In this document: positions 1-64,000 of the stretch, piece after piece
Position numbering within the stretch: the first letter of the stretch is position 1
How the letters are laid out: each line of letters begins with the position of its first letter
Assembly: GCF_000420365.1 (NCBI RefSeq)
Contig: NZ_ATUU01000001.1
Location: 124,001-188,000 of the forward strand
Length of the DNA: 64,000 nt
From: Weissella halotolerans DSM 20190
GTDB taxonomy: Bacteria > Bacillota > Bacilli > Lactobacillales > Lactobacillaceae
Direction of reading: 5' to 3'
Made by a program: the position numbers and the translations under genes
Notes under the pieces: generated by a model
Seen by the model: only the letters and a program-made list of their open reading frames with translations
The model's database searches: none
Told to the model about the DNA's origin: nothing

Positions 1-74
1 TAGGTAAGTACCAAGTCGCTTACCTAGTGACTTCTCTGTGTTTGAATAAGTAAACAGGGAGAGTAAGGAGATAG

Positions 75-118
75 TAAAAAACCCTTGGTTAGTTAAAACT
101 AACCAAGGGTTTTTTACT
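75..118. terminator. Bidirectional rho-independent terminator
   Basis: A perfect stem (ACCCTTGGTTAGTT / AACTAACCAAGGGT) with A-tract and T-tract on opposite sides. It sits just past the pbp1A stop and would also stop a plus-strand gene entering from the left. Positions 1-74 hold no recognisable gene; there is only a short repeat of TAGGTAAG and its complement. Confidence 0.85.
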
Positions 119-137
119 ATCTTATGCGTATGTCCAA

Positions 138-2453
138 CTAACGAGACTGTTGTGAATCTGAGGATTGTGGGTGTTGGGAAGGAGGCGTAGTTTGAGTACC
201 TTGTCCCCGCTGTGGCGCTTGCTGATTATTATTATTTTGACCACCAGGGTTAGTTGGTTCTTGCTGGTTGTTAGGTTGAGGCTGTGGTTGGGAAGAAGAA
301 CTTCGCAACACGCTTGTTGTACTTGAGCTTCGCAAGGCTGCTGAGCTAGAACTAGTAGCACTTGAACTAAATTCAGAGCTTGGGAACGTTTTATGAAGGG
401 GTGGGTTCTTAAAGCTAGCTCCACGCACTTCATATTCTGTCTTACCATACTTTGTAACTTGCTTAACTGTTTCGGGAACGGTCCAGTCTGAACCGTCGGC
501 ATCGCTAAGTCCGCCACCTTGCATAATGTAATCCATTAATGCGCCATACGTTTTAAGCGCTAAGTACTGGTCGCTACCCTTAGCTAAGTAATGCCCTGGC
601 GTGTTAGGTTCATCATAACCAGTCCAAACGGAAATGGTTGCAGACTTAGTTAGGCCAGTAAACCAAGTATCAGAAGCCGCACCATCAGGTACATCAGCAT
701 CATCAGCATAACCGGTAACTCCGGTCTTACCAGCCTGCGAGTAGGCATTGGTATCAACCATTTTAGCGTAAGAATCAGTAATAACGGATTCCATCATGTT
801 TGTTAGCATGAAGGCAGTGGAGCTCTTCATGGCTTCCTTACCTTCGGGTGAAAACTTCTTAATATCACCACTTTGTTCTTCCACACTGGAGATATAGTAA
901 GGTTTGTAATACGTTCCGCCATTGCCAAAGGCTGAATAAGCGGCTGCTTCTTGCTCTGAAGAGACATCAATTCCAATGGCATTACTAGTAACCAAATCGC
1001 TAGCCTTAACCTTGATACCAAGTTTATCAAGGAAGCCAGCTGCATTTTGATTACCAACATCCACAAAGGTTTTAATAGCAGGAATGTTACGTGATTCCGC
1101 TAGTGCTTGACGCATTGTCATCTTACCTTCGAACTTGTGATCCCAATCATAGACCTTAACATTGGTGCCAGGGTAGGTATAAGGTGAGTCATCGACAGTC
1201 CGGTAGGTTGGCCAATTAAGATGTTCAACGGCTGGTCCGTAATCGACTAGTGGCTTAGCTGTTGAACCAGAGGAACGACTGGTTTGCTTAGCACGGTTTA
1301 AGCCAAAGGTTGTGTCTAACTTTCGACCACCAATTTGGGCCATCACCTTACCATTGTTAGGGTTAGTCACGGTCAGGCCAACTTGGAGGTCATCACTAGG
1401 CCAAATCACATATTGATCTGAGTTAGCAATATCATATGCCCGCTTTTGGACTTTACTATTAAGGTTAGTGTGAACCCGGAGGCCATCTTTTGCCGGATCA
1501 TAACCTAAGCGACGTAATTCCTGCAAGGTAGATGTGATATAGGCATCTGTTTCTTTGGCATCCTTTTCAGCTTTTTCAGTTTCAGGATGGGTTTCTTTTA
1601 ACCCTTGATTAATAGGTACCTTTACATAGCGATCAGCATCTGCTTTACTAATAACCTTATTTTCTTGCATGGCGCGAATAACGTTGTTTCGCCGGGCTAA
1701 GGCTCCCTTTGGATTCGTATAGGGATCATAACCAGAAGGCGACTGAGGTAAGCCAGCAATCAAGGCTATTTGAGGAACTGTTAATTGATCGAGTTCTTTG
1801 CCAAAGTAGTAGTTAGCTGCTGTCTTCATCCCGTAGACACCATTACCCATGTATACCTTATTCATATACAAAGTTAAAATCTGATCTTTGGAATACTTTT
1901 TTTCCACCTGGGTGGCTAAATAGGCTTCTTGGGCTTTACGTTTTAAGGTTTGGTCTGCGGCTGAGGTAGAAAAAACGGTTAACTTTACTAATTGTTGGGT
2001 CAGGGTGGAACCACCTTGCAGACCTAGAGACGAACCAGTAATATTCGCCACGGTAGCCCCAAGAATTCGTCTAGGGTCAACGCCGTGGTGCTTGTAAAAC
2101 CGGCGATCCTCAATTGAGGTAACAGCCTGCCGTAAAATTTTAGGAATCTCTGCCTGCCGGGCAACTTCTCGAGTTTGGTTACCAGTAGTATAAAATGTTT
2201 TGCCAGTACTATCTAACAACTGTGTCTGCGAAGTTCCATGCAGAGCACTATCTGAGATACGGGGCGCAGATGAAGCATAATAAGCAAAGAGGCCCCCACC
2301 AGCTACTAGGCCTAAAGCCCCAAGCGTGGCAGCAATAATGGCAACATCGCGCCATAGGTGTTTCTTTTTTGGGCCTCGTTGTCGTCCAGACCGGCTAGCA
2401 GTCGCACCAGCGGACCGGTTACGTTGGCTACGTGACATGTCATCTTCTGTCAT
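138..2453 (-). CDS. pbp1A: Class A penicillin-binding protein PBP1A (bifunctional transglycosylase/transpeptidase)
   Basis: Polymerises and cross-links peptidoglycan at the outer face of the membrane. The sequence shows a basic cytoplasmic N-terminus, one TM anchor (about residues 35-60), a GT51 domain with the EDRRFYKHHG motif, and a penicillin-binding domain with SxxK (GSTAKP), SxN (SRN) and KTG (KTGVTGY) motifs. The last 90 or so residues are Ser/Gln/Asn/Pro-rich low complexity, typical of an extracellular tail. The start is taken at the ATG at 2453, which has an AAGGAG site about 11 nt upstream; an in-frame TTG at 2462 lies too close to that site. It overlaps or abuts the recU stop, so the two are one operon, as in Bacillus and other lactobacilli. 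Confidence 0.95.
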   Translation of the reverse strand: MTEDDMSRSQRNRSAGATASRSGRQRGPKKKHLWRDVAIIAATLGALGLVAGGGLFAYYASSAPRISDSALHGTSQTQLLDSTGKTFYTTGNQTREVARQAEIPKILRQAVTSIEDRRFYKHHGVDPRRILGATVANITGSSLGLQGGSTLTQQLVKLTVFSTSAADQTLKRKAQEAYLATQVEKKYSKDQILTLYMNKVYMGNGVYGMKTAANYYFGKELDQLTVPQIALIAGLPQSPSGYDPYTNPKGALARRNNVIRAMQENKVISKADADRYVKVPINQGLKETHPETEKAEKDAKETDAYITSTLQELRRLGYDPAKDGLRVHTNLNSKVQKRAYDIANSDQYVIWPSDDLQVGLTVTNPNNGKVMAQIGGRKLDTTFGLNRAKQTSRSSGSTAKPLVDYGPAVEHLNWPTYRTVDDSPYTYPGTNVKVYDWDHKFEGKMTMRQALAESRNIPAIKTFVDVGNQNAAGFLDKLGIKVKASDLVTSNAIGIDVSSEQEAAAYSAFGNGGTYYKPYYISSVEEQSGDIKKFSPEGKEAMKSSTAFMLTNMMESVITDSYAKMVDTNAYSQAGKTGVTGYADDADVPDGAASDTWFTGLTKSATISVWTGYDEPNTPGHYLAKGSDQYLALKTYGALMDYIMQGGGLSDADGSDWTVPETVKQVTKYGKTEYEVRGASFKNPPLHKTFPSSEFSSSATSSSSAALRSSSTTSVLRSSSSQPQPQPNNQQEPTNPGGQNNNNQQAPQRGQGTQTTPPSQHPQSSDSQQSR

Positions 2454-2455
2454 GA

Positions 2456-3079
2456 TTAACAATTCTCCTTCGTATCTTTTAATTTAATCAACTGATCAAC
2501 CGCATCTAAATAAGGTAGAGCAAGTTGCAAATTAGCCTTTATGCGTATCCCGTATTCCTTAATAGCTGAATAGGGGATTGATTTACGATCATGCTGCTGG
2601 GCATTCCAATACTTAAAAATGAGTTTGGCGTCGACTAAATAAGTCTCACGCAAACGGTTAAACCGTATCAAGAACATAGCTAGTCCAGCCTGGTCACTAA
2701 CAGCCTTAAGGTGGGCTACCTGGTGTTCATGAATGTTTTTTAAAGGAAAGGAACGTTGATTATTCGTTTCTTTTGCATCAAAGTCAAGATAGTAGCCTTG
2801 ATAAACCCCATTATAATCTGTTGTTGAAGCCTGTCGAAAGTAGGCCTCAGTAATTTTGGCTGCTGCTCGGGCAGGGTAATCAACATGAACGATTTGAATC
2901 GGGGTTGGCTTCTTATGAATGACGGCCTGGCCAAGCGCTAAGTAATAGCGATTGGCTGCATTGATGTCATCTTCTAAATGCATCCCACGGTTACTTTGTG
3001 AAGGTCGAGCATAGATCTGCTGGTTCCCAGGGCGCGCCACTTTATGAAAGGGCTGACCATTAGGATAATTAACGACCAT
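2456..3079 (-). CDS. recU: Holliday junction resolvase RecU
   Basis: Resolves four-way DNA junctions during recombination and chromosome segregation. At 207 aa it is of the normal family length. It has the N-terminal GMxLExxIN signature (GMHLEDDINAAN) and the nuclease core around residues 85-105, where a YYLDFDAKET segment supplies the Asp and Glu/Lys metal-binding residues. A GGAGG lies 11 nt before the ATG. It is the promoter-proximal gene of recU-pbp1A, the classic Firmicutes pairing of recombination with septal wall synthesis. Confidence 0.95.
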   Translation of the reverse strand: MVVNYPNGQPFHKVARPGNQQIYARPSQSNRGMHLEDDINAANRYYLALGQAVIHKKPTPIQIVHVDYPARAAAKITEAYFRQASTTDYNGVYQGYYLDFDAKETNNQRSFPLKNIHEHQVAHLKAVSDQAGLAMFLIRFNRLRETYLVDAKLIFKYWNAQQHDRKSIPYSAIKEYGIRIKANLQLALPYLDAVDQLIKLKDTKENC

Positions 3080-3542
3080 TAACTGTCACACCTCCAAGAT
3101 CAATTACTAGTGGTTATCCAGCTAAAGGTTGACAGTTGGATAACCTGTGATACCAGTAGAACTTGCTTTTTACTACATATCCTAATCATTTTAGCATATT
3201 GCGTTTGTAAAATGCGTAAAAGTTGTCAGTCAAGGGGCTCAGTAACCCATTGGTAATGTGAATGTAAAATTAAGGTAAATTAAAGGCGACTGGGTAGGCT
3301 ACTTAGTGTATTTGCCCAGTCAGTTTAAAATCATTTATGAATAAGCATTCATTTATTAATTATAGATAAAGGCTCTGTACTAGTGGTAAACTGACCATCT
3401 GTGATAAGCTAATGCTAGGTCTATTTGGTCTGGGTCAAGCAACTAACAAGTTATTACAATTGAAAAAATGCTATTTTATTAGCTAAGGGGTTCTTAGACG
3501 TTTAATAGGAACATACATTGGAAATTGCACTAGGAGGAAAGC
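3080..3542. other. Divergent intergenic region recU / ypsA with two inverted repeats
   Basis: 463 bp with no credible gene. It must hold the divergent promoters for recU and ypsA. Two hairpins are visible: GGTTATCCA (3112-3120) with TGGATAACC (3137-3145) in the recU leader, and GACTGGG (3288-3294) with CCCAGTC (3315-3321). Neither is followed by a clear T-run, so an operator or leader role is possible but unproven. Confidence 0.5.
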
Positions 3543-4115
3543 GTGAAAAGAATTTGGGTGACGGGCTTTCGTCAATTTGAATTAGGCATTTTTGGAGAAA
3601 ATGATCCAAAATTAAAGGTGATTAGATACGCCCTTGCTAAGCAACTTAGGCGGGCGATTGACGAAGACGCTGATTGGTTAATTACTGGCGGACAAAGTGG
3701 GATAGAACAGTGGGCGATTCAAGAGGCCTTAAGTCTTCGAGAAGACAATCCTCAGTTTCAAACTGCCTTGATGACCCCCTTTGCGGATTTTGGTGCTCAA
3801 TGGAAGCCAGAACGACAAACACAGTTAGCTGACTTGAAAACAAAGGTCGATTTTTCGGCTGCTGTATCGCAGTTACCTTATCAAAATCCTAGTCAACTTA
3901 AGAATTATCAGCAGTTTATGCTTGATCATACAGAAGAGGCATATATCTTTTTTGATGAACAAGCCGATCAGTCACCAGTCCGATATGCTTGGCAGGCTGC
4001 TAAACGTTACCAGGAAGGCCACTCTTACGAAGTGCATCAAATTGATTTTGATCGTCTTCAAGAATATGCCGAAGAATATGGTGAAAAACTATCGGAAGCA
4101 GGTCATTATGATTAA
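3543..4115 (+). CDS. ypsA: YpsA family protein (DUF1273, SLOG superfamily)
   Basis: A 190-aa protein with the YpsA signature: N-terminal GFRQFELGIFG and a Rossmann-like WLITGGQSGIE loop (about residues 46-56) expected to bind a nucleotide-type ligand. B. subtilis and S. aureus YpsA are linked to cell division; the biochemical activity is not settled. The start is GTG, preceded by AGGAGG at ideal spacing. It is followed by gpsB, a conserved Firmicutes neighbourhood that supports a division-related role. Confidence 0.9.
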   Translation: MKRIWVTGFRQFELGIFGENDPKLKVIRYALAKQLRRAIDEDADWLITGGQSGIEQWAIQEALSLREDNPQFQTALMTPFADFGAQWKPERQTQLADLKTKVDFSAAVSQLPYQNPSQLKNYQQFMLDHTEEAYIFFDEQADQSPVRYAWQAAKRYQEGHSYEVHQIDFDRLQEYAEEYGEKLSEAGHYD

Positions 4116-4194
4116 AACTTAAAGCTAGTTTTTGTCTTTACCTGTAAAAACTGGTAAACTAACCTTACGTATAAAAAACAAGGGAGCCCAACTG

Positions 4195-4659
4195 ATGGAA
4201 AACGTTTTACTAACTCGTGATGAAATCTTGAATAAAGATTTTAAAAAAACTCGCATCGGAACTGGCTACGACATGACAGACGTCGATGCCTTCCTAGATG
4301 AAATTATGGCTGATTATCAAGCCTATGAGACGAATATCCAAGAATTAACAAAGCAAAATGACAAGTTAAAGGCCCAAGTGGCAGAATTAACGAAACAGGT
4401 CGCTGCTGCTCAACAAACGAGTGGTACACCCAATCAAGCAGTAAGTCCAGCGCCAGTGGCTAATACAAATATGGATATTTTAAAGCGCTTGTCTAATTTG
4501 GAACGACGTGTTTTTGGAACGGCACGCACAAATGAAAATGCTAGTGCTACAACTACTGGCGTGACGGCTAGTCGGGTTGCTGCTAATGCCCAATCAGTAG
4601 AACATGCTGGAGAAAATGAAGAATTTTTAGATAATCAGGCTACTCAAGCTGAAAAATAA
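4195..4659 (+). CDS. gpsB: Cell division regulator GpsB (DivIVA-like)
   Basis: A small coiled-coil adaptor that couples PBP1 and other wall enzymes to division and elongation. The N-terminal DivIVA domain (residues 1-70) contains the LTRDEILNKDFK start and the GYDMTDVDAFLD lipid/PBP-binding region. A coiled coil follows at about residues 40-75, then an Ala/Gln/Pro linker and a C-terminal helix (MDILKRLSNLERRVFG) typical of GpsB trimerisation. The start ATG at 4195 is chosen from the family start (MENVLLT) and an AGGGAG site; upstream in-frame codons are not conserved. It lies directly upstream of rnpB. Confidence 0.93.
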   Translation: MENVLLTRDEILNKDFKKTRIGTGYDMTDVDAFLDEIMADYQAYETNIQELTKQNDKLKAQVAELTKQVAAAQQTSGTPNQAVSPAPVANTNMDILKRLSNLERRVFGTARTNENASATTTGVTASRVAANAQSVEHAGENEEFLDNQATQAEK

Positions 4660-4662
4660 GTG

Positions 4663-4668
4663 TATAAT
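4663..4668 (+). promoter_or_regulatory. -10 element of the rnpB promoter
   Basis: TATAAT lies about 10 nt before the predicted rnpB 5' end, just after the gpsB stop. No good -35 hexamer is obvious at 16-18 bp spacing. Confidence 0.6.
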
Positions 4669-4676
4669 GCTATTTA

Positions 4677-5065
4677 TTGATGTATTAGTGGGTGATTGCG
4701 TATGGCAACTGCCATATGAGGAAAGTCCATGCTCGCACTGACTGCGAGGTCAGTAGTGTTCATGCTAGCTGAAAAAATAAGGCTAGGCAGTTAAGGTAAC
4801 TTAACTGACGGCCAACGAAAATCCTAAGGGTAACTATGGATGAGTAGTTGTGAAGGTGCCACAGTGACGAATCATCAAAGAAATGCGATGAATGGAACGC
4901 GGTAAACCCCATGAGCGGGCAACCCAAACTTTGGTAGGGGCGCTTGGCCTAGCGAAATGAAGTGATGGCCGGGGAGACAGAAATGTCTGAGATAGATGAT
5001 TGCCACCGTGCACGGACTGCCACTTTGTGTACGGAACAAAACATGGCTTACAGCTAATACATCAG
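4677..5065 (+). ncRNA. rnpB: RNase P RNA, Bacillus type (class B)
   Basis: The catalytic RNA that trims tRNA 5' leaders. It is recognised by the conserved GAGGAAAGTCCATGCTCGC-like segment (about 4720-4738), the internal GCGGTAAACCCCATGAGCG region, and the 3' ACAAAACATGGCTTAC segment. The P1 helix closes the ends: TGATGTATTAG at 4678-4688 pairs with CTAATACATCA at 5054-5064. It is flanked by a -10 box and its own terminator. Confidence 0.96.
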
Positions 5066-5100
5066 GCAGCCGACGTCCCTTGTGGCGTCGGCTTTTATTT
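5066..5100 (+). terminator. rnpB terminator
   Basis: Stem AGCCGACG (5068-5075) / CGTCGGCT (5086-5093) followed by TTTATTTT. Confidence 0.85.
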
Positions 5101-5151
5101 TGCGATCAATTGGCAGGCAAGAATTTGCCTGTCCTAAGGAGAAGTAAGGAC

Positions 5152-6282
5152 ATGAAAACATTTCAATTAATGGCAACCACGGGAGCTGGCTTAGAAGCGC
5201 TAGTAGCTAAAGAATTAAAACAAATGGGGTATGCTACACAGACTGAAAATGGACGGGTACTCTTTGAAGGGACCATGGAGGACATTTATCGGACTAATCT
5301 CTGGTTACGAACGGCCGATCGCATTAAGATCATCGTAACGCAGTTTCAAGCTAAGACCTTTGATGAGCTATTTACGCAAACCGCAGGTTATCCATGGGAA
5401 GATTTGTTGCCTTATGACGCTCAGTTTCCGGTTAATGGACGTTCTAAAAACGCTATTTTGCATTCCGTGCCTACGATTCAGGCTATTACAAAAAAGGCGG
5501 TCGTTAATCGCCTAACAGAAGCTTACCATGCCCGTGGCTTTTTACCTGAAACAGGTAATCGGTTTGTTTTGGAAACGGCAATTGACAAGAACCAGGTTAT
5601 GATTACATTGGATACAACCGGTGATTCGCTTTTCAAGCGGGGGTACCGAACGGAAAAGGGTGGCGCTCCATTAAAGGAGACGATGGCAGCTGCCTTAGTC
5701 ATGTTAGCCCATTGGTTTACTGACAATCCCTTCGTTGATCCAGTTACTGGTTCAGGAACTATCCCGATTGAAGCAGCAATGATTGGGCGTAATATCGCAC
5801 CAGGGCTAAACCGTGAATTTGATATTAGTCACTGGGACTGGTTTGATCCACAAATTAGCCAGCGTTTAAAAACACAAGCACGGCAAATGATTGACTTTAC
5901 GGTTTCTTTGGATATTAGTGGCTATGATATTGATGGTGATATGATTGCAATTGCCAAGCGTAATGCCCAGGCTGCAGGGGTAGCAGAAGATATTACCTTT
6001 AAACAATTAGCGGTTAAGGATTGGACTACGGATAAAATTAATGGCGTCATCGTCGCTAATCCACCTTATGGTGAGCGGTTGGGAGATGAAGCAGCTGCTC
6101 GTCAGCTTTATCATGAAATGGGACAACTTTATCAACAATTACCTACCTGGTCTAAATATATTTTGACAGCTGATGAAGGATTTGAAGCAGCCTATGGAGC
6201 CCGTGCAACCAAAAAGCGTAAATTGTATAATGGAGCTTTAAAAGTTGACTTATATCAATACTGGGGAAAAAAGATTCGTTAA
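5152..6282 (+). CDS. rlmL: THUMP-domain rRNA guanine-N2 methyltransferase (RlmL/YpsC family)
   Basis: SAM-dependent methyltransferase predicted to modify a guanosine N2 in 23S rRNA. It has an N-terminal ferredoxin-like/THUMP domain (residues 1-150) followed by a Rossmann methyltransferase domain with a PVTGSGT SAM-binding loop and the ANPPYGERL catalytic motif IV. Length is 376 aa, normal for YpsC. The start at 5152 follows AAGGAG/TAAGGA; a longer open frame runs back into rnpB and is spurious. The ypsA-gpsB-rnpB-ypsC order matches Bacillus. Confidence 0.9.
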   Translation: MKTFQLMATTGAGLEALVAKELKQMGYATQTENGRVLFEGTMEDIYRTNLWLRTADRIKIIVTQFQAKTFDELFTQTAGYPWEDLLPYDAQFPVNGRSKNAILHSVPTIQAITKKAVVNRLTEAYHARGFLPETGNRFVLETAIDKNQVMITLDTTGDSLFKRGYRTEKGGAPLKETMAAALVMLAHWFTDNPFVDPVTGSGTIPIEAAMIGRNIAPGLNREFDISHWDWFDPQISQRLKTQARQMIDFTVSLDISGYDIDGDMIAIAKRNAQAAGVAEDITFKQLAVKDWTTDKINGVIVANPPYGERLGDEAAARQLYHEMGQLYQQLPTWSKYILTADEGFEAAYGARATKKRKLYNGALKVDLYQYWGKKIR

Positions 6283-6326
6283 GATGGATAAATGACGAGA
6301 ATAGGTAAGAAAGGTGGGACTTCAGG

Positions 6327-8588
6327 ATGAATGAATTACTTGAGGGCATGAACGATAAGCAAGCAGAGGCAGTGGAAACGACTGAAGGCCCACTCTTAAT
6401 TATGGCCGGTGCGGGATCGGGTAAAACACGGGTGCTGACCCACCGGGTTGCACACTTAATCAAAGATTTGGATGTGATGCCTTGGCGGATTTTAGCGATT
6501 ACCTTTACTAATAAGGCTGCTCGGGAAATGAAAGAGCGAATTGCACAATTAGTGGATGAAGAAGATGCACAAGCAGTTTGGGTATCAACCTTTCATGCAT
6601 TAGCTGTTCGTATCTTACGGCGGGATATTGATCAATTAGGGTATCGTCGTGATTTTACCATTTTAGATGCCGGTGCCCAGCGTAGTTTAGTTAAACGGAT
6701 CATGAAGGACATGAATCTTGATACGGAAAAATTTGCACCCCGGGCTGTTTTGTCAACAATATCAAATGCCAAAAACGCCATGCAAGAGCCTGCTAGTTAT
6801 GAAAAGGATGCACATGGTCCTTATGAGGAAATGGTAGCTAAAATTTACCAGGCTTACCAACACCAATTAGCCCAGGCACAGTCCTTGGACTTTGATGACT
6901 TAATCATGAAAGTGATTGAATTATTAGAGCAAGCACCAGCGGTTTTAGACTACTATCAACAAAAGTTCCTCTATATTCACGTTGACGAGTATCAAGATAC
7001 CAACGATGCCCAGTACCGCTTGGTATCTCTGCTTGCCCAAGGACACCGGAATCTAGCAGTAGTGGGTGATTCAGACCAATCCATTTATGGTTGGCGGGGT
7101 GCTAACATGGAAATTATGCTTAACTTCACGCATGATTATCCAGATGCTAAGACGGTTAAATTAGAGCAAAATTACCGGTCGACTCAAACCATTTTGGATG
7201 CAGCCAATGCTGTTATTGCCCATAATGAAACACGCATTCCAAAAAAGCTTTGGACAGATAACGGTTCTGGTAGTCAAATCACCTATTATCGCGCCCAAAC
7301 AGATCGTGATGAAGCGCTCTTTGCCATTTCTCAAATTCAAAAGGCCTTAAAAGCGGGTGAACATACTTACCGTGACTTTGCCATCTTATATCGGACAAAT
7401 GCACAGTCACGTGGTTTTGAAGAAGCACTGGTTAAAGCGAATATGCCTTATACGATTGTAGGTGGTTCGAAGTTTTATGATCGTAAAGAAATTCGGGATG
7501 TTTTAGCCTATTTGTCTTTGGTGACGAATCCTGCTGACAATGAAAGTTTTTTGCGGGTAGTTAATGAACCTAAGCGGGGAATTGGGGCGACCAGTTTAGA
7601 ACGGCTACGTCAATTTGCTCTGCAAAATGATTGGTCGCTCTTAGAAGCAGCTAAAAATGCAGTTCTAGTCCCCAAATTAACAGGTCGGGCCAGCAAAGAA
7701 CTAAATGCATTTACCCGGATGATTGATAATTTGCAAAAGCAGATGACCTTTGACCTTTCAATCACGGACTTAACCAAGCAAATTCTTGAACAATCTGGCT
7801 ATGAGGCAGAGTTAAAAAAACACCCGACTCCCGAAAATCAAGGCCGATTAGAAAACTTAGCTGAGTTTTTGTCAGTAACAGAAAAGTTTGATCAACAGTA
7901 TGAGCCTGATGAAGAGTCAGTGTCTAAGTATGTTGATTTTATGAGTGAGTTAGCCTTGGTATCTGACTTAGACAATGTTGATGAGGATGCGACGAATCAG
8001 GTAACCTTGATGACCTTGCATGCGGCCAAAGGGCTTGAGTTTCCTGTTGTCTTTTTGGTTGGCATGGAAGAATCCCTGTTCCCTTTGGGAAGTGCTAACG
8101 AAAATGAAACCTTGATGGAAGAAGAGCGGCGCTTAGCTTATGTTGGTATTACACGAGCCAAGGAAGAACTATACTTAACAAATGCTTATTCGCGAATGCT
8201 CTATGGACGGACGCTAACGAATACGCCGTCACGTTTTATTGAGGAAATTCCAGCTAGTCTGGTGACAAGCCCAACTGGACAGGCGTCCGGAAATGACAAC
8301 TATCCCTTTGCCCGTCGACAGCAAAAAGTACAACAGACAAGCTTTGCTGGCCGCACGGCAAATCAGCAACAGCAACGTGCCTCGGCAACACTGTTTGCTG
8401 GTCAAACGAAGCAAACAGTAGTTTGGCATGATGGTGACCAGGTCCGCCATAAAAAGTGGGGCTTGGGCCGGGTTGTTAAGATTTCTGGTAGTGGTGAAGA
8501 TCAAGAGCTTGATATTGTTTTTAAAGACCAAGGCGTTAAACGGCTTTTGGCTGCCTTTGCGCCAATCGAACAAGTAACACAAGCATAA
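6327..8588 (+). CDS. pcrA: ATP-dependent DNA helicase PcrA (UvrD/Rep family)
   Basis: A 3'-5' helicase acting in repair and in rolling-circle replication. Visible SF1A motifs include Walker A (AGAGSGKTR, near residue 30), motif Ia (FTNKAAREM), DEYQDTN (motif II), GDSDQSIYGWRGA (motif III), the QNYRST motif IV, TLHAAKGLEF and VGITRAKE (motif VI). The C-terminal 60 residues (HDGDQVRHKKWGLG onward) form the Tudor-like domain that binds RNA polymerase. It is followed 12 nt later by ligA; pcrA-ligA-camS is a common Firmicutes operon. Confidence 0.97.
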   Translation: MNELLEGMNDKQAEAVETTEGPLLIMAGAGSGKTRVLTHRVAHLIKDLDVMPWRILAITFTNKAAREMKERIAQLVDEEDAQAVWVSTFHALAVRILRRDIDQLGYRRDFTILDAGAQRSLVKRIMKDMNLDTEKFAPRAVLSTISNAKNAMQEPASYEKDAHGPYEEMVAKIYQAYQHQLAQAQSLDFDDLIMKVIELLEQAPAVLDYYQQKFLYIHVDEYQDTNDAQYRLVSLLAQGHRNLAVVGDSDQSIYGWRGANMEIMLNFTHDYPDAKTVKLEQNYRSTQTILDAANAVIAHNETRIPKKLWTDNGSGSQITYYRAQTDRDEALFAISQIQKALKAGEHTYRDFAILYRTNAQSRGFEEALVKANMPYTIVGGSKFYDRKEIRDVLAYLSLVTNPADNESFLRVVNEPKRGIGATSLERLRQFALQNDWSLLEAAKNAVLVPKLTGRASKELNAFTRMIDNLQKQMTFDLSITDLTKQILEQSGYEAELKKHPTPENQGRLENLAEFLSVTEKFDQQYEPDEESVSKYVDFMSELALVSDLDNVDEDATNQVTLMTLHAAKGLEFPVVFLVGMEESLFPLGSANENETLMEEERRLAYVGITRAKEELYLTNAYSRMLYGRTLTNTPSRFIEEIPASLVTSPTGQASGNDNYPFARRQQKVQQTSFAGRTANQQQQRASATLFAGQTKQTVVWHDGDQVRHKKWGLGRVVKISGSGEDQELDIVFKDQGVKRLLAAFAPIEQVTQA

Positions 8589-10622
<2,034 letters not shown>

Positions 10623-10679
10623 ATTCTGTCAAATGTGATCGCGCTCATTTTGCTGCATGGGCGTTTTAAAGGAGAAATG

Positions 10680-11867
10680 ATGCAGTTTAATAATAAATGG
10701 ACAAAATGGCTGTTAACGGGACTTGCGGTTCTAATCTTAGGCGGTGGGTTAATCTTTTTTGGTAATTTTTTTGCTCAAAATGCTGGTCATACAGAACAAA
10801 GTGCACCTAGTGGGCATACTAAGAGCAAAAAGAAGGGCTTGCAGATTTCCGCTAGCAATGGGGCTAATTATAAAACCGTCATTAATGATGGTCATTACAA
10901 GGTAAGTAAAGCCCGTGGGGTAACGGCTTCAAAAAATGGAAATGAATTTAATATGGTAAGTTTTGAAAATGGCCTGCTTAATTTTTCTAAAGACCATTTC
11001 AGTACCGACCGTTATATCTTCCAAGAAGGACAGTATTTGAATAGTGACACGGCTTTGGATTGGCTTGGACGCAAATCAAAGGATAATCCTACTGGGTTGA
11101 ACCCAGCTGATAACGGTAAAACTGATAGTTCACGGGCGCCTATCTACTTACAAACATTAGAAGAACAAGATTTTATGACGCAAAAGGGAAATGATCTTTC
11201 CTTAGCCGGTGTGGTCGTGGGCTTGGCGATGAATACCCAAGACAGTTACCAAAAGGAAAAGTACGGTGCTACTTATCGTCAAAACATTAGTAAGCAAGAC
11301 TATGAACGTGAGGGTCGTAAAATTGCCCAATCTGTGATTGAACGTTATCGTAAATTGCCCGGAATAAAGCAAAATACGCCAATTATTGTGGCCATGTATG
11401 CCCAGGCTCCAGATGATTCATTGGCCGGTGGTAATTTTTATAGTTGGGTCCAGTCAACATCAGGTAGTCAATTATCAAAATGGCATGCGATTGATGATCA
11501 GACCGTTGTACTACCCATGGAAGAAGGTACCGCCAATGATAAGTCAGTTGCTAATGAGCTAAATACGAGTTTTAAGAACTTTACGAAGAATGTGCAAAAC
11601 TTTTTCCCTAACTTATCATCGGTAACTGGTCAAGCAGCCTATCATGACAAACAGTTGGCAGGTTTAAATGTGACGGTTACAACTCAGTTTTATTCTGCTA
11701 CCGAGATACGTAGCTTTGCTAATTATCTTGCGCAGGTAGCCCCTAATTATTTGCCAGGGGGCGTCCCAGTTCAGATTCGCATTAATGCGGCGACAGGTAT
11801 GCAGGCGTATGTTACAAAGAGTGCCGATAGTACGAAATATAGTGTGACTATCTTAGGCTCCTACTAA
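10680..11867 (+). CDS. camS: CamS family protein, membrane anchored but without a lipobox
   Basis: CamS proteins are extracellular lipoproteins in staphylococci and enterococci; the precursor signal peptide releases sex pheromones and the mature function is unclear. The conserved CamS body is present (about residues 60-396, with YLQTLEEQDFMT and the C-terminal GGVPVQIRINA segment). The N-terminus is a basic stretch followed by one hydrophobic segment (residues 10-27) with no Cys, so lipid modification is not possible. The start is the second ATG of an ATGATG pair, with AAAGGAGAA at better spacing. Last gene of pcrA-ligA-camS; gatCAB does not follow here. Confidence 0.88.
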   Translation: MQFNNKWTKWLLTGLAVLILGGGLIFFGNFFAQNAGHTEQSAPSGHTKSKKKGLQISASNGANYKTVINDGHYKVSKARGVTASKNGNEFNMVSFENGLLNFSKDHFSTDRYIFQEGQYLNSDTALDWLGRKSKDNPTGLNPADNGKTDSSRAPIYLQTLEEQDFMTQKGNDLSLAGVVVGLAMNTQDSYQKEKYGATYRQNISKQDYEREGRKIAQSVIERYRKLPGIKQNTPIIVAMYAQAPDDSLAGGNFYSWVQSTSGSQLSKWHAIDDQTVVLPMEEGTANDKSVANELNTSFKNFTKNVQNFFPNLSSVTGQAAYHDKQLAGLNVTVTTQFYSATEIRSFANYLAQVAPNYLPGGVPVQIRINAATGMQAYVTKSADSTKYSVTILGSY

Positions 11868-11883
11868 ACAGAATATCAAATCT

Positions 11884-11926
11884 ATGTACAGGGCTTGTCG
11901 TCAAACGTGACGATGAACCCTGTTCT
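11884..11926 (+). terminator. Probable terminator of pcrA-ligA-camS
   Basis: Imperfect stem built from ACAGGG / CCCTGT with an inner GTCGTCA / TGACGA helix, followed by TTCTTG rather than a long T-run. Confidence 0.5.
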
Positions 11927-11987
11927 TGCATTTGTGGGCAATAAAGATGATAATGTTAGTCAAGTAAAATCATGAGGAGGCAGTCAA

Positions 11988-12623
11988 ATGGGCATGCATC
12001 AGTACTTATCGGGGCTTAATGAATTAGAAATGATTAGTCGCGCACCCGGTTATTTTAAATATCAACCACATTCAGTGGCCGCACATTCCTGGAAGGTTAC
12101 GCAGGCTGCACAGTTTTTAGGTGACGTCGAAGAACAGGCTGGTAATGATGTTGACTGGCGGATGTTATATGAGAAGGCTTTAAACCATGATATGGCCGAA
12201 CGGTTTATCGGCGATATTCGGACCCCAGTTAAGTATGCTTCACAAGAGTTACGACAAATGTTAGCTAATGTTGAAACGAGTTTGTCAGATAGTTTTGTTG
12301 AAGCTGAAATTCCGGCTGAGCTACAGGCAGCTTATAAGCGGCGCTTGCATGAAGGTAAAGACGACACCTTAGAAGGACGGATTTTGGCGGTAGCAGATAA
12401 AATTGACTTGCTCTATGAAGCGTTTGGCGAATTGCAAAAGGGAAATCCAGAGCCAGTCTTTTTAGACATTTATCGCGAAAGTTTAGAAACGATTTTTGCC
12501 TTTCGTGATATGCCTAGTGTGGCCTACTTTATTCGCGAAGTTCTTCCTGAGCTTTTAAACGACCAATTCCCGGGGTCTGAAACCCTGCAGCGGATTTACA
12601 TTAGTATTTTTAACGCTGAGTAA
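11988..12623 (+). CDS. HD-domain phosphohydrolase, YfbR-like (5'-deoxynucleotidase type)
   Basis: Metal-dependent HD hydrolase. Metal ligands are seen in HSVAAHSW (first His), NHDMAERFIGD (the HD pair) and ADKIDLL (distal Asp). This pattern is typical of YfbR/HDDC2 enzymes that dephosphorylate deoxynucleoside 5'-monophosphates. It has its own GAGGAGG ribosome site. It lies upstream of, and separate from, uvrB. The exact substrate cannot be read from sequence. Confidence 0.82.
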   Translation: MGMHQYLSGLNELEMISRAPGYFKYQPHSVAAHSWKVTQAAQFLGDVEEQAGNDVDWRMLYEKALNHDMAERFIGDIRTPVKYASQELRQMLANVETSLSDSFVEAEIPAELQAAYKRRLHEGKDDTLEGRILAVADKIDLLYEAFGELQKGNPEPVFLDIYRESLETIFAFRDMPSVAYFIREVLPELLNDQFPGSETLQRIYISIFNAE

Positions 12624-12648
12624 CTGATAACCCCCCTAAACGGCTTAA

Positions 12649-12663
12649 TTCAGTTTAACTTAA
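12649..12663 (+). promoter_or_regulatory. Putative SOS-type operator of uvrB
   Basis: TTCAGTTTAACTTAA, a near-palindrome matching 13 of 15 positions of TTARGTTTAAMCTAA found at other promoters in this window. It overlaps the -35 hexamer (TTAACA, 12660-12665), so a bound repressor would block uvrB. Confidence 0.6.
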
Positions 12664-12687
12664 CAAACTAGGCAAGTCGTGTATAAT
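12660..12687 (+). promoter_or_regulatory. uvrB promoter
   Basis: -35 TTAACA (12660-12665), 16-bp spacer, -10 TATAAT (12682-12687). It is followed by a short leader and GGAGG before uvrB. Confidence 0.75.
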
Positions 12688-12726
12688 GGGAGAGGTAAGT
12701 CAATTTAAGTCGGCTGGAGGCAAACT

Positions 12727-14736
12727 ATGACCAAACGAGATACAAGTCATCCCTTTGAACTGGTTTCACAATATAAACCAACTGGGGATCAACCAGATGC
12801 CATTAAACAACTCGTAAAAGGAGTCAAAGATGGTGTAAAAGAACAGGTATTGTTGGGGGCAACAGGTACTGGTAAAACCTACACCATATCGAATGTTATC
12901 GCACAGGTTAATAAGCCCGTTTTGGTCTTGTCCCATAATAAGACCCTGGCTGGGCAGCTCTATGGCGAGTTTAAGCAATTCTTTCCTAACAATCCCGTTG
13001 AGTATTTTGTGTCCTATTATGATTATTATCAGCCAGAGGCCTACGTTCCTTCATCAGATACTTACATTGAAAAAGACTCATCGGTAAATGATGAAATTGA
13101 TAAATTACGTAATTCAGCAACTGCTTCCTTACTGGCCCGCAACGATACCATTGTCGTGGCATCCGTCTCATCTATTTTTGGATTAGGTAGTCCCGAACAG
13201 TATCAAGACCACGTTATTAATTTACGTCAAGGTGAAGAAATTGAGCGTAATGACCTAATGCGCCGGTTAGTTGATATTCAATTCCAACGTAATGATATTG
13301 ACTTTCAACGGGGAACGTTCCGGGTGCGGGGAGATGTGGTTGAGATTTTCCCAGCTTCTTCAGACGCCAAGGCCATCCGTGTTGAGTTTTTTGGGGATGA
13401 AATTGACCGGATTCGTGAAATTGATGCTTTAACGGGCGAAATTACGGCCGAAGACGATTTTATTTCTATTTTCCCCGCGACCCACTTTATGACGAATGAC
13501 AAGATTCGAGAGCGGGCGGTTAAAACCATTAAAGCTGAATTGGCTGAGCAGTTGCAAAAGTTCGAAGCAGAAGGCAAATTATTAGAAGCACAGCGGTTAA
13601 AGCAGCGTACCGAATATGATATCGAGATGATTGAGGAAATGGGCTTTACCACTGGCATTGAAAATTACTCACGGCATATGGATGGCCGTAAACCAGGCGA
13701 GCCGCCATTTACCTTGCTTGACTTCTTTCCTGATGATTTTTTGATTATTGTTGATGAATCGCATGTGACCATGCCACAAATCAGGGGGATGTATAAAGGC
13801 GATCGGGCGCGTAAGGAAACCTTGATTGATTTTGGCTTTCGCCTGCCAAGTGCCTTAGACAATCGACCTTTGCGCTTGGAAGAATTTGAAAAACACGTGC
13901 ACCAAGTGATTTATATGTCGGCGACCCCAGGTGATTATGAAACAGCCCGGGTACCAGCTGAACACGTCGTGCAACAAGTCATTCGGCCAACTGGTCTTTT
14001 GGACCCTGATATTGAGGTAAGACCAGTTATGGGACAGATAGATGATTTGCTAGGCGAAATCAATGAACGAGTTGCCAAGGACGAACGTGTTTTTGTAACG
14101 ACATTAACGAAGAAGATGGCCGAAGATTTAACGGACTACCTTAAGGATGTCGGCATCAAGGTTAAATACTTACATTCAGATATCAAAACCCTTGAACGAA
14201 CAGAAATTCTGCGGGACCTACGCTTAGGCAAGTTTGACGTCTTAGTAGGGATTAATTTGTTACGAGAAGGAATTGATGTGCCTGAAGTTTCGTTGGTAGC
14301 TATATTGGATGCAGACAAAGAAGGTTTCTTGCGAAATACGCGCTCATTGATTCAAACCATTGGCCGGGCAGCGCGTAATGAAAATGGTCATGTGATTATG
14401 TATGCTGATCAGGTAACGGCTTCCATGCAAGCAGCCATTGATGAGACGAGGCGACGGCGGCAAATTCAAATTGATTATAACCAAGCTCACGGAATTACGC
14501 CCCATACGATTAAAAAAGCAATTCGTGGAAATATTGCTGTCACCCATGACGTTGATACAAGCAATGAAGAAACGAGTTTCACCCAGGTAGCCTTTCAAGA
14601 TATGGCTAAGGACGATCAAGAGGCGACCATTGCTAATTTGGAAGATCAAATGCGTGCGGCCGCTAAGCAATTAGACTTTGAAGAGGCAGCCCATCTTCGC
14701 GATGCTATTATGGAATTGAAAGCACAAATGAATTAA
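12727..14736 (+). CDS. uvrB: Excinuclease ABC subunit B (UvrB)
   Basis: Damage-verification helicase of nucleotide excision repair. It has Walker A GATGTGKT, the beta-hairpin region ([12 protein letters not shown]), the DESHVT box, helicase motifs V/VI ([22 protein letters not shown]) and the C-terminal UVR motif ([22 protein letters not shown]) that binds UvrC. The 669 aa length is normal. It stands alone: uvrA does not follow, unlike in many Bacilli; a convergent terminator closes it. A damage-type operator overlaps its promoter. Confidence 0.97.
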
Positions 14737-14743
14737 ACTGATT

Positions 14744-14792
14744 AAAAAAACTAGCTCATTGACGCCATTCAGCGTCAATGAGCTAGTTTTTT
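14744..14792. terminator. Bidirectional terminator between uvrB and the hit operon
   Basis: Long perfect stem CTAGCTCATTGACGC / GCGTCAATGAGCTAG with A-tract and T-tract flanks serving both convergent transcripts. Confidence 0.92.
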
Positions 14793-15081
14793 AATGCCTT
14801 TTCATGGGATTTTGAAGTAAAGTATTGATTTTCGTCATATTTTGATCAATTCGCTTTTTAGCTTCGGCGATCCGCTCCAAATGTGGTTGATTGCGAAAGG
14901 TAACTTTATTAACTTCGGTTTCTACTTGTTTACTAACTTTTGAAAATGCTTGCACAGCCGCTTGCAAATTAGATAAAGCCGTCTGAAAATTGGTGAAGCT
15001 AACTTTTAATGCTTTTACCCGCATACCAAAGGCTTGGACATGGGCTTTACTGCCCTGCCATAAATTAGAAATAATCCCCAT
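14791..15081 (-). CDS. Small coiled-coil protein encoded downstream of hit
   Basis: A 96-aa basic protein without a signal peptide or TM segment. Its middle (residues 25-90) is helical with heptad-like spacing and repeated Lys/Gln. The family was not recognised; the position right after hit is where many Firmicutes encode YtxH-type or other small helical proteins. The start at 15081 follows AAGGAG; longer reading frames run into hit. Its start lies directly after the hit stop, so translation is probably coupled. Confidence 0.7.
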   Translation of the reverse strand: MGIISNLWQGSKAHVQAFGMRVKALKVSFTNFQTALSNLQAAVQAFSKVSKQVETEVNKVTFRNQPHLERIAEAKKRIDQNMTKINTLLQNPMKRH

Positions 15082-15082
15082 T

Positions 15083-15526
15083 TTAGTTATTCTCCTTATC
15101 GAATTGCCGTGCAATAGTATCTGCGCGGGCTTGATAAACGGCTGGGCTAACCTCATGTGATTGGGTTGGTGCCGGTAAATTAAGTCCGTCATTAGCATAG
15201 CGGGGAATAAAATGAATATGTGAATGAAAAACAGATTGTCCAGCCGCCGCACCATTATTAACCAAGATGTTCATCCCAATAATATTGGGATCACTATCTT
15301 TGATGGCCCGGGCAATCTTAGGGATTTTGGTTAAGACTCGTTGGGCTAGCTTATCGTCATAGTCATAAATATCAGCCACATGTTGCTTAGGTACCATTAG
15401 GGTGTGGCCAGGTGTGGCTTGACTTAAGTCAAGAAAGGCCAATACGTCATCATCTTCATAAACTTTGTAGGCAGGTATTTCACCCTGAATAATTTTGTCA
15501 AAAATATACTTGTTTTCTGTTGTCAT
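15083..15526 (-). CDS. hit: HIT family protein (histidine triad nucleotide hydrolase)
   Basis: HINT-type nucleotide phosphoramidase/hydrolase. The triad is visible as HSHIHFIP (HxHxH) near residue 100, with the conserved N-terminal FDKIIQGEIPAYKVYED and the PGHTLMVPK segment. Length 147 aa is typical. It is divergent from ecsA across a 145-bp intergenic region, the usual hit/ecsA arrangement of Bacilli. Confidence 0.94.
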   Translation of the reverse strand: MTTENKYIFDKIIQGEIPAYKVYEDDDVLAFLDLSQATPGHTLMVPKQHVADIYDYDDKLAQRVLTKIPKIARAIKDSDPNIIGMNILVNNGAAAGQSVFHSHIHFIPRYANDGLNLPAPTQSHEVSPAVYQARADTIARQFDKENN

Positions 15527-15671
15527 GACTATCCCTCCATCAATATATGCACATATTTACTTCCTAAGGCTTATTATACCGTAAACTTGAACGCCCTGCC
15601 TATTCATCTTAGCTTAGCCTGGTGTACAATAGGAGAGATTTAGTTATTTTTTTAGTAAATGAGGACCTAAA

Positions 15672-16358
15672 ATGGCATTAATTGTTAAGAACTTATCAGG
15701 TGGCTATGGTCAAGCACCTGTATTACATGATGTGACCTTTACCGTACCCGACCAATCAGTAACAGCCTTAGTTGGTTTAAATGGGTCGGGCAAGTCAACC
15801 ACCATTAACCATATTATTGGTTTATTACCGCCAAGAACGGGGACCATTACATTGAATGGGGTCGACCTTATTTCGGACCCCTTTGCGTATAAGCGCCAAA
15901 TTGCCTATATTCCAGAACAACCAGTTTTATACCAGGAACTGACCCTGCGTGAACATATCGATTTGATGATCCGCATTTATCATCTGGAAGCAAAGCGTAC
16001 CTGGCAAGAAGCCAATCAGTTATTAGAACGCTTCCGCTTGGCCCATAAATTAGATTGGTTTCCAATTTATTTTTCAAAGGGAATGCGGCAAAAGGTGATG
16101 ATTGTCTTGGCCTTTATGGCCAAAGCACCATTTTACATCATCGATGAACCCTTTTTGGGGTTAGATGTCTTGGCAGTGGATGATCTCTTAGCCTTGATTG
16201 ATGAACGGCGGGCTGCAGGCGCCAGCATACTCTTAACTACTCATGTATTGGAAAATATCATGCCACATGCCCAATCTTATGTGTACTTAGCCAAAGGACG
16301 AGTCGAAAAGCAAGGGCCTGCTAGCGATTTAGTTAACTTAGAAATGAGTAGGGATTAA
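15672..16358 (+). CDS. ecsA: ABC transporter ATP-binding protein EcsA
   Basis: ATPase of the Ecs transporter, linked in Bacilli to protein secretion and intramembrane proteolysis. It has Walker A GLNGSGKST, a Q-loop near AYIPEQPV, the unusual signature FSKGMRQK typical of EcsA in place of LSGGQ, Walker B FYIIDEPFLGLD and the switch His (TTHVLE). The gene is preceded by GAGGA and followed 4 nt later by ecsB. Confidence 0.93.
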   Translation: MALIVKNLSGGYGQAPVLHDVTFTVPDQSVTALVGLNGSGKSTTINHIIGLLPPRTGTITLNGVDLISDPFAYKRQIAYIPEQPVLYQELTLREHIDLMIRIYHLEAKRTWQEANQLLERFRLAHKLDWFPIYFSKGMRQKVMIVLAFMAKAPFYIIDEPFLGLDVLAVDDLLALIDERRAAGASILLTTHVLENIMPHAQSYVYLAKGRVEKQGPASDLVNLEMSRD

Positions 16359-16362
16359 CATC

Positions 16363-17481
16363 ATGAAAGGATCAAAATTATTTAAGCAACGTTGGCAACG
16401 GCAGTGGCAGACTTATGCTAAGTACTTGCCCTATGTCTTTAATGATCATGCAATTTTGGCCTTTGTAATTTTATTTGGAGCAGCATTGCTGGCTTATCGG
16501 CAGTTTTTACTGACCTTAACGGTAACGCCATTGACCCTTTTGCTCCTATGGTTAGGGATGGGCTTAACTTTAACCATTTTCAATCGGCCAGCAACCTTTA
16601 TTCTAGAAGCAGATACGATTTTTTTCCTAGGTGATCAAACAAGCCTTGTTGGCTTGTACCATTATGCAACCCTTTACAGTATGATTATTAATGGCTTCAT
16701 TGAATTGGTCTTGTTACTGGCCTTATTACCTTTAATGATTGTTTTATTGACTACCAAGGTGTGGCTGTTAGTGCTCCTGATTTGCCTAATGGTGACGTGT
16801 AAGGTGATGTGTACGGGTTGGCTTGCCTATCGCTGGGCTCATTTTTCCAATGATTATGGTGCGGTTAGCAATAAGTTGGTCAATTGGCGTCAGTTGGCCC
16901 AGGCTGAGACTAACCGGCAGGCAAGAATTCTCGCCTTTTTTAATCTCTTTATCGATGTTCCTGGTCAGACCGCCAAACTCAGTCGACGTCGCTGGGCAAC
17001 ACCGTTAATTCGTCATTGGCCAGGCCAGCAGACAGCCCGGTTAACGTATTTGTATGTGCTAACCTTTTTCCGCCAGGACCAGTACTTTATGACCTGGATG
17101 CGGCTAACCCTGTTTGGCTTAGCGGTAGTCGTACTTAGTCAGGGCTGGTTAAGGGTATGTCTCTTAGCTTTGTTGGTCTATCTGTTAATGTTACAGTTAA
17201 TTCCGCTGGTCACCAGTCATCGACAGATAGTCTTTGATCATTTAATGCCACTATCACTTGCTGATCGTAAAGCCGCCTTTGTTTGGGTAATTAGTCCCTT
17301 GCTAGTGGTTACGCAAGTACTTTGGTTAGGCTTAGCCCTTGTACTTGCGCCTAAAGGACAGGAATTGCTTCAAATGGGTTTGCCCCTTGTACTAATGACC
17401 TTGGTTTTGGTATTCTGGTATTCAGGAAAAGAAATAGAGACGTTATTTAAAAGGAGAGCATACCGTGCGTTTAAGAAATAA
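16363..17481 (+). CDS. ecsB: ABC transporter permease EcsB
   Basis: Membrane partner of EcsA: 372 aa with about eight hydrophobic helices in two groups (residues 25-150 and 225-355) around a basic central loop. Sequence conservation in this family is low, so the call rests on topology plus tight linkage to ecsA. It overlaps the trmB start by 17 nt. No ecsC follows. Confidence 0.88.
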   Translation: MKGSKLFKQRWQRQWQTYAKYLPYVFNDHAILAFVILFGAALLAYRQFLLTLTVTPLTLLLLWLGMGLTLTIFNRPATFILEADTIFFLGDQTSLVGLYHYATLYSMIINGFIELVLLLALLPLMIVLLTTKVWLLVLLICLMVTCKVMCTGWLAYRWAHFSNDYGAVSNKLVNWRQLAQAETNRQARILAFFNLFIDVPGQTAKLSRRRWATPLIRHWPGQQTARLTYLYVLTFFRQDQYFMTWMRLTLFGLAVVVLSQGWLRVCLLALLVYLLMLQLIPLVTSHRQIVFDHLMPLSLADRKAAFVWVISPLLVVTQVLWLGLALVLAPKGQELLQMGLPLVLMTLVLVFWYSGKEIETLFKRRAYRAFKK

Positions 17482-18127
17482 AAAGTGGGCTGGTCCTTGG
17501 TTGGCCGCACATCCGGATTTAGTGATTGGTCAAACAAGGGCCACTGAACTAAAGGGGCATTGGGCAGACCTTTTCCCCCGGCAACAACCGATTCAGGTTG
17601 AAATTGGAACTGGAAAAGGTCAGTTTATCATTGGCATGGCTAAAGCGTATCCTGATCGTAATTTTATCGGCATGGAAATCCAGGAATCAGCAGTTGCCGT
17701 TGCTGCCCGTAAGGCAGACGAAGATGGTCAACCGCTACCAAATTTAAAGTTTTTGTATGGTGATGGAGCTGGGGTAGAGACTTACTTTGAAAAAGGGGAA
17801 ATTGAAAAACTTTACTTGAATTTTTCTGATCCTTGGCCTAAGCATCGGCATGAAAACCGGCGCTTAACTTCGCCAAACTTTTTAAAAGGTTACCAATCCG
17901 TCTTACCAAAGGGTGGCCAATTAGCTTTTAAAACAGATAATCGCGGGTTATTTGAATATTCTTTGTATTCTTTTGCCCAGTTTGGCGTAAACTTTATCCC
18001 CGATGGCATCTCATTAGACCTACATGCGGATGAAGATAAAATGGTTGATAATGTGGCCACAGAATATGAAGAAAAGTTCTCAGCTAAAGGTTTTCCCATT
18101 TATCAATTTATCGGTCAATTTAATTAA
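17465..18127 (+). CDS. trmB: tRNA (guanine-N7-)-methyltransferase TrmB
   Basis: Makes m7G46 in tRNA with SAM. It has the N-terminal RLRNKKWA segment, the VEIGTGKGQF SAM loop, the FSDPWPKHRHENRRL catalytic signature and the C-terminal TEYEEKF motif. Length 220 aa is standard. The start is GTG after AAGGAGAG; it sits inside the ecsB 3' end, pointing to translational coupling. Confidence 0.96.
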   Translation: MRLRNKKWAGPWLAAHPDLVIGQTRATELKGHWADLFPRQQPIQVEIGTGKGQFIIGMAKAYPDRNFIGMEIQESAVAVAARKADEDGQPLPNLKFLYGDGAGVETYFEKGEIEKLYLNFSDPWPKHRHENRRLTSPNFLKGYQSVLPKGGQLAFKTDNRGLFEYSLYSFAQFGVNFIPDGISLDLHADEDKMVDNVATEYEEKFSAKGFPIYQFIGQFN

Positions 18128-18137
18128 GATCAATTAA

Positions 18138-18175
18138 AAAAGGTCCTTTCTATTAATTAATAGAAAGGACCTTTA
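18138..18175. terminator. Bidirectional terminator trmB / yslB
   Basis: Stem AAAGGTCCTTTCTATTAA / TTAATAGAAAGGACCTTT between two convergent genes. Confidence 0.9.
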
Positions 18176-18191
18176 CTATAATAAAAACAGC

Positions 18192-18623
18192 TTAGTGCTC
18201 AAGTTGTACAGGGGCTTCAGTCAAAACAGTCATATTGACGACACCCTGACTGACTTCAGGGTTAGCCATCGCTTCAACACCACAGTCTACAAGCTCTTGA
18301 ATTGCCTGGGCTAAGAACCCACTTTCCAAGGTGAAATTAGCATTAGATCGTTTGGCTAAACGGTCAGCGACAAGGCGACCAGATAATTGCCAGTCAAGTT
18401 GTGTTTTACTCTCCTTGACTAAGGTTAAGTCACCAAAGCCGGCCCGCTGGAAGTAATGCTGGATGTCAGTTAATGTGCGTAACGTTTGCCTACGAGCCAA
18501 ACTTTTCCCGGCCCAGTAAAGGATGCTTTGTTCGTCATCTTGTAATAATTCTGGGAGGAGTTCATCGCGCAATACACTGACTGCGTACGGACTCAATTCC
18601 ACTGCCTGCCTTTGTTCCACCAT
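18192..18623 (-). CDS. yslB: YslB family protein (DUF2507)
   Basis: Small Firmicutes protein of unknown biochemical role. The family signature ILYWAGKSLAR is at about residues 38-48, followed by the FQRAGFGDLTLVKES segment. Length 143 aa is typical. In Bacillus the gene is near division and iron-sulfur genes; here it is monocistronic with its own terminator. Fold relatives include heme/NO-binding-like domains, but no ligand His is apparent. Confidence 0.85.
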   Translation of the reverse strand: MVEQRQAVELSPYAVSVLRDELLPELLQDDEQSILYWAGKSLARRQTLRTLTDIQHYFQRAGFGDLTLVKESKTQLDWQLSGRLVADRLAKRSNANFTLESGFLAQAIQELVDCGVEAMANPEVSQGVVNMTVLTEAPVQLEH

Positions 18624-18735
18624 GCTGTGTCACTCCTTAACTAATGTTCATAGCTATCAGTATATAGCTATTTTCCAGTATTTGCCAATAAATTACGAAA
18701 ATGTTACAATTTGACAGGCGAAAGGATGGAGACTA

Positions 18736-19653
18736 ATGGACTTACCTGATAATGCACTTAAACGCACAACGCTTGGCTTAATTAATGCGGATTTAATCGT
18801 ACAAAACATGTATGCGAGTGGTACCAGAGACTGGCGCGCAGATGGATCATTATCCCTAGCTACCATTGCCGCCCTGTCACGGTCTTATAACTTATATACC
18901 ATTATGGAACGTTTTGTTAGCTGGTATCGACGGGGTACGTTCACAGCCTTAGGGCAACGGCAGCCAGTTGGACCGGTCACACAAACTGCTATTATGCGTT
19001 ATATGAAAAATCATGACCCTTTTTCTTCAGGTGTTTTTGAAGGTCAGGATCAGGGGAATGCAGCCCTTTTACGCATTACGCCGATGGTCTTGTACCTACA
19101 TGCTGAATACGGACCTGAATTTGTTAATAATGATCCAGCCATGTTAAGTCTGCATCAGGTGACAGGTTTAACGCACAATCAACCCCTGGCACTGATGACC
19201 AACGGCTTTTATGCCATGCTGGTTAATCAATTGCTTGAAGGGCAGCCTTTACAAGCTAGCTTTGAAACCGCCATTAGTCAAGGCTATGATTACTATGCAC
19301 ATCATCGGTTTTTTGCTGGTCATTTAGCAGCCTTTAATCGTCTTAATTTGCCTGACTTCAAACATACGCCTCAAAAGGATATTACAGCGTCTGATCAAGC
19401 ATTAGACACGCTTGAAGCGACTATCTGGGTTGCCTTTCATAGTCAAACCTATCAGGATGCCCTGAATTTAACTGGTGAGTTATCCGGGACGCCGGCGCGG
19501 GTTTTACCGCTGGTGGGAGCGCTTAGTGCCCTTCTTTTTGACGACCCAGTGGTGATTCCCGACGATTGGCTAGGGCAGGGGGGTCTTAACCAAATTAAGC
19601 GTATTTTGATGGTCGCTAACCGGGTAGGGGCCTTTAACCCCGTTAATGTATAG
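18736..19653 (+). CDS. ADP-ribosylglycohydrolase (DraG/ARH)-like protein lacking metal ligands
   Basis: A 305-aa protein that follows the DraG fold order. A D-D-T-like position reads WRADGSLSLATIAAL. The GNAALLRITPM segment matches the usual NGALMRxAP. THNQPLAL and DTLEATIWVAF match the helical core. The usual C-terminal GGDTDTxxAIxGAL motif reads SGTPARVLPLVGAL. Both Mg2+-binding Asp clusters are therefore missing, suggesting a pseudo-enzyme that may still bind ADP-ribose or protein. It is monocistronic. Confidence 0.65.
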   Translation: MDLPDNALKRTTLGLINADLIVQNMYASGTRDWRADGSLSLATIAALSRSYNLYTIMERFVSWYRRGTFTALGQRQPVGPVTQTAIMRYMKNHDPFSSGVFEGQDQGNAALLRITPMVLYLHAEYGPEFVNNDPAMLSLHQVTGLTHNQPLALMTNGFYAMLVNQLLEGQPLQASFETAISQGYDYYAHHRFFAGHLAAFNRLNLPDFKHTPQKDITASDQALDTLEATIWVAFHSQTYQDALNLTGELSGTPARVLPLVGALSALLFDDPVVIPDDWLGQGGLNQIKRILMVANRVGAFNPVNV

Positions 19654-19655
19654 TA

Positions 19656-19688
19656 GAGCTATCAGCCGTGAGCATGATAGTTTTTTTC
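19656..19688 (+). terminator. Terminator after the ARH-like gene
   Basis: Stem AGCTATCA / TGATAGTT followed by a T7 run. Confidence 0.75.
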
Positions 19689-19764
19689 TTAAACCAGGGT
19701 AGGCAGGCCATCCGATCTGTAGGATAATAAACACTTAATAGCTTCAAGACGAGGGAGGATGGCA

Positions 19765-20541
19765 GTGGCGCATTCACGTAGAAAAGAAAAGTTGTTGGTT
19801 GCACGGACGTGTTTAATTGCAAGTCAAATTCTAATGGAAAATGGATCTGAGATGACCCGAATTTCAGATACAGTCAAATATATTGCGGATACATATAAGC
19901 CTGACCTAATTGACTCCTATATCACCAGTTCACTAATTATCATTAGTATTAAAGATGATGAAGTGGCTGGTGATTTGCCAGTAGCCTTGATTGAAAATAC
20001 TAGTGTAAAATCGATTAACCTAAATAAGGTAGAGGCCGTTAATACCTTATCACGGGCTTATTCTAATCACGAGATGAATATTCGTGAATTAAACAAGGCT
20101 TTAAAACGAGTGCGCCAAGCAAATATGACATCGGCCTGGCAAGCCGATATTGGTGGCCTGGTCCTAAGTCTGTCGTTAACATACTTTCTAACCCATGATG
20201 TTTTGGCAGCCTGTCTAGCAGGGGGGTTAGGCTTCCTGTGCATGTATTGGGTTGATATTTTCCATCAGTGGTTGAAACGACCTTTCCTCGGTGAACTCCT
20301 GGTTTCGGCTTTGATTACCAGTGTCGTTCAGGCTATCATGCTGGTAATGCCCTTACCGCTTGATAATGAAATTATCATTGGGGCTTTATTTCCCATGTTA
20401 CCCGGGGTTCAATTGACAACAGCCTTAAATGATATCTTAGATGGTAACCTTATCAGTGGGCCCCAACGGTTACTAAGTGCACTCTTGCTGACCTTTACGA
20501 TGGGCTTAGGCAGTATCATGGCACTAACAGTGTGGAGGTAG
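19765..20541 (+). CDS. Threonine/serine exporter ThrE, N-terminal domain protein (DUF1212, YjjP-like)
   Basis: Membrane component of a split ThrE-type exporter. It has a cytosolic N-terminal domain (residues 1-115, with ENGSEMTRISDTV), then about five TM helices with LGFLCMY and a PMLPGVQLTTAL conserved loop. GTG at 19765 is preferred because GAGGGAGG is six bases upstream; an ATG at 19759 touches that site. It is followed within 5 nt by the small ThrE_2 partner. Confidence 0.85.
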   Translation: MAHSRRKEKLLVARTCLIASQILMENGSEMTRISDTVKYIADTYKPDLIDSYITSSLIIISIKDDEVAGDLPVALIENTSVKSINLNKVEAVNTLSRAYSNHEMNIRELNKALKRVRQANMTSAWQADIGGLVLSLSLTYFLTHDVLAACLAGGLGFLCMYWVDIFHQWLKRPFLGELLVSALITSVVQAIMLVMPLPLDNEIIIGALFPMLPGVQLTTALNDILDGNLISGPQRLLSALLLTFTMGLGSIMALTVWR

Positions 20542-20545
20542 GGCA

Positions 20546-21022
20546 ATGATGGACATAGTCACCTTTGTAGCAACAATGTTCTTAGTATTTGCGGCAACGA
20601 TTGGTTTTGCTCTGGTTGTACAGGCGCCAAGACGAGGGCTGGTGATTACTGGTATAATTGGCGCGACCAGCTATCTTCCATATACGCTCTGTTTATCAAC
20701 GAGTAAAAACCAATACTACGGCATTTTTTTAGCTACCTTATTAGTTTGTTTTATGGGAATGCTCTTTGCACGAATTAAGCATATTCCAGCTAACATTTTA
20801 ATTATTCCGAGTTTGGTTTTATATTTTCCAGGACAGCAAGCCTATAAGATGATGGTCAACTTGTTTGATATGGATTTACATGCTTTTATTAGTAATACGG
20901 CTGCCTTTGCCAAAATTTCACTGGCTATCTATGCCGGTTTTATTATTGTGAATATCACTTTCCCAGGCTTGTGGCGCTACTGGCTGCAGGTAAAAAGCCG
21001 GTGGACCAGTCATCAAGAATGA
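20546..21022 (+). CDS. Threonine/serine exporter ThrE_2 domain protein (DUF3815, YjjB-like)
   Basis: 158-aa partner of the upstream gene with about five TM helices. Together they reproduce the two halves of the fused actinobacterial ThrE. In E. coli the equivalent YjjP-YjjB pair exports succinate, so the substrate here could be an amino acid or a dicarboxylate. Spacing indicates a two-gene operon. Confidence 0.85.
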   Translation: MMDIVTFVATMFLVFAATIGFALVVQAPRRGLVITGIIGATSYLPYTLCLSTSKNQYYGIFLATLLVCFMGMLFARIKHIPANILIIPSLVLYFPGQQAYKMMVNLFDMDLHAFISNTAAFAKISLAIYAGFIIVNITFPGLWRYWLQVKSRWTSHQE

Positions 21023-21140
21023 TGGTTCTCGCACTGTCACCGACCAATAAGTTTTAGTTAGCCACAAAGGGCTTGAGCTAGCTGCTCACACTTAATACAT
21101 TAAGAGCTAGCACGTTGAAGAAAGCAAGGAGAGATAATTA

Positions 21141-21854
21141 ATGGATCGCTTAACACTTAAGCAAGAAAGTAAAACTTTTTTAAATCAACACTTACAGTAT
21201 TCCCTCTTACTGTTTTTAATTTCGGTATTGACGGCGACTTTCGTTTCTAAAGCGACAAATCGGATTCCCATCCCAATCCAAATGGATCCGCAAGTACAGG
21301 TAACCATTAGTCTGGCCGGCCTGGCTAGTATCATCAATTGGATTACATTAACGAGTGCAAAGTTTGTCACATTAGATAATTTAAGGGCTAAGAAGGTGTC
21401 GGGCTCACCAATTAGTCAGCAAGTAATGGTTTTCCAAGGTCGTTATTTTTGGGGTACCTTAGGTATTACTCTCCTGAGCGCATTTTATGTCTTTTGTTGG
21501 TCCTTATTATTAGTTATTCCTGGTATTATCAAGAGCTACTCTTATATGCAAGCTCTCAACTTATATAAGGACTCGGTGGATGCAGGTCAGCCCTTAGGTA
21601 TTAATGAAGCCATTACCTTGAGCCGCCAATTGATGGATGGTCAAAAGTTAAACCTATTTGTCTTACAATTGAGCTTTGTGTTTTGGTGGCTTTTATCTAT
21701 ACCAACTTTTGGGCTGTCTGACTTATACGTCATACCTTACTATACTTATGCCTTGCAGCTTTTTTACTTGAACCTTTTGGCCCAACGGGATGGAAAGCCC
21801 TTGCATCAAGCCTTAAGCAAAGATTATTTGTCAGATCCAAATGATGAGCTTTGA
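21141..21854 (+). CDS. DUF975 family integral membrane protein
   Basis: 237 aa with about five TM segments. It shows the DUF975 pattern: an N-terminal KQESKTFLNQH helix, the LLLVIPGIIKSYSYMQA segment and the following ITLSRQLMDGQKLNLF loop. Members are widespread in lactic acid bacteria and unassigned in function. A ribosome site (GGAGAG) precedes it; monocistronic with a shared terminator. Confidence 0.85.
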   Translation: MDRLTLKQESKTFLNQHLQYSLLLFLISVLTATFVSKATNRIPIPIQMDPQVQVTISLAGLASIINWITLTSAKFVTLDNLRAKKVSGSPISQQVMVFQGRYFWGTLGITLLSAFYVFCWSLLLVIPGIIKSYSYMQALNLYKDSVDAGQPLGINEAITLSRQLMDGQKLNLFVLQLSFVFWWLLSIPTFGLSDLYVIPYYTYALQLFYLNLLAQRDGKPLHQALSKDYLSDPNDEL

Positions 21855-21870
21855 TATTACGCGGTTAAAA

Positions 21871-21916
21871 ATAAAAAGAAGGCTCTAGTGAACAACTAGA
21901 GCCTTCTTTTTATTTT
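21871..21916. terminator. Bidirectional terminator DUF975 gene / SHOCT gene
   Basis: Stem AAAAAGAAGGCTCTAGT / ACTAGAGCCTTCTTTTT. The stop codon of the minus-strand SHOCT gene lies inside the flank. Confidence 0.92.
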
Positions 21917-22179
21917 TTAGCGGCTTTAAGTAATGTCAGGACAACCTCTTTTTGTTCCTGGTACTCGCTATCAGTTAGCACTGCCTTTTGTTTAAGATCT
22001 TCTAAAACAGTTAACTGTTTCAAAAGTTCCTCACGACTAGGTTGGCTAAAACGCAACTTTAGCTGTTGATAAACTTTTGGTGCTAAAGCCGTCGTAGCAC
22101 CTAATACAAGGGAGGTTAGTTGTCCTTGTGGGACATTGCGAAGGGCAAATTTAGCAGTCGATTTTAAAAATGGTTTCAT
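21910..22179 (-). CDS. Small protein with C-terminal SHOCT-like domain
   Basis: 89 aa. The last 32 residues (QLTVLEDLKQKAVLTDSEYQEQK) match the SHOCT pattern, a short helical oligomerisation module. The N-terminal half has a weakly hydrophobic stretch (residues 17-35) that may associate with membrane. No operon partner; function unknown. Confidence 0.7.
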   Translation of the reverse strand: MKPFLKSTAKFALRNVPQGQLTSLVLGATTALAPKVYQQLKLRFSQPSREELLKQLTVLEDLKQKAVLTDSEYQEQKEVVLTLLKAAKK

Positions 22180-22337
22180 GTCTTGAATGACCTCTTCAAT
22201 ATAATTGTATCCGCGTAGCTAGGCGTATCATTATATTACCACAATTAAGGACTGGTTCAATCTTCCACTAGTGACTATTACCTGGCACAATGCTATCATA
22301 GATATATAAACTAGTATGGTTTGAGAGGAGATTGATT

Positions 22338-22751
22338 ATGGCAATGGACAGGCAGACATATTCTGATATTAAGTGGTTAGGTCCTGAATTTAAAGAGGCC
22401 CTAGCTTGGCGACAAGAAAGTCCAGCGAAAGCTTTACGTGCCTTTTTGGTTCAAATGCTTTCATCACGTGGCTATGCGGTCTACGACCAGGTTATTGGTG
22501 GTGGGCTAAAAGTGAGTGATCATTTTGGTTGGCTTGATGGTATTTCACTAACTCAGACTGATAACGACCACCAACGTTTTGTGCTAGCCATCCGGATTGA
22601 CTTGCAAACACCAACGGTGCAAATCGCAGTTGAGCAAAGCCGGGCTGATGCAGATGCAATGCCTGAGACCACCTTTGACATTCAGAATCCAGCAGTTGTT
22701 GATCAATTAATTGAAGCGGCACCCTTTATTCGTCCATTGGCTAACAACTAG
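22338..22751 (+). CDS. Conserved hypothetical protein, 137 aa
   Basis: The family was not recognised. It is a soluble, acidic protein with mixed alpha/beta character, no signal peptide and no motif I can name. The start is the ATG at 22338 with GAGGAG 7 nt upstream rather than the in-frame TTG at 22332. It precedes the amaP-asp23 operon by about 80 bp and may be expressed independently. Confidence 0.7.
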   Translation: MAMDRQTYSDIKWLGPEFKEALAWRQESPAKALRAFLVQMLSSRGYAVYDQVIGGGLKVSDHFGWLDGISLTQTDNDHQRFVLAIRIDLQTPTVQIAVEQSRADADAMPETTFDIQNPAVVDQLIEAAPFIRPLANN

Positions 22752-22829
22752 CTTACTTACCCATACAAACGATTTTTTGGGAATTGGTTTGGAAATTGGA
22801 TGGGATAGAATAAGGATAGAGGGAAGACG

Positions 22830-23420
22830 ATGAAGAAAAGTAAAAAATGGACCTGGGTCCTAATAGATTTACTATTGGCGTTGGTGTTAACTGCTGTAGC
22901 CTTAGAAAAGTATCACTGGCTTCCTAAGCAGGTTAAACGGACGCTGGGAAATCCTAATTTAAGTGCTGTCCAATCATTTTTGGATAATAACTTTTACTGG
23001 CAGCAGCTTATGTTCTGGTCAGCCTTGAGTTTGGCTATTATATTTGTCCTAGCTTGTTTAATCACACTCTTTAGGTCAACCCTATTAAAGGGCTATACCT
23101 GGCATGACCAACGTAATGAATTGACAATTGATAAAAAAGCTATTGAAGGTTTTATTCGGTCAAGCATTCAAAGCGAACAGGTCTTGGTTGACCCGAAAAT
23201 TAAGGTTGCTTTGAAACGACGAAAAGTCGTTATTAAGGTTCGCGGTAAAGTTGTTGATCCATTAGCTCTTGTGCCAAGTGAGCAAGAATGGGCACAAAAG
23301 CTAAGTGACAATTTACAAGCGCTACTAGGTATTGAGCAGCCCAAGAAGATTATCATGAAAATTGATCGTATTGAAGAAAAATCAGTGCAGCCAAATCGCG
23401 GCCATGCTCGGGTTGAGTAA
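22830..23420 (+). CDS. amaP: Alkaline shock response membrane anchor protein AmaP
   Basis: Anchors Asp23 to the cell membrane. The 196-aa protein has two TM helices (about residues 9-28 and 60-80) followed by a cytosolic alpha/beta domain resembling the Asp23 fold (VKVALKRRKVVIKVRGKV). It is first of the three-gene envelope stress operon amaP-DUF2273-asp23, with 14-25 bp gaps. Confidence 0.9.
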   Translation: MKKSKKWTWVLIDLLLALVLTAVALEKYHWLPKQVKRTLGNPNLSAVQSFLDNNFYWQQLMFWSALSLAIIFVLACLITLFRSTLLKGYTWHDQRNELTIDKKAIEGFIRSSIQSEQVLVDPKIKVALKRRKVVIKVRGKVVDPLALVPSEQEWAQKLSDNLQALLGIEQPKKIIMKIDRIEEKSVQPNRGHARVE

Positions 23421-23434
23421 AAGGGAGTTTAGGG

Positions 23435-23620
23435 ATGAAGTCATTTGTACAAGCATATAGGTTACCTCTAATCGGCTTTGGGTTAGGTGTTGTCCTAGCT
23501 ATTTTGTTCTTAGTGTTCGGTTTTTGGCGAACACTACTCGTTATTTTATTGGCACTCGCTGGGGCTGGTCTTGGTTTTTATATCCAGCAGCACCATTTAT
23601 TAGATCGTTTCATGCATTAG
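23435..23620 (+). CDS. DUF2273 family small membrane protein
   Basis: 61 aa with two TM helices joined by a short FWRTLL turn. It lies between amaP and asp23, its invariant place in Firmicutes. It is probably a structural partner of the AmaP-Asp23 membrane complex. A GGGAG site precedes the ATG. Confidence 0.88.
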   Translation: MKSFVQAYRLPLIGFGLGVVLAILFLVFGFWRTLLVILLALAGAGLGFYIQQHHLLDRFMH

Positions 23621-23644
23621 TGTAAAACACAAGGAGGCATCATA

Positions 23645-24160
23645 ATGACTGAAGGAAAGCAAACAACACAAGCACAAGCTACCGTTAAGGGCTCATTGTC
23701 ATTTGACGACAAGGTTATCCAAAAAATTATTGGTCTTTCACTTGAACAAATCGATGGACTATTAACAGTTGATGGTGGCTTTTTCTCTAACTTAGCTGAT
23801 AAGGTTATTAATAATGATGATGTAACGACTGGTATTACAGCAGAGGTAGGCACCAAGCAAGTAGCTGCTGATATGGATATCGTCGTTGAATATGGCAAGG
23901 ATGCCCATAAATTATATGAAGAAATGAAACAGTTAATTGCTAAGCAAATCCACGATATGACTGGTTTGGAATTGGTTGAATTAAACGTGAAGGTGGTCGA
24001 TATTAAGACCAAGGAGCAGCATGAAGCTGATAGTGTGACCTTACAAGATCGGGCGGCTAATACTGTACAAGCAGCTAGCAAAACCACGTCTAAGGGTATG
24101 GCTAAAGCCAAGAATGCAGCTGGTGATGCCGTAGAAGAGGCAAAGGCCCGCGTTGAATAA
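23645..24160 (+). CDS. asp23: Asp23/Gls24 family envelope stress response protein
   Basis: 171-aa soluble, abundant stress protein that forms a layer at the membrane through AmaP. The Asp23 core (residues 15-125) has GLSLEQIDGLLTVDGG and the ELVELNVKVVDIKT strand. The C-terminal 40 residues are Ala/Lys/Thr-rich and helical. Preceded by AAGGAGG. It closes the operon; a terminator follows. Confidence 0.94.
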   Translation: MTEGKQTTQAQATVKGSLSFDDKVIQKIIGLSLEQIDGLLTVDGGFFSNLADKVINNDDVTTGITAEVGTKQVAADMDIVVEYGKDAHKLYEEMKQLIAKQIHDMTGLELVELNVKVVDIKTKEQHEADSVTLQDRAANTVQAASKTTSKGMAKAKNAAGDAVEEAKARVE

Positions 24161-24205
24161 ATAAGTTGCGGCAATTTGACCGTCAACTAATTAAGATAAA
24201 TAAGG

Positions 24206-24250
24206 ACAGTTGGCTGCCAGGCTTGTGTAACGGCGTCAACTGTTTTTTAC
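24206..24250 (+). terminator. Terminator of amaP-asp23 operon
   Basis: ACAGTTG (24207-24213) pairs with CAACTGT (24237-24243) and is followed by TTTTT. Confidence 0.7.
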
Positions 24251-24301
24251 TTATTTACATTCATAAGTGGCTACCTTAATAGTGCAATCAGGGAGTTCAG
24301 T

Positions 24302-24943
24302 ATGGAAGCAAGTTTAAAAAACCTATATGATCGTCTTTATACATTAGAGGGTCCACAAGGTTGGTGGCCAGCAACTGACCCAATTGAAATTAGTTTAGGG
24401 GCCATTTTAGTACAGAATACAGCATGGGCGAATGTGGAGAAGGCTCTGACAAAGTTTTATTTAAAAACCAACTTTGCACCAAACCTGATTTTAGAACTTG
24501 AACTCAGCCAGCTTGAGCGCCTCATTCAAGCGAGTGGCTTTTACAAGACAAAGGCGCTGGCCATTCAAGCGCTGTTAACATTTTATCAGCAGGATGACTT
24601 TGATGTAAGCAAACTAAAGCAAAGGTTTGGTGATAACTTGCGAAGGTCCTTGCTCGAGTTACCTGGGATTGGTCCTGAGACAGCTGATGTTCTTTTAGTC
24701 TATGTTTTCGACCAGGTCGTTTTTATTCCAGATACGTATACACGGCGGTTACTGAGTATATTATTCAACCAACCCATTGAATCGTATCAGAAAACCCAAC
24801 AAGCCTTTCCTTTGCCAACTGATTTTACTAGCGACCAAGCAAAGGAGTTCCATGGTTTATTAGATACATTCGGGAAACGCTACTTACAACAACGGCGGCG
24901 AACATTAACTGACGAAGAAATCCGTCAATTGTTTACTAACTAA
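24302..24943 (+). CDS. HhH-GPD DNA glycosylase, MagIII-like (endonuclease III family without Fe-S cluster)
   Basis: Base-excision DNA glycosylase of the endonuclease III superfamily. The helix-hairpin-helix is LPGIGPETAD (residues 120-129) and the catalytic Asp is D144 (FIPDTYTRR). The Lys used by bifunctional Nth at the hairpin is Glu (E126), and the four C-terminal Cys of the [4Fe-4S] loop are absent. This pattern fits monofunctional 3-methyladenine glycosylase MagIII rather than Nth. Start ATG with AGGGAG upstream; it lies 24 bp before sir2. Confidence 0.82.
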   Translation: MEASLKNLYDRLYTLEGPQGWWPATDPIEISLGAILVQNTAWANVEKALTKFYLKTNFAPNLILELELSQLERLIQASGFYKTKALAIQALLTFYQQDDFDVSKLKQRFGDNLRRSLLELPGIGPETADVLLVYVFDQVVFIPDTYTRRLLSILFNQPIESYQKTQQAFPLPTDFTSDQAKEFHGLLDTFGKRYLQQRRRTLTDEEIRQLFTN

Positions 24944-24966
24944 ACTTTTAGAAGGGTGGTAATGTT

Positions 24967-25665
24967 ATGCGCATAACGGCAAGTTTGCAATCTCAATTCG
25001 ATCAAGCCCAACATATTGTGTTTTTAACAGGGGCTGGCGTTTCAACTCCTTCCGGTATCCCAGATTATCGTTCAAAAGGCGGTATTTATGATGGGGTAAC
25101 AGAACGTCCAGAATACCTATTAAGTGTGGATGCTTTAAACAAGGAACCCGAAAAAATGTATCGCTTTATGATGGATAACATGTATTTCCCCCAAGCTAAA
25201 CCAAATATTATTCATCAAAAAATGGCCCAATTGACTCAGGCTAATCGAGCCACCATCATCACCCAAAATGTAGACCAATTACATGAAAAGGCGGGGGCAA
25301 AAAATGTAATCGATTACCATGGTTCCCTATATAATATTTACGGCCTGCATAGTCACCGGCCAGCCAGCTTTGCCCAGTATCAAAAGAGTATGTACAATGA
25401 CCAGGGGGAATTATTGCGGCCTGGTATTACGCTCTATGGTGAGATGCCCCCTCATACTGAATTAGCTATCCAAGCGGTTCAGCAGGCTGACTTTGTGGTT
25501 ATTGTTGGCACTAGCTTTGTCGTTTACCCCTTTGCTTCACTTCTGCAATTTGTGCCGGCACAAGTCCCTATCTTATCGATCAATTTAGAGACCATTCCAG
25601 CTCCAGCCCGCGTTGAACAAGTCATTGCTGATGCAAGTGATTTCTTCACACAGTTAAAGCTTTAA
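24967..25665 (+). CDS. Sir2-family NAD+-dependent deacylase lacking the zinc cysteines
   Basis: Sirtuin with the NAD-binding motifs LTGAGVSTPSGIPDYRS (residues 19-35) and TQNVDQLHEKAG, the catalytic His in DYHGSL and the GTSFVVYP motif. The four Cys that bind structural zinc in most sirtuins are absent; the region reads IYGLHSHRP and the whole protein has no Cys. Such zinc-less sirtuins occur in lactobacilli; they may be deacylases or ADP-ribosyl-transferring enzymes. Confidence 0.85.
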   Translation: MRITASLQSQFDQAQHIVFLTGAGVSTPSGIPDYRSKGGIYDGVTERPEYLLSVDALNKEPEKMYRFMMDNMYFPQAKPNIIHQKMAQLTQANRATIITQNVDQLHEKAGAKNVIDYHGSLYNIYGLHSHRPASFAQYQKSMYNDQGELLRPGITLYGEMPPHTELAIQAVQQADFVVIVGTSFVVYPFASLLQFVPAQVPILSINLETIPAPARVEQVIADASDFFTQLKL

Positions 25666-25676
25666 GCATACTTATA

Positions 25677-25712
25677 AAATTAGCTCATCCTAATGGGGAT
25701 GAGCTTTTATTT
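25677..25712 (+). terminator. sir2 terminator
   Basis: Stem AGCTCATCC / GGATGAGCT followed by a TTTATTT run. Confidence 0.8.
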
Positions 25713-25872
25713 GTATATAACTTTTTAAAAAAGGTACCATTAAAACCCAAGCGTGATAAGTGAATGGTCTAGTTACTATCAAAGCGGATCGTCAGTTGGC
25801 ATATGAAACGGGGCTCCATTAAGAAGTTGACTTTTAGCCATCGTGGTTTATGATAATTACTATGCTTAATTT

Positions 25873-25887
25873 AGAAAGCGCTTTCCA
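25873..25887 (+). promoter_or_regulatory. cre site (CcpA binding) upstream of nucleotidase-fba
   Basis: AGAAAGCGCTTTCCA fits the cre consensus TGWAARCGYTWNCW with an intact GCGC-type core. It lies about 80 bp before the nucleotidase start, so catabolite control of this two-gene unit is likely. Confidence 0.75.
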
Positions 25888-25965
25888 AATGACAAAGCAA
25901 TTTAAGCAAATAGACCAGCTATGATTGGTGCTGATTTTAATTTAGCTAAGAAAGGTGAAGACTTA

Positions 25966-26562
25966 ATGCAAAAGACAAAGCTATTTCTTGATATGGACAA
26001 TGTGCTGGTCGATACGTTACCAGTTCTCAATGAGCTAGCAAAAAAGGATGACAAGGTAAAACACCCTGACCAAGTTCCTGGTGTTTTCAAAGATTTACCA
26101 CCCATACCTGGTGCAATTAACGGTGTTAATTTGCTTAAAGACAGGTATGACTTATATATTTTATCTACGGCGCCCTGGCTAAACGCTAGTGCCTGGCAAG
26201 ATAAATTGCTTTGGTTGCAAACCTATTTTGGTCAGTCAAAGACAGACCCTTTTTACAAGAAAGTAGTCTTAACTCATGATAAGGGCTTAGTACACTTTGG
26301 TGGGGGTATTTTGCTTGATGATCGCCCTTATCACGGTGCTAGCGCCTGGCTTGATTCTAAGGCTAACAGTACTTGGCTTCAATATGGATATGATGAAGAG
26401 TTGACCTGGTCGAACCAGCTGGTTCCTTTTTTACTCACATTAGCCGATGCCCTAAATAGCCATCAGGGGGACTTAATGAAGGCTTTGCCAGAAGCAAACC
26501 AAGATAATTTCATATTACATGGTGATCGAACAAACTTTACATCAATGGCTTGGGAAAACTAA
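25966..26562 (+). CDS. 5'(3')-deoxyribonucleotidase-like HAD phosphatase (NT5C type)
   Basis: HAD-superfamily phosphatase; the nucleophile motif is FLDMDNVLVDT (residues 6-16, DxDN), motif II is LSTAPW and motif III/IV includes LLDDRPY. This arrangement matches the NT5C family acting on (deoxy)nucleoside monophosphates. The start ATG at 25966 has AAAGGTGAAG upstream; an earlier in-frame ATG at 25921 adds 15 unconserved residues. It is 14 bp before fba, so the two are probably co-transcribed under a cre site. Confidence 0.8.
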   Translation: MQKTKLFLDMDNVLVDTLPVLNELAKKDDKVKHPDQVPGVFKDLPPIPGAINGVNLLKDRYDLYILSTAPWLNASAWQDKLLWLQTYFGQSKTDPFYKKVVLTHDKGLVHFGGGILLDDRPYHGASAWLDSKANSTWLQYGYDEELTWSNQLVPFLLTLADALNSHQGDLMKALPEANQDNFILHGDRTNFTSMAWEN

Positions 26563-26576
26563 AGGAGAACTAAACG

Positions 26577-27455
26577 ATGATCGTAAATAGTACGAATATG
26601 GTAAAACAAGCATACAGTCAACATTATGCGATTGCTGCATTTAATGTGAATAATTTAGAGTGGGCAAAGGCCATTCTGTTAGCAGCCCAAGAGGCACAGG
26701 CACCGGTGATTTTAGAGGTTACAGCAGGAGCTGCTCACTATATGGGGAGCTTTCGTCTAGCTTATGATTTGATTGTTGATTTGCACCAGGCTTTACATAT
26801 TACAGTTCCTGTCGCCATTCATTTAGATCATGGCGGTTATACTGATGTGCTGAAAACCCTTGGGGTGGGTTATACGTCAGTCATGTTTGATGGTTCTTCC
26901 CTTAAACTAACTGAAAATATTAAATTAACTGATCAGATTGTTAAATTAGCTAAGCCCCAAGCGGTCACTGTTGAAGCCGAAGTGGGTACTATTGGTGGTC
27001 AAGAAGACGGTACCATTGCTCAGGGCGAACTAGCGTCTTTAAATGAAGCGATTGCCATGGCTAAAACTGGCGTGGATATGTTAGCGCTCGGTATCGGCAA
27101 TATTCATGGGCCTTATCCTGATAATTGGGAAGGCTTGAACTTAGCACACCTAAGAACACTGGCAACTGGCATTGAAGATGCCATAAAAGAGCCACTACCA
27201 TTAGTTTTACATGGGGGGTCTGGAATACCAGATGATCAAATTAAGGCTGCTATTCAATTAGGCATCGCCAAGATTAATGTCAACACAGAAGGTCAATTAG
27301 CCTTTCATGAAGCCATGCGCGATTATGTTCTATCAGGACAGGATTTAGTTGGTAAGAACTATGATCCCAGACGTTTTTTGCAACCTGGGCTGACTGCCAT
27401 TAAAGAGATGTGTTTAGACCGTCTTCGAGTTTTTGGCTCAGCTAATCGCGTTTAA
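26577..27455 (+). CDS. fba: Class II fructose-bisphosphate (or tagatose-bisphosphate) aldolase
   Basis: Zinc-dependent aldolase cleaving a ketohexose-1,6-bisphosphate to DHAP and glyceraldehyde-3-P. Zinc and phosphate ligands are visible in HLDHGGYTD, the VEAEVGTIGGQEDG segment, GNIHGPYP and LHGGSGIPDDQI, and the C-terminal NVNTEG. Length 292 aa is typical of the GatY/KbaY/FbaA group; sequence alone does not separate FBP from TBP specificity. Proximity to the glycerol operon suggests it can condense or produce triose phosphates in the same pathway. Confidence 0.9.
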   Translation: MIVNSTNMVKQAYSQHYAIAAFNVNNLEWAKAILLAAQEAQAPVILEVTAGAAHYMGSFRLAYDLIVDLHQALHITVPVAIHLDHGGYTDVLKTLGVGYTSVMFDGSSLKLTENIKLTDQIVKLAKPQAVTVEAEVGTIGGQEDGTIAQGELASLNEAIAMAKTGVDMLALGIGNIHGPYPDNWEGLNLAHLRTLATGIEDAIKEPLPLVLHGGSGIPDDQIKAAIQLGIAKINVNTEGQLAFHEAMRDYVLSGQDLVGKNYDPRRFLQPGLTAIKEMCLDRLRVFGSANRV

Positions 27456-27466
27456 ATGAACATCCT

Positions 27467-27504
27467 AAAAGCTGCTATTAGTTATAACTAATAGCAGCTT
27501 TTTT
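27467..27504 (+). terminator. fba terminator
   Basis: Stem AAAAGCTGCTATTAGT / ACTAATAGCAGCTTTT plus T-run. Confidence 0.9.
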
Positions 27505-27555
27505 AATGAGTGAAGCTTGCATTTTGTAAATTAAAGTTCATACTGTGTCTTGTGA

Positions 27556-27570
27556 AGTAAGCGCTTGCAA
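27556..27570 (+). promoter_or_regulatory. cre site upstream of the glycerol operon
   Basis: AGTAAGCGCTTGCAA matches the cre consensus. It lies about 130 bp before glpK, upstream of the presumed promoter region. Confidence 0.75.
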
Positions 27571-27650
27571 AAACCCTTGTTTGTGAAAGATAACAAATTA
27601 AATAGTTATTAACCTTTAAAATGGGGGCCTATCACTAATAATTACCATGA

Positions 27651-27684
27651 CTTTGTGAATTTATCAATGTAACTTTGTGAATTT
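27651..27684 (+). repeat. Direct repeat CTTTGTGAATTT in the glpK leader
   Basis: CTTTGTGAATTT occurs at 27651 and 27673, 22 bp apart (two helical turns), ending just before the glpK ribosome site. A related TTTGTGAAAGA lies about 70 bp upstream (near 27580). The pattern looks like a regulator or antiterminator target. Confidence 0.55.
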
Positions 27685-27701
27685 TTAAAAGGAGCAAAAA
27701 C

Positions 27702-29204
27702 ATGACCGAATATATTTTAGCGATTGATGCGGGGACCAGTAGCGCCCGAGCAATTATTTACGATCGACATAATAAGGTAATTGCCAGTGCACATCGTGAA
27801 ATTAAGATGTTTTACCCAGAACCTGGTTGGGTTGAACAAGATGCTAATGAGATTTGGATTGCTGTTCAAGCTGTGATTGCGATCGCTTTAATTCAGTCAG
27901 GCATTAATCCCCATGATATTGCCGGTATAGGAATTACAAATCAGCGTGAAACGACCATTATTTGGGATAAGGAAACCGGATTGCCAATTCATCGGGCGAT
28001 TGTTTGGCAATCTCGGCAAACAGCGTCAATCGCTGAACAACTCGTTCAAGACGGCTATGCCGATATGGTTCAAGCTAAAACGGGCTTAATCATTGATGCT
28101 TATTTTTCGGCTACTAAGATTCGTTATATTCTAGACGCAGTTGATGGGGCACAGGGTCGGGCCGAACGTAATGAACTTTTGTTTGGGACAGTCGATACCT
28201 GGCTACTGTGGAAATTAACTGGTGGTGCAGTCCACGCCACAGACTATACCAATGCTTCGCGAACGATGTTGTTTAATATTCAAACCTTAAAATGGGATCC
28301 AGAATTATTAAAACTGCTCAACATTCCAGCAAACCTATTACCAGAAGTTAAACCATCTTCTTATATTTTTGGAGAAGCAATTCCAGTTCATTTCTTTGGT
28401 GCCCAGGTGCCTATTGCTGGTATCGCTGGCGATCAACAAGCAGCATTGTTTGGTCAATTAGCCCTAGAACCTGGTTCTATAAAAAACACGTATGGGACAG
28501 GTTCATTTATTGTCATGAATACTGGAAAAACGCCCACTTTTTCTGAGCATGGTTTGTTAACCACCATTGCATATGGCCTAGATGGAAAAATAACGTATGC
28601 TTTAGAAGGTTCAGTATTTATTGCAGGTTCAGCAATGCAGTGGCTACGCGACGGTATGGAAATGATTAAAAAAACGGCAGATAGCGAAAACTTGGCTCTA
28701 GCGTCTATCAACGAAAATGAGGTTTATGTCGTACCAGCTTTCACGGGGTTAGGTGCTCCTTACTGGAATCCAAATGCTAGAGGGGCTGTCTTTGGCTTGT
28801 CACGTGGAACGACCAAGGCTGACTTTGTGAAGGCTACTTTGCAATCGTTAGCTTATCAAAGTCGGGATGTAGTTGATGCAATGACCGAGGATACTGGGAT
28901 ACCAGTGAAGCGGCTGCATGTTGATGGTGGAGCATCACTAAATAATTATCTCATGCAGTTTCAGGCGGATTTATTGCACACACCGGTTTTAAGAGCAGCT
29001 AACGTCGAAACAACTGCTTTAGGAGCAGCCTATTTAGCTGGATTAGCCGTCGGCTTTTGGCAGGATTTGGATGAATTAAAGGCCATGCAAACACCGCCCA
29101 CAACCTTTACCCCTGAAATGGATGATCAGAAGGCTGAAGCGCTTTATGATGCTTGGCAACTTGCTGTCAAGGTAACGGAACAGTTCAAACCGAAAGGATT
29201 GTAA
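27702..29204 (+). CDS. glpK: Glycerol kinase
   Basis: Phosphorylates glycerol to sn-glycerol-3-P with ATP. It has the N-terminal [10 protein letters not shown] phosphate loop, [15 protein letters not shown] and the [13 protein letters not shown] and [10 protein letters not shown] motifs; 500 aa is the family length. The HFFG segment before [11 protein letters not shown] keeps the His that is phosphorylated by HPr/enzyme I in enterococcal GlpK, so PTS activation is predicted. First gene of glpK-glpO-tpi-aqp. Confidence 0.97.
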
Positions 29205-29206
29205 AG

Positions 29207-31027
29207 ATGCAAAAGTTTAGTAGCAAGCAACGGACGGATTATATCACTAGGCTAAACAATACATCTTTTGATGTACTCATCATTGGTGGAGGAATTACCG
29301 GAGCCGGGGTAGCCTTACAGGCAGCAGCAGGGTTAAAAACAGCCATCATTGATATGCAAGATTTTGCTGAAGGGACAAGCAGTCGCTCAACAAAACTAGT
29401 CCACGGTGGTATCCGTTATCTTAAAACCTTTGATGTTGATGTTGTCGCAGATACAGTAAGGGAACGTGCTCGAATCCAGCACATTGCGCCTCATATTCCG
29501 CGTCCTACAATGATGCTGATGCCTTTATATCAGGACCAAGATGCAACCTTTACACCCATGAGTGCAGAAGTGGCCATGACCATTTACGACAAACTGGCTG
29601 GCGTTTTACCTCATAGTCCTTTTGTTCATCACCTTTTTCCAAAAGAAGAAGCATTGCAGCAGTTACCACAGTTAAACCAACAAAACTTAGTCGGGTTAGC
29701 CACTTATTTAGACTACCTGAATAATGATGCTCGCCTAACGATTGAAAACATTAAACAAGCGGTTGATGATGGGGCGACGGCTGTTAGTCAGCTAAAAGCG
29801 ATTAAGATTCAAAACGTTGAAGAGGGTAACGTTGTCACTGTTAAAGACAGTATCAATCAGCAGACCTTTGACATTAAGGCCAAGGTAGTCGTAAATGCGG
29901 CTGGACCTTGGATTGATCAGTTAAAGGACCTAACGGGTACTAAAAAAACAGCTCATAAAATTCGCCCAACTAAAGGTATTCACTTAGTCATTGATAACCA
30001 TAAATTGTCTGTAGCAAATACCATCTATTTTGATTCAGGTTACCATGATGGCCGAATGATTTTTGTCATTCCACGCGGCAATAAGACTTATTTTGGTACC
30101 ACTGATACGGACTATCATGGAGACTATCAACATCCACAGGTGGATCAGAGTGATGTAGATTATTTACTTCAGTCCATTAATGCCCATTTTCCAGATGCCA
30201 ACCTTAGTCTAGCTGATATAGAAGCTAGTTGGGCGGGGATACGGCCCTTAATTGGCAAAGGGGACTACAATGGTGGACAAGCACCGACTAGCTTGACCGA
30301 TACCGATTTGAAAACGCTGCAAGCAATGCTAAATCAGTATTTTAATGGTACAAAAAAGCGTAGGGTGGTAGAAACACTGTTAGCCACTTTAACTGGAGAT
30401 CAGCAGGCCGCATCTAAAGTGTCAAGAGGATTTGAGATTGAGGTGAATCAAGGCATGGTAACGATTGCTGGTGGGAAAATCACTGATTATCGTTTAATGG
30501 CAGCTGAGGCTATGAAAGCTATCGCCACCTATTTAGCTAATCACTTTAAACAGTCAGTAACTTTAATTGACTCAACCCAATATCCCGTTTCAGGGGGACA
30601 CTTTGATTCAACTAAGGTTGACACCGTATTGGCTGTGTATGCTAAGCACTTCATTGATTTAGGACTAAGTGTAACGGAGGCCCAAGCACTTGCTAATTTA
30701 TATGGGTCCAATAGTCCAGTTGTGGCTAGCTATATTGAAAGTGGTCAGGTGGCACCTGGACTTTCACTAGCAGAGACAAGTATGCTCCACTACGCCCTTG
30801 ATTATGAAATGGTAAATCGTCCAATTGATTATTTGTTACGACGAACGAATTACGTCTTATTTCAAGCCCAAGACACTGACCGAATCGAACAGGCAGTTAT
30901 TGATGAGATGGCTCGGCAATTAGTCTGGGATCAAGCAACTAAGCAAACCATGCAAGATGAATACTATCGTTTACGGCGTGAAAGTCAGTTAACGGTGCTT
31001 AAAGAAAGGAAGTCACTTGATGACTAG
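29207..31027 (+). CDS. glpO: Alpha-glycerophosphate oxidase GlpO (H2O2-forming)
   Basis: FAD enzyme oxidising glycerol-3-P to DHAP with O2, giving H2O2. The FAD-binding motif is DVLIIGGGITGAGV (about residues 20-33), followed by GTSSRSTKLVHGGIRYLK; the C-terminal DAO_C domain is present. Length 606 aa matches the soluble oxidase of streptococci and enterococci. The start is the ATG at 29207, two bases after the glpK stop, with AAAGGA upstream; longer frames run into glpK. GlpD-type dehydrogenase cannot be excluded, but the lactic acid bacterial context favours the oxidase. Confidence 0.92.
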   Translation: MQKFSSKQRTDYITRLNNTSFDVLIIGGGITGAGVALQAAAGLKTAIIDMQDFAEGTSSRSTKLVHGGIRYLKTFDVDVVADTVRERARIQHIAPHIPRPTMMLMPLYQDQDATFTPMSAEVAMTIYDKLAGVLPHSPFVHHLFPKEEALQQLPQLNQQNLVGLATYLDYLNNDARLTIENIKQAVDDGATAVSQLKAIKIQNVEEGNVVTVKDSINQQTFDIKAKVVVNAAGPWIDQLKDLTGTKKTAHKIRPTKGIHLVIDNHKLSVANTIYFDSGYHDGRMIFVIPRGNKTYFGTTDTDYHGDYQHPQVDQSDVDYLLQSINAHFPDANLSLADIEASWAGIRPLIGKGDYNGGQAPTSLTDTDLKTLQAMLNQYFNGTKKRRVVETLLATLTGDQQAASKVSRGFEIEVNQGMVTIAGGKITDYRLMAAEAMKAIATYLANHFKQSVTLIDSTQYPVSGGHFDSTKVDTVLAVYAKHFIDLGLSVTEAQALANLYGSNSPVVASYIESGQVAPGLSLAETSMLHYALDYEMVNRPIDYLLRRTNYVLFQAQDTDRIEQAVIDEMARQLVWDQATKQTMQDEYYRLRRESQLTVLKERKSLDD

Positions 31028-31805
31028 ATTACCAATTATTATCGCTAATTGGAAAACTAATAAACAGCTATCTGATGTTTATGCATTCTTAGAGGCATTG
31101 ACTGGCCATTTGCCATCAAGACAAATCGTCCAAGTTGGAATTGCTGCTCAAGATATTTATCTTCACGAAATGGTTAGGTATTTAAATGAGTATCACGAAA
31201 CCGTTGATATCATCGCTGAAAATGTTCATTGGGCCGATAACGGCTCATATACTGGCGAAACATCACCAGCAGCGCTAGCAGATATCGGTGTTAAAGGATC
31301 CATTATCGGCCATTATGAACGGCGCAAAATGTTTAAAGAAACGAATGGCACTGTGGGGTTAAAGGTGGTGGCCAGTTTACGCAACCGATTAATGCCTGTG
31401 ATTGCCATTGCCGAAGATACAACACGTTACAATCCAAATGATGTTGATATGGCACCACTATCTGAGATTGCAATTTCCTTGGCTGGGGTTACCCGGGAGC
31501 AAGCTGGGAACATCGTTATTGCTTATGAACCTGCGTGGGCCATTGGGGCAGCTGAGGCGCCTTCACTTAAAGAAATTGAACATGCTGCTAGGGTAATTCG
31601 CAAATCTTTAGCTATCTTGTTCTCTGATGCAATAGCTCAGCAAATTCGCATTCAATACGGTGGTTCCGTAACACCTGATAACGCACGGGCCATTTTAGGA
31701 CTCAGCAATATTGATGGTTTATTGATTGGTCGTGCGGCATTGTCAGCAGAAACGTTTATTACGATGACCCAAGATGCAGTTGCTCTAACGGGAGCAACTC
31801 CATGA
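31020..31805 (+). CDS. tpiA: Triosephosphate isomerase (glycerol-operon copy)
   Basis: Interconverts DHAP and glyceraldehyde-3-P. Catalytic residues are present: IIANWKTNK (Asn/Lys), the electrophilic His region GHYERRKMF, and YEPAWAIGA (Glu). The phosphate-binding QYGGSV follows. The usual GHSERR is GHYERR here, an uncommon Ser-to-Tyr change. The ATG overlaps the glpO stop. It is likely a second, pathway-dedicated isozyme because the housekeeping tpiA normally sits with gap-pgk. Confidence 0.9.
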   Translation: MTRLPIIIANWKTNKQLSDVYAFLEALTGHLPSRQIVQVGIAAQDIYLHEMVRYLNEYHETVDIIAENVHWADNGSYTGETSPAALADIGVKGSIIGHYERRKMFKETNGTVGLKVVASLRNRLMPVIAIAEDTTRYNPNDVDMAPLSEIAISLAGVTREQAGNIVIAYEPAWAIGAAEAPSLKEIEHAARVIRKSLAILFSDAIAQQIRIQYGGSVTPDNARAILGLSNIDGLLIGRAALSAETFITMTQDAVALTGATP

Positions 31806-32515
31806 AAATAAAACTGTTTGGTGAAATTGCTGGTACTGCCTTATTGATTTATTTAGGGACGGGCTTACTTATCTTTAACTATCCCTATCAAGATATGTTA
31901 GGTCCTTCAATTGGTTGGGGGTTGACCCTGGCTGTTTTGGTTTATATCTTTGGCCCGTTATCCGGTGCCCATTTAAACCCAGCAGTTACCTTGGTTATGT
32001 ACTTAACCAAGCGTATGTCGGCAAAAGAAGGGTGGCTTTATGTCAGCGCACAAATTGTAGGTGGAATCTTAGGCGAATTCGCTATTCTAGGGACAGTCTG
32101 GTCGATTAGTCAGCACAGCACTAACAGCTGGCAATCAATTGTGGAACGGACGGCCTTAGGAGCAACCTTATACCCGCATCTTTCACCACTAGCGGCCTTT
32201 TTAACTGAAACTGGTCTAACGAGTATTTTGTGTTTAATAATATTGGTTTTAAACCATGCTAAAACGAATGTTTATGCTGTTCAAAGTCCCATTGCAGTTG
32301 GCTTTACTATTTTCACCGCAGTGATGGTAGGCGGTAACCTAACTGGGGCATCTTTAAATCCGATTCGCTCCCTTTTTCCGGCCTTAGCTGCTGGTGGGCC
32401 AGCTTTGAATTCCTTAGGGGTCTACTTAGTTGCACCGCTAGCAGGGGCTTGTTTAGCTGCTTTAATCCATCATTACATTCTTAATGATTCAACCACACAA
32501 GCAACGGGTCATTAA
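31802..32515 (+). CDS. MIP family channel (glycerol facilitator/aquaporin)
   Basis: Six-TM channel, 237 aa, expected to admit glycerol for the upstream kinase. The first NPA box is intact (AHLNPAVT); the second reads SLNPIRSLF, so Ala is Ile and the Asp that marks classical GlpF (NPARD) is absent. Overlaps the tpi stop by 4 nt, so it is translationally coupled. Transport of water, glycerol or dihydroxyacetone are all possible. Confidence 0.88.
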   Translation: MKIKLFGEIAGTALLIYLGTGLLIFNYPYQDMLGPSIGWGLTLAVLVYIFGPLSGAHLNPAVTLVMYLTKRMSAKEGWLYVSAQIVGGILGEFAILGTVWSISQHSTNSWQSIVERTALGATLYPHLSPLAAFLTETGLTSILCLIILVLNHAKTNVYAVQSPIAVGFTIFTAVMVGGNLTGASLNPIRSLFPALAAGGPALNSLGVYLVAPLAGACLAALIHHYILNDSTTQATGH

Positions 32516-32519
32516 CCTA

Positions 32520-32580
32520 TTTAACTAACATCAACGCCAGCTGATTTTGAGCAACCGTAAGCAATGATGTTAGTTTTTTT
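32520..32580 (+). terminator. Terminator of the glycerol operon
   Basis: AACTAACATCA / TGATGTTAGTT arms with a 30-nt loop and a T7 tail. Confidence 0.8.
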
Positions 32581-32650
32581 ATTTACTTATTTTTTGTTAG
32601 TGTTATACTAGTAACTAAGAAATACGTTTGTGAAAGAGGGGATTTTTTCT

Positions 32651-33523
32651 ATGAAATATGCTATTATAGGTGCCAATGGTCATTTCGGTCAAGCCGCCGT
32701 TAATCATCTTCGACAAAGCATGGCCCAAGATGATCAAATTATTGCACTAGCGCGTAATACAGAGAAAGCAAATGACCTGTTTAAAGACTTCAGCCAGGTT
32801 GAAGTTCGACCTGGATCTTATGCTGATAAGGCCGCTTTAGTTCAATCTTTGCAGGATGTTGATCGGCTCTTATTTATTTCATCACAGCCAAATGCAGATT
32901 TTCCAAGACTAGAGCAGCATGCTAATATAATTGCCGCTGCCAAAACTGCTGGTATTAAGTACCTTGTTTATACCAGCTTCCCTCAGGCTGACCAAGCCGA
33001 TAATTTTTTAGCTTCAGATCATCAGGCAACGGAAGGGATGATTAAAGATGCTGGTATTCCACACGCCTTTGCGCGAAACAACTGGTATCTAGAAAATGAA
33101 ACAGCTATGATTCAGGCGGCCCTCGATCAAGGTTCATTTGTATATGCTGCTGGGTCAGGAAAAGTAGGTTGGGCTTTAGAAAGTGACTATGCAGCCGGTG
33201 CTGCTAACTTACTTATCAATGCCCCAGCACAAACCATCTTTGAATTTGCGGGTCCTCAGCATGATTATGCCGACCTAGCTAAAGCCATAGCAGATGTAAC
33301 AGGACAGCCAGTTGATGCTCAGTTGGTGTCGGATGCTGACTATCGCGCTGATTTACTTGCTAAGGGGACCCCAGAAGCTCAAGTTGCGTTTTCAGCTCAG
33401 TTGCAGGCCTTGATTCGCAGAGGTGATTTAAGTTTTGAATCTGATGATTTAGCGCATGTACTTGGGCGGCAACCAGTTTCGTTGCTTGATGGCGTCAAGG
33501 AGATTATTGCATCCTTACATTAA
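32651..33523 (+). CDS. NmrA-like NAD(P)-binding protein (QorB-type)
   Basis: Atypical short-chain dehydrogenase with an N-terminal Rossmann loop GANGHFGQAA (residues 7-16), a YTSFPQ segment in place of the YxxxK catalytic motif and a C-terminal substrate domain. This resembles quinone oxidoreductase 2 / NmrA redox-sensing proteins. The start ATG at 32651 is fixed by AGAGGGG and the beta-strand MKYAIIGA. Separate transcription unit. Confidence 0.8.
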   Translation: MKYAIIGANGHFGQAAVNHLRQSMAQDDQIIALARNTEKANDLFKDFSQVEVRPGSYADKAALVQSLQDVDRLLFISSQPNADFPRLEQHANIIAAAKTAGIKYLVYTSFPQADQADNFLASDHQATEGMIKDAGIPHAFARNNWYLENETAMIQAALDQGSFVYAAGSGKVGWALESDYAAGAANLLINAPAQTIFEFAGPQHDYADLAKAIADVTGQPVDAQLVSDADYRADLLAKGTPEAQVAFSAQLQALIRRGDLSFESDDLAHVLGRQPVSLLDGVKEIIASLH

Positions 33524-33573
33524 GCTGAACGCTATTAAACCCCTAGTTGATGTCAAAAGGAGGTCGTTAAAAA

Positions 33574-34206
33574 GTGAAAATATTAGTTATTGGTGGTTCA
33601 GGTCGGGTAGCGGCATCTTTAGTCACTGACCTGGTCGCGGCCGGGCACGATGTCTATGTAGGTAGCCGCCATGTAGATACACTTCCAAGTGGTGAACATA
33701 TTCATCCGCTTACACTAGATTTAACTAGTTCTAAAGAAGCGCTTAGTCAAGCCATACCGCAGGTTGATATCATGTACTTTGTAGCTGGTTCTAGGGGGCA
33801 TGATCTACTTCAGGTCGATGCCTTTGGCCCAGTAAAAATGATGCAAATCGCACAAGCACAGTCAATCAAACGTTTTATTATGCTGAGTTCAGTTTATTCT
33901 TTGACTCCTAGTCATTGGGACCAAGTACCAGCATCCCTAGGTGATTATCAGATTGCAAAGTTTTTTGCTGATACTTACTTAATGACTAATACAGATTTGA
34001 CTTATACTATTTTACAGGCAACCGCATTAACGGAAACTGCTGGGACTGGGAAAATCAGTTTGACTGATCAACGCGGAACACAAAACACTATTTCTGATGT
34101 TGCCGCTACTTTAGCTGCCTTACTAGAATATCCAAACACTGAAAATAAGGTGATAACCATGTCAAATGGACAAACGCCGATTAACGAAGCTTTACGCCAG
34201 GTATAG
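33574..34206 (+). CDS. NAD(P)-binding oxidoreductase (SDR a5 / YwnB-like)
   Basis: 210-aa single Rossmann protein with the GGSGRVAASL dinucleotide loop at residues 7-16 and SSVYSLTP near the active site. The start is GTG after AGGAGG. It lies 50 bp after another NAD(P)-binding gene, and the two may be co-expressed. The substrate cannot be inferred. Confidence 0.8.
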   Translation: MKILVIGGSGRVAASLVTDLVAAGHDVYVGSRHVDTLPSGEHIHPLTLDLTSSKEALSQAIPQVDIMYFVAGSRGHDLLQVDAFGPVKMMQIAQAQSIKRFIMLSSVYSLTPSHWDQVPASLGDYQIAKFFADTYLMTNTDLTYTILQATALTETAGTGKISLTDQRGTQNTISDVAATLAALLEYPNTENKVITMSNGQTPINEALRQV

Positions 34207-34218
34207 CTTCAGTGTATA

Positions 34219-34263
34219 AGTCAAAAGCAGGAGCAGACAGTTATGTCTGCTCCTGCTTTTTTA
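34219..34263. terminator. Bidirectional terminator
   Basis: Stem AAAAGCAGGAGCAGACA / TGTCTGCTCCTGCTTTT between convergent genes. Confidence 0.92.
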
Positions 34264-35214
34264 ATGTTTATCAACTTCGATTAGAATCCGCTCTGCTAGG
34301 GCCTCAGTAATCAAAAGGTCAGTGAAAAAATGACCTCGCAGGGCACCTAACGTAGCCTCAGTCTTAAAATTATTATTAACAATACCTAACCGCCGTGGAA
34401 TCCTCATAATGGCTTCTAGACTAAGCCCAAAGGTTTTATCGTCTTCAGCATTTAAAAAGCGTCCTTGAATATCATAGGGACGGCCAAAGAGCATTCCTAC
34501 TGTATCGGTTAGCCGAACATCAGGAAATAAGGTAGCTTTATTGTCCCGCCAAATCGGCACCCGCTCAAGCGATGCTAAGGTGCCAGGCGTTGTAATCGCA
34601 ATATCCATCTGACTTGCTGCCATAAGGGTTGGTTTTAGGGCCAATTCTTCAGCGAGCGTTTGGCGGGTATCATCATCCACGATATATAGGGGAGCCGGCA
34701 AGGTTAATGCATTGGCCGAAAATTTTGAAGCTGCTTGCCGAACTAAACGCATCGCACCTACGGCCGAATTAGGTTTCAAATCATCACCAACTATTTGACA
34801 GAAGGTGACATCCTCTTGTATCGAGGCGGGCAGTGAATTTAGTAGTTCATACAGGGTGCCACCCCAGGTGACCCCGATAGTTGTTTTGCCCTTAATCAAG
34901 GTTTTCAATTGTTGGGCCGCATAATGGACCGTATTTTCTTTCGTTTCCAATGGGTCCATTCGATTGCGAATAATTGTGATATGTGGGATAGCGAAACGTT
35001 GCTTAAATTTTCTTTCTAAAGCAAGATTACGGGGGGTAGGAGATGCGATTGAAATTGAAACAATCCCTTTACGGCGAGCATCTTCAAGGTATTTATTTAC
35101 TAAATAACGACTTAAATGGTATTTTTTAGCCAACTGAGCTAAAGATAATTCTGATAGGTAATAATCCTGGGCTAGATTGGCAAGCAGGGCATGCTCATCT
35201 ATGTTATCTGACAT
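34261..35214 (-). CDS. SorC/DeoR-type sugar-binding transcriptional regulator
   Basis: 317 aa: an N-terminal HTH (LSLAQLAKKYHLSRYLVNKYLEDARRK split about residues 22-48) followed by a SorC effector domain (GVTWGGTLYELL, VGDDLKPNSAVG, AITTPGT). SorC proteins respond to phosphorylated sugars or trioses, so the nearby glycerol and fba genes are plausible targets. Divergent from marR. Confidence 0.88.
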   Translation of the reverse strand: MSDNIDEHALLANLAQDYYLSELSLAQLAKKYHLSRYLVNKYLEDARRKGIVSISIASPTPRNLALERKFKQRFAIPHITIIRNRMDPLETKENTVHYAAQQLKTLIKGKTTIGVTWGGTLYELLNSLPASIQEDVTFCQIVGDDLKPNSAVGAMRLVRQAASKFSANALTLPAPLYIVDDDTRQTLAEELALKPTLMAASQMDIAITTPGTLASLERVPIWRDNKATLFPDVRLTDTVGMLFGRPYDIQGRFLNAEDDKTFGLSLEAIMRIPRRLGIVNNNFKTEATLGALRGHFFTDLLITEALAERILIEVDKH

Positions 35215-35375
35215 GTAGGGCTTTCCTTTCTAAACAACTAGCGACAATGCAAGGGTACTTAATGACATTAAGTATACGCACTTTTGCCTTAAAATGCCAG
35301 TTCATGAGAAAAGCTGACATAGTCTTGATAACTATTTCTTTAAAATAAGTCCTAAGTCGAATTAATGACTTACAA

Positions 35376-35391
35376 TGTTGCAAATACAACA
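35376..35391 (+). promoter_or_regulatory. Inverted repeat, probable MarR operator
   Basis: TGTTG-CAAATA-CAACA (5-bp arms, 6-bp spacer) about 40 bp upstream of the marR start in the divergent SorC/marR region. Size and place fit MarR autoregulation. Confidence 0.5.
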
Positions 35392-35431
35392 ATATAAGCG
35401 TATCTTAGAAACATAAAGGGGGGTAAAGTAA

Positions 35432-35884
35432 ATGGAAAATGTTTTGCGAACTATTGGGACGATTAGTCGCGCCTTAGATTCGATTGCCAATGTAGAATTC
35501 AATAAACTTGATTTGGCACGTGGGCAATATCTTTACCTCGTTCGCATCTATGAACAGCCTGGTATCATTCAAGGCCATTTGGCAGAGCTGCTGGCTGTTG
35601 ACCGGACGACGGCCAATCGCGTTATTACTAAACTAACTGCTGCGCAGCTGATTCAAAAAGAGCCCGATCTACATAACAAAAAAATTCAACACTTAAGGGC
35701 CACCCCACGGGGGGCCGAATTAGCAATCTTTATTTTAAGAGAAAATCAGTACTCAACCCAGGTAGCTTTAGCTGGTTTTGCTCCTGAAGAAATCACACAA
35801 TTAGCAGCTTACCTTAAACGTATGCAAGACAATGTAGAAAGTGATTGGCACCAGGTTAAGCAAGGCCACCACCGGATTTATTAG
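35432..35884 (+). CDS. MarR family transcriptional regulator
   Basis: 150-aa winged-helix dimer. Core includes LARGQYLYLVRI, HLAELLAVDRTTANRVITKL (recognition helix) and the wing ATPRG. It is followed 24 bp later by the B3/B4-domain gene, likely its co-transcribed target. Confidence 0.9.
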   Translation: MENVLRTIGTISRALDSIANVEFNKLDLARGQYLYLVRIYEQPGIIQGHLAELLAVDRTTANRVITKLTAAQLIQKEPDLHNKKIQHLRATPRGAELAIFILRENQYSTQVALAGFAPEEITQLAAYLKRMQDNVESDWHQVKQGHHRIY

Positions 35885-35908
35885 CTGACTACACTTATTG
35901 GAGGAATA

Positions 35909-36583
35909 ATGATGACAAAACACTTTACCGTTGATCCAGCAGTTTGGGCTCTCTTTCCAGAGGCAAGATATTATGTTTTAACCATCGCAGGAGTAGATAA
36001 TCATTTAACTCCTAACGATGAAAAAGAAGACCGCCAGCGTTTAGCAAAGGCTAGCCAAGCGGCACAAGGTTTTTTGACCAATCCCACTTTTAGTCAAAAT
36101 GACGTCGTAGCCCAATGGCGTCAAGCTTATCAACAATTTAAAACCAAAAAGGGGGCGCGCTCATCCATTGAGGCCTTGCTTAAACGTGCTAGCCAGAACA
36201 AAACCTTTAATCCGATTAATCCGGCAGTCGACTTGTATAATGCCATTTCGTTAACCTATGCCGTTCCGTGTGGAGGGGAGGATATCAATCAGTTGGTTGG
36301 CGATTTACATTTAGGCCTGGCCAAAGGCGGCGAGGCCTTCAAACCTTTGGGGGCAGATCATGATGAACCAGCGTTACCTGGTGAGGTGTTTTATTATGAC
36401 CAAGTGGGAGCCGTTTGCCGCTACTTTAACTGGCGTGAGGCACAACGGACAATGTTAACTGAGACTACAGAAGAAATGACATTTATCATTGAGGACTTAA
36501 ATGAGGAACAAGACCAACGTAGTAAGGTGGCGGCCCAGGCATTAGAGCATTACATTTATATTAAAGGCAACAAGAGGTGCTGA
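35909..36583 (+). CDS. B3/B4 tRNA-binding (PheRS beta editing-like) domain protein
   Basis: 224-aa stand-alone homologue of the B3/B4 editing domain of phenylalanyl-tRNA synthetase beta. Typical features are NPAVDLYNAISLTYAVPCGGED, the GxAF-like GGEAFKPLG, and the PGEVFYYD motif. Such free-standing proteins may hydrolyse mischarged tRNA or D-amino acid derivatives. ATGATG start after GGAGG. Confidence 0.85.
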   Translation: MMTKHFTVDPAVWALFPEARYYVLTIAGVDNHLTPNDEKEDRQRLAKASQAAQGFLTNPTFSQNDVVAQWRQAYQQFKTKKGARSSIEALLKRASQNKTFNPINPAVDLYNAISLTYAVPCGGEDINQLVGDLHLGLAKGGEAFKPLGADHDEPALPGEVFYYDQVGAVCRYFNWREAQRTMLTETTEEMTFIIEDLNEEQDQRSKVAAQALEHYIYIKGNKRC

Positions 36584-36627
36584 GTCCTTGATTTAATAGG
36601 ATTTATTCTCTTGCTGCCAGTAAAAAA

Positions 36628-36698
36628 AATAGGTTCAATTTTGAACCTGTAATAACTGACAGTGAAGGCCTTCTTGTTCAACAAGGAGGTTTTTTTAG
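36628..36698 (+). terminator. Tandem hairpins; terminator at core/accessory boundary
   Basis: AGGTTCA/TGAACCT hairpin followed by CCTTCTTG / CAAGGAGG (36669-36690) with a T7 run. Confidence 0.8.
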
Positions 36699-36779
36699 TT
36701 TCTAAATACCGACAAGTTCGGTTAATTTTTTAACAGGAACTTCCATTATCGATATTAAAGAGCGAGGAGGTGAGAATTG

Positions 36780-37022
36780 ATGAATTATAAAGACGAGGAA
36801 ACCTTGGGACAAGCAGTTAAAGCTTGGCGAAAATTTCATCATTACCGGATGGGTGATGCAGCTAGGGCAGCAAATATTCCATATGCAAGTTTTCAACGTA
36901 TTGAGTATGATCAGGGAAATCCGCGTATTAAAAATTTAGCATTAATTGCACGAGCCCTTGGTATGTCGACGGATGAAGTCATTGCACGTTGGTTTAGTGA
37001 TGACGAACAAAAAGATCAATAA
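36780..37022 (+). CDS. XRE-family HTH regulator, small
   Basis: 80-aa protein that is essentially one Cro/CI helix-turn-helix (GDAARAANIPYASFQRIEYDQ, then NLALIARALGMSTDEVI). The start ATG follows GAGGAGGTGAG. Placed at the left edge of the accessory island, it could control the downstream module. A 9-bp inverted repeat (GATAACATC 37028-37036 / GATGTTATC 37054-37062) follows the stop. Confidence 0.85.
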   Translation: MNYKDEETLGQAVKAWRKFHHYRMGDAARAANIPYASFQRIEYDQGNPRIKNLALIARALGMSTDEVIARWFSDDEQKDQ

Positions 37023-37062
37023 CTGAAGATAACATCTCATCTAGCAAATGACCGATGTTATC

Positions 37063-37868
37063 AACTGTTATTGATCTTCCAAAACTTAATAAATTACCCT
37101 CTGTTGCGATTAGTACGGCAATACTTTTTAAAACAGAAAGTACAAGTATCATTTTCAAAAAATGAAGAAAATGAGCTGGTTTTAGTGCGACATTTTTTAG
37201 CACCGAACCTAATGTATACATCAGTATAACATATTATGACATATCATGTGAAGTTATGAATGAAATGAGCGCATATTAAAGGTCATAACCTGGTGTTAAA
37301 AGACGTTACTAAGAGCCACAGAGGGGGTATAGTAGCGTTTTTTGACTATATCAAGATGGCTTTAAGCAGTTACAAAATGCGACGTCGTAACTTGTATGAG
37401 CAAATAAGGGGTTCGCATCGCCTACACGTCGTCAGAAAGATGCCAGGGAACGTCGTAGCGAACGTTTAAAGTAATGTGGTGTAATTTTGATAACCACTGG
37501 TGGTGACAACCAAACAAATGCGTTAAAAGGTCAGGGTGGACGTACTGAAAATGGCGTCACACGGCAGTCACAATTTGGTTCATGGTGCTTAGTTCATAAT
37601 TCGACCTTTTAACTCGAAATGATGTTGTGATTGTAGCTGGGCAGTGCTGGCTTTAAACGTGTGCCAATTCTTGTAATTGGACGACAAAACAGTGATTTTG
37701 ATCACTCTGATCGCAATTAGTGTTTTGTTGGAATAGCTCGCTCAAGGGCGAACTCTCCTAACTAACGCTATGCGTTGTTGTTGAGTTGTTAAGCACTGGT
37801 CCATTGATTAATAACTACATGAAATAAGGTCGTTTTGTTATCCATTGTTTGGATAGAACGGGAGAAAA
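37063..37868. other. Long non-coding / decayed stretch before a conjugative-type module
   Basis: About 800 bp with no full gene. It contains short open fragments with coding-like composition (for example a basic run TRRQKDARERRSERLK near 37425-37470) interrupted by stops, and several inverted repeats such as CAAAACA ... TGTTTTG near 37684-37730. In mobile elements this position often holds an oriT or a long leader, but no nic site can be named. Confidence 0.4.
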
Positions 37869-38153
37869 ATGATGTTAGCAATTGATCAATTAAAAACAAT
37901 AAATCGTGTGCCGCACGATACAACAAATTATATATATGTAGCGTTTGATGGGACTTTTTCAACCATTAAAGCATTTGCTGAAACACAGGCAGATTTATAT
38001 AAGCAGGTATTGGCAATGCAAGCACAAAAAGCAGAAATTTTTTGGTTAGGTCGATTATCTAAAAAGGCTTGGTCTGAAATTATAGTGGGGTTACGAGCAG
38101 GGAATAGATTACAGGATTTAATTGTAATTGGAACAGTTAGAGAGCGGAGGTAA
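37869..38153 (+). CDS. Hypothetical protein, mobile-element module ORF 1
   Basis: 94 aa, basic C-terminus, no recognised domain. GGGAG precedes an ATGATG start. First of five closely packed plus-strand genes ending at an insertion sequence; base composition is more AT-rich than the flanking core genes. Confidence 0.65.
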   Translation: MMLAIDQLKTINRVPHDTTNYIYVAFDGTFSTIKAFAETQADLYKQVLAMQAQKAEIFWLGRLSKKAWSEIIVGLRAGNRLQDLIVIGTVRERR

Positions 38154-38158
38154 AGGAG

Positions 38159-38386
38159 ATGGATTTTCAGTACATTGCAGTGGATTGGCAGCGTCAAAAT
38201 ATTTTATTAAGTGCTGATTCAATGGCCGGGTTAAATCGTTTGATTTTGTCCGAGAAAGGGCAATTAGTTATCCAACAACAAGCGGTTTGGATTTATCGAA
38301 TTGAAGAACAAGTTTTGGTTCAAGTTCAGCAAGAAATTAAGCGGACTGGGGTGCCTTTTAATCAATTAGTACAACCGGATCATTAA
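38159..38386 (+). CDS. Hypothetical protein, mobile-element module ORF 2
   Basis: 75 aa, no recognised domain; predicted beta-rich with a Gln/Val-rich middle. The start lies 8 nt after GGAGG inside the end of ORF 1, so translation is probably coupled. Confidence 0.65.
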   Translation: MDFQYIAVDWQRQNILLSADSMAGLNRLILSEKGQLVIQQQAVWIYRIEEQVLVQVQQEIKRTGVPFNQLVQPDH

Positions 38387-38405
38387 ACCGTTGTGGGGGT
38401 AGTTT

Positions 38406-38732
38406 ATGTGGGAACAATTAGATTTATTTACGCAGCAGATATTGGTTTCAAAGGAACAACATATTTATTTGGCGAAACGATTAACAGAACATGGTTTGAG
38501 TGATGTGGGACATTTTGTCAGCTTGCTTGATGAAAGTGAGATACTAACTGGACAGGTAGTGGTAGCAGAAAATACACAACTATTTGTCGTTGAAAAACAG
38601 GTTGTTAATGGTCATATTGTGCAACAAAATGACTTGTTACGTGTACAAAAAACACAACAAAATTTGGAACAGTATTTAGCTGCAAAATTGAAAGCTGACT
38701 ACCCTATCATTCGGACACTTTTTGATGAATAA
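38406..38732 (+). CDS. Hypothetical protein, mobile-element module ORF 3
   Basis: 108 aa, acidic, helical N-terminal half and a beta-like middle (TGQVVVAENTQLFVVEKQVV). Not recognised. Between ORF 2 and the SSB-like gene in the same operon. Confidence 0.65.
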   Translation: MWEQLDLFTQQILVSKEQHIYLAKRLTEHGLSDVGHFVSLLDESEILTGQVVVAENTQLFVVEKQVVNGHIVQQNDLLRVQKTQQNLEQYLAAKLKADYPIIRTLFDE

Positions 38733-38755
38733 CTGGTTAAGAGGAGGAATTAACA

Positions 38756-39187
38756 ATGCAAACAAATATTCATGTGGGACGACTTTTAAAAGAATTTGAG
38801 CTACAAACAGTTGGTGAGCACAAAGATATCAAAATGGTACGTTTGGGGTTAGCAGTTAAACGTTATTTAAGTCAAAAATCGCAAACAGATTTTATTTATT
38901 ATGTGGCCTTTGGCAAAACGGCAGAGATGCTATCTCAATATGCGAATCAGAAGGGTATGCCGATTGAATTGCACTTTAATATACAAAGTAGCCACTATCA
39001 AACGACCGACGGTCAGCCTAAATATCAAACGACGAATGTGATTACTGCATTCATGCCTTGGACGACTGGTAATCATGATAAATCTGTCGCAACTGATGAT
39101 GAAACGGTGATTGCAAATGATGAATCAGACGAAGATGTTTTACAAGGTTTAGCTGGTTTAGTTGCTGATGATTTAGAGATTAGATAG
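38756..39187 (+). CDS. SSB-like single-stranded DNA-binding protein (plasmid/ICE type)
   Basis: 143 aa. The OB-fold pattern of SSB is visible: an N-terminal VGRLLKEFEL segment, DFIYYVAFGKTAEML (usual DFIxxVxWGKxAE), and HFNIQSSHYQTTDGQPKYQTT (usual IQxRxYExxDGxxxYxT). The acidic C-terminal region ends DDLEIR rather than the DDDIPF tip used to recruit partners. AGGAGG precedes the ATG. Typical of conjugative elements and plasmids. Confidence 0.75.
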   Translation: MQTNIHVGRLLKEFELQTVGEHKDIKMVRLGLAVKRYLSQKSQTDFIYYVAFGKTAEMLSQYANQKGMPIELHFNIQSSHYQTTDGQPKYQTTNVITAFMPWTTGNHDKSVATDDETVIANDESDEDVLQGLAGLVADDLEIR

Positions 39188-39196
39188 GAGTTTAAA

Positions 39197-39643
39197 ATGC
39201 AGCATGTTAAGGTGAAATACAGTGAGAAACCGCATTTAAAAGAAGGGGCTGGTTGGTTTGGTCGTTGGTGGTATCACAGACAGATTAAGCATGATAATCG
39301 ACGCTATAATCATTATGATCAACAACGAAAAACCGTGACCTTACGATTGCTAGGTTTACTTGGTATTGCCGCTGCTATTTTGATTTATTCAATGGTAATG
39401 CCACGACCATCGAGTACCGTTTCAACTAAGTTAAATCAGACAATGGCGTTTGGTAATCAAGGCACTAATGTCCAGTTAACAAAGAAGGTCTTTAATGATG
39501 AAACGGGTTTGTTAGAGTTACATTTTAAGTTTACTGGTAACGCTGATGATACGCTGACAACTGGTATTAATATGAAACGATTTAAGTTGTCATTTGCAGG
39601 TGATCGTTATATTCAAAATGGACAATCTGAATATTGGATGTAA
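39197..39643 (+). CDS. Single-TM protein of the mobile module, possibly truncated
   Basis: 148 aa: basic N-terminus with Trp/Tyr/His cluster (residues 18-45), one TM helix (about residues 49-67), then an extracytoplasmic beta-rich region that stops abruptly at the IS border. It resembles the layout of bitopic conjugation proteins; the family was not recognised. The stop lies 9 bp before the IS inverted repeat, so the original C-terminus may have been lost. Confidence 0.55.
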   Translation: MQHVKVKYSEKPHLKEGAGWFGRWWYHRQIKHDNRRYNHYDQQRKTVTLRLLGLLGIAAAILIYSMVMPRPSSTVSTKLNQTMAFGNQGTNVQLTKKVFNDETGLLELHFKFTGNADDTLTTGINMKRFKLSFAGDRYIQNGQSEYWM

Positions 39644-39715
39644 GCTGATTCCTGAGACAACTCTTAAGAGAGCGTATAATGAATAAATCGCCTCTCAAAA
39701 GGAAGGAATTTTTAC

Positions 39716-39967
39716 ATGCCAACTCGTTACGACAAAGAATTCAAACAAAACATCATCAACCTATATAAACAAGGCGAATCAGCCGCCCAACTGGCCAGAG
39801 AATATGGCATTGGCTATTCAACCGTTCATAAGTGGATCCAGGGCCAAGCCAAAACTCAATCCGGTAAATCGCCAGACGAAATTAAAGCGATGGAAAAGCG
39901 GCTGGCTTCCCTGTCTGAGGAGAACGAAATCCTAAAAAAAGCCCTGGGCTTCCTTGCGCAGAAGTAA
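39716..39967 (+). CDS. IS3-family transposase OrfA
   Basis: 83 aa: HTH of the IS3 OrfA type (LAREYGIGYSTVHKWIQG, residues 26-43) followed by a leucine-zipper-like helix (MEKRLASLSEENEILKKAL) used for multimerisation. A7 slip sequence at 39934-39940 near its end allows -1 frameshifting into orfB. Confidence 0.9.
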   Translation: MPTRYDKEFKQNIINLYKQGESAAQLAREYGIGYSTVHKWIQGQAKTQSGKSPDEIKAMEKRLASLSEENEILKKALGFLAQK

Positions 39968-40863
39968 CCAATATTTTTGATTACATTCACCAAGAAAGCC
40001 ATAACCACCAGGTAACTAAGATGTGCCGAATCCTCGGTGTTTCCAGAGCTCAGTATTATCGTTATCGATCCCCAAAGCCTTCAAAACGCCGGGCCGAAGA
40101 TGAGGACTTAAAACAACGGATTCTGCGGATCTTTGCGGAATTCAAGCAGCGATACGGCGTTATGAAGATCCACCATGAATTGAATCTGGAACTTCAACCA
40201 CTGCAGCGTCGGTGCAGCCCAAGACGGATTTCCCGGCTCATGAAGGAACTGGATATCCACTCCGTTACCGTCAATAAATGGAAAGCGGCTTCGGCTTCCA
40301 AAACCAAGGTTGAACAGCGTCTCAACTTGCTTAAGCAGGATTTCTCGACCACTGGTTTAAATCAAAAATGGACCGCTGATATGACCTATATTCAAACGAA
40401 GCGTAATGGCTGGTGTTACTTATCAACCATCATGGATCTGCACTCAAGACGAATTATCGGCTATTCATTCTCAAAAAAGATGGATACTGATTTAGTCTTA
40501 AAGACCCTGGAAAGCGCGGTTAAAAATCGAACCATTACTGGGGACCTGATTATCCACACAGACTTAGGATCACAGTACACCAGCGATGATTACAACCAAC
40601 GGTTAACAGAACTACATATCCGCCACTCTTACAGCCGTAAGGGGTGTCCATACGATAATGCACCAATGGAATCTTTTCATGCTTCCCTCAAAAAGGAATG
40701 TGTTTATCCAGTGCCGGTCTTTGAGAATTATGAAACTGCCGCTGCTGTCCTTTTTGAATATGTGCATGCTTTCTACAATAGGAAGAGAATTCATAGTTCA
40801 CTGGGCTACCAGACCCCCTTACAAGTTGAAATCGCAACGCTTACGAGCCAAATGGCCGCCTGA
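39934..40863 (+). CDS. IS3-family transposase OrfB (DDE integrase domain, frameshift product)
   Basis: rve-type integrase. Catalytic DDE residues are in TADMTYI, HTDLGSQY and the Glu of MESFHASLKKE. The frame is open from the A7 slippery site at 39934, so the natural product is an OrfAB fusion by -1 frameshift; an internal ATG at 40021 could give OrfB alone. No inactivating change seen. Confidence 0.9.
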   Translation, partial: KKSPGLPCAEVTNIFDYIHQESHNHQVTKMCRILGVSRAQYYRYRSPKPSKRRAEDEDLKQRILRIFAEFKQRYGVMKIHHELNLELQPLQRRCSPRRISRLMKELDIHSVTVNKWKAASASKTKVEQRLNLLKQDFSTTGLNQKWTADMTYIQTKRNGWCYLSTIMDLHSRRIIGYSFSKKMDTDLVLKTLESAVKNRTITGDLIIHTDLGSQYTSDDYNQRLTELHIRHSYSRKGCPYDNAPMESFHASLKKECVYPVPVFENYETAAAVLFEYVHAFYNRKRIHSSLGYQTPLQVEIATLTSQMAA

Positions 40864-40967
40864 TTTAATGCTTTCCATGGTTCAAATAAGTTATTAATCA
40901 CGATTAATGATTTATTGGAGCTGTGGAAGGTAAACGCGGTTCTGAATGTCTCTTAAAACCTGTCTCA

Positions 40968-41108
40968 AATATTGACTTCAATCCAAAGAATAAGGATGTT
41001 CATTATGATGGCGGCCTCAATCTCTTAGATATTTTTAGTGATATAAATGGAACTAGAAACAACTTACATGAATTAAACATTCCTAACTGCATTGGCTGCT
41101 GTATATAA
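40968..41108 (+). pseudogene. C-terminal fragment of an unknown gene beside the IS
   Basis: A 46-codon open frame that runs out of the IS border and ends in a Cys-rich tail (CIGCC). It has no start of its own outside the IS. Probably the tail of a gene cut by the insertion or by a later deletion; identity unknown. Confidence 0.4.
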
Positions 41109-41112
41109 GCTT

Positions 41113-41387
41113 AGAAAGATGTAGCTATGCGAGCCGGTTTGAAGAGTAAGCACGTCACAGAAGAAGCTATTGTTGCATTATTAAACAGCATTTTCCGGTA
41201 TTTAGCAGCTTCTGAAACCGTGCAAATCATTGGCTTTGGCACTTTTGAAACACGCGAACGTAGTGCTCATATTGGACGTAACACCGTAACAGGTGAATCA
41301 ATTACAATATCTGCTAGAACTATGCCTTTATTCAGAACGGGTAAGCCTCATGAGGCTCCAATCAAAGCAAAATCCCAAATCGATTAA
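41113..41387 (+). pseudogene. HU-family DNA-binding protein, N-terminally truncated
   Basis: Clear HU body: RAGLKSKHVTEEAIVALL, then IIGFGTFETRERSAHIGRN and a PLFRTGK C-terminal arm segment. About 10-12 N-terminal residues are missing; reading back in frame hits TAG just before KDVAM. The internal ATG at 41127 lacks a good ribosome site. It is a relic, or at best a shortened protein. Followed by a strong terminator. Confidence 0.7.
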
Positions 41388-41402
41388 TCTACGTATGTAC
41401 TG

Positions 41403-41437
41403 AAAAAAGAGACCTCCTTTACAGAGGTCTCTTTTTT
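41403..41437 (+). terminator. Terminator after the HU relic
   Basis: Stem AAAAAAGAGACCTC / GAGGTCTCTTTTTT. Confidence 0.9.
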
Positions 41438-41440
41438 CTT

Positions 41441-41783
41441 CAGTAACTTTTTTAAGGCATTTTCTATTAGCGTATACGCACTAACATACTGGATATTACT
41501 AGTTATTGTGATAGACAGTATACGCAGAAGTATATTTTTGGCCTAGCACTATCAAATGAAGTATTATAGCATTATATACTATCTTGCATACTAGATGATA
41601 TGCCTACCCGTATACTTCTAAATATACTATCTAAGGTACTATGCGCTCCTATACCACATTCACCTTAAGTACAATAAGTGATCGTTCATAACAATTTGCA
41701 CAGAAACTATTATATGAAAACTAACGAAATTAGTGTTTTACCAGCTTAGTTAACGTGAACTAAAGTTTACCTTTGTCAAGTAC
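41441..41783. repeat. AT-rich intergenic stretch with clustered TATAC-type repeats
   Basis: No gene. Within about 180 bp there are several related words: palindromic GCGTATACGC near 41470, CAGTATACGC near 41517, CCGTATACTT near 41609, and TATACTATCT twice (near 41576 and 41623). The spacing is irregular. It resembles a plasmid centromere or replication region but could be chance in AT-rich DNA. Confidence 0.4.
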
Positions 41784-42942
41784 ATGATTCACAAAAATAA
41801 CTCTATTCTTTTTCATTATTGCATATTATTCAATGAGAAAGAAAGGGCACATAACTTGAAAAGTTCGCAGTCTATCAAGAAATCGACCGCCTTGCTATGT
41901 GACAAGACTCGCCTATATAACTTAAGAATGGCTATCGAGCTGTCGGAACACAATACCGAGCAGAATTGGGCTTAAAAAATAGAAGACAAAAGAAAATTAA
42001 ACTTACCAAAAGGGAAAAGGGGATAGTACTAGCACACTTAGAATCAGGGTGGTCACCAGAACAGATCTTTCATACAAAATTACATGAAAAAATAAGTGTT
42101 CATAGCCTATATAATCTTATTAACTATCGACAAATACCAGGTGTTAATCCTCGGTTACATCTTGTTCGTAAACAGAAACCCTTTATAAGACAGCTTAACT
42201 GCTCGCTCAAATAACCTAAGAAACAAGACCAGCAAACACTAGCATTGATTAGAAGCACAGCAACACGACATTATAAATATGCCAAGAAAGCATATGCCGA
42301 GAAAGCTGAAGGTGGGTTCAATTATTCTAAGATTGCCGATTGATGTGCGGCCAGATATCATTAATTCCAGGCAACAATTCGGTCATTTTGAGATTGACGG
42401 TGTCGAATCATCTAAAAGTAAATACATAGTCTTAACACGGCTTGCACATAAAACACTCATGTTATTCGCGATTATCATTCCAAACAAGCTAGCACAGACA
42501 GTAGCACGTGCAATAGAATCGTTTGCTATACATCTACAGCGACATTGTTCACTCAATCACAAGTAATAATGGAAAAGAATTCGTTAATCAAACAGTTAAC
42601 TCTGTCATGGTCAATTACCAGGTAAAACACTACATAGCACACCCATATTCAGCCTATGAAAATGGATTAAACGAGAACTTTAATGGCATCCTCAGACGCC
42701 ATTTCCCTAAGGGTACAGACTTTTCAAAAGTGTCACAAGAGTTATTTAACGATGCCTGTATGAAAATCAATCAAAAACCACTCATGATGTTTAACTTTAA
42801 AACAACTGCAGACCAACAGTTCGAAGCAGCACTAAATAGATTACGTGGACACCGTAATCAAGTTAAGATAAGTAATTCAAAAGAAATTCTTAGCAAACCG
42901 ACAGAAACTGATTACAAGCAGCAAATCTTTACACATTTGTAA
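41784..42942 (+). pseudogene. IS30-family transposase, frameshifted remnant
   Basis: Homology continues across three frames. Frame pieces: N-terminal FNEKERAH region (41784-41975); ESGWSPEQIFHTKL (41966-42214); FGHFEIDGVESS (42279-42566); and NNGKEFVNQT with HPYSAYENGLNENFNGILRRHFPKG (42523-42942). These are the HTH and DDE blocks of IS30 transposases. At least two frameshifts make it inactive. Confidence 0.85.
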
Positions 42943-42996
42943 TAAAAAGCATGTATGCATTAAAGCAAATACTTTTCTTGTATATATGCTTTTTAA
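42943..42996 (+). terminator. Hairpin after the IS30 remnant
   Basis: AAAAAGCATGTATGCA pairs imperfectly with TGTATATATGCTTTTT, followed by T-rich DNA. Confidence 0.5.
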
Positions 42997-43168
42997 ATAT
43001 CAAGTATTTTTTATTACAATATTAAGAAGCACTTGACAACGGACTGCTTTACCTCTTTGTGTTACTCTTTATAATATATATTATGTAAACTAGTCGATTG
43101 CAAACATAAAAACATTTGTCAAGTTCATGTGCAACATTCTCTTTGTAAAAGCCTATCCCCTGCAACAA

Positions 43169-43214
43169 AAATTCCTCTGTAAACATTATACCATAAGGGT
43201 TTACAGAGGAATTT
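43169..43214. repeat. Perfect 16-bp inverted repeat
   Basis: AAATTCCTCTGTAAAC (43169-43184) and its exact complement GTTTACAGAGGAATTT (43199-43214) around a 14-nt loop. No T-run follows. Could be the fused ends of a deleted element or a protein-binding hairpin. Confidence 0.6.
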
Positions 43215-43224
43215 GACATTTTAG

Positions 43225-43419
43225 GGAAACACTAAGATATCACAGGAATATTTAGAAACTACAATTCAACATAATATTAAACAATCAATGCTTAGTCAGA
43301 CTGAAGTGATTGCAGAACACATAACTGACTACATGGAATATGGATTTCTTGATCAAAATGGCATTGATACATCTAGCATGAGAGAAGAATTAGAGATACA
43401 ACTTAAAAAAGGTACTTGA
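43225..43419 (+). pseudogene. Short C-terminal gene remnant
   Basis: A 64-codon coding-like frame (contains EVIAEHITDYMEYGFLD) without a start codon near its beginning; an internal ATG would give only about 36 residues. Probably a relic. Followed by a bidirectional terminator. Confidence 0.4.
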
Positions 43420-43479
43420 AATTACACAAAAAGTAGTTTTAGATCCCTTGATGAAGAAAAAGCAAATTAAGTTAATTAC

Positions 43480-43512
43480 AAGAAAAGCCTCTTTAATAAA
43501 GAGGCTTTTCTT
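43480..43512. terminator. Bidirectional terminator
   Basis: Stem AAGAAAAGCCTCTTT / AAAGAGGCTTTTCTT; serves the fic-like gene on the minus strand. Confidence 0.9.
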
Positions 43513-43523
43513 GAAGCTATGTT

Positions 43524-44363
43524 TTAGAGTTTTGGATCTACTCTCTCCTGCTCAGAAACCAATGGTTGGGTCAATTCCTGGTAACGTTCCTTGCCTAACA
43601 ACCCCTTTGCATTGAGTCCCTTAAATTGGTTCAAATGCTTTTGATGCTCATCTGAGTAATCATAATATTGATGTTCAGGGTCATAGAACGTTTTACCGTC
43701 ATAGTCACTAACTGCAATGTTTTCAAGCACCTCATTTAAGAGGCGGTCATCATTGCTCCAATAGTAATCATTCATCAAACCTAACGTATTTTCCATGGCT
43801 GGTTCAGGAATATAGAATACACCTGCTCCTGCTTTTAACAAAGGAACATTTGCTGCTAATACGGCTGTCCGTTTATTCGTATCGTTAAAGAGTTGGGCCC
43901 TAGATAAGTAGGTAAACAACTTAGTTGCTTTAGTTTCAGGGGTTAATTCATCAGTAGCTAATAAATAATTAACGGTTGTTTTAGCTTCCTTTTCATTAAC
44001 TGGATCAGGGATAAACGTTCCCTTTTTGGTTTGCACACCGCCCCTTCCAGTTCTTAGCTGACCAGGATTAATCGTATCGTCACGGCCTGTAGTTTCATGC
44101 AACTGTTTTAACTTATCAAAGTTAAACGTAGCATAATTCTGTAAAACAAAGTCTGCGCCCTTGTGCATATCATGTACAACTAAAATGTCTTTTGCGGTCA
44201 GTCCATTAATGGGTTCATTGTTAATGATTTGTTCAGTTTGCAAGAGCGTAATTGGGAGTCCTTCAAATTGAGCACCGTCATGGACGATATTGGGAACGGC
44301 CTTTTTAAAGAGAAGTTCTTCTGTCTTTTTATCAAATTGATATTTTTTTAGGGTAAACGCCAT
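43524..44363 (-). CDS. Fic/Doc-family protein with altered catalytic motif
   Basis: 279 aa. Fic proteins transfer AMP or phosphate to targets. The Fic loop reads QLFNDTNKRTA (about residues 157-167); Doc-type enzymes have HxFxDANKRTA, so the catalytic His is Gln. The upstream flap (INPGQLRTGRGGV) is preserved. Near the N-terminus DGAQFEGLPITL aligns with the class II inhibitory helix (usual S/TxxxEGN), with Gly instead of Ser/Thr. ATG at 44363 is chosen by GGAG spacing; an ATG at 44375 is possible. Monocistronic, inside the accessory island. Confidence 0.82.
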   Translation of the reverse strand: MAFTLKKYQFDKKTEELLFKKAVPNIVHDGAQFEGLPITLLQTEQIINNEPINGLTAKDILVVHDMHKGADFVLQNYATFNFDKLKQLHETTGRDDTINPGQLRTGRGGVQTKKGTFIPDPVNEKEAKTTVNYLLATDELTPETKATKLFTYLSRAQLFNDTNKRTAVLAANVPLLKAGAGVFYIPEPAMENTLGLMNDYYWSNDDRLLNEVLENIAVSDYDGKTFYDPEHQYYDYSDEHQKHLNQFKGLNAKGLLGKERYQELTQPLVSEQERVDPKL

Positions 44364-44390
44364 AATAATCTCCATGCTTGTTGAGCTAAT

Positions 44391-44454
44391 TTATACAAGT
44401 GTACCACGTTGTTAAAATCTTCTAAACAGGCGTCATATAAACACATTCTCCTGC
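44391..44454 (-). repeat. Diverged promoter-containing repeat, copy 1
   Basis: About 80 percent identical over roughly 62 bp to 47577-47640. Read on the minus strand it contains CAACGTGGTACACTTG, whose TACACT could be the -10 of the fic-like gene with TTTAGA 17 bp upstream. Confidence 0.6.
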
Positions 44455-44568
44455 TTTTTATGAAATTTTGAAGATATATATGTATTTTTTTCAAGTCGTT
44501 CGGACAGTACTTTTAATTAGTTTTAACATAAAAATCGGTTAAATTAAACCCTTTCATTTAACAAAATA

Positions 44569-44583
44569 TCAGGTTAAACTGAA
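44569..44583 (-). promoter_or_regulatory. Putative SOS-type operator, distal site of DUF1906 gene
   Basis: Minus-strand TTCAGTTTAACCTGA matches 13 of 15 positions of the shared palindrome. It lies 62 bp upstream of the better site. Confidence 0.5.
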
Positions 44584-44630
44584 CGTGTCGACAAGGAAAG
44601 AACTAAACGAGCTCGTTTTTTACTCTGAAG

Positions 44631-44645
44631 TTAGGTTTAACCTAA
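44631..44645 (+). promoter_or_regulatory. Putative SOS-type operator, proximal site of DUF1906 gene
   Basis: TTAGGTT-T-AACCTAA, a perfect 7-bp palindrome around one base, 28 bp before the start codon. One mismatch from the site at 48088 and two from the umuC site at 52228. Confidence 0.65.
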
Positions 44646-44673
44646 CTAAACTTATTAAAAAGGTGGTTTATTT

Positions 44674-46707
44674 ATGGATCAACAAGTCTTAGATACACAA
44701 AAGTGGTTGAACAAAACTTATTCAGGTGTTGCAGGTTATCAACCTGTTAAAGAAAATGGTCTAACTGGGTGGCCAACGATTTATGCTCTACGTGAAGGAT
44801 TACAACACGAAGTCGGTATCAGTCCCGTTGCTTCAGGCTTTGGTAGTGCAACTGAAGCAGGCGTAAGTAAAGTTGTCGGAAAACTAAAAGTTGGTTATTC
44901 AGGAAACTTAGTCCGTTTGGTTCAAGGGGCATTTTGGGCAAAAGGGATTTCGCCCAATGCATTTGACGGTAAATTTACTACATCTACTGAAAATGCAATC
45001 AAAGAATTGCAAAGCAATGCTGGATTAAATGCTTCAGGTACCATGACTACAGAGTTAATGAAAGCTTTGTTTGACATGAGTGCTTTTACATTAGTATTTG
45101 GTGGTAAGCCGAATATCCGTGCAATGCAACAATACTTAAATGGTCATTATCATAAGTATTTCGGAATTTTACCTTGTGACGGTATCTACCAACGAGATAC
45201 TAACACAGCTCTCATCTATGCTCTTCAGGTAGAAATTGGCCTCGGTTCTGTGGCGAATGGCTATTATGGGCCTGGAACAATTAACGCCACTCCTACTTTA
45301 AATGTTGGGGCATCTGGATCAATCGTTAAAATCTTACAATATGGTCTAATGGTAAATGGTTACTATTCAGGTAATATTGACGGTCAGTTTACGTCAGCAA
45401 TCGGTAGCGATATTATTGCTTTCCGTAAATTTATGAACCTTCCTCCTTACACGTCTACTGCTGACCTCACGGTTATTAAGGGCTTGCTAACCAGTAATGG
45501 TAATGTTAATCGTGATGCATCAGCTATGGATACTTCTAAGCAACTCACTGCTAGCGACGTGAATGCGTTAAAGGCTGGTGGTTATAAAGTAATTGGACGC
45601 TATTTGACCGGTTCAGTAGGTACAGGAACAGCCAAACGGAATAAGTATTTGACCCGTTCTGAAATTTCAACTATTACGAATGCTGGAATTCGCATCTTCC
45701 CTATTTATCAAGACGGTGGTTGGGATATTAGCTACTTTACCGCTGCACAAGGTGCCGCAGATGCACGTGCTGCCTCGTTAGCAGCTAGTCAGCTTGGTTT
45801 CCCTCATGGAACGACGATCTATTTCGCAGCAGATTTAGATATTGAAAATGGGAATATTGCTGGAACGGTTTTCCCTTATATCAAGGCGGTTGCAAGTCAT
45901 TTATCAGGATATAAGGTTGGTATCTATGGAACTCGTAACGTTTGTTCACGAGCTACAGAAGAAACTGGTGTCGTAACTAGTTCATTTGTGGCAGACATGT
46001 CAACAGGATTTTCCGGAAACCTCGGTTTTCCAATGCCTAAGAATTGGGCCTTTGACCAATTCGTCGAATTTACATTATCCGGTATACCAGTAGATAATTT
46101 AGGCATGTCAGGTCGTGATACTGGAACGCTAGCATTTAACAAGACGATTTCTCAAAAAGAGGCCATTCGCAAAGTCACCGGAAACTTTGATATGGCATTA
46201 GACGGCCCTTCAGTATTAATGGTTAATACCCGTTATCTCACTGTTTCGGCACATGCCTCTAGCAGGATCAATACTGTTGGAGGATCTCATGCGATTAATA
46301 TTACTAATGGAAAGTTCGATTCTGTTAGCATTGGTAAGGCATTAAATGTTCCAACACCATTGGTAGATGTAGCACTTCATTTCCCTGGTGTTGATTTAAC
46401 CACGGATATTAGTGAAGGGGAAGTGCATATTGGCTCGATTTCTTTAAGCACTGGTAAGGTAACTATTGAAGTTGTTGTAAAGAGTTTAAAAGATGCTGTT
46501 ATTGATGCAGAGTTCTCTCTAGTTTTTGACGTCTTTATTGACAAAGAACAAATCAAAACTGACTTCAAAAATGCTGTAATTGGGCTCTCTGAAGGTGCAA
46601 TATTAACAATTGCTGCTTTGATAATTGTTGGATTAACTGGTTTTGCTGGCCCAGCCGGTACCACAACTGGTGTCGAAGTGGCTGGAACTATTGTAAGCTT
46701 GGCATAG
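44674..46707 (+). CDS. Leaderless DUF1906 glycoside-hydrolase-like protein with peptidoglycan-binding repeats and hydrophobic C-terminus
   Basis: 677 aa. Residues 1-275 hold three peptidoglycan-binding-like units (for example FDGKFTTSTENAIKELQ at about 97-113 and IDGQFTSAIGSDIIAF at about 235-250). Residues 282-495 are a DUF1906 domain (AMDTSKQLTASDVNALKAGG, IYFAADLDIE), a TIM-barrel related to GH25-like hydrolases. Residues 500-677 are a separate domain ending in hydrophobic segments (about 640-660 and 666-677). There is no signal peptide. Two operator-like sites precede it and a multi-TM gene converges on it, so a colicin-like role is possible. Confidence 0.8.
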   Translation: MDQQVLDTQKWLNKTYSGVAGYQPVKENGLTGWPTIYALREGLQHEVGISPVASGFGSATEAGVSKVVGKLKVGYSGNLVRLVQGAFWAKGISPNAFDGKFTTSTENAIKELQSNAGLNASGTMTTELMKALFDMSAFTLVFGGKPNIRAMQQYLNGHYHKYFGILPCDGIYQRDTNTALIYALQVEIGLGSVANGYYGPGTINATPTLNVGASGSIVKILQYGLMVNGYYSGNIDGQFTSAIGSDIIAFRKFMNLPPYTSTADLTVIKGLLTSNGNVNRDASAMDTSKQLTASDVNALKAGGYKVIGRYLTGSVGTGTAKRNKYLTRSEISTITNAGIRIFPIYQDGGWDISYFTAAQGAADARAASLAASQLGFPHGTTIYFAADLDIENGNIAGTVFPYIKAVASHLSGYKVGIYGTRNVCSRATEETGVVTSSFVADMSTGFSGNLGFPMPKNWAFDQFVEFTLSGIPVDNLGMSGRDTGTLAFNKTISQKEAIRKVTGNFDMALDGPSVLMVNTRYLTVSAHASSRINTVGGSHAINITNGKFDSVSIGKALNVPTPLVDVALHFPGVDLTTDISEGEVHIGSISLSTGKVTIEVVVKSLKDAVIDAEFSLVFDVFIDKEQIKTDFKNAVIGLSEGAILTIAALIIVGLTGFAGPAGTTTGVEVAGTIVSLA

Positions 46708-46757
46708 CCTATTTCTGCAAATAAAGAGACTGTTTCTAGTCAATTAAAGTGATATAA

Positions 46758-46794
46758 ATCCCATTAGTTTGAGGAAAAACTAATGGGATTTTAT
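46758..46794. terminator. Bidirectional terminator DUF1906 / TM protein
   Basis: Stem AATCCCATTAGTTT / AAACTAATGGGATT between the convergent pair. Confidence 0.88.
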
Positions 46795-46811
46795 TATGTT
46801 CTCTAAACAAG

Positions 46812-47402
46812 TTAAACAAGTTCAATCATCATTTCTAAAGCTACTAATACGCCTACCGTAAGACTAGTTTTTAAGAATGTGTTGACTTCAGTCAATGACA
46901 TGCTCAGCACTATTTTCTGTTGCGCCATTGTTTGTTTAATACTCTTAGCACTTTCATCATTCTTGAATAATTCCTCAGCTTTCGACAAGACATAATCCAG
47001 TGCTTTTAATAACATCTTTAGGTAAAACTTATGTAAGATATTGAAAGCCAGTAGTAACATTATAGGTACAAAGAAACTAGTAATCTTTAAATTTCTTTTT
47101 GTTACCACCACAGCTACAATCCAAATGAAAGCTAACCATTTAGTGCTTAAAGCGCCTACGGTTATAAATCTATACTTTAGTCGATCTTGTGGATGTCCCT
47201 TTAAAAATTGCTCTATTACATACTTAATAATATTTATACCATATTTTTTTTTAAAGTCTTGAATTCCTAGCCAGATTGGAGTTTTCAAATCAGCATATCC
47301 AATTTCACTTCTTTTTTCTTTTAACTGAAATAAGACAGGTACAAAACAAATAACCACTATGATTATTGCTAAATTAATTAATAAGTTTAAAAAATCCTTC
47401 AT
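46812..47402 (-). CDS. Multi-TM protein convergent with the DUF1906 gene; immunity candidate
   Basis: 196 aa with four hydrophobic segments (about residues 4-26, 79-101, 107-123, 171-194) and a basic amphipathic loop between. No family recognised. Its place, downstream of and opposite to a leaderless wall-binding protein with hydrophobic C-terminus, copies pore-forming colicin immunity genes. The start follows GGGGGAA. AT-rich, as expected for transferred DNA. Confidence 0.65.
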   Translation of the reverse strand: MKDFLNLLINLAIIIVVICFVPVLFQLKEKRSEIGYADLKTPIWLGIQDFKKKYGINIIKYVIEQFLKGHPQDRLKYRFITVGALSTKWLAFIWIVAVVVTKRNLKITSFFVPIMLLLAFNILHKFYLKMLLKALDYVLSKAEELFKNDESAKSIKQTMAQQKIVLSMSLTEVNTFLKTSLTVGVLVALEMMIELV

Positions 47403-47485
47403 TTGATTTCCCCCGCATTTAAATAAATTCTTGCTTTAATTCGATTACAATTTCTTAAACATCATCACTTAAACAAACAAACAAA

Positions 47486-47530
47486 AAGAATTTTGCCACT
47501 TAACACATTTCTCAACCTGGCAAAATTCTT
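47486..47530 (-). terminator. Hairpin in the leader upstream of the TM protein
   Basis: AAGAATTTTGCCA / TGGCAAAATTCTT with T-rich DNA on the minus-strand 3' side. It may end the yolD-relic transcript or act as an attenuator for the downstream TM gene. Confidence 0.6.
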
Positions 47531-47576
47531 AATTATTTCAATCTTTGATTTTAGGATAAAATCGTTAAAACAGTTT

Positions 47577-47640
47577 TTATAAGTATACCACGTTGATAAA
47601 ATCCCACAAATAGGCGTTATATAAACGCATTCTTCTACAG
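47577..47640 (-). repeat. Diverged promoter-containing repeat, copy 2
   Basis: Partner of 44391-44454. On the minus strand CAACGTGGTATACTTA contains a better -10 (TATACT) with TTGTGG 16 bp upstream; a promoter here could feed the TM-protein gene at 47402 through a long leader. Confidence 0.6.
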
Positions 47641-47669
47641 TTTTAAAGCTTAAATCGTAAGTTGTCCAC

Positions 47670-48056
47670 TTACTGTAGCTCACACCACTGTATATTTGCT
47701 AAATCAATCTGAGTATTTTTCTCAAACACAATCTTATCCTCCACATAGCCTAAAACCTTACTTGTCTGAATGGCTGGTGCTATGCCTTGAATATCCCGAT
47801 ACTTTTCTTGGTAGAGCACAATTAGACCGTTTTTATATGCCTTGAATAACTTACTAGAGATGTCTTCCATATCCATTTCAGGCATCACCTTAGTACGCAT
47901 CTTCTTCTGTCGATCAGTTGAATAAGAATGAACATCTTCGGTTTGATCAGATAAAAAATCTCCTTACCATTTAACCATTTCCCGTTCTTTATAATCATGT
48001 TCAAAAAAGTATCGAGTTCGTTCGATTGCCTGTACTTCATCTTCAGTTATTCCCAT
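47670..48056 (-). pseudogene. yolD: yolD-like gene inactivated by one nonsense codon
   Basis: From ATG at 48056 the frame reads MGITEDEVQAIERTRYFFE and on to MVKW, then TAA, then continues in the same frame to the end at 47670 with strong similarity to the intact YolD copy at 50503-50892 (for example KVLGYVEDKIVFE versus KVLGYVDDKIVFE). The intact copy has Gln at the stop position, so CAA-to-TAA is the simplest history. No umuC gene accompanies this copy. Confidence 0.85.
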
Positions 48057-48087
48057 AATTTTCCACCCCAATAGTATCAATTTCAGA

Positions 48088-48102
48088 TTAAGTTTAACCT
48101 AA
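48088..48102 (-). promoter_or_regulatory. Putative SOS-type operator of the yolD relic
   Basis: Plus strand reads TTAAGTTTAACCTAA. It overlaps a plausible minus-strand promoter (TTGCAA, 17 bp, TAAACT). Confidence 0.6.
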
Positions 48103-48119
48103 TTAAAGCGTTGTTGCAA

Positions 48120-48146
48120 TAAAAAAGCACTCTTGAGAGAGTGCTC
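48120..48146 (-). terminator. Terminator of the secreted-protein operon
   Basis: GCACTCT-TGAG-AGAGTGC followed on the minus strand by T6. Confidence 0.88.
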
Positions 48147-48168
48147 TAATTAATTCGATCATGATAGA

Positions 48169-48672
48169 TTAAATGAAGAGAGTAATCGCTTTTGTTACCC
48201 AATCAGCATCTCGTGGCGATAATCCTACACGACGTAAGGCGGAATAAATAATATGATATTCAGTACCCGTAAAATGATCAATCGCCTTTAAAAGACCACT
48301 TAATCCGGTATATTGACCAATTTTACGGCGCACGCTAGCTGGTAGCTTCTTCCACACTCTTAATACCGCTTTAGCGACCGTAGTACCCCCAACAAATTCT
48401 GTCGTTGGCTTTTGGGCAGAGTTATATAAGTCGATCACTTCTTGATTAGTCATTTGTGCATAATCATAGTCATTAAAACCTGCATATTGCGTTAAAAAGG
48501 TTTTAGCTGTTTGTAATTGGGTATCAGAGGCCGTTTGTACCACCTTTGCCGGACTTTCTACCTCATCAGCATGTGCAATAACCACACCAGATGCTGGTAC
48601 AGCAATACTTGAAGCTAATAACGCTAAAATAGAAAACTTGTTGAATGACTTGATGATATGTGTATACTGCAT
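48169..48672 (-). CDS. Secreted basic helical protein, bacteriocin candidate
   Basis: 167 aa with a Sec signal peptide (basic n-region, hydrophobic residues 13-33) and an AHA-DEV cleavage site after residue 35. The mature 132-aa product has no Cys. Its second half is basic and helical (AVLRVWKKLPASVRRKIGQ), ending in a hydrophobic WVTKAITLFI. The family was not recognised. It is the second gene of a pair with a small two-TM protein, the layout of bacteriocin-immunity operons. Confidence 0.7.
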   Translation of the reverse strand: MQYTHIIKSFNKFSILALLASSIAVPASGVVIAHADEVESPAKVVQTASDTQLQTAKTFLTQYAGFNDYDYAQMTNQEVIDLYNSAQKPTTEFVGGTTVAKAVLRVWKKLPASVRRKIGQYTGLSGLLKAIDHFTGTEYHIIYSALRRVGLSPRDADWVTKAITLFI

Positions 48673-48673
48673 C

Positions 48674-48913
48674 TTACTTTCTCCTAATCGTCCTAACTAT
48701 TCCAACGAATATATAGATAATCTGGCTTACAGACCAATAAAAGAGTGTTAAATAAGAGCAAATAGCAATTAAATCTGTTTTTTTAATGAAAAAGTAAATC
48801 ACTAGTCCCCCTAGACCAATTACTAAAAGAAGCATATTCAGTATATTTAATGTCATTTCAGCAATACTTTTGTTGGCTGTATTTTTTTGCGTGTTATCTG
48901 ATTTCATATTCAT
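48674..48913 (-). CDS. Small two-TM protein, possible immunity partner
   Basis: 79 aa: polar N-terminus (KSDNTQKNTANKS), TM helices at about residues 23-46 and 49-73, and a basic C-terminus (RTIRRK). Not recognised by family. AAGGAG is 5 nt before the ATG. It is promoter-proximal and only one base from the secreted protein, so they are made together. Small two-TM proteins of this kind commonly give self-protection. Confidence 0.7.
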   Translation of the reverse strand: MNMKSDNTQKNTANKSIAEMTLNILNMLLLVIGLGGLVIYFFIKKTDLIAICSYLTLFYWSVSQIIYIFVGIVRTIRRK

Positions 48914-48926
48914 TGAAACTCCTTGT

Positions 48927-48944
48927 TTGTTCAGCGCTGAACAA
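48927..48944 (-). promoter_or_regulatory. 18-bp perfect palindromic operator
   Basis: TTGTTCAGC-GCTGAACAA at the expected transcription start of the two-gene operon, just before the ribosome site. Strong candidate for a dedicated repressor site (TetR-like geometry). Confidence 0.65.
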
Positions 48945-48950
48945 GATCCT

Positions 48951-48979
48951 AGAATACACGGTCACCCATTAAGGTGCAA
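48951..48979 (-). promoter_or_regulatory. Promoter of the secreted-protein operon
   Basis: Minus strand: -35 TTGCAC (complement at 48974-48979), exact 17-bp spacer, -10 TATTCT (complement at 48951-48956). Confidence 0.75.
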
Positions 48980-48999
48980 CCTGTAAGGACATTACCCAA

Positions 49000-49260
49000 T
49001 CCAACATTTAAACGTTTAACAAATGATTGTTTTTTGTCGGATTTAAATCGCATAAACTTTCTTCCTCAGCCATTTCCCTTCTAGCTGTGTAGCCTCAAAC
49101 TCAATCATTTCACTTTTTATAAACTTTTCAAACTCTTCTAGCTGCGTGCTCCCATATCTTTGGCTATTTTTTAGTTCCGGTGAGGCTTAGTCTTCTGATT
49201 CTGTTTAGGCGTAATTTCTGTACCTGTCTATGACCCACAAGCCTGGAATGCATATTATCT
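49000..49260 (-). pseudogene. Decayed coding sequence on the minus strand
   Basis: Coding-like pieces in shifted frames: EITPKQNQKTKPHRN (about 49170-49220), then LKNSQRYGSTQLEEFEKF and EFEATQLEGKWLRKKVYA ending near 49055. Frames are broken by stops and shifts. The family was not recognised. The remaining part of the 48945-49543 gap (49260-49500) shows no gene. Confidence 0.4.
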
Positions 49261-49543
49261 TGCTGCTTAATGAAGGATACTTGGACACTAGTTTTTTTCG
49301 CTAGACTTGAATAACACGTTTTTTAAGTAATTATGCTAAGTAGTTTCTTTACTGCAAGATCATCATGCATCACCTCATTGTACCCTTTAAAGTCTTCTTA
49401 ACCTTGAACCTTGATAGTAGATCTACTCCCCAGCAGATTCGCGCAGTATAAACATATGCATCTTATCTAACTATTTGTTAGTGGGATATCCAGGTGTTAC
49501 ACTATAAGAATAAAGGCTAAACCGAGCCTTTTTGGAGGTACTA

Positions 49544-50368
49544 ATGGAATATTACACATTACGTGATGGATTACAACTACCCAAGATTGGTTTTGGTACT
49601 TATCAGTTAGCCGGCGCCCAAGGTGCACGGGCTGTTTCGTCTGCCATCCAACAGGGTTATCGTTTAATTGACACGGCCTATAATTATGAAAACGAAGGTG
49701 CCGTTGGTCAAGGTATCAAGGCCGCCAACATTAACCGTGCTGACCTATTAGTCACATCTAAATTGCCTGGGCGTTATTATCAAAATGGTATTGCCGCCCT
49801 TCAGGAATCCTTATATCGGAGCCAGTTAGACTATCTAGACTTGTACCTACTCCACTGGCCAAATCCCAAGCAGGATCACTATGTTGAAGCTTGGCAAACC
49901 CTGATTGACGCTCAAAAATTTGGCCTAGTACGTTCGATTGGCGTATGTAACTTTTTACCTGAACACCTAGATCGGCTTTACCAAGAAACTGGCGTACTAC
50001 CAGTTATTAATCAAATTGAACTACACCCCTACTTTAATCAGGCTAACCAGCGAAGCTATGATCAACAGAAGGGAATTTTAACTGAAGATTGGAGCCCGCT
50101 CGGACGAGCTAGTACCATGTTACAGGACTCAACCTTACAAATGCTAGCTGAGAAGTATCATAAGGGGGTTGGTCAGCTCATCTTACGCTGGGAGATTCAA
50201 TTAGGCACCATACCCATCCCAAAGGCAGCCACCGTACAGAATCAAATCGCCAATTTAGCGGTCTTTGATTTTAATATCAGTGATGAAGACATGCAAATCA
50301 TTTCATCATTAACACAGGCTAATGGTCGGACCTTCGATCAAGACCCTGCTATTTATGAAGAATTCTAA
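49544..50368 (+). CDS. Aldo/keto reductase (AKR5-like)
   Basis: NADPH-dependent carbonyl reductase. It has the AKR signature GYRLIDTAYNYENE (catalytic Asp and Tyr), TSKLPGRY (Lys), LYLLHWPNP (His) and the C-terminal IPIPKAATVQNQIAN cofactor site. 274 aa is the family length. The ATG at 49544 follows TTGGAGG; the in-frame TTG at 49532 is not used. First core-like gene after the accessory island. Confidence 0.92.
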   Translation: MEYYTLRDGLQLPKIGFGTYQLAGAQGARAVSSAIQQGYRLIDTAYNYENEGAVGQGIKAANINRADLLVTSKLPGRYYQNGIAALQESLYRSQLDYLDLYLLHWPNPKQDHYVEAWQTLIDAQKFGLVRSIGVCNFLPEHLDRLYQETGVLPVINQIELHPYFNQANQRSYDQQKGILTEDWSPLGRASTMLQDSTLQMLAEKYHKGVGQLILRWEIQLGTIPIPKAATVQNQIANLAVFDFNISDEDMQIISSLTQANGRTFDQDPAIYEEF

Positions 50369-50410
50369 TATGTTAATACCTGCCTGATTACTAAGAAGCT
50401 ATATATTATT

Positions 50411-50458
50411 AAAATAGGACCGACTTGCTATGATTAAGCGAGACGGTCCTATTTTTTA
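50411..50458. terminator. Bidirectional terminator akr / yolD
   Basis: Stem AAAATAGGACCG / CGGTCCTATTTT with T-run between convergent genes. Confidence 0.88.
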
Positions 50459-50502
50459 GTTGCTAGCCCTTTGCATTCTAACGCTACTGTTTCATCGTAA
50501 TC

Positions 50503-50892
50503 TTAGTTTAAATCACACCATTGGATACTGTCCAAGCTCACCTGTCTATTCCTTTCAAAAACAATTTTATCATCAACATATCCCAAAACTTTACTAACTT
50601 GAAGGGGTGGCACAGTTCCTTGTATGTCTTGGGTCTTTTCTTGATACAGAACCACTAACTTATTCTTATAGGCCTTAAATAATAAACTAGCCACTTGACC
50701 TATTTCCATTTCAGGCATCAATGGCGTCGTCAAGCTAGCCTGTCGTTTAGCTGAATACGCCTGCACATCTTCTGTATGATCGGACAAATAGTAACCCTGC
50801 CACTTCACCATGCCCCGGTCCTGATAATCCCGTTCAAAAAAATGTTTCGCTCGTTCAATCGCTATGCGCCTGTCCTTATCTTTCGACACCAT
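50503..50892 (-). CDS. yolD: YolD-like protein (translesion polymerase accessory)
   Basis: 129 aa by the preferred start. YolD-like proteins are small partners encoded with Y-family polymerases in Firmicutes and phages. The C-terminal KVLGYVDDKIVFE and SIQWCDL segments are typical. ATG at 50892 is chosen because GGAGG lies 8 nt upstream; the frame is open further back (TTG at 50919). It overlaps the umuC 3' end, so it is translated from the same message. Confidence 0.88.
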   Translation of the reverse strand: MVSKDKDRRIAIERAKHFFERDYQDRGMVKWQGYYLSDHTEDVQAYSAKRQASLTTPLMPEMEIGQVASLLFKAYKNKLVVLYQEKTQDIQGTVPPLQVSKVLGYVDDKIVFERNRQVSLDSIQWCDLN

Positions 50893-52195
50893 AGGCATTA
50901 CCTCCACTGTGTCCGCCAACTAAGCCTGCCCGTTGAATCATCGTACCACCTAAGGCTAATGACGACGATTTAACCAGCGCTGTAGTTCCAAATTTATGGC
51001 GAATCTGATCCACTACCTGATCAAGCATCTGTTTCTTCACATCAATTTCTGGGTCGGTAAACAAGTCTAACTGCGTATGTCCATCTGGCTGTAACTTGCC
51101 GGCCCCCACACCAATATGACGAATAGTCTGGCCTTCATAATGCACATCAAATAATTCGTACAGGGCCGCTACAATTTTATCTGATTGATTCGTGACATCA
51201 AGTTTGATGTTGGCATGAAAACCCGCCGCTTGTTCATGCATGCTCGTCCCTAGATACAGCGATAATAAACCAGCCTCTTTATGCTGCCCCCTAAGTCTGG
51301 CCGCAATTTGCTCACCAATTTCTCGAATAACATTCTTAATTTCAGCCGGTCGATTATAATCCCTTGGTAACACCTGACTATTAGAAATACTAGCCGCTTT
51401 AGTATGATATCGTTTAGCCACCACGCTCCGATCAACCCCCCAGGCTAATGCAATCAATTCTCCTCCACGAACACCGAACTTTTCAACTAATTTATAGGGA
51501 TTATACAAGGCCAAATCTTCCATTGATAAAATACCTAAGCGATTAAGCTTTTTAGCTGTTTTTTTACCGATGCTCCATACCTGGCTCAGTTCGTTCAGCG
51601 GCCATAACTTATGCGGCACATTTTCATAATGCCATTCCCCAATCAAGGTCCGATTATGTTTAGCTTCTATATCAAGCGCCAGTTTGGCCATTGTCGGGTT
51701 ATCACCTATTCCCACCGTTAAATAAAGACCAAAACGTTTTTTAGCCGCTAATTGAATAATCCTAGCTAAGTCGGTCATCGTTAGCGACTGCCCATATTTA
51801 AACCGTAAGTAGGTCCAGGACGGTGTAAGGTCTAACAATGATTCATCTATTGAATAAAGATGTAAATCCTCTTCAGCGACAAATTCCCTAAAGAGGTCAT
51901 TCACTTGCTTATTCATTGCAATATAGTAATTCATGCGTGGCTCAACAATCAATAAGCGAGGATCATCAGGAACATCTCGACTCCGCGTAACATTACTAAT
52001 CCCTAATTCTTTTTTAGCTCGTGGTGAGGCGGCCAATACTAATCCGCCATTCGTATTTTCTTGACGACTCATGACCACCAACATGGTGGTTAATGGGTTC
52101 AACCCACGGGCCGCACATTCACAACTGGCATAAAAACTTTTAGAATCAATCATCATCACTTTTCGCCTTTGTTCATTTATACTGGCAATTTGCAT
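50876..52195 (-). CDS. umuC: Y-family DNA polymerase, UmuC/UvrX-like
   Basis: 439-aa translesion polymerase. Catalytic acids are in MIDSKSFYASCEC (Asp of motif I) and LYSIDESLLDL (Asp-Glu of motif III); helix-hairpin-helix and little-finger domains follow (SIGKKTAKKLNRLGI). Followed by overlapping yolD. The promoter region contains the palindromic operator at 52228, between TTGATA and an AT-rich -10, as expected of a DNA-damage-inducible unit. Confidence 0.94.
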   Translation of the reverse strand: MQIASINEQRRKVMMIDSKSFYASCECAARGLNPLTTMLVVMSRQENTNGGLVLAASPRAKKELGISNVTRSRDVPDDPRLLIVEPRMNYYIAMNKQVNDLFREFVAEEDLHLYSIDESLLDLTPSWTYLRFKYGQSLTMTDLARIIQLAAKKRFGLYLTVGIGDNPTMAKLALDIEAKHNRTLIGEWHYENVPHKLWPLNELSQVWSIGKKTAKKLNRLGILSMEDLALYNPYKLVEKFGVRGGELIALAWGVDRSVVAKRYHTKAASISNSQVLPRDYNRPAEIKNVIREIGEQIAARLRGQHKEAGLLSLYLGTSMHEQAAGFHANIKLDVTNQSDKIVAALYELFDVHYEGQTIRHIGVGAGKLQPDGHTQLDLFTDPEIDVKKQMLDQVVDQIRHKFGTTALVKSSSLALGGTMIQRAGLVGGHSGGNAYGVER

Positions 52196-52227
52196 TTTGA
52201 CACCTCATAAAGTCTCACTTAATAATA

Positions 52228-52242
52228 TTAAGTTTAAACTAA
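52228..52242 (-). promoter_or_regulatory. Putative SOS-type operator of umuC-yolD
   Basis: Plus strand TTAAGTTTAAACTAA, near-perfect palindrome, 33 bp upstream of the umuC start and placed between the promoter hexamers. Confidence 0.65.
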
Positions 52243-52340
52243 TATCAAGCTTTATTCAATCCCTAATCAGATTGACTTATAGTATGTCTTGATTAACTAA
52301 CTCGCCATGCAGGTCTTGCTCGTGATGCTTATCTTATAAC

Positions 52341-52372
52341 AAAAAAGGAAGCAGTCAAATGACTACTTCCTT
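52341..52372 (-). terminator. Terminator of the polytopic membrane protein gene
   Basis: GGAAG-C-AGTCA / TGAC-TACTTCC stem followed by T6 on the minus strand. The stretch 52376-52500 shows nothing further. Confidence 0.8.
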
Positions 52373-52500
52373 CAAGTTTCCAGTATGGGACAGCTTACTT
52401 ATGATAGAGGAGGTCTTTTTCAATTTCAAAGCAGGCTTACATCTCTTAGCAAGCTTCCAAAAGAACCATCTAATCAGCCTTACCAACATCTTTTCAAAAA

Positions 52501-54237
52501 TCACCTACTCAGGTTGTCTGCTACTTGCTGTTTACTAATGAAGCGCTTTCCTACTAACCAAACAACTAAACCTAACCAGGCTAGCCAATTCAGTAGTAAG
52601 AGCCCTTCAAAGAGGTGACCAGGCTGGTAGCTGACTGTTAAGGTATTCTCACCTACTTTGGGGGATACCTTTACTGCACCAATATCAGTTAAGCTGTAAT
52701 CACCCTGGGACAATTCTCGTCCATTTAACGTTAGCTTAGTATGCCCATACTTTACAACACTAACTAAGTGTGGCTGGGTGTCCTTGCTTGACCAACGGAT
52801 GATTAAGTGATTATTTTTCACCGTCTTAGTGAAGTGATTGTTTAGTACAATCTCTTTGCCACAGTCTGTATAGGATGACCCTAAAGCAGACATATTGTGT
52901 TTACTTGGTAGATAATCAGGCGTTGTCTTCCAGACTGCTTTCAGTGCTTGACCTAAATCAGGTCCTGCAAATTGATCACGCAACTGTTGACCCTGCAATC
53001 GATGGCTACCTCCATGGGGATTAGCAAACACCTGTTGACTACCCCAATGGGCTGCTGCCTTCTGCGTTACTCCTAAAGTTTTCAGTCCTGCTAACAGACT
53101 AATGATAACTAAAATGATCAACATAACATGAGCTGTATTTTCGCCGGTTACAGTCGGCCAAGGATGGGCCGTCAGTGTCAAGCCAACCCCTAACAACAAA
53201 AGTATTATAGCCGGTCCCAAAAAACGATATGGAAATTGAATCAGACCTAACGTAGGTACAAGCTCGAAGATTCGGTTCCAAGGTAGTAATTGAGTCGACA
53301 AGATAAAGAAGGCCACCCCAAGAACAGTCACAAGTTGATTAATCAAGGATAGACGGCGTCGATAACAAATAAACATCGCTAATTGACTAACCATCAAAAC
53401 AGCAAAGGCCATTGATAAACGACCATCTGGTGTTAAAAACGCTACGGTTCCACTATTCATAGGATCAGGATTGAAAAAAGGTGTGATTAATTGATTAGAG
53501 CTATAAACCTCTAACATGGCGCCCCAAACATTACTGGTCAATAAAATCGTCAGACCGACTGCCAAGGCTAAGCGCTTTAGTAAAGCTCCTCGATCACTAG
53601 AACGCCACCAACCAATCACGAAGAAAATTGCCAAAATAATGACCAAGACTAGTGACGATAGGACGTGAGTTTGAATCATCAAGGTCACACTTAACGCCAA
53701 TTCTAATACGTTAATTTGGTCCTGTCGTTGGCGCACCATCCGCGTGGCTGCTGCAATTCCAAGCGGCATTATGGCATTGCCCCAAGCTAAAAACTGCTGT
53801 CCTGTGACCCAGGTACTGATAGCATATGTCGTAATAAAAATAATTGCTAAGCATATACTATAGCCCCGTTTAACCCTGTTCACCCGTAATAAATAATACA
53901 TAGACCCAGCCGCTACTAGGTTGATTAACCAGTCACTAACTAGTTGATACTTAAACCATGAGCCCGTTATTAATAAAATAAGGCCATTCAAATAGGCAAC
54001 ATAAGGACCATACAGGGCATTAACAATCCGGCCGGACTGGGAAAAGCCATACATAGAGATGAAATACTGAAAATTACCCTCTTTTATTTGCATCATGGCA
54101 TCATAAAAACGATTCCAATGAAAGGTTACATCTGCACCTAAAATCAAGGCGTGCTGATTCACTTGGGGCAATAGTAAAATTCCCGAAACAAGTGCTAGTA
54201 ATAGAATGGGTCCCAATTTTTGCTTAACCTTTGTCAT
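52501..54237 (-). CDS. Large polytopic membrane protein (PTPS-related / YfhO-like, GT-C type)
   Basis: 578 aa with about twelve TM helices through residue 390, followed by an extracellular beta-rich domain (about residues 395-545) and a last TM helix. The early extracytoplasmic GADVTFHWNRFYD loop (acidic residues) resembles GT-C glycosyltransferases that use lipid-linked sugars. A role in wall-polymer or lipoteichoic acid glycosylation is a guess from fold class. Monocistronic. Confidence 0.7.
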   Translation of the reverse strand: MTKVKQKLGPILLLALVSGILLLPQVNQHALILGADVTFHWNRFYDAMMQIKEGNFQYFISMYGFSQSGRIVNALYGPYVAYLNGLILLITGSWFKYQLVSDWLINLVAAGSMYYLLRVNRVKRGYSICLAIIFITTYAISTWVTGQQFLAWGNAIMPLGIAAATRMVRQRQDQINVLELALSVTLMIQTHVLSSLVLVIILAIFFVIGWWRSSDRGALLKRLALAVGLTILLTSNVWGAMLEVYSSNQLITPFFNPDPMNSGTVAFLTPDGRLSMAFAVLMVSQLAMFICYRRRLSLINQLVTVLGVAFFILSTQLLPWNRIFELVPTLGLIQFPYRFLGPAIILLLLGVGLTLTAHPWPTVTGENTAHVMLIILVIISLLAGLKTLGVTQKAAAHWGSQQVFANPHGGSHRLQGQQLRDQFAGPDLGQALKAVWKTTPDYLPSKHNMSALGSSYTDCGKEIVLNNHFTKTVKNNHLIIRWSSKDTQPHLVSVVKYGHTKLTLNGRELSQGDYSLTDIGAVKVSPKVGENTLTVSYQPGHLFEGLLLLNWLAWLGLVVWLVGKRFISKQQVADNLSR

Positions 54238-54404
54238 AATTATTTAAACATGTACCTGATGACTATCATCATCACTAGCACAGTTATTCCTCCATGCTCT
54301 ACCTGATTTATAATATTCTTTTTACATATTAAGGACTGAAGCCCAAAAAGGCAAGGTGCTTGACCTTTACTGAAGAAAAAATATACATTTATCTGTATTT
54401 AAAC

Positions 54405-54440
54405 CAAAAAAGGTGGAAGTAAGTTTACTTCCGCCTTTTT
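54405..54440 (-). terminator. Terminator of the deo operon
   Basis: AAAGGYGGAAGTAA-type stem on both arms with T-run on the minus strand, 35 bp past the pdp stop. Confidence 0.85.
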
Positions 54441-54473
54441 CATTACACTATCTTAAACTTAATTAAGTAGACC

Positions 54474-55772
54474 CTACTTAATAATTTGATGAATCAAAAC
54501 TGGTGGAGTTGCTTGCCTTGCAACCTCAATATTATCGTAAAGCAAGTCTTTAATTGCCGATACATCGGGCTGGTTAGCATAGATGGTCAGCAAACTTTCC
54601 CCAGTTTGTACCGGATCGCCTATCTTTTTATGTAAGGCAATCCCAACCGCATAGTCAATTTCATCTGACTTTGCTTGCCGGCCACCACCTAGCAACATTG
54701 CAGCGACTCCAATTTCATCGGCAGTTAACTTAGCAACCACCCCGCTCGTTTTTGCTGGCAACTCAATCTGATACGCCGCTTGTGGCAATAAGGTTGGGTC
54801 ATCAACAACCCGGGCATCACCGCCCTGGGCAGTGATCAGCTCCTTAAACTTGGCTAAGGCAACCCCATTTTCAATAACGGCTTCTAATTTAGCTCGCGCC
54901 TCTCCTAGAGATTCTGCTTGGTGCGCCAAAACAACCATTTGACTACCCAAGGTCAAGACAAGGTCAGTGATATCATCAGGTCCTTTCCCCCTTAGAATAT
55001 CAATGGACTCCTGAATTTCCAAAGCATTTCCAATCATATTACCCAGGGGTTGATTCATATCAGAAATAAGTGCCATGCATTCTAGTCCAACGTTTTGCCC
55101 AATTGAAACTAAGGCCTTAGCCAAACTAGCGGCTTCTTCCTCAGTCTTCATAAAGGCTCCGGTACCCGTTTTAACGTCCAGTACTAAAGCATCCGTACCT
55201 GAGGCAATTTTTTTACTCATGATAGAGCCTGCAATCAGGGGGATAGAATCAACCGTATCTGTTACATCCCGTAAAGCATAAATTTTTTTGTCAGCTGGGG
55301 CCACATTACCAGTAGCACCGATAATCGCCACCTTGATATCAGCCACTTGTTTTTTAAAGGCCTCCTCCGTCAATTCAACTTGAAAACCAGGAATGGCTTC
55401 TAACTTGTCTAGGGTACCACCCGTATGACCTAAGCCACGTCCAGAAATCATTGGTACAGGAATGCCTAAGGCCGCTACCATCGGTGCCAGCGGAATACTT
55501 GTTTTGTCTCCCACACCCCCCGTAGAATGCTTATCAACCTTAATTCCAGGAATGGATGACAGGTTAAGTTGATCGCCAGAATTAAGCATCTGCATAGCTA
55601 ATTCTGACTGTTCTTCATCTGTCATGCCATTAAAGAAAATGGCCATTAATAAGGCACTTGCCTGATAATCAGGTATTGTACCATCTGTGTAGCCACTTAC
55701 AAACGCATGTAGCTCCGCTTTTGTTAAAGCGCTTCCATTTCTCTTATGATTAATCACATCTACCATTCGCAT
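54474..55772 (-). CDS. pdp: Pyrimidine-nucleoside phosphorylase
   Basis: Phosphorolysis of uridine, thymidine and deoxyuridine to base and (deoxy)ribose-1-P. It has the [12 protein letters not shown] phosphate loop (about residues 81-92), the [17 protein letters not shown] signature and KTGTGAFM; the C-terminal domain shows [15 protein letters not shown]. Length 432 aa is typical. Last gene of the nucleoside operon; its sugar product enters through DeoB and DeoC. Confidence 0.95.
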
Positions 55773-55795
55773 GGTCTATCCTCCAACCCTTTCGG

Positions 55796-56746
55796 TTAGC
55801 GGGTAACCAAACGTTGTGCGGTTTCTACATCGGTAATCAAACAGTTCGCATACTGACCCGCTAAGGCCCCTTTAATTGCTTCGAACTTCCAACTACCACC
55901 AGCAACGAGAATAGACCGTTCCTTTTGCTTTAAGTCGGCTAGATCTATGCCCACCGTTCGATTATTGATTTGTGGAACCGCAATCTGTCCATCACGGTCA
56001 AAAAAACGTGAACATATATCACCCACCGCCCTATCTTGAATCTGAGCAATATCCATCTGATCAAAATAACCCGTTTGAAACAAAAGAGCATCGTCCCTAA
56101 TCGTACCGGCTGTAAAAATCGCAATATTCGCTTGCCTACCCAAGTTTCTTAGTTTTTTAATAAATCGGTCTTGCATCACAATATCGTGTGTCGTTTGAGT
56201 TTCAAAAATAACAGGCAGGGGAAATGCATATGGACGCGTATGGAAAGCACTTCCAAATTTCATTAAAACATCCTCATCAAAAACTGGTGTCGGGGTATAA
56301 GTCACACTCCCCTTTAGTTCAACCACCCCTACGTTTTCAACTGTTTGTGGTTTCAGCGCCTTTGCTACTTCATACATCGTCTTACCCCAACTGACCCCAA
56401 TTAAATCACCATTCTTAATGGTATCGGCCAGATATTGTGCAGTAAAGGCACCTAGTTGTTGGGTAACACTTTGATAATCACTACTATCAGCATAAACAAC
56501 ATGGGCCTCGGCCAAACCATAGACTTCCTTTAACCTCTCCTCTAGCTTGCTAACGCTGGAGTAAGGGTCGACAATCTTTATTTGTACAATGTCACTATCC
56601 TGGGCAAATTGTAGTAATCGTGAAATAGTCGGTCGTGACAAACCCAGCCGTTTAGCTATTTCTACCTGGCCGAGATGTCCCTCATAGTACATCCGGGCAA
56701 CTTCTAAACTCTTTATAACCTTTTTTTCGTCTGCTAACTCACTCAT
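55796..56746 (-). CDS. deoR: Deoxyribonucleoside regulator DeoR (SorC family)
   Basis: 316 aa. N-terminal HTH (VEIAKRLGLSRPTISRLLQFA) and a SorC effector domain (GVSWGKTMYEVA, IFTAGT). B. subtilis DeoR of this family represses its deo operon and responds to deoxyribose-5-P; the same is inferred here. Encoded inside the operon it should regulate. Confidence 0.88.
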   Translation of the reverse strand: MSELADEKKVIKSLEVARMYYEGHLGQVEIAKRLGLSRPTISRLLQFAQDSDIVQIKIVDPYSSVSKLEERLKEVYGLAEAHVVYADSSDYQSVTQQLGAFTAQYLADTIKNGDLIGVSWGKTMYEVAKALKPQTVENVGVVELKGSVTYTPTPVFDEDVLMKFGSAFHTRPYAFPLPVIFETQTTHDIVMQDRFIKKLRNLGRQANIAIFTAGTIRDDALLFQTGYFDQMDIAQIQDRAVGDICSRFFDRDGQIAVPQINNRTVGIDLADLKQKERSILVAGGSWKFEAIKGALAGQYANCLITDVETAQRLVTR

Positions 56747-56761
56747 ATTACCTGCCTGTCC

Positions 56762-58054
56762 CTACTGAAAGATTGAATTAACCACTAGCTGGGCTACAAA
56801 CAGTCCCGCTAAGAGATAAAGAAAGGCATGCACATCTCTTCTCTCTCCTGCGGCCACTTTGACAAGCGGATAGGCAATAAAGCCAAAAGCCAAGCCTGTT
56901 GAAATCGATCCAGTTAATGGTATTAATACCATTATTAAAAAGGAAGGAAACCAGTCTGTAAAGTCTGCAAAGTCAACCTTAGCTAATTCTTCCATCATGA
57001 TTGCTCCCGTAATAATCATGACTGGGGCAATCGCTACCTGAGGAACATACTGAAGTAAGGACATTAAAAAGAGAGACAAGGTAAAACCAGTGGCAGCAGT
57101 TAAGGCAACAATACCGGTTCGACCACCACTTTCAATTCCGGCCGCACTTTCTGCTGCGGCAACCGTGGGACTGGTGCCCAAGCAACCTGAAAAGAGTGTG
57201 GATAAAGAGCTCACCTGAAAGGCCCTTTTAAACTTGGTATCATCTTGTAAGAGACCTTCTAAAATCCCCATTGATTCAAAAACTAAAATCATCGTCATCG
57301 AAAAGACTGCCAGCAGAAACTTAGGTGTTAACCCTTGTGAAAAGTCCCCTTGAAAGAGCAACTTAGAATACTGTCCAAGTTGACCTAAGTTAGCGGTCAC
57401 TGTCGTTTGCTGACCAATCTTTAGGAAATGCGCCACGATGCTTGTTCCAACGATACCAATAATGAAGCTTCCCGCTGTCTTGCGTAAGAAGAGCCATAGG
57501 GTCAGACAGAGGCTAAATAAGGCTAGCGCAACTTCTGGGTTAAGCACTGAACCTGCTGCTAACAAAGCCCGTTGCCCCCCACTTTGAACTAAGCCGGCCT
57601 TTTCTAGGCCCAAAGTGACGAGAAAGAGACCGATCCCAGCTGTGATACCATTTTTAAGGGTTTGGGGAATCGTAGCCATCAAAAAGTCACTCAGTGGGGT
57701 AAAGGCAATCATAATGTAAATGATACTGCTCATTATCGATATAGCGATGGCCTCACGCCAATTTAGCCGCATCCCAACCACGAGGGTATAAGTGAAAAAG
57801 GCGTTAACACCCATACCAGGAGTGAGCACAATTGGTGCTTGGGCCCAAATGGCCATCAGCAAACAACCTAGTACCGAGGCAAAGATGGTAGCAAAAACAC
57901 TTAAATTAGCTGGAATACCCGCATCCGTTAAAATCATCGGGTTGATAATCATGATGTAGGAAATTGCGAAAAAGCTCGTCAATCCAGCTAAAACTTCAGT
58001 TTTAAGACTGTCCAAAGGGGTAATAGCGTCACGTTTAATTTTCATTCTCTTCAT
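56762..58054 (-). CDS. pbuG: NCS2-family purine permease (PbuG/AzgA type)
   Basis: 430 aa with about 12-14 TM segments. AzgA-type features: FAISYIMIINPMIL near the N-terminus, APIVLTPGMGVNAFFTY, and GTSPTVAAAESAAGIESGGRTG in the core. Such permeases move hypoxanthine and guanine, the bases left after DeoD acts. Export or reuse of base complements nucleoside uptake by the next gene. Confidence 0.9.
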   Translation of the reverse strand: MKRMKIKRDAITPLDSLKTEVLAGLTSFFAISYIMIINPMILTDAGIPANLSVFATIFASVLGCLLMAIWAQAPIVLTPGMGVNAFFTYTLVVGMRLNWREAIAISIMSSIIYIMIAFTPLSDFLMATIPQTLKNGITAGIGLFLVTLGLEKAGLVQSGGQRALLAAGSVLNPEVALALFSLCLTLWLFLRKTAGSFIIGIVGTSIVAHFLKIGQQTTVTANLGQLGQYSKLLFQGDFSQGLTPKFLLAVFSMTMILVFESMGILEGLLQDDTKFKRAFQVSSLSTLFSGCLGTSPTVAAAESAAGIESGGRTGIVALTAATGFTLSLFLMSLLQYVPQVAIAPVMIITGAIMMEELAKVDFADFTDWFPSFLIMVLIPLTGSISTGLAFGFIAYPLVKVAAGERRDVHAFLYLLAGLFVAQLVVNSIFQ

Positions 58055-58060
58055 CAGCCC

Positions 58061-59329
58061 TTACCACACAAAGAGACCGACAATGGCAGCTGACAGAAGT
58101 GAAACTAAAATTCCTGATAACAAGAGATAGCCAACATTCCGCGCAATCAACTCATTCTTTTCACGATTGACTAAGCCTTTAAAACAGCCAATAATCATGC
58201 CGATGGTTGAGAAATTCGCAAAGGACGTTAAGAAAACGGTCAACACCGCTTTATAATGTGGCGCAAACGTATTAACAATTTCCGTTACCTTGCCCATAAC
58301 CACAAATTCATTGGTTACAAGCTTGGTTCCCATGTACTGTGCAAACTGAAAGGCCGTGCCATTATCTAGACCTAGAAGCCAGGCAAAAGGGAACATGACG
58401 ATTCCTAAGATATGCTCTAGACTTAGCCAAGGATTAACCAGTCCTAATAGCTTATCCACTAGCGCTGCTAAGGCTACAAAGGCAATTACGTTGGCCGTAA
58501 TAATTAAAATCAATTTTCCAGCATTAATAATTGAATCCCCTAAAAAGGAAAAGAAGGGTTCTTTTCCAGTGGTCTGGTCTTCACGGGTCACTTCCTGGGC
58601 AAAGGCTTCAGAACCAGAACCAATATCTTCCGCCCGTGCATCTTGATCAGTCAGTTTAACTATAATGTCTTCGGCTGGAGTAACGCTTACCGGATTCAAC
58701 ATGTTCGTAATCAAAATGGCATTCATGATATTGATTGGAATAGCGGTCAAAACGAATTGACCAGGCATCAGACTAGTATAGGAGCCAATAATCGATGCCG
58801 TTACACAACTCATAGACATCATCGCCAGCGTCAAATCACGGGCCGGCTTCATCTGCTTTAATTGAAGCGAGGAGATGGCCAGCGCCTCGGTATTCCCTAG
58901 AAACATCATTTCAACTGCAAAAAAAGACTCAAACTTAGGCTGACCAGTTACCACTGAGAGGCCCTTACCAATCCACTTAATAATCCAAGGTAATACCCCA
59001 ATATAGGTCAAGATATCAAAAAGGGGAATAATCATTAAGATTGGTAATAATGCGCTGGTAACAAAGTTCATGGGCTTAGCTGCTACCCAATCAGGTAAGG
59101 CAAAGGCAATTCCTTGATACGCCACTTGAACCAATCCGTTAAAGAGATTGGAGGCTCCACCCACTAAAGTACGGCCAACAGAAAAACTAGTCAAAAACCA
59201 AGCGATTACTAAGTTAATAACTAACATGATGCTAATCGACCGCCATTTAATGGCCTGTCGGTCTTTCGAACATAAGAACCCAATGGCTAAAAACACAAAT
59301 ACACCAATGATATTTACTACTAAGTACAT
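58061..59329 (-). CDS. nupC: Concentrative nucleoside transporter (NupC family)
   Basis: 422 aa; cation-coupled nucleoside importer. CNT features include the EAMFLGNTEALAI-like MMFLGNTEALAISSLQ segment, GSYTSLMPGQF and the LTSFANFSTIGMIIGCFKGL C-terminal motif. TM helices surround an acidic cytosolic loop (about residues 215-250). It supplies substrates to DeoD and Pdp. Confidence 0.93.
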   Translation of the reverse strand: MYLVVNIIGVFVFLAIGFLCSKDRQAIKWRSISIMLVINLVIAWFLTSFSVGRTLVGGASNLFNGLVQVAYQGIAFALPDWVAAKPMNFVTSALLPILMIIPLFDILTYIGVLPWIIKWIGKGLSVVTGQPKFESFFAVEMMFLGNTEALAISSLQLKQMKPARDLTLAMMSMSCVTASIIGSYTSLMPGQFVLTAIPINIMNAILITNMLNPVSVTPAEDIIVKLTDQDARAEDIGSGSEAFAQEVTREDQTTGKEPFFSFLGDSIINAGKLILIITANVIAFVALAALVDKLLGLVNPWLSLEHILGIVMFPFAWLLGLDNGTAFQFAQYMGTKLVTNEFVVMGKVTEIVNTFAPHYKAVLTVFLTSFANFSTIGMIIGCFKGLVNREKNELIARNVGYLLLSGILVSLLSAAIVGLFVW

Positions 59330-59343
59330 GTCACATCGCCTTC

Positions 59344-60048
59344 TTAACTAATAGCCGTTTCTAAAGCTACGGTAATCATGTCGTTAAATGATTTTTCACG
59401 TTCAGCGGCTGAGGTTTCTTCACCAGTCATAATATGGTTGCTAACCGTCAAGACCGCTAAAGCTCGCACGTCATACTTAGCTGCAAGGGTATATAGGGCG
59501 GCTGCTTCCATTTCAGACCCTAAAACACCATATTGAATTAACTTTTGACGGTCAATTTCATCATTATAGAAGCGATCTTCAGATAAAATATTGCCGACCT
59601 TAACCGGAATCTCTTGGTGTTTAGCAGCTCGATAGGCAGCCAAGAGCAAGTCAAAGTTCCCCGTTGGCGCATAATAGATATCGCGGCCAAATGTATTCCG
59701 AATGAAGGACGAATCAGTGCTGGCAGCTTGGGCAATCAACACATCCCGTACCTTAACAGCCGGACTCATTCCCCCACATGTTCCAACCCGCAATAAGGTT
59801 TTAGCTCCAAAATCATTAATCAATTCATTAACATAAATTGAAATCGACGGAATACCCATGCCACTGGCCTGAACAGAAACTGGGTGTCCCTTGTAAAATC
59901 CGGTATAGCCAAAGGCATTGCGGACCGTGTTATATTGGCTAACATCATCTAAAAAGGTTTCCGCAATATATTTAGCTCGCAGAGGGTCACCTGGTAATAA
60001 GACTGCTTCAGCCACTGCCCCCCGTTTTGCTCCAATATGTGTACTCAT
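59344..60048 (-). CDS. deoD: Purine-nucleoside phosphorylase DeoD with Asn at position 204
   Basis: 234 aa hexameric-type PNP. Phosphate-site residues are seen in [14 protein letters not shown] and RVGTCGGM; the base/ribose site includes [10 protein letters not shown]. The catalytic Asp204 of E. coli DeoD is Asn here (TVSNHI, codon AAC at 59437-59439), while Arg217 is kept. Asn is what trimeric, 6-oxopurine-specific PNPs use, so substrate preference may be narrowed to inosine and guanosine. Starts within bases of the deoB stop. Confidence 0.93.
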
Positions 60049-60049
60049 T

Positions 60050-61249
60050 TTATTTCTCCTTTACCAAGGTGGCCAAAAAACTTTGTCCCGCGCCATTACC
60101 AGTTACCCCAAAGTTATCTAAAATTGTGGCTCCTAAGTCTGCATAGGTTGATCGTGTTCCTAATGACTGACCTTCCTCATTACTTGGCGTATAAGCTAAT
60201 AAGGGAACATATTCACGAGTATGGTCGGTTCCCTTAAATCCAGGATCGTTACCATGATCAGCCGTAATCATGAGTAAATCATCACCCTTCAGCTGCCCTA
60301 ATAAGTTCCCTAGGTCTCTATCAAAGGCCATCAAGGCTTCACCATAGCCTTTTGGATCACGCCGGTGCCCATACATCGCATCAAAATCAACCAAGTTAGT
60401 AAAACTAAGCCCCGTAAAATCACGTTCAGTATTCGCAATGGTCTCTTCCATCCCATTGGTATTGCTAGTTGTATGCACGCCAGAAGTAATTCCCTGGCCG
60501 GAAAAGATGTCATTAATCTTACCAACCGCTAAAACATCATAACCAGCTTGCTTTAACCGATCCAAATCCGTTGCACTAGTTGGTGGTAAAGCATAATCGC
60601 GCCGATCTGACGTCCGCTTAAAGTCAGTCGCTTGCTTTCCCTCATAAGGACGGGCAATGATGCGTCCAATGCGATATGGCTGATCAATAGTCAACGAACG
60701 AACGTATTCACAAATTCGGTATAGCTCTGCCAAGGGAATGACGGCTGTATTGGCGGCAATTTGTAAAACAGAATCTCCCGAGGTATAGACAATCAAAGCC
60801 CCGGTTTTTAGCTGTTCTTCACCATAGTCGCGAATTACCTCTGTACCGGAATAAGGCTTATTCACAATCACTGATCGGCCACTAAAGTCCTCAATTTGAT
60901 CAATCAAGGCTTGCGGAAAACCATTTGGGAAGAAACCCAGGGGCTCCTTAACTGGCACGCCCATCATCTCCCAATGACCGTCCATACTATCCTTACCTAC
61001 AGATTGTTCCTGCATCTTGCCATAAAAACCACTGGGTTCTGCTTGTGCGACTACTCCAGGAATGGGTTGCATACTACGAATGTTACCTAATCCCAACCGT
61101 TGTAAATTAGGTAAATGTAACTTTCCCTGCCAGGCTTGACCAATGTGACCGAGCGTATCAGCTCCTTCGTCATCAAAGGTGGCGGCATCCTGAGCTGCAC
61201 CAATGCCAACTGAATCAATGACAATTGTAAATACCCGTTTAAATTGCAT
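60050..61249 (-). CDS. deoB: Phosphopentomutase DeoB
   Basis: Converts (deoxy)ribose-1-P to the 5-phosphate. Alkaline phosphatase superfamily metal motifs: [21 protein letters not shown], the phosphorylated Thr in [22 protein letters not shown] and [11 protein letters not shown] with HTREYVP. Length 399 aa is standard. Between deoC and deoD in the operon. Confidence 0.96.
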
Positions 61250-61284
61250 GTTACTATCCTCCTAAAAGCCTCAACGTGATTCCA

Positions 61285-61932
61285 TTAACTATTCATAATT
61301 TTGACGCCCGAACTAGCTCCCAGTCGCGTTGCCCCCGCATCAATTAAGGCTTCGGCATCAGCCTTACTATGAATACCACCAGAAGCCTTAACTCCTAGTC
61401 GATTGCCAACGGTCTGGCGCATGAGCTTAATATCAGCTACCGTGGCCCCAGCTGTTGAAAAACCAGTTGAAGTCTTCACAAAATCAGCTCCCGCTTTTTC
61501 TGCTAACTCACAGGCCTGAACCTTTTCTGCATCCGTTAACAAAGCCGTTTCAATAATCACCTTCAATAGCTTGTCGGCCGCATGGGCAGCCTTAGCCACT
61601 GCAGCGATATCAGCTTCAACAACCTCATCATGGCCCGCCTTGAGTTCACCAATGTTGATTACCATGTCAACTTCTGTGGCGCCATTTTTAAGAGCATCTT
61701 CTGTTTCAAAAACCTTAGTGGCCGTGGTAGTCGCCCCCAAGGGGAAGCCAATAACGGTTACGGTATTAATATCGGTTCCCTGTAGTTGGTTAGCAACGTA
61801 TCTTACCCAATATGGGTTCACCACCACGGATGCAAAATCGTACTTAATCGCTTCTTGAATAATTTGATTAACTTCTGCCTCTTGTGCGTCAGCTGCTAAA
61901 ATTGTGTGATCGATATACTTTGCTAATGTCAT
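61285..61932 (-). CDS. deoC: Deoxyribose-phosphate aldolase DeoC
   Basis: Cleaves deoxyribose-5-P to acetaldehyde and glyceraldehyde-3-P. The Schiff-base Lys is in [15 protein letters not shown]; the second Lys is in VKASGGIHS, and [11 protein letters not shown] is conserved. 215 aa. First gene of the operon, after two cre sites, with AGGAG before the ATG. Confidence 0.96.
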
Positions 61933-61962
61933 AGTTTTATCTCCTCAATAATCGGTAGTGTA

Positions 61963-61976
61963 TGTGAGCGCTTACA
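61963..61976 (-). promoter_or_regulatory. cre site 1 of the deo operon
   Basis: Minus strand TGTAAGCGCTCACA, full match to the TGTAANCGNTNNCA cre core, about 31 bp before deoC. Confidence 0.8.
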
Positions 61977-61981
61977 TTTAT

Positions 61982-61995
61982 TGTTAACGCTTACA
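61982..61995 (-). promoter_or_regulatory. cre site 2 of the deo operon
   Basis: Minus strand TGTAAGCGTTAACA, 19 bp from cre site 1; paired CcpA sites over the promoter predict strong glucose repression. Confidence 0.8.
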
Positions 61996-62055
61996 TATTA
62001 CCGCTTATTTGAATTTTTGTAAACTTAGACTTTGAAAGAATGTAAAATCAGCCAG

Positions 62056-62093
62056 CAAAAAAGGGCTCATATCAGAAATATGAGCCCTTTTCA
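62056..62093 (-). terminator. Terminator of GH8-wecB
   Basis: Stem AAGGGCTCATAT / ATATGAGCCCTT with T-run on the minus strand. Confidence 0.88.
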
Positions 62094-62098
62094 TCATG

Positions 62099-63202
62099 TT
62101 AATTCAAACGTTCCTTAATCGCATCAATAATTCGTTGAGCTGCTCGCCCGTCCCCATAAGGATTTTTGGCTGCGGCCATGTGCGCATATAGTTGCTGATC
62201 CAGCAGTAAGTCTTCCATCGCTGCTTGAACGCCTTGGTAGTCCCTACCAACGAGGCGTAATGTACCTGCTTTAACCCCTTCTGGCCGTTCCGTTTTATCT
62301 CGCAAAACTAATACTGGTTTATTTAAGGCAGGTGCCTCTTCTTGCACACCACCTGAATCGGTCATAATAAAGTAACTGCGGGCCATTAAATTATGAAAGT
62401 CAACTACATTCAAAGGGGCCGTCAAATGTATTCGGCTTTGCTCATCAAACACTTCATGCGCCACCCTTTGCACGGCAGGATTTAAGTGCACCGGATAAAC
62501 AACGTGTAAATCTGGATGTCGACTGACAACATTGCGGATAGCCCGGAACACATTTTCCATTGGGTTACCCAGATTTTCCCTTCGATGCATCGTTAGTAAA
62601 ATAATTCGATCATCGGATGGGATAGTTGATAGGACAGGATGCTGATAGGTTTGCTGTACCGTGTAATTCAACGCATCAATTGCTGTATTACCCGTAACAT
62701 AGATGTCTTTACTAGCCACATGTTCGTAGAGCAAATTCTCCCGGCTTGAACTTGTCGGCGCAAAATATAAGGAAGCCATTCTATCAGTTAACTGTCGATT
62801 TAATTCTTCTGGAAATGGGGCCGTTACATCCCAGGTTCTTAATCCGGCCTCAACATGCCCAAGCGGCACATGCTGGTAAAAAGCCGCTAAGCTAGCTGCT
62901 AGGGTTGAAGTCGTATCACCATGCACTAGCACCATGTCGGAGGTTTCCGCTACTATTATGCTTTCTAACCTCTCCAACACTCGGGCAGTAATCGCTGTTA
63001 ACGTTTGATTTGGTTCCATTACATTTAAGTTATAATCTGCTGTGATTCCAAATATGTCCAATACTGGCGTTAGCATCTCTTTGTGTTGCCCAGTCAGAAC
63101 AGTAATTTCCTTAATCGTAGGATCTGCCTTGAGCCCCCGTACAATTGGGGCCATCTTAATGGCTTCTGGACGTGTACCAAATACCGTCATAATACGTTTC
63201 AC
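62099..63202 (-). CDS. wecB: UDP-N-acetylglucosamine 2-epimerase (non-hydrolysing)
   Basis: Makes UDP-ManNAc for teichoic acid linkage units or exopolysaccharide. It has the GTRPEAIKMAP start, VHGDTTSTLAASL, GHVEAGLRT and TDSGGVQEEAP motifs; 367 aa. The start is GTG overlapping the TGA of the upstream GH8 gene (GTGA), indicating coupled translation and a polysaccharide context. Confidence 0.94.
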   Translation of the reverse strand: MKRIMTVFGTRPEAIKMAPIVRGLKADPTIKEITVLTGQHKEMLTPVLDIFGITADYNLNVMEPNQTLTAITARVLERLESIIVAETSDMVLVHGDTTSTLAASLAAFYQHVPLGHVEAGLRTWDVTAPFPEELNRQLTDRMASLYFAPTSSSRENLLYEHVASKDIYVTGNTAIDALNYTVQQTYQHPVLSTIPSDDRIILLTMHRRENLGNPMENVFRAIRNVVSRHPDLHVVYPVHLNPAVQRVAHEVFDEQSRIHLTAPLNVVDFHNLMARSYFIMTDSGGVQEEAPALNKPVLVLRDKTERPEGVKAGTLRLVGRDYQGVQAAMEDLLLDQQLYAHMAAAKNPYGDGRAAQRIIDAIKERLN

Positions 63203-64000
63203 TGTGTAATTCCTCCAAATACGGCTAAGGTCGTCAACGTTGCATCATAATAATGATCCGCTTGAATTGGTTTATGAAAGATGTACGATTGGCTTTGAAA
63301 AAGACCATCATAGCCACTTTGCTTGTTAGCATCAGCAGCATAAAAAATTGGTGCACTAAAAGCACGAGACTGATACTTCGTTAAGGGTTTCCCTTGCAAA
63401 CTGTAACCCGCTGTGACATAGCCTTGCCTTTGAAAAAAATGCATCATTTTGGCTACTATTTTTTTAGCCCGTGGATCATTACTTGAAGCCAGCATCATGG
63501 GTACCCGACAAGCATTACTCCCATAATAGCCATCCCATGCAGTTGCGACACTATGAGCCTTGGCTGGTCGAACCGACAAACCATCCACCCGCGCAAAGTC
63601 AGGGACTAAGCCGCTTTTATGCTGCTGACTCAGTGTTTCTAACTTAGACAGCATACTGTCATTGAGCTTATCCCAACGGTTATCATGACTAGTTACAGCT
63701 AGCTTTGTAAAGACCAGCGGCATCACATCAGAAGTACGCATCAGGTGATAAGCTGAGTCATCCGGGGTCGCCCAGGTGCTAACCGTTAGCATATTTTCTC
63801 CAGGATTATATTCATATTTTAAAATATCATCTGCTAGGTTTTTAGCTAAGTGCTTATAGAAGCCCTGCCGCTGAGGCCACGTATTGGCCGCTGTTATCAA
63901 AGCATCTGCAATGGTTAAATCACCATCGGTAGCACTCTGATTTTCCGAATGCCACTGTCCTTGATGATCACGCCTTTGTCGCCAAGACATTAAGGATGTT
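63199..64000 (-). CDS. Glycosyl hydrolase family 8 protein (partial, 5' end beyond window)
   Basis: The frame is open to the window edge, so the N-terminus (signal or TM segment and the first catalytic Glu) is outside. The GH8 block ATDGDLTIADAL with its catalytic Asp is present, as are LKYEYNPGEN and the AWDGYYGSNACRVPM region. GH8 enzymes hydrolyse beta-1,4-glucans or chitosan; next to wecB, a role in trimming or release of an exopolysaccharide is likely. Confidence 0.85.
   Translation of the reverse strand, partial: TSLMSWRQRRDHQGQWHSENQSATDGDLTIADALITAANTWPQRQGFYKHLAKNLADDILKYEYNPGENMLTVSTWATPDDSAYHLMRTSDVMPLVFTKLAVTSHDNRWDKLNDSMLSKLETLSQQHKSGLVPDFARVDGLSVRPAKAHSVATAWDGYYGSNACRVPMMLASSNDPRAKKIVAKMMHFFQRQGYVTAGYSLQGKPLTKYQSRAFSAPIFYAADANKQSGYDGLFQSQSYIFHKPIQADHYYDATLTTLAVFGGITQ

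Follow-up and report, generated by a model that had tools for sequence, protein, structure and literature searches.

A chromosomal BacA homologue with a divergent C-terminal domain and a convergent candidate immunity gene in Weissella halotolerans

Introduction

The bacteriocin Bac41 has been described (PMC8532689, PMC7117660, PMC9951850) and is associated with plasmids of Enterococcus faecalis, including pYI14 and pMG2200, the latter listed as carrying bac41 (PMC7117660). BacA is one of the two proteins that carry out its killing. The Bac41 operon contains six ORFs, and BacA acts in it together with the endopeptidase BacL1, as a BacL1 co-factor (PMC9951850). Diversity downstream of the bac gene has been tied to specific immunity factors (PMC8532689). 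On pMG2200 the genes are ordered as an amidohydrolase (in the BacL1 position), BacL2, a holin, an orf, a 726-aa homologue of the protein reported here, a 180-aa protein with four TM segments and a YcxB protein. The pMG2200 record annotates only BacL2 by name, and the name BacA is assigned here to the 726-aa homologue because this gene order fits the six-ORF operon and the plasmid is listed with bac41. In work attributed to Kurushima et al. in 2016, the C-terminal region of BacA and BacI1 or BacI2 reportedly determine the specificity of immunity.

Pore-forming colicins are leaderless and damage-inducible, and their TM immunity gene lies on the opposite strand. Bacillus YbfG-type proteins (Ybfg_C, PF21015) are followed by multi-TM ORFs. 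The idea of a wall-binding carrier is also already known from predicted PGBD-Rv2525c-TelC toxins, in which peptidoglycan (PG) binding and an Rv2525c-like barrel are joined to a toxin at the C-terminus; a 3-TM protein accompanies some of them (PMC12419801).

Results

The bacA-like gene and its product

We analyzed a 64,000-nucleotide stretch of the W. halotolerans DSM 20190 genome (the window). It includes a bacA-like gene at 44674..46707 on the + strand, defined from the ORF list, Pfam, hydropathy, AF2 and comparison with pMG2200. The 677-aa product is 53% identical to pMG2200 BacA over 578 aa. By segment, identity is 58% for residues 1-290 and 59% for residues 291-486, and drops to 29% for residues 487-677. 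Based on sequence comparison, the locus encodes a chromosomal relative of BacA with an apparently fast-changing C-terminal end.

Pfam detected PG_binding_1 in two stretches (4e-21) and PF08924, the Rv2525c/DUF1906 glycoside-hydrolase-like (GH-like) domain, at residues 297-463 (2e-47). AF2 suggested four three-helix PG-binding-like modules in residues 1-273. Using both, we placed the PG-binding modules at residues about 1-273 and the GH-like barrel, in which D387 and D389 are conserved acidic residues, at about 284-463. The full-length model (mean pLDDT 73) has helical modules to residue 273, then the barrel, then a beta-rich C-terminal domain with terminal helices. The protein has no leader-like hydrophobic N-terminus, as the maximum 19-residue mean hydropathy near the N-terminus is 0.27, and a hydrophobic segment (hydropathy 2.3) occupies residues 634-652 of the C-terminus. 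The first-pass annotation had described PG-binding repeats with a DUF1906 domain, no signal peptide, and a separate C-terminal domain with a hydrophobic end, and all of these hold.

Bac41 BacA and the window protein share this organization: PG-binding and Rv2525c/DUF1906 domains with no visible leader, a variable C-terminal domain with a hydrophobic tail, and adjoining TM candidates, one of which in Bac41 (180 aa) has the same four-TM layout. The N-terminal architecture is also that of the YbfG-type proteins, at about 49% identity, and several homologues have a related C-terminal domain; the window C-terminal domain, however, falls below the Pfam Ybfg_C profile, and the Bacillus partners are codirectional with their genes. 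Unlike the PGBD-Rv2525c-TelC proteins, whose toxin is a TelC Lipocone domain, the window protein has no recognized domain of this type.

Genomic setting

In contrast to Bac41, the window locus is chromosomal and stands apart from any bacL1/bacL2/holin operon. The six-gene Bac41 operon is absent at this position, and a search of the genome, run without a positive control, detected no BacL1 homologue; we therefore refer to the locus as a BacA homologue and not as a Bac41 system. Since Bac41 BacA works with BacL1, the 677-aa protein on its own may be unable to lyse cells. Neither a holin nor a lysin gene that could account for release adjoins the locus.

The 40-48 kb stretch of the window has a lower GC content (0.37 vs 0.42) and contains IS remnants. 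From about 40000 to 44000, the low-GC, IS-rich sequence shows a sign flip of GC skew, such as might mark a replication terminus or a hot spot for insertions. A gene for a Fic/Doc-domain protein (43524-44375) is divergent from the bacA-like gene, and an E. faecalis plasmid (L036) also has a Fic gene close to bacA. On the other side, a decayed, frame-broken yolD-like copy (47670-48060) adjoins the immunity candidate, and an intact paralogue is located at 50503-50919. The region 48169-48913 encodes a 167-aa protein with a signal-like start beside a 79-aa TM protein; the two may represent another secreted factor with its partner.

The convergent four-TM gene

A 196-aa protein is encoded at 46812..47402 on the - strand, with hydrophobic segments at residues 7-25, 82-100, 105-123 and 173-191. 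From its TM layout and the positional association seen across the family (below), we propose it as the cognate immunity protein, a BacI analogue. Between the two convergent genes is a near-symmetric 36-nt stem-loop (46756..46791), a putative shared terminator that could act on both strands because of its symmetry. The first-pass description of a four-TM gene facing the bacA-like gene across a common terminator is therefore accurate. The 196-aa gene lies on the opposite strand and so would be transcribed separately from the bacA-like gene.

The ORF has a GC content of 30%, compared with 42% for the window, and its open frame is longer than those in all 1000 shuffles of its own sequence (196 vs at most 170 codons). 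Searches of 251 genomes of the family and 28 of the genus, and of plasmids and viral contigs, turned up no convincing homologue of the protein, and profile comparison with other four-TM partners gave no significant alignment. In both its convergent orientation and its lack of sequence similarity, it differs from the Bac41 candidates. This sequence orphan occupies the immunity position and is probably the immunity gene, as judged from position and TM layout only.

Family distribution and covariation with TM partners

Of 398 Lactobacillaceae genomes, 64 encode homologues of the N-terminal part; such proteins are also encoded on 543 plasmids, of which Enterococcus accounts for 384. Comparing 48 homologues pairwise, we detected N-terminal similarity throughout (median identity 51%) and C-terminal similarity in only 178 of 1128 pairs (median 27%). 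This divergence, the drop in identity to BacA and the AF2 model define a variable C-terminal domain at 46132..46704 (+ strand, residues 487-677), which we propose as the effector and immunity-specificity domain.

We then considered the neighbors, counting as a partner any ORF of 120-310 aa with at least two TM segments and located at most 300 bp downstream. A small multi-TM ORF is present near the C-terminal end of 36 of 43 distinct homologues, compared with 12 of 118 control genes. A comparable gene pair thus recurs in other genomes, where the first-pass annotation had proposed to search for it. Such counts are inflated by related sequences, and C-termini were therefore clustered at 60% identity. 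After clustering, 23 of 29 clusters have a partner under the strict rule (13 convergent, 10 codirectional) and 28 under a looser one. The single exception (L005) has an overlapping two-TM ORF that is excluded by the distance rule. A hydrophobic segment terminates the C-terminal domain in 27 of the 29 clusters.

The partners fall into two broad types, YcxB-like and four-TM, found on either strand. Partners are similar in 27 of 150 pairs with similar C-termini, compared with 0 of 630 pairs without. This covariation matches, at the sequence level, a toxin/immunity pattern like that reported for the E. faecalis proteins BacA and BacI. The family-wide association with multi-TM genes, together with N-terminal two thirds that correspond to BacA, upholds the broader first-pass view of a leaderless wall-targeting protein with a TM immunity candidate.

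Some relatives have more elaborate arrangements. The nearest homologue (G017, L126) has two C-terminal modules in a partly masked region; each is paired with a convergent TM gene, and the two partners differ in type. In G007 (L127, C9:3500-10500), at least four YcxB-like genes are in tandem behind an interrupted bacA homologue, resembling an immunity array. Genes for BacL2-like and holin-like proteins and for a GH25 lysin precede bacA in G006 (L128), a Lactobacillus relative, so lysis is a plausible route of release in the family. A Lachnospiraceae ORF of 2271 aa or longer has the same PG-binding/DUF1906 start (L025, 1181-7995).

Predicted structure of the C-terminal domain

The first-pass annotation had compared the protein with pore-forming colicins and proposed structure prediction of the C-terminal region as a way to look for a helical pore-forming bundle. 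AF2 instead predicted, with modest confidence (pLDDT 68), a domain rich in beta structure that is followed by two short helices at the C-terminus, and no helical bundle. The hydrophobic tail was predicted as helical with pLDDT <50, too low to judge. Comparison of the model, with its poorly modeled tail, to PDB folds returned only unrelated families (best E 0.03 with Foldseek, best Z 4.0 with VIA-align). Given these weak matches and the quality of the tail, we neither claim nor exclude a fold for this domain. The pore-forming colicin proposal is not supported in its original form: the window protein has no homology to these colicins, no predicted helical bundle and, unlike them, domains that target a Gram-positive wall. 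The nearest precedent is the BacA/BacI pair of Bac41 and not the colicins.

Operators upstream of the bacA-like gene

The principal operator dyad, TTAGGTTTAACCTAA, is located at 44631..44645, 28 bp before the start codon, within the 19-nt sequence AGTTAGGTTTAACCTAACT, which is palindromic at 18 of 19 positions, the center base aside. The motif scan revealed two weaker operator-like sites upstream, TCAGGTTAAACTGAA at 44570..44584 (12/15) and TTAGTTTTAACATAA at 44517..44531 (13/15). The pattern GGTTNAACNNAAC has 4 matches in the window compared with 0.15 expected, indicating that the upstream dyads are not due to chance. Further copies are TTAAGTTTAACCTAA (48088..48102), intact before the decayed yolD-like gene, and TTAAGTTTAAACTAA (52228..52242), before umuC (50876-52195, - strand).

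The motif TTAGGTTWAACYTAA or close variants thus precede the bacA-like gene, umuC and the decayed yolD-like gene, and elsewhere in the genome an XRE regulator. In other genomes of the genus it occurs before umuC, recX, yolD-like genes and an XRE regulator, and further sites precede an AI-2E-type transporter gene and an EndA-like gene (all names assigned by eye). It is also retained before the nearest bacA homologue (G017). Raw motif counts only modestly exceed those of a reversed-pattern control (28 vs 17), so the argument rests on these gene contexts.

We found no LexA box at 7/8 or better in the 300 bp upstream of the bacA-like gene, and none at the lexA locus of this genome; the LexA-controlled promoter of pore-forming colicins is thus not seen here. 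Among S24 repressors, the genome encodes one LexA and one weak match that resembles a signal peptidase. In other lactobacilli, a strict LexA box occurs in 6 of 50 regions upstream of homologues and in 0 of 248 controls. The two SOS-type operators reported at first pass are thus real dyads with a motif common to DNA-damage genes, but they are not LexA boxes. As judged from sequence, they belong to a different damage-type regulon, which also distinguishes the locus from Bac41. It is likely that the bacA-like gene is damage-inducible.

In G000 (C1:493042-494070; L043, L051), an XRE regulator and a 157-aa protein are flanked by three operator copies. This regulator is a candidate controller of the damage-type regulon (umuC, recX and bacA-like genes) in Lactobacillus. 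The 157-aa neighbor had been suspected by eye to be an ImmA/IrrE-type protease, and Pfam returned no match for it.

Discussion

In combination, these observations suggest that the locus very probably encodes a BacA-type protein bacteriocin together with the matching immunity protein. The best overall explanation, which we consider probable, is a damage-inducible BacA-type bacteriocin with a cognate candidate immunity protein. DNA damage would relieve repression of the bacA-like gene, and the 677-aa protein, made without a leader, would escape through lysis of a fraction of the cells. The PG-binding modules and the GH-like barrel would anchor it to the wall of close relatives, perhaps with some cutting. 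The C-terminal domain would then reach the membrane, where its hydrophobic tail would insert or block a membrane target, leading to killing. In the producer, the 196-aa four-TM protein would block this domain.

On the basis of its structure, Rv2525c has been proposed to act as a peptidoglycan hydrolase (Bellinzoni 2014, as cited in PMC12419801), and the carrier part of the window protein may accordingly bind the wall and possibly cleave glycan. As the partners are TM proteins, we infer that the C-terminal effector acts at the membrane. We lean toward this domain being the membrane-acting killing part, and regard true pore formation by it as rather unlikely.

It is also conceivable, at a low probability, that the protein is only a lytic co-factor or wall hydrolase: its activity would reside in the barrel and PG-binding modules, the C-terminal domain would bind the wall or a partner, and the TM protein would protect indirectly or be unrelated. 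The description of Bac41 BacA as a BacL1 co-factor (PMC9951850), the beta-rich prediction for the C-terminal domain and the conserved barrel acids D387 and D389 are in keeping with this. However, no BacL1 homologue was detected in the genome, the hydrophobic C-terminal segment recurs across nearly all clusters, and it is the C-terminal domain that diverges, not the barrel, with variation that tracks the membrane protein.

Less probable still is a decayed or silent horizontally acquired module. The low-GC stretch with its IS remnants and the adjoining broken yolD-like copy would fit such a history, yet neither the bacA-like nor the 196-aa ORF is interrupted, and the operator, a near-perfect palindrome, is retained before the nearest homologue. 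A prophage endolysin remnant with an accidental neighbor, which the first-pass annotation had named as a refuting outcome, is very improbable: residues 1-493 do match PHROG endolysin families and a phage family of unknown function, but a search of 50,697 phage records gave only 2 matches, and a single viral contig matched, far from the plasmid and genome counts above, the ORF is full length with a family-wide TM neighbor association, and we recognized by eye no phage structural genes, prophage or lysis cassette among the surrounding ORFs.

The BacA-type bacteriocin proposed here is new in three respects: its gene stands alone on a chromosome, the convergent immunity candidate is a sequence orphan, and the operator is a different one. 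In the literature consulted, Bac41 BacA appears chiefly in the role of BacL1 co-factor. A solo chromosomal BacA that comes with an immunity candidate, along with such pairs in about 1/6 of the sampled Lactobacillaceae genomes, suggests that the specific killing activity lies with BacA itself. More speculatively, and with less than even probability, the C-terminal domains of Bacillota BacA proteins may form one large unrecognized class of membrane-acting toxins, with polymorphic multi-TM immunity, a PG-binding/GH-like carrier and DNA-damage control, as a Gram-positive functional counterpart of colicins that is able to act without BacL1. The window locus offers a simple two-gene system for testing killing by BacA, and it would tie competition between strains of lactobacilli to DNA damage, in this case via an operator other than the LexA box.
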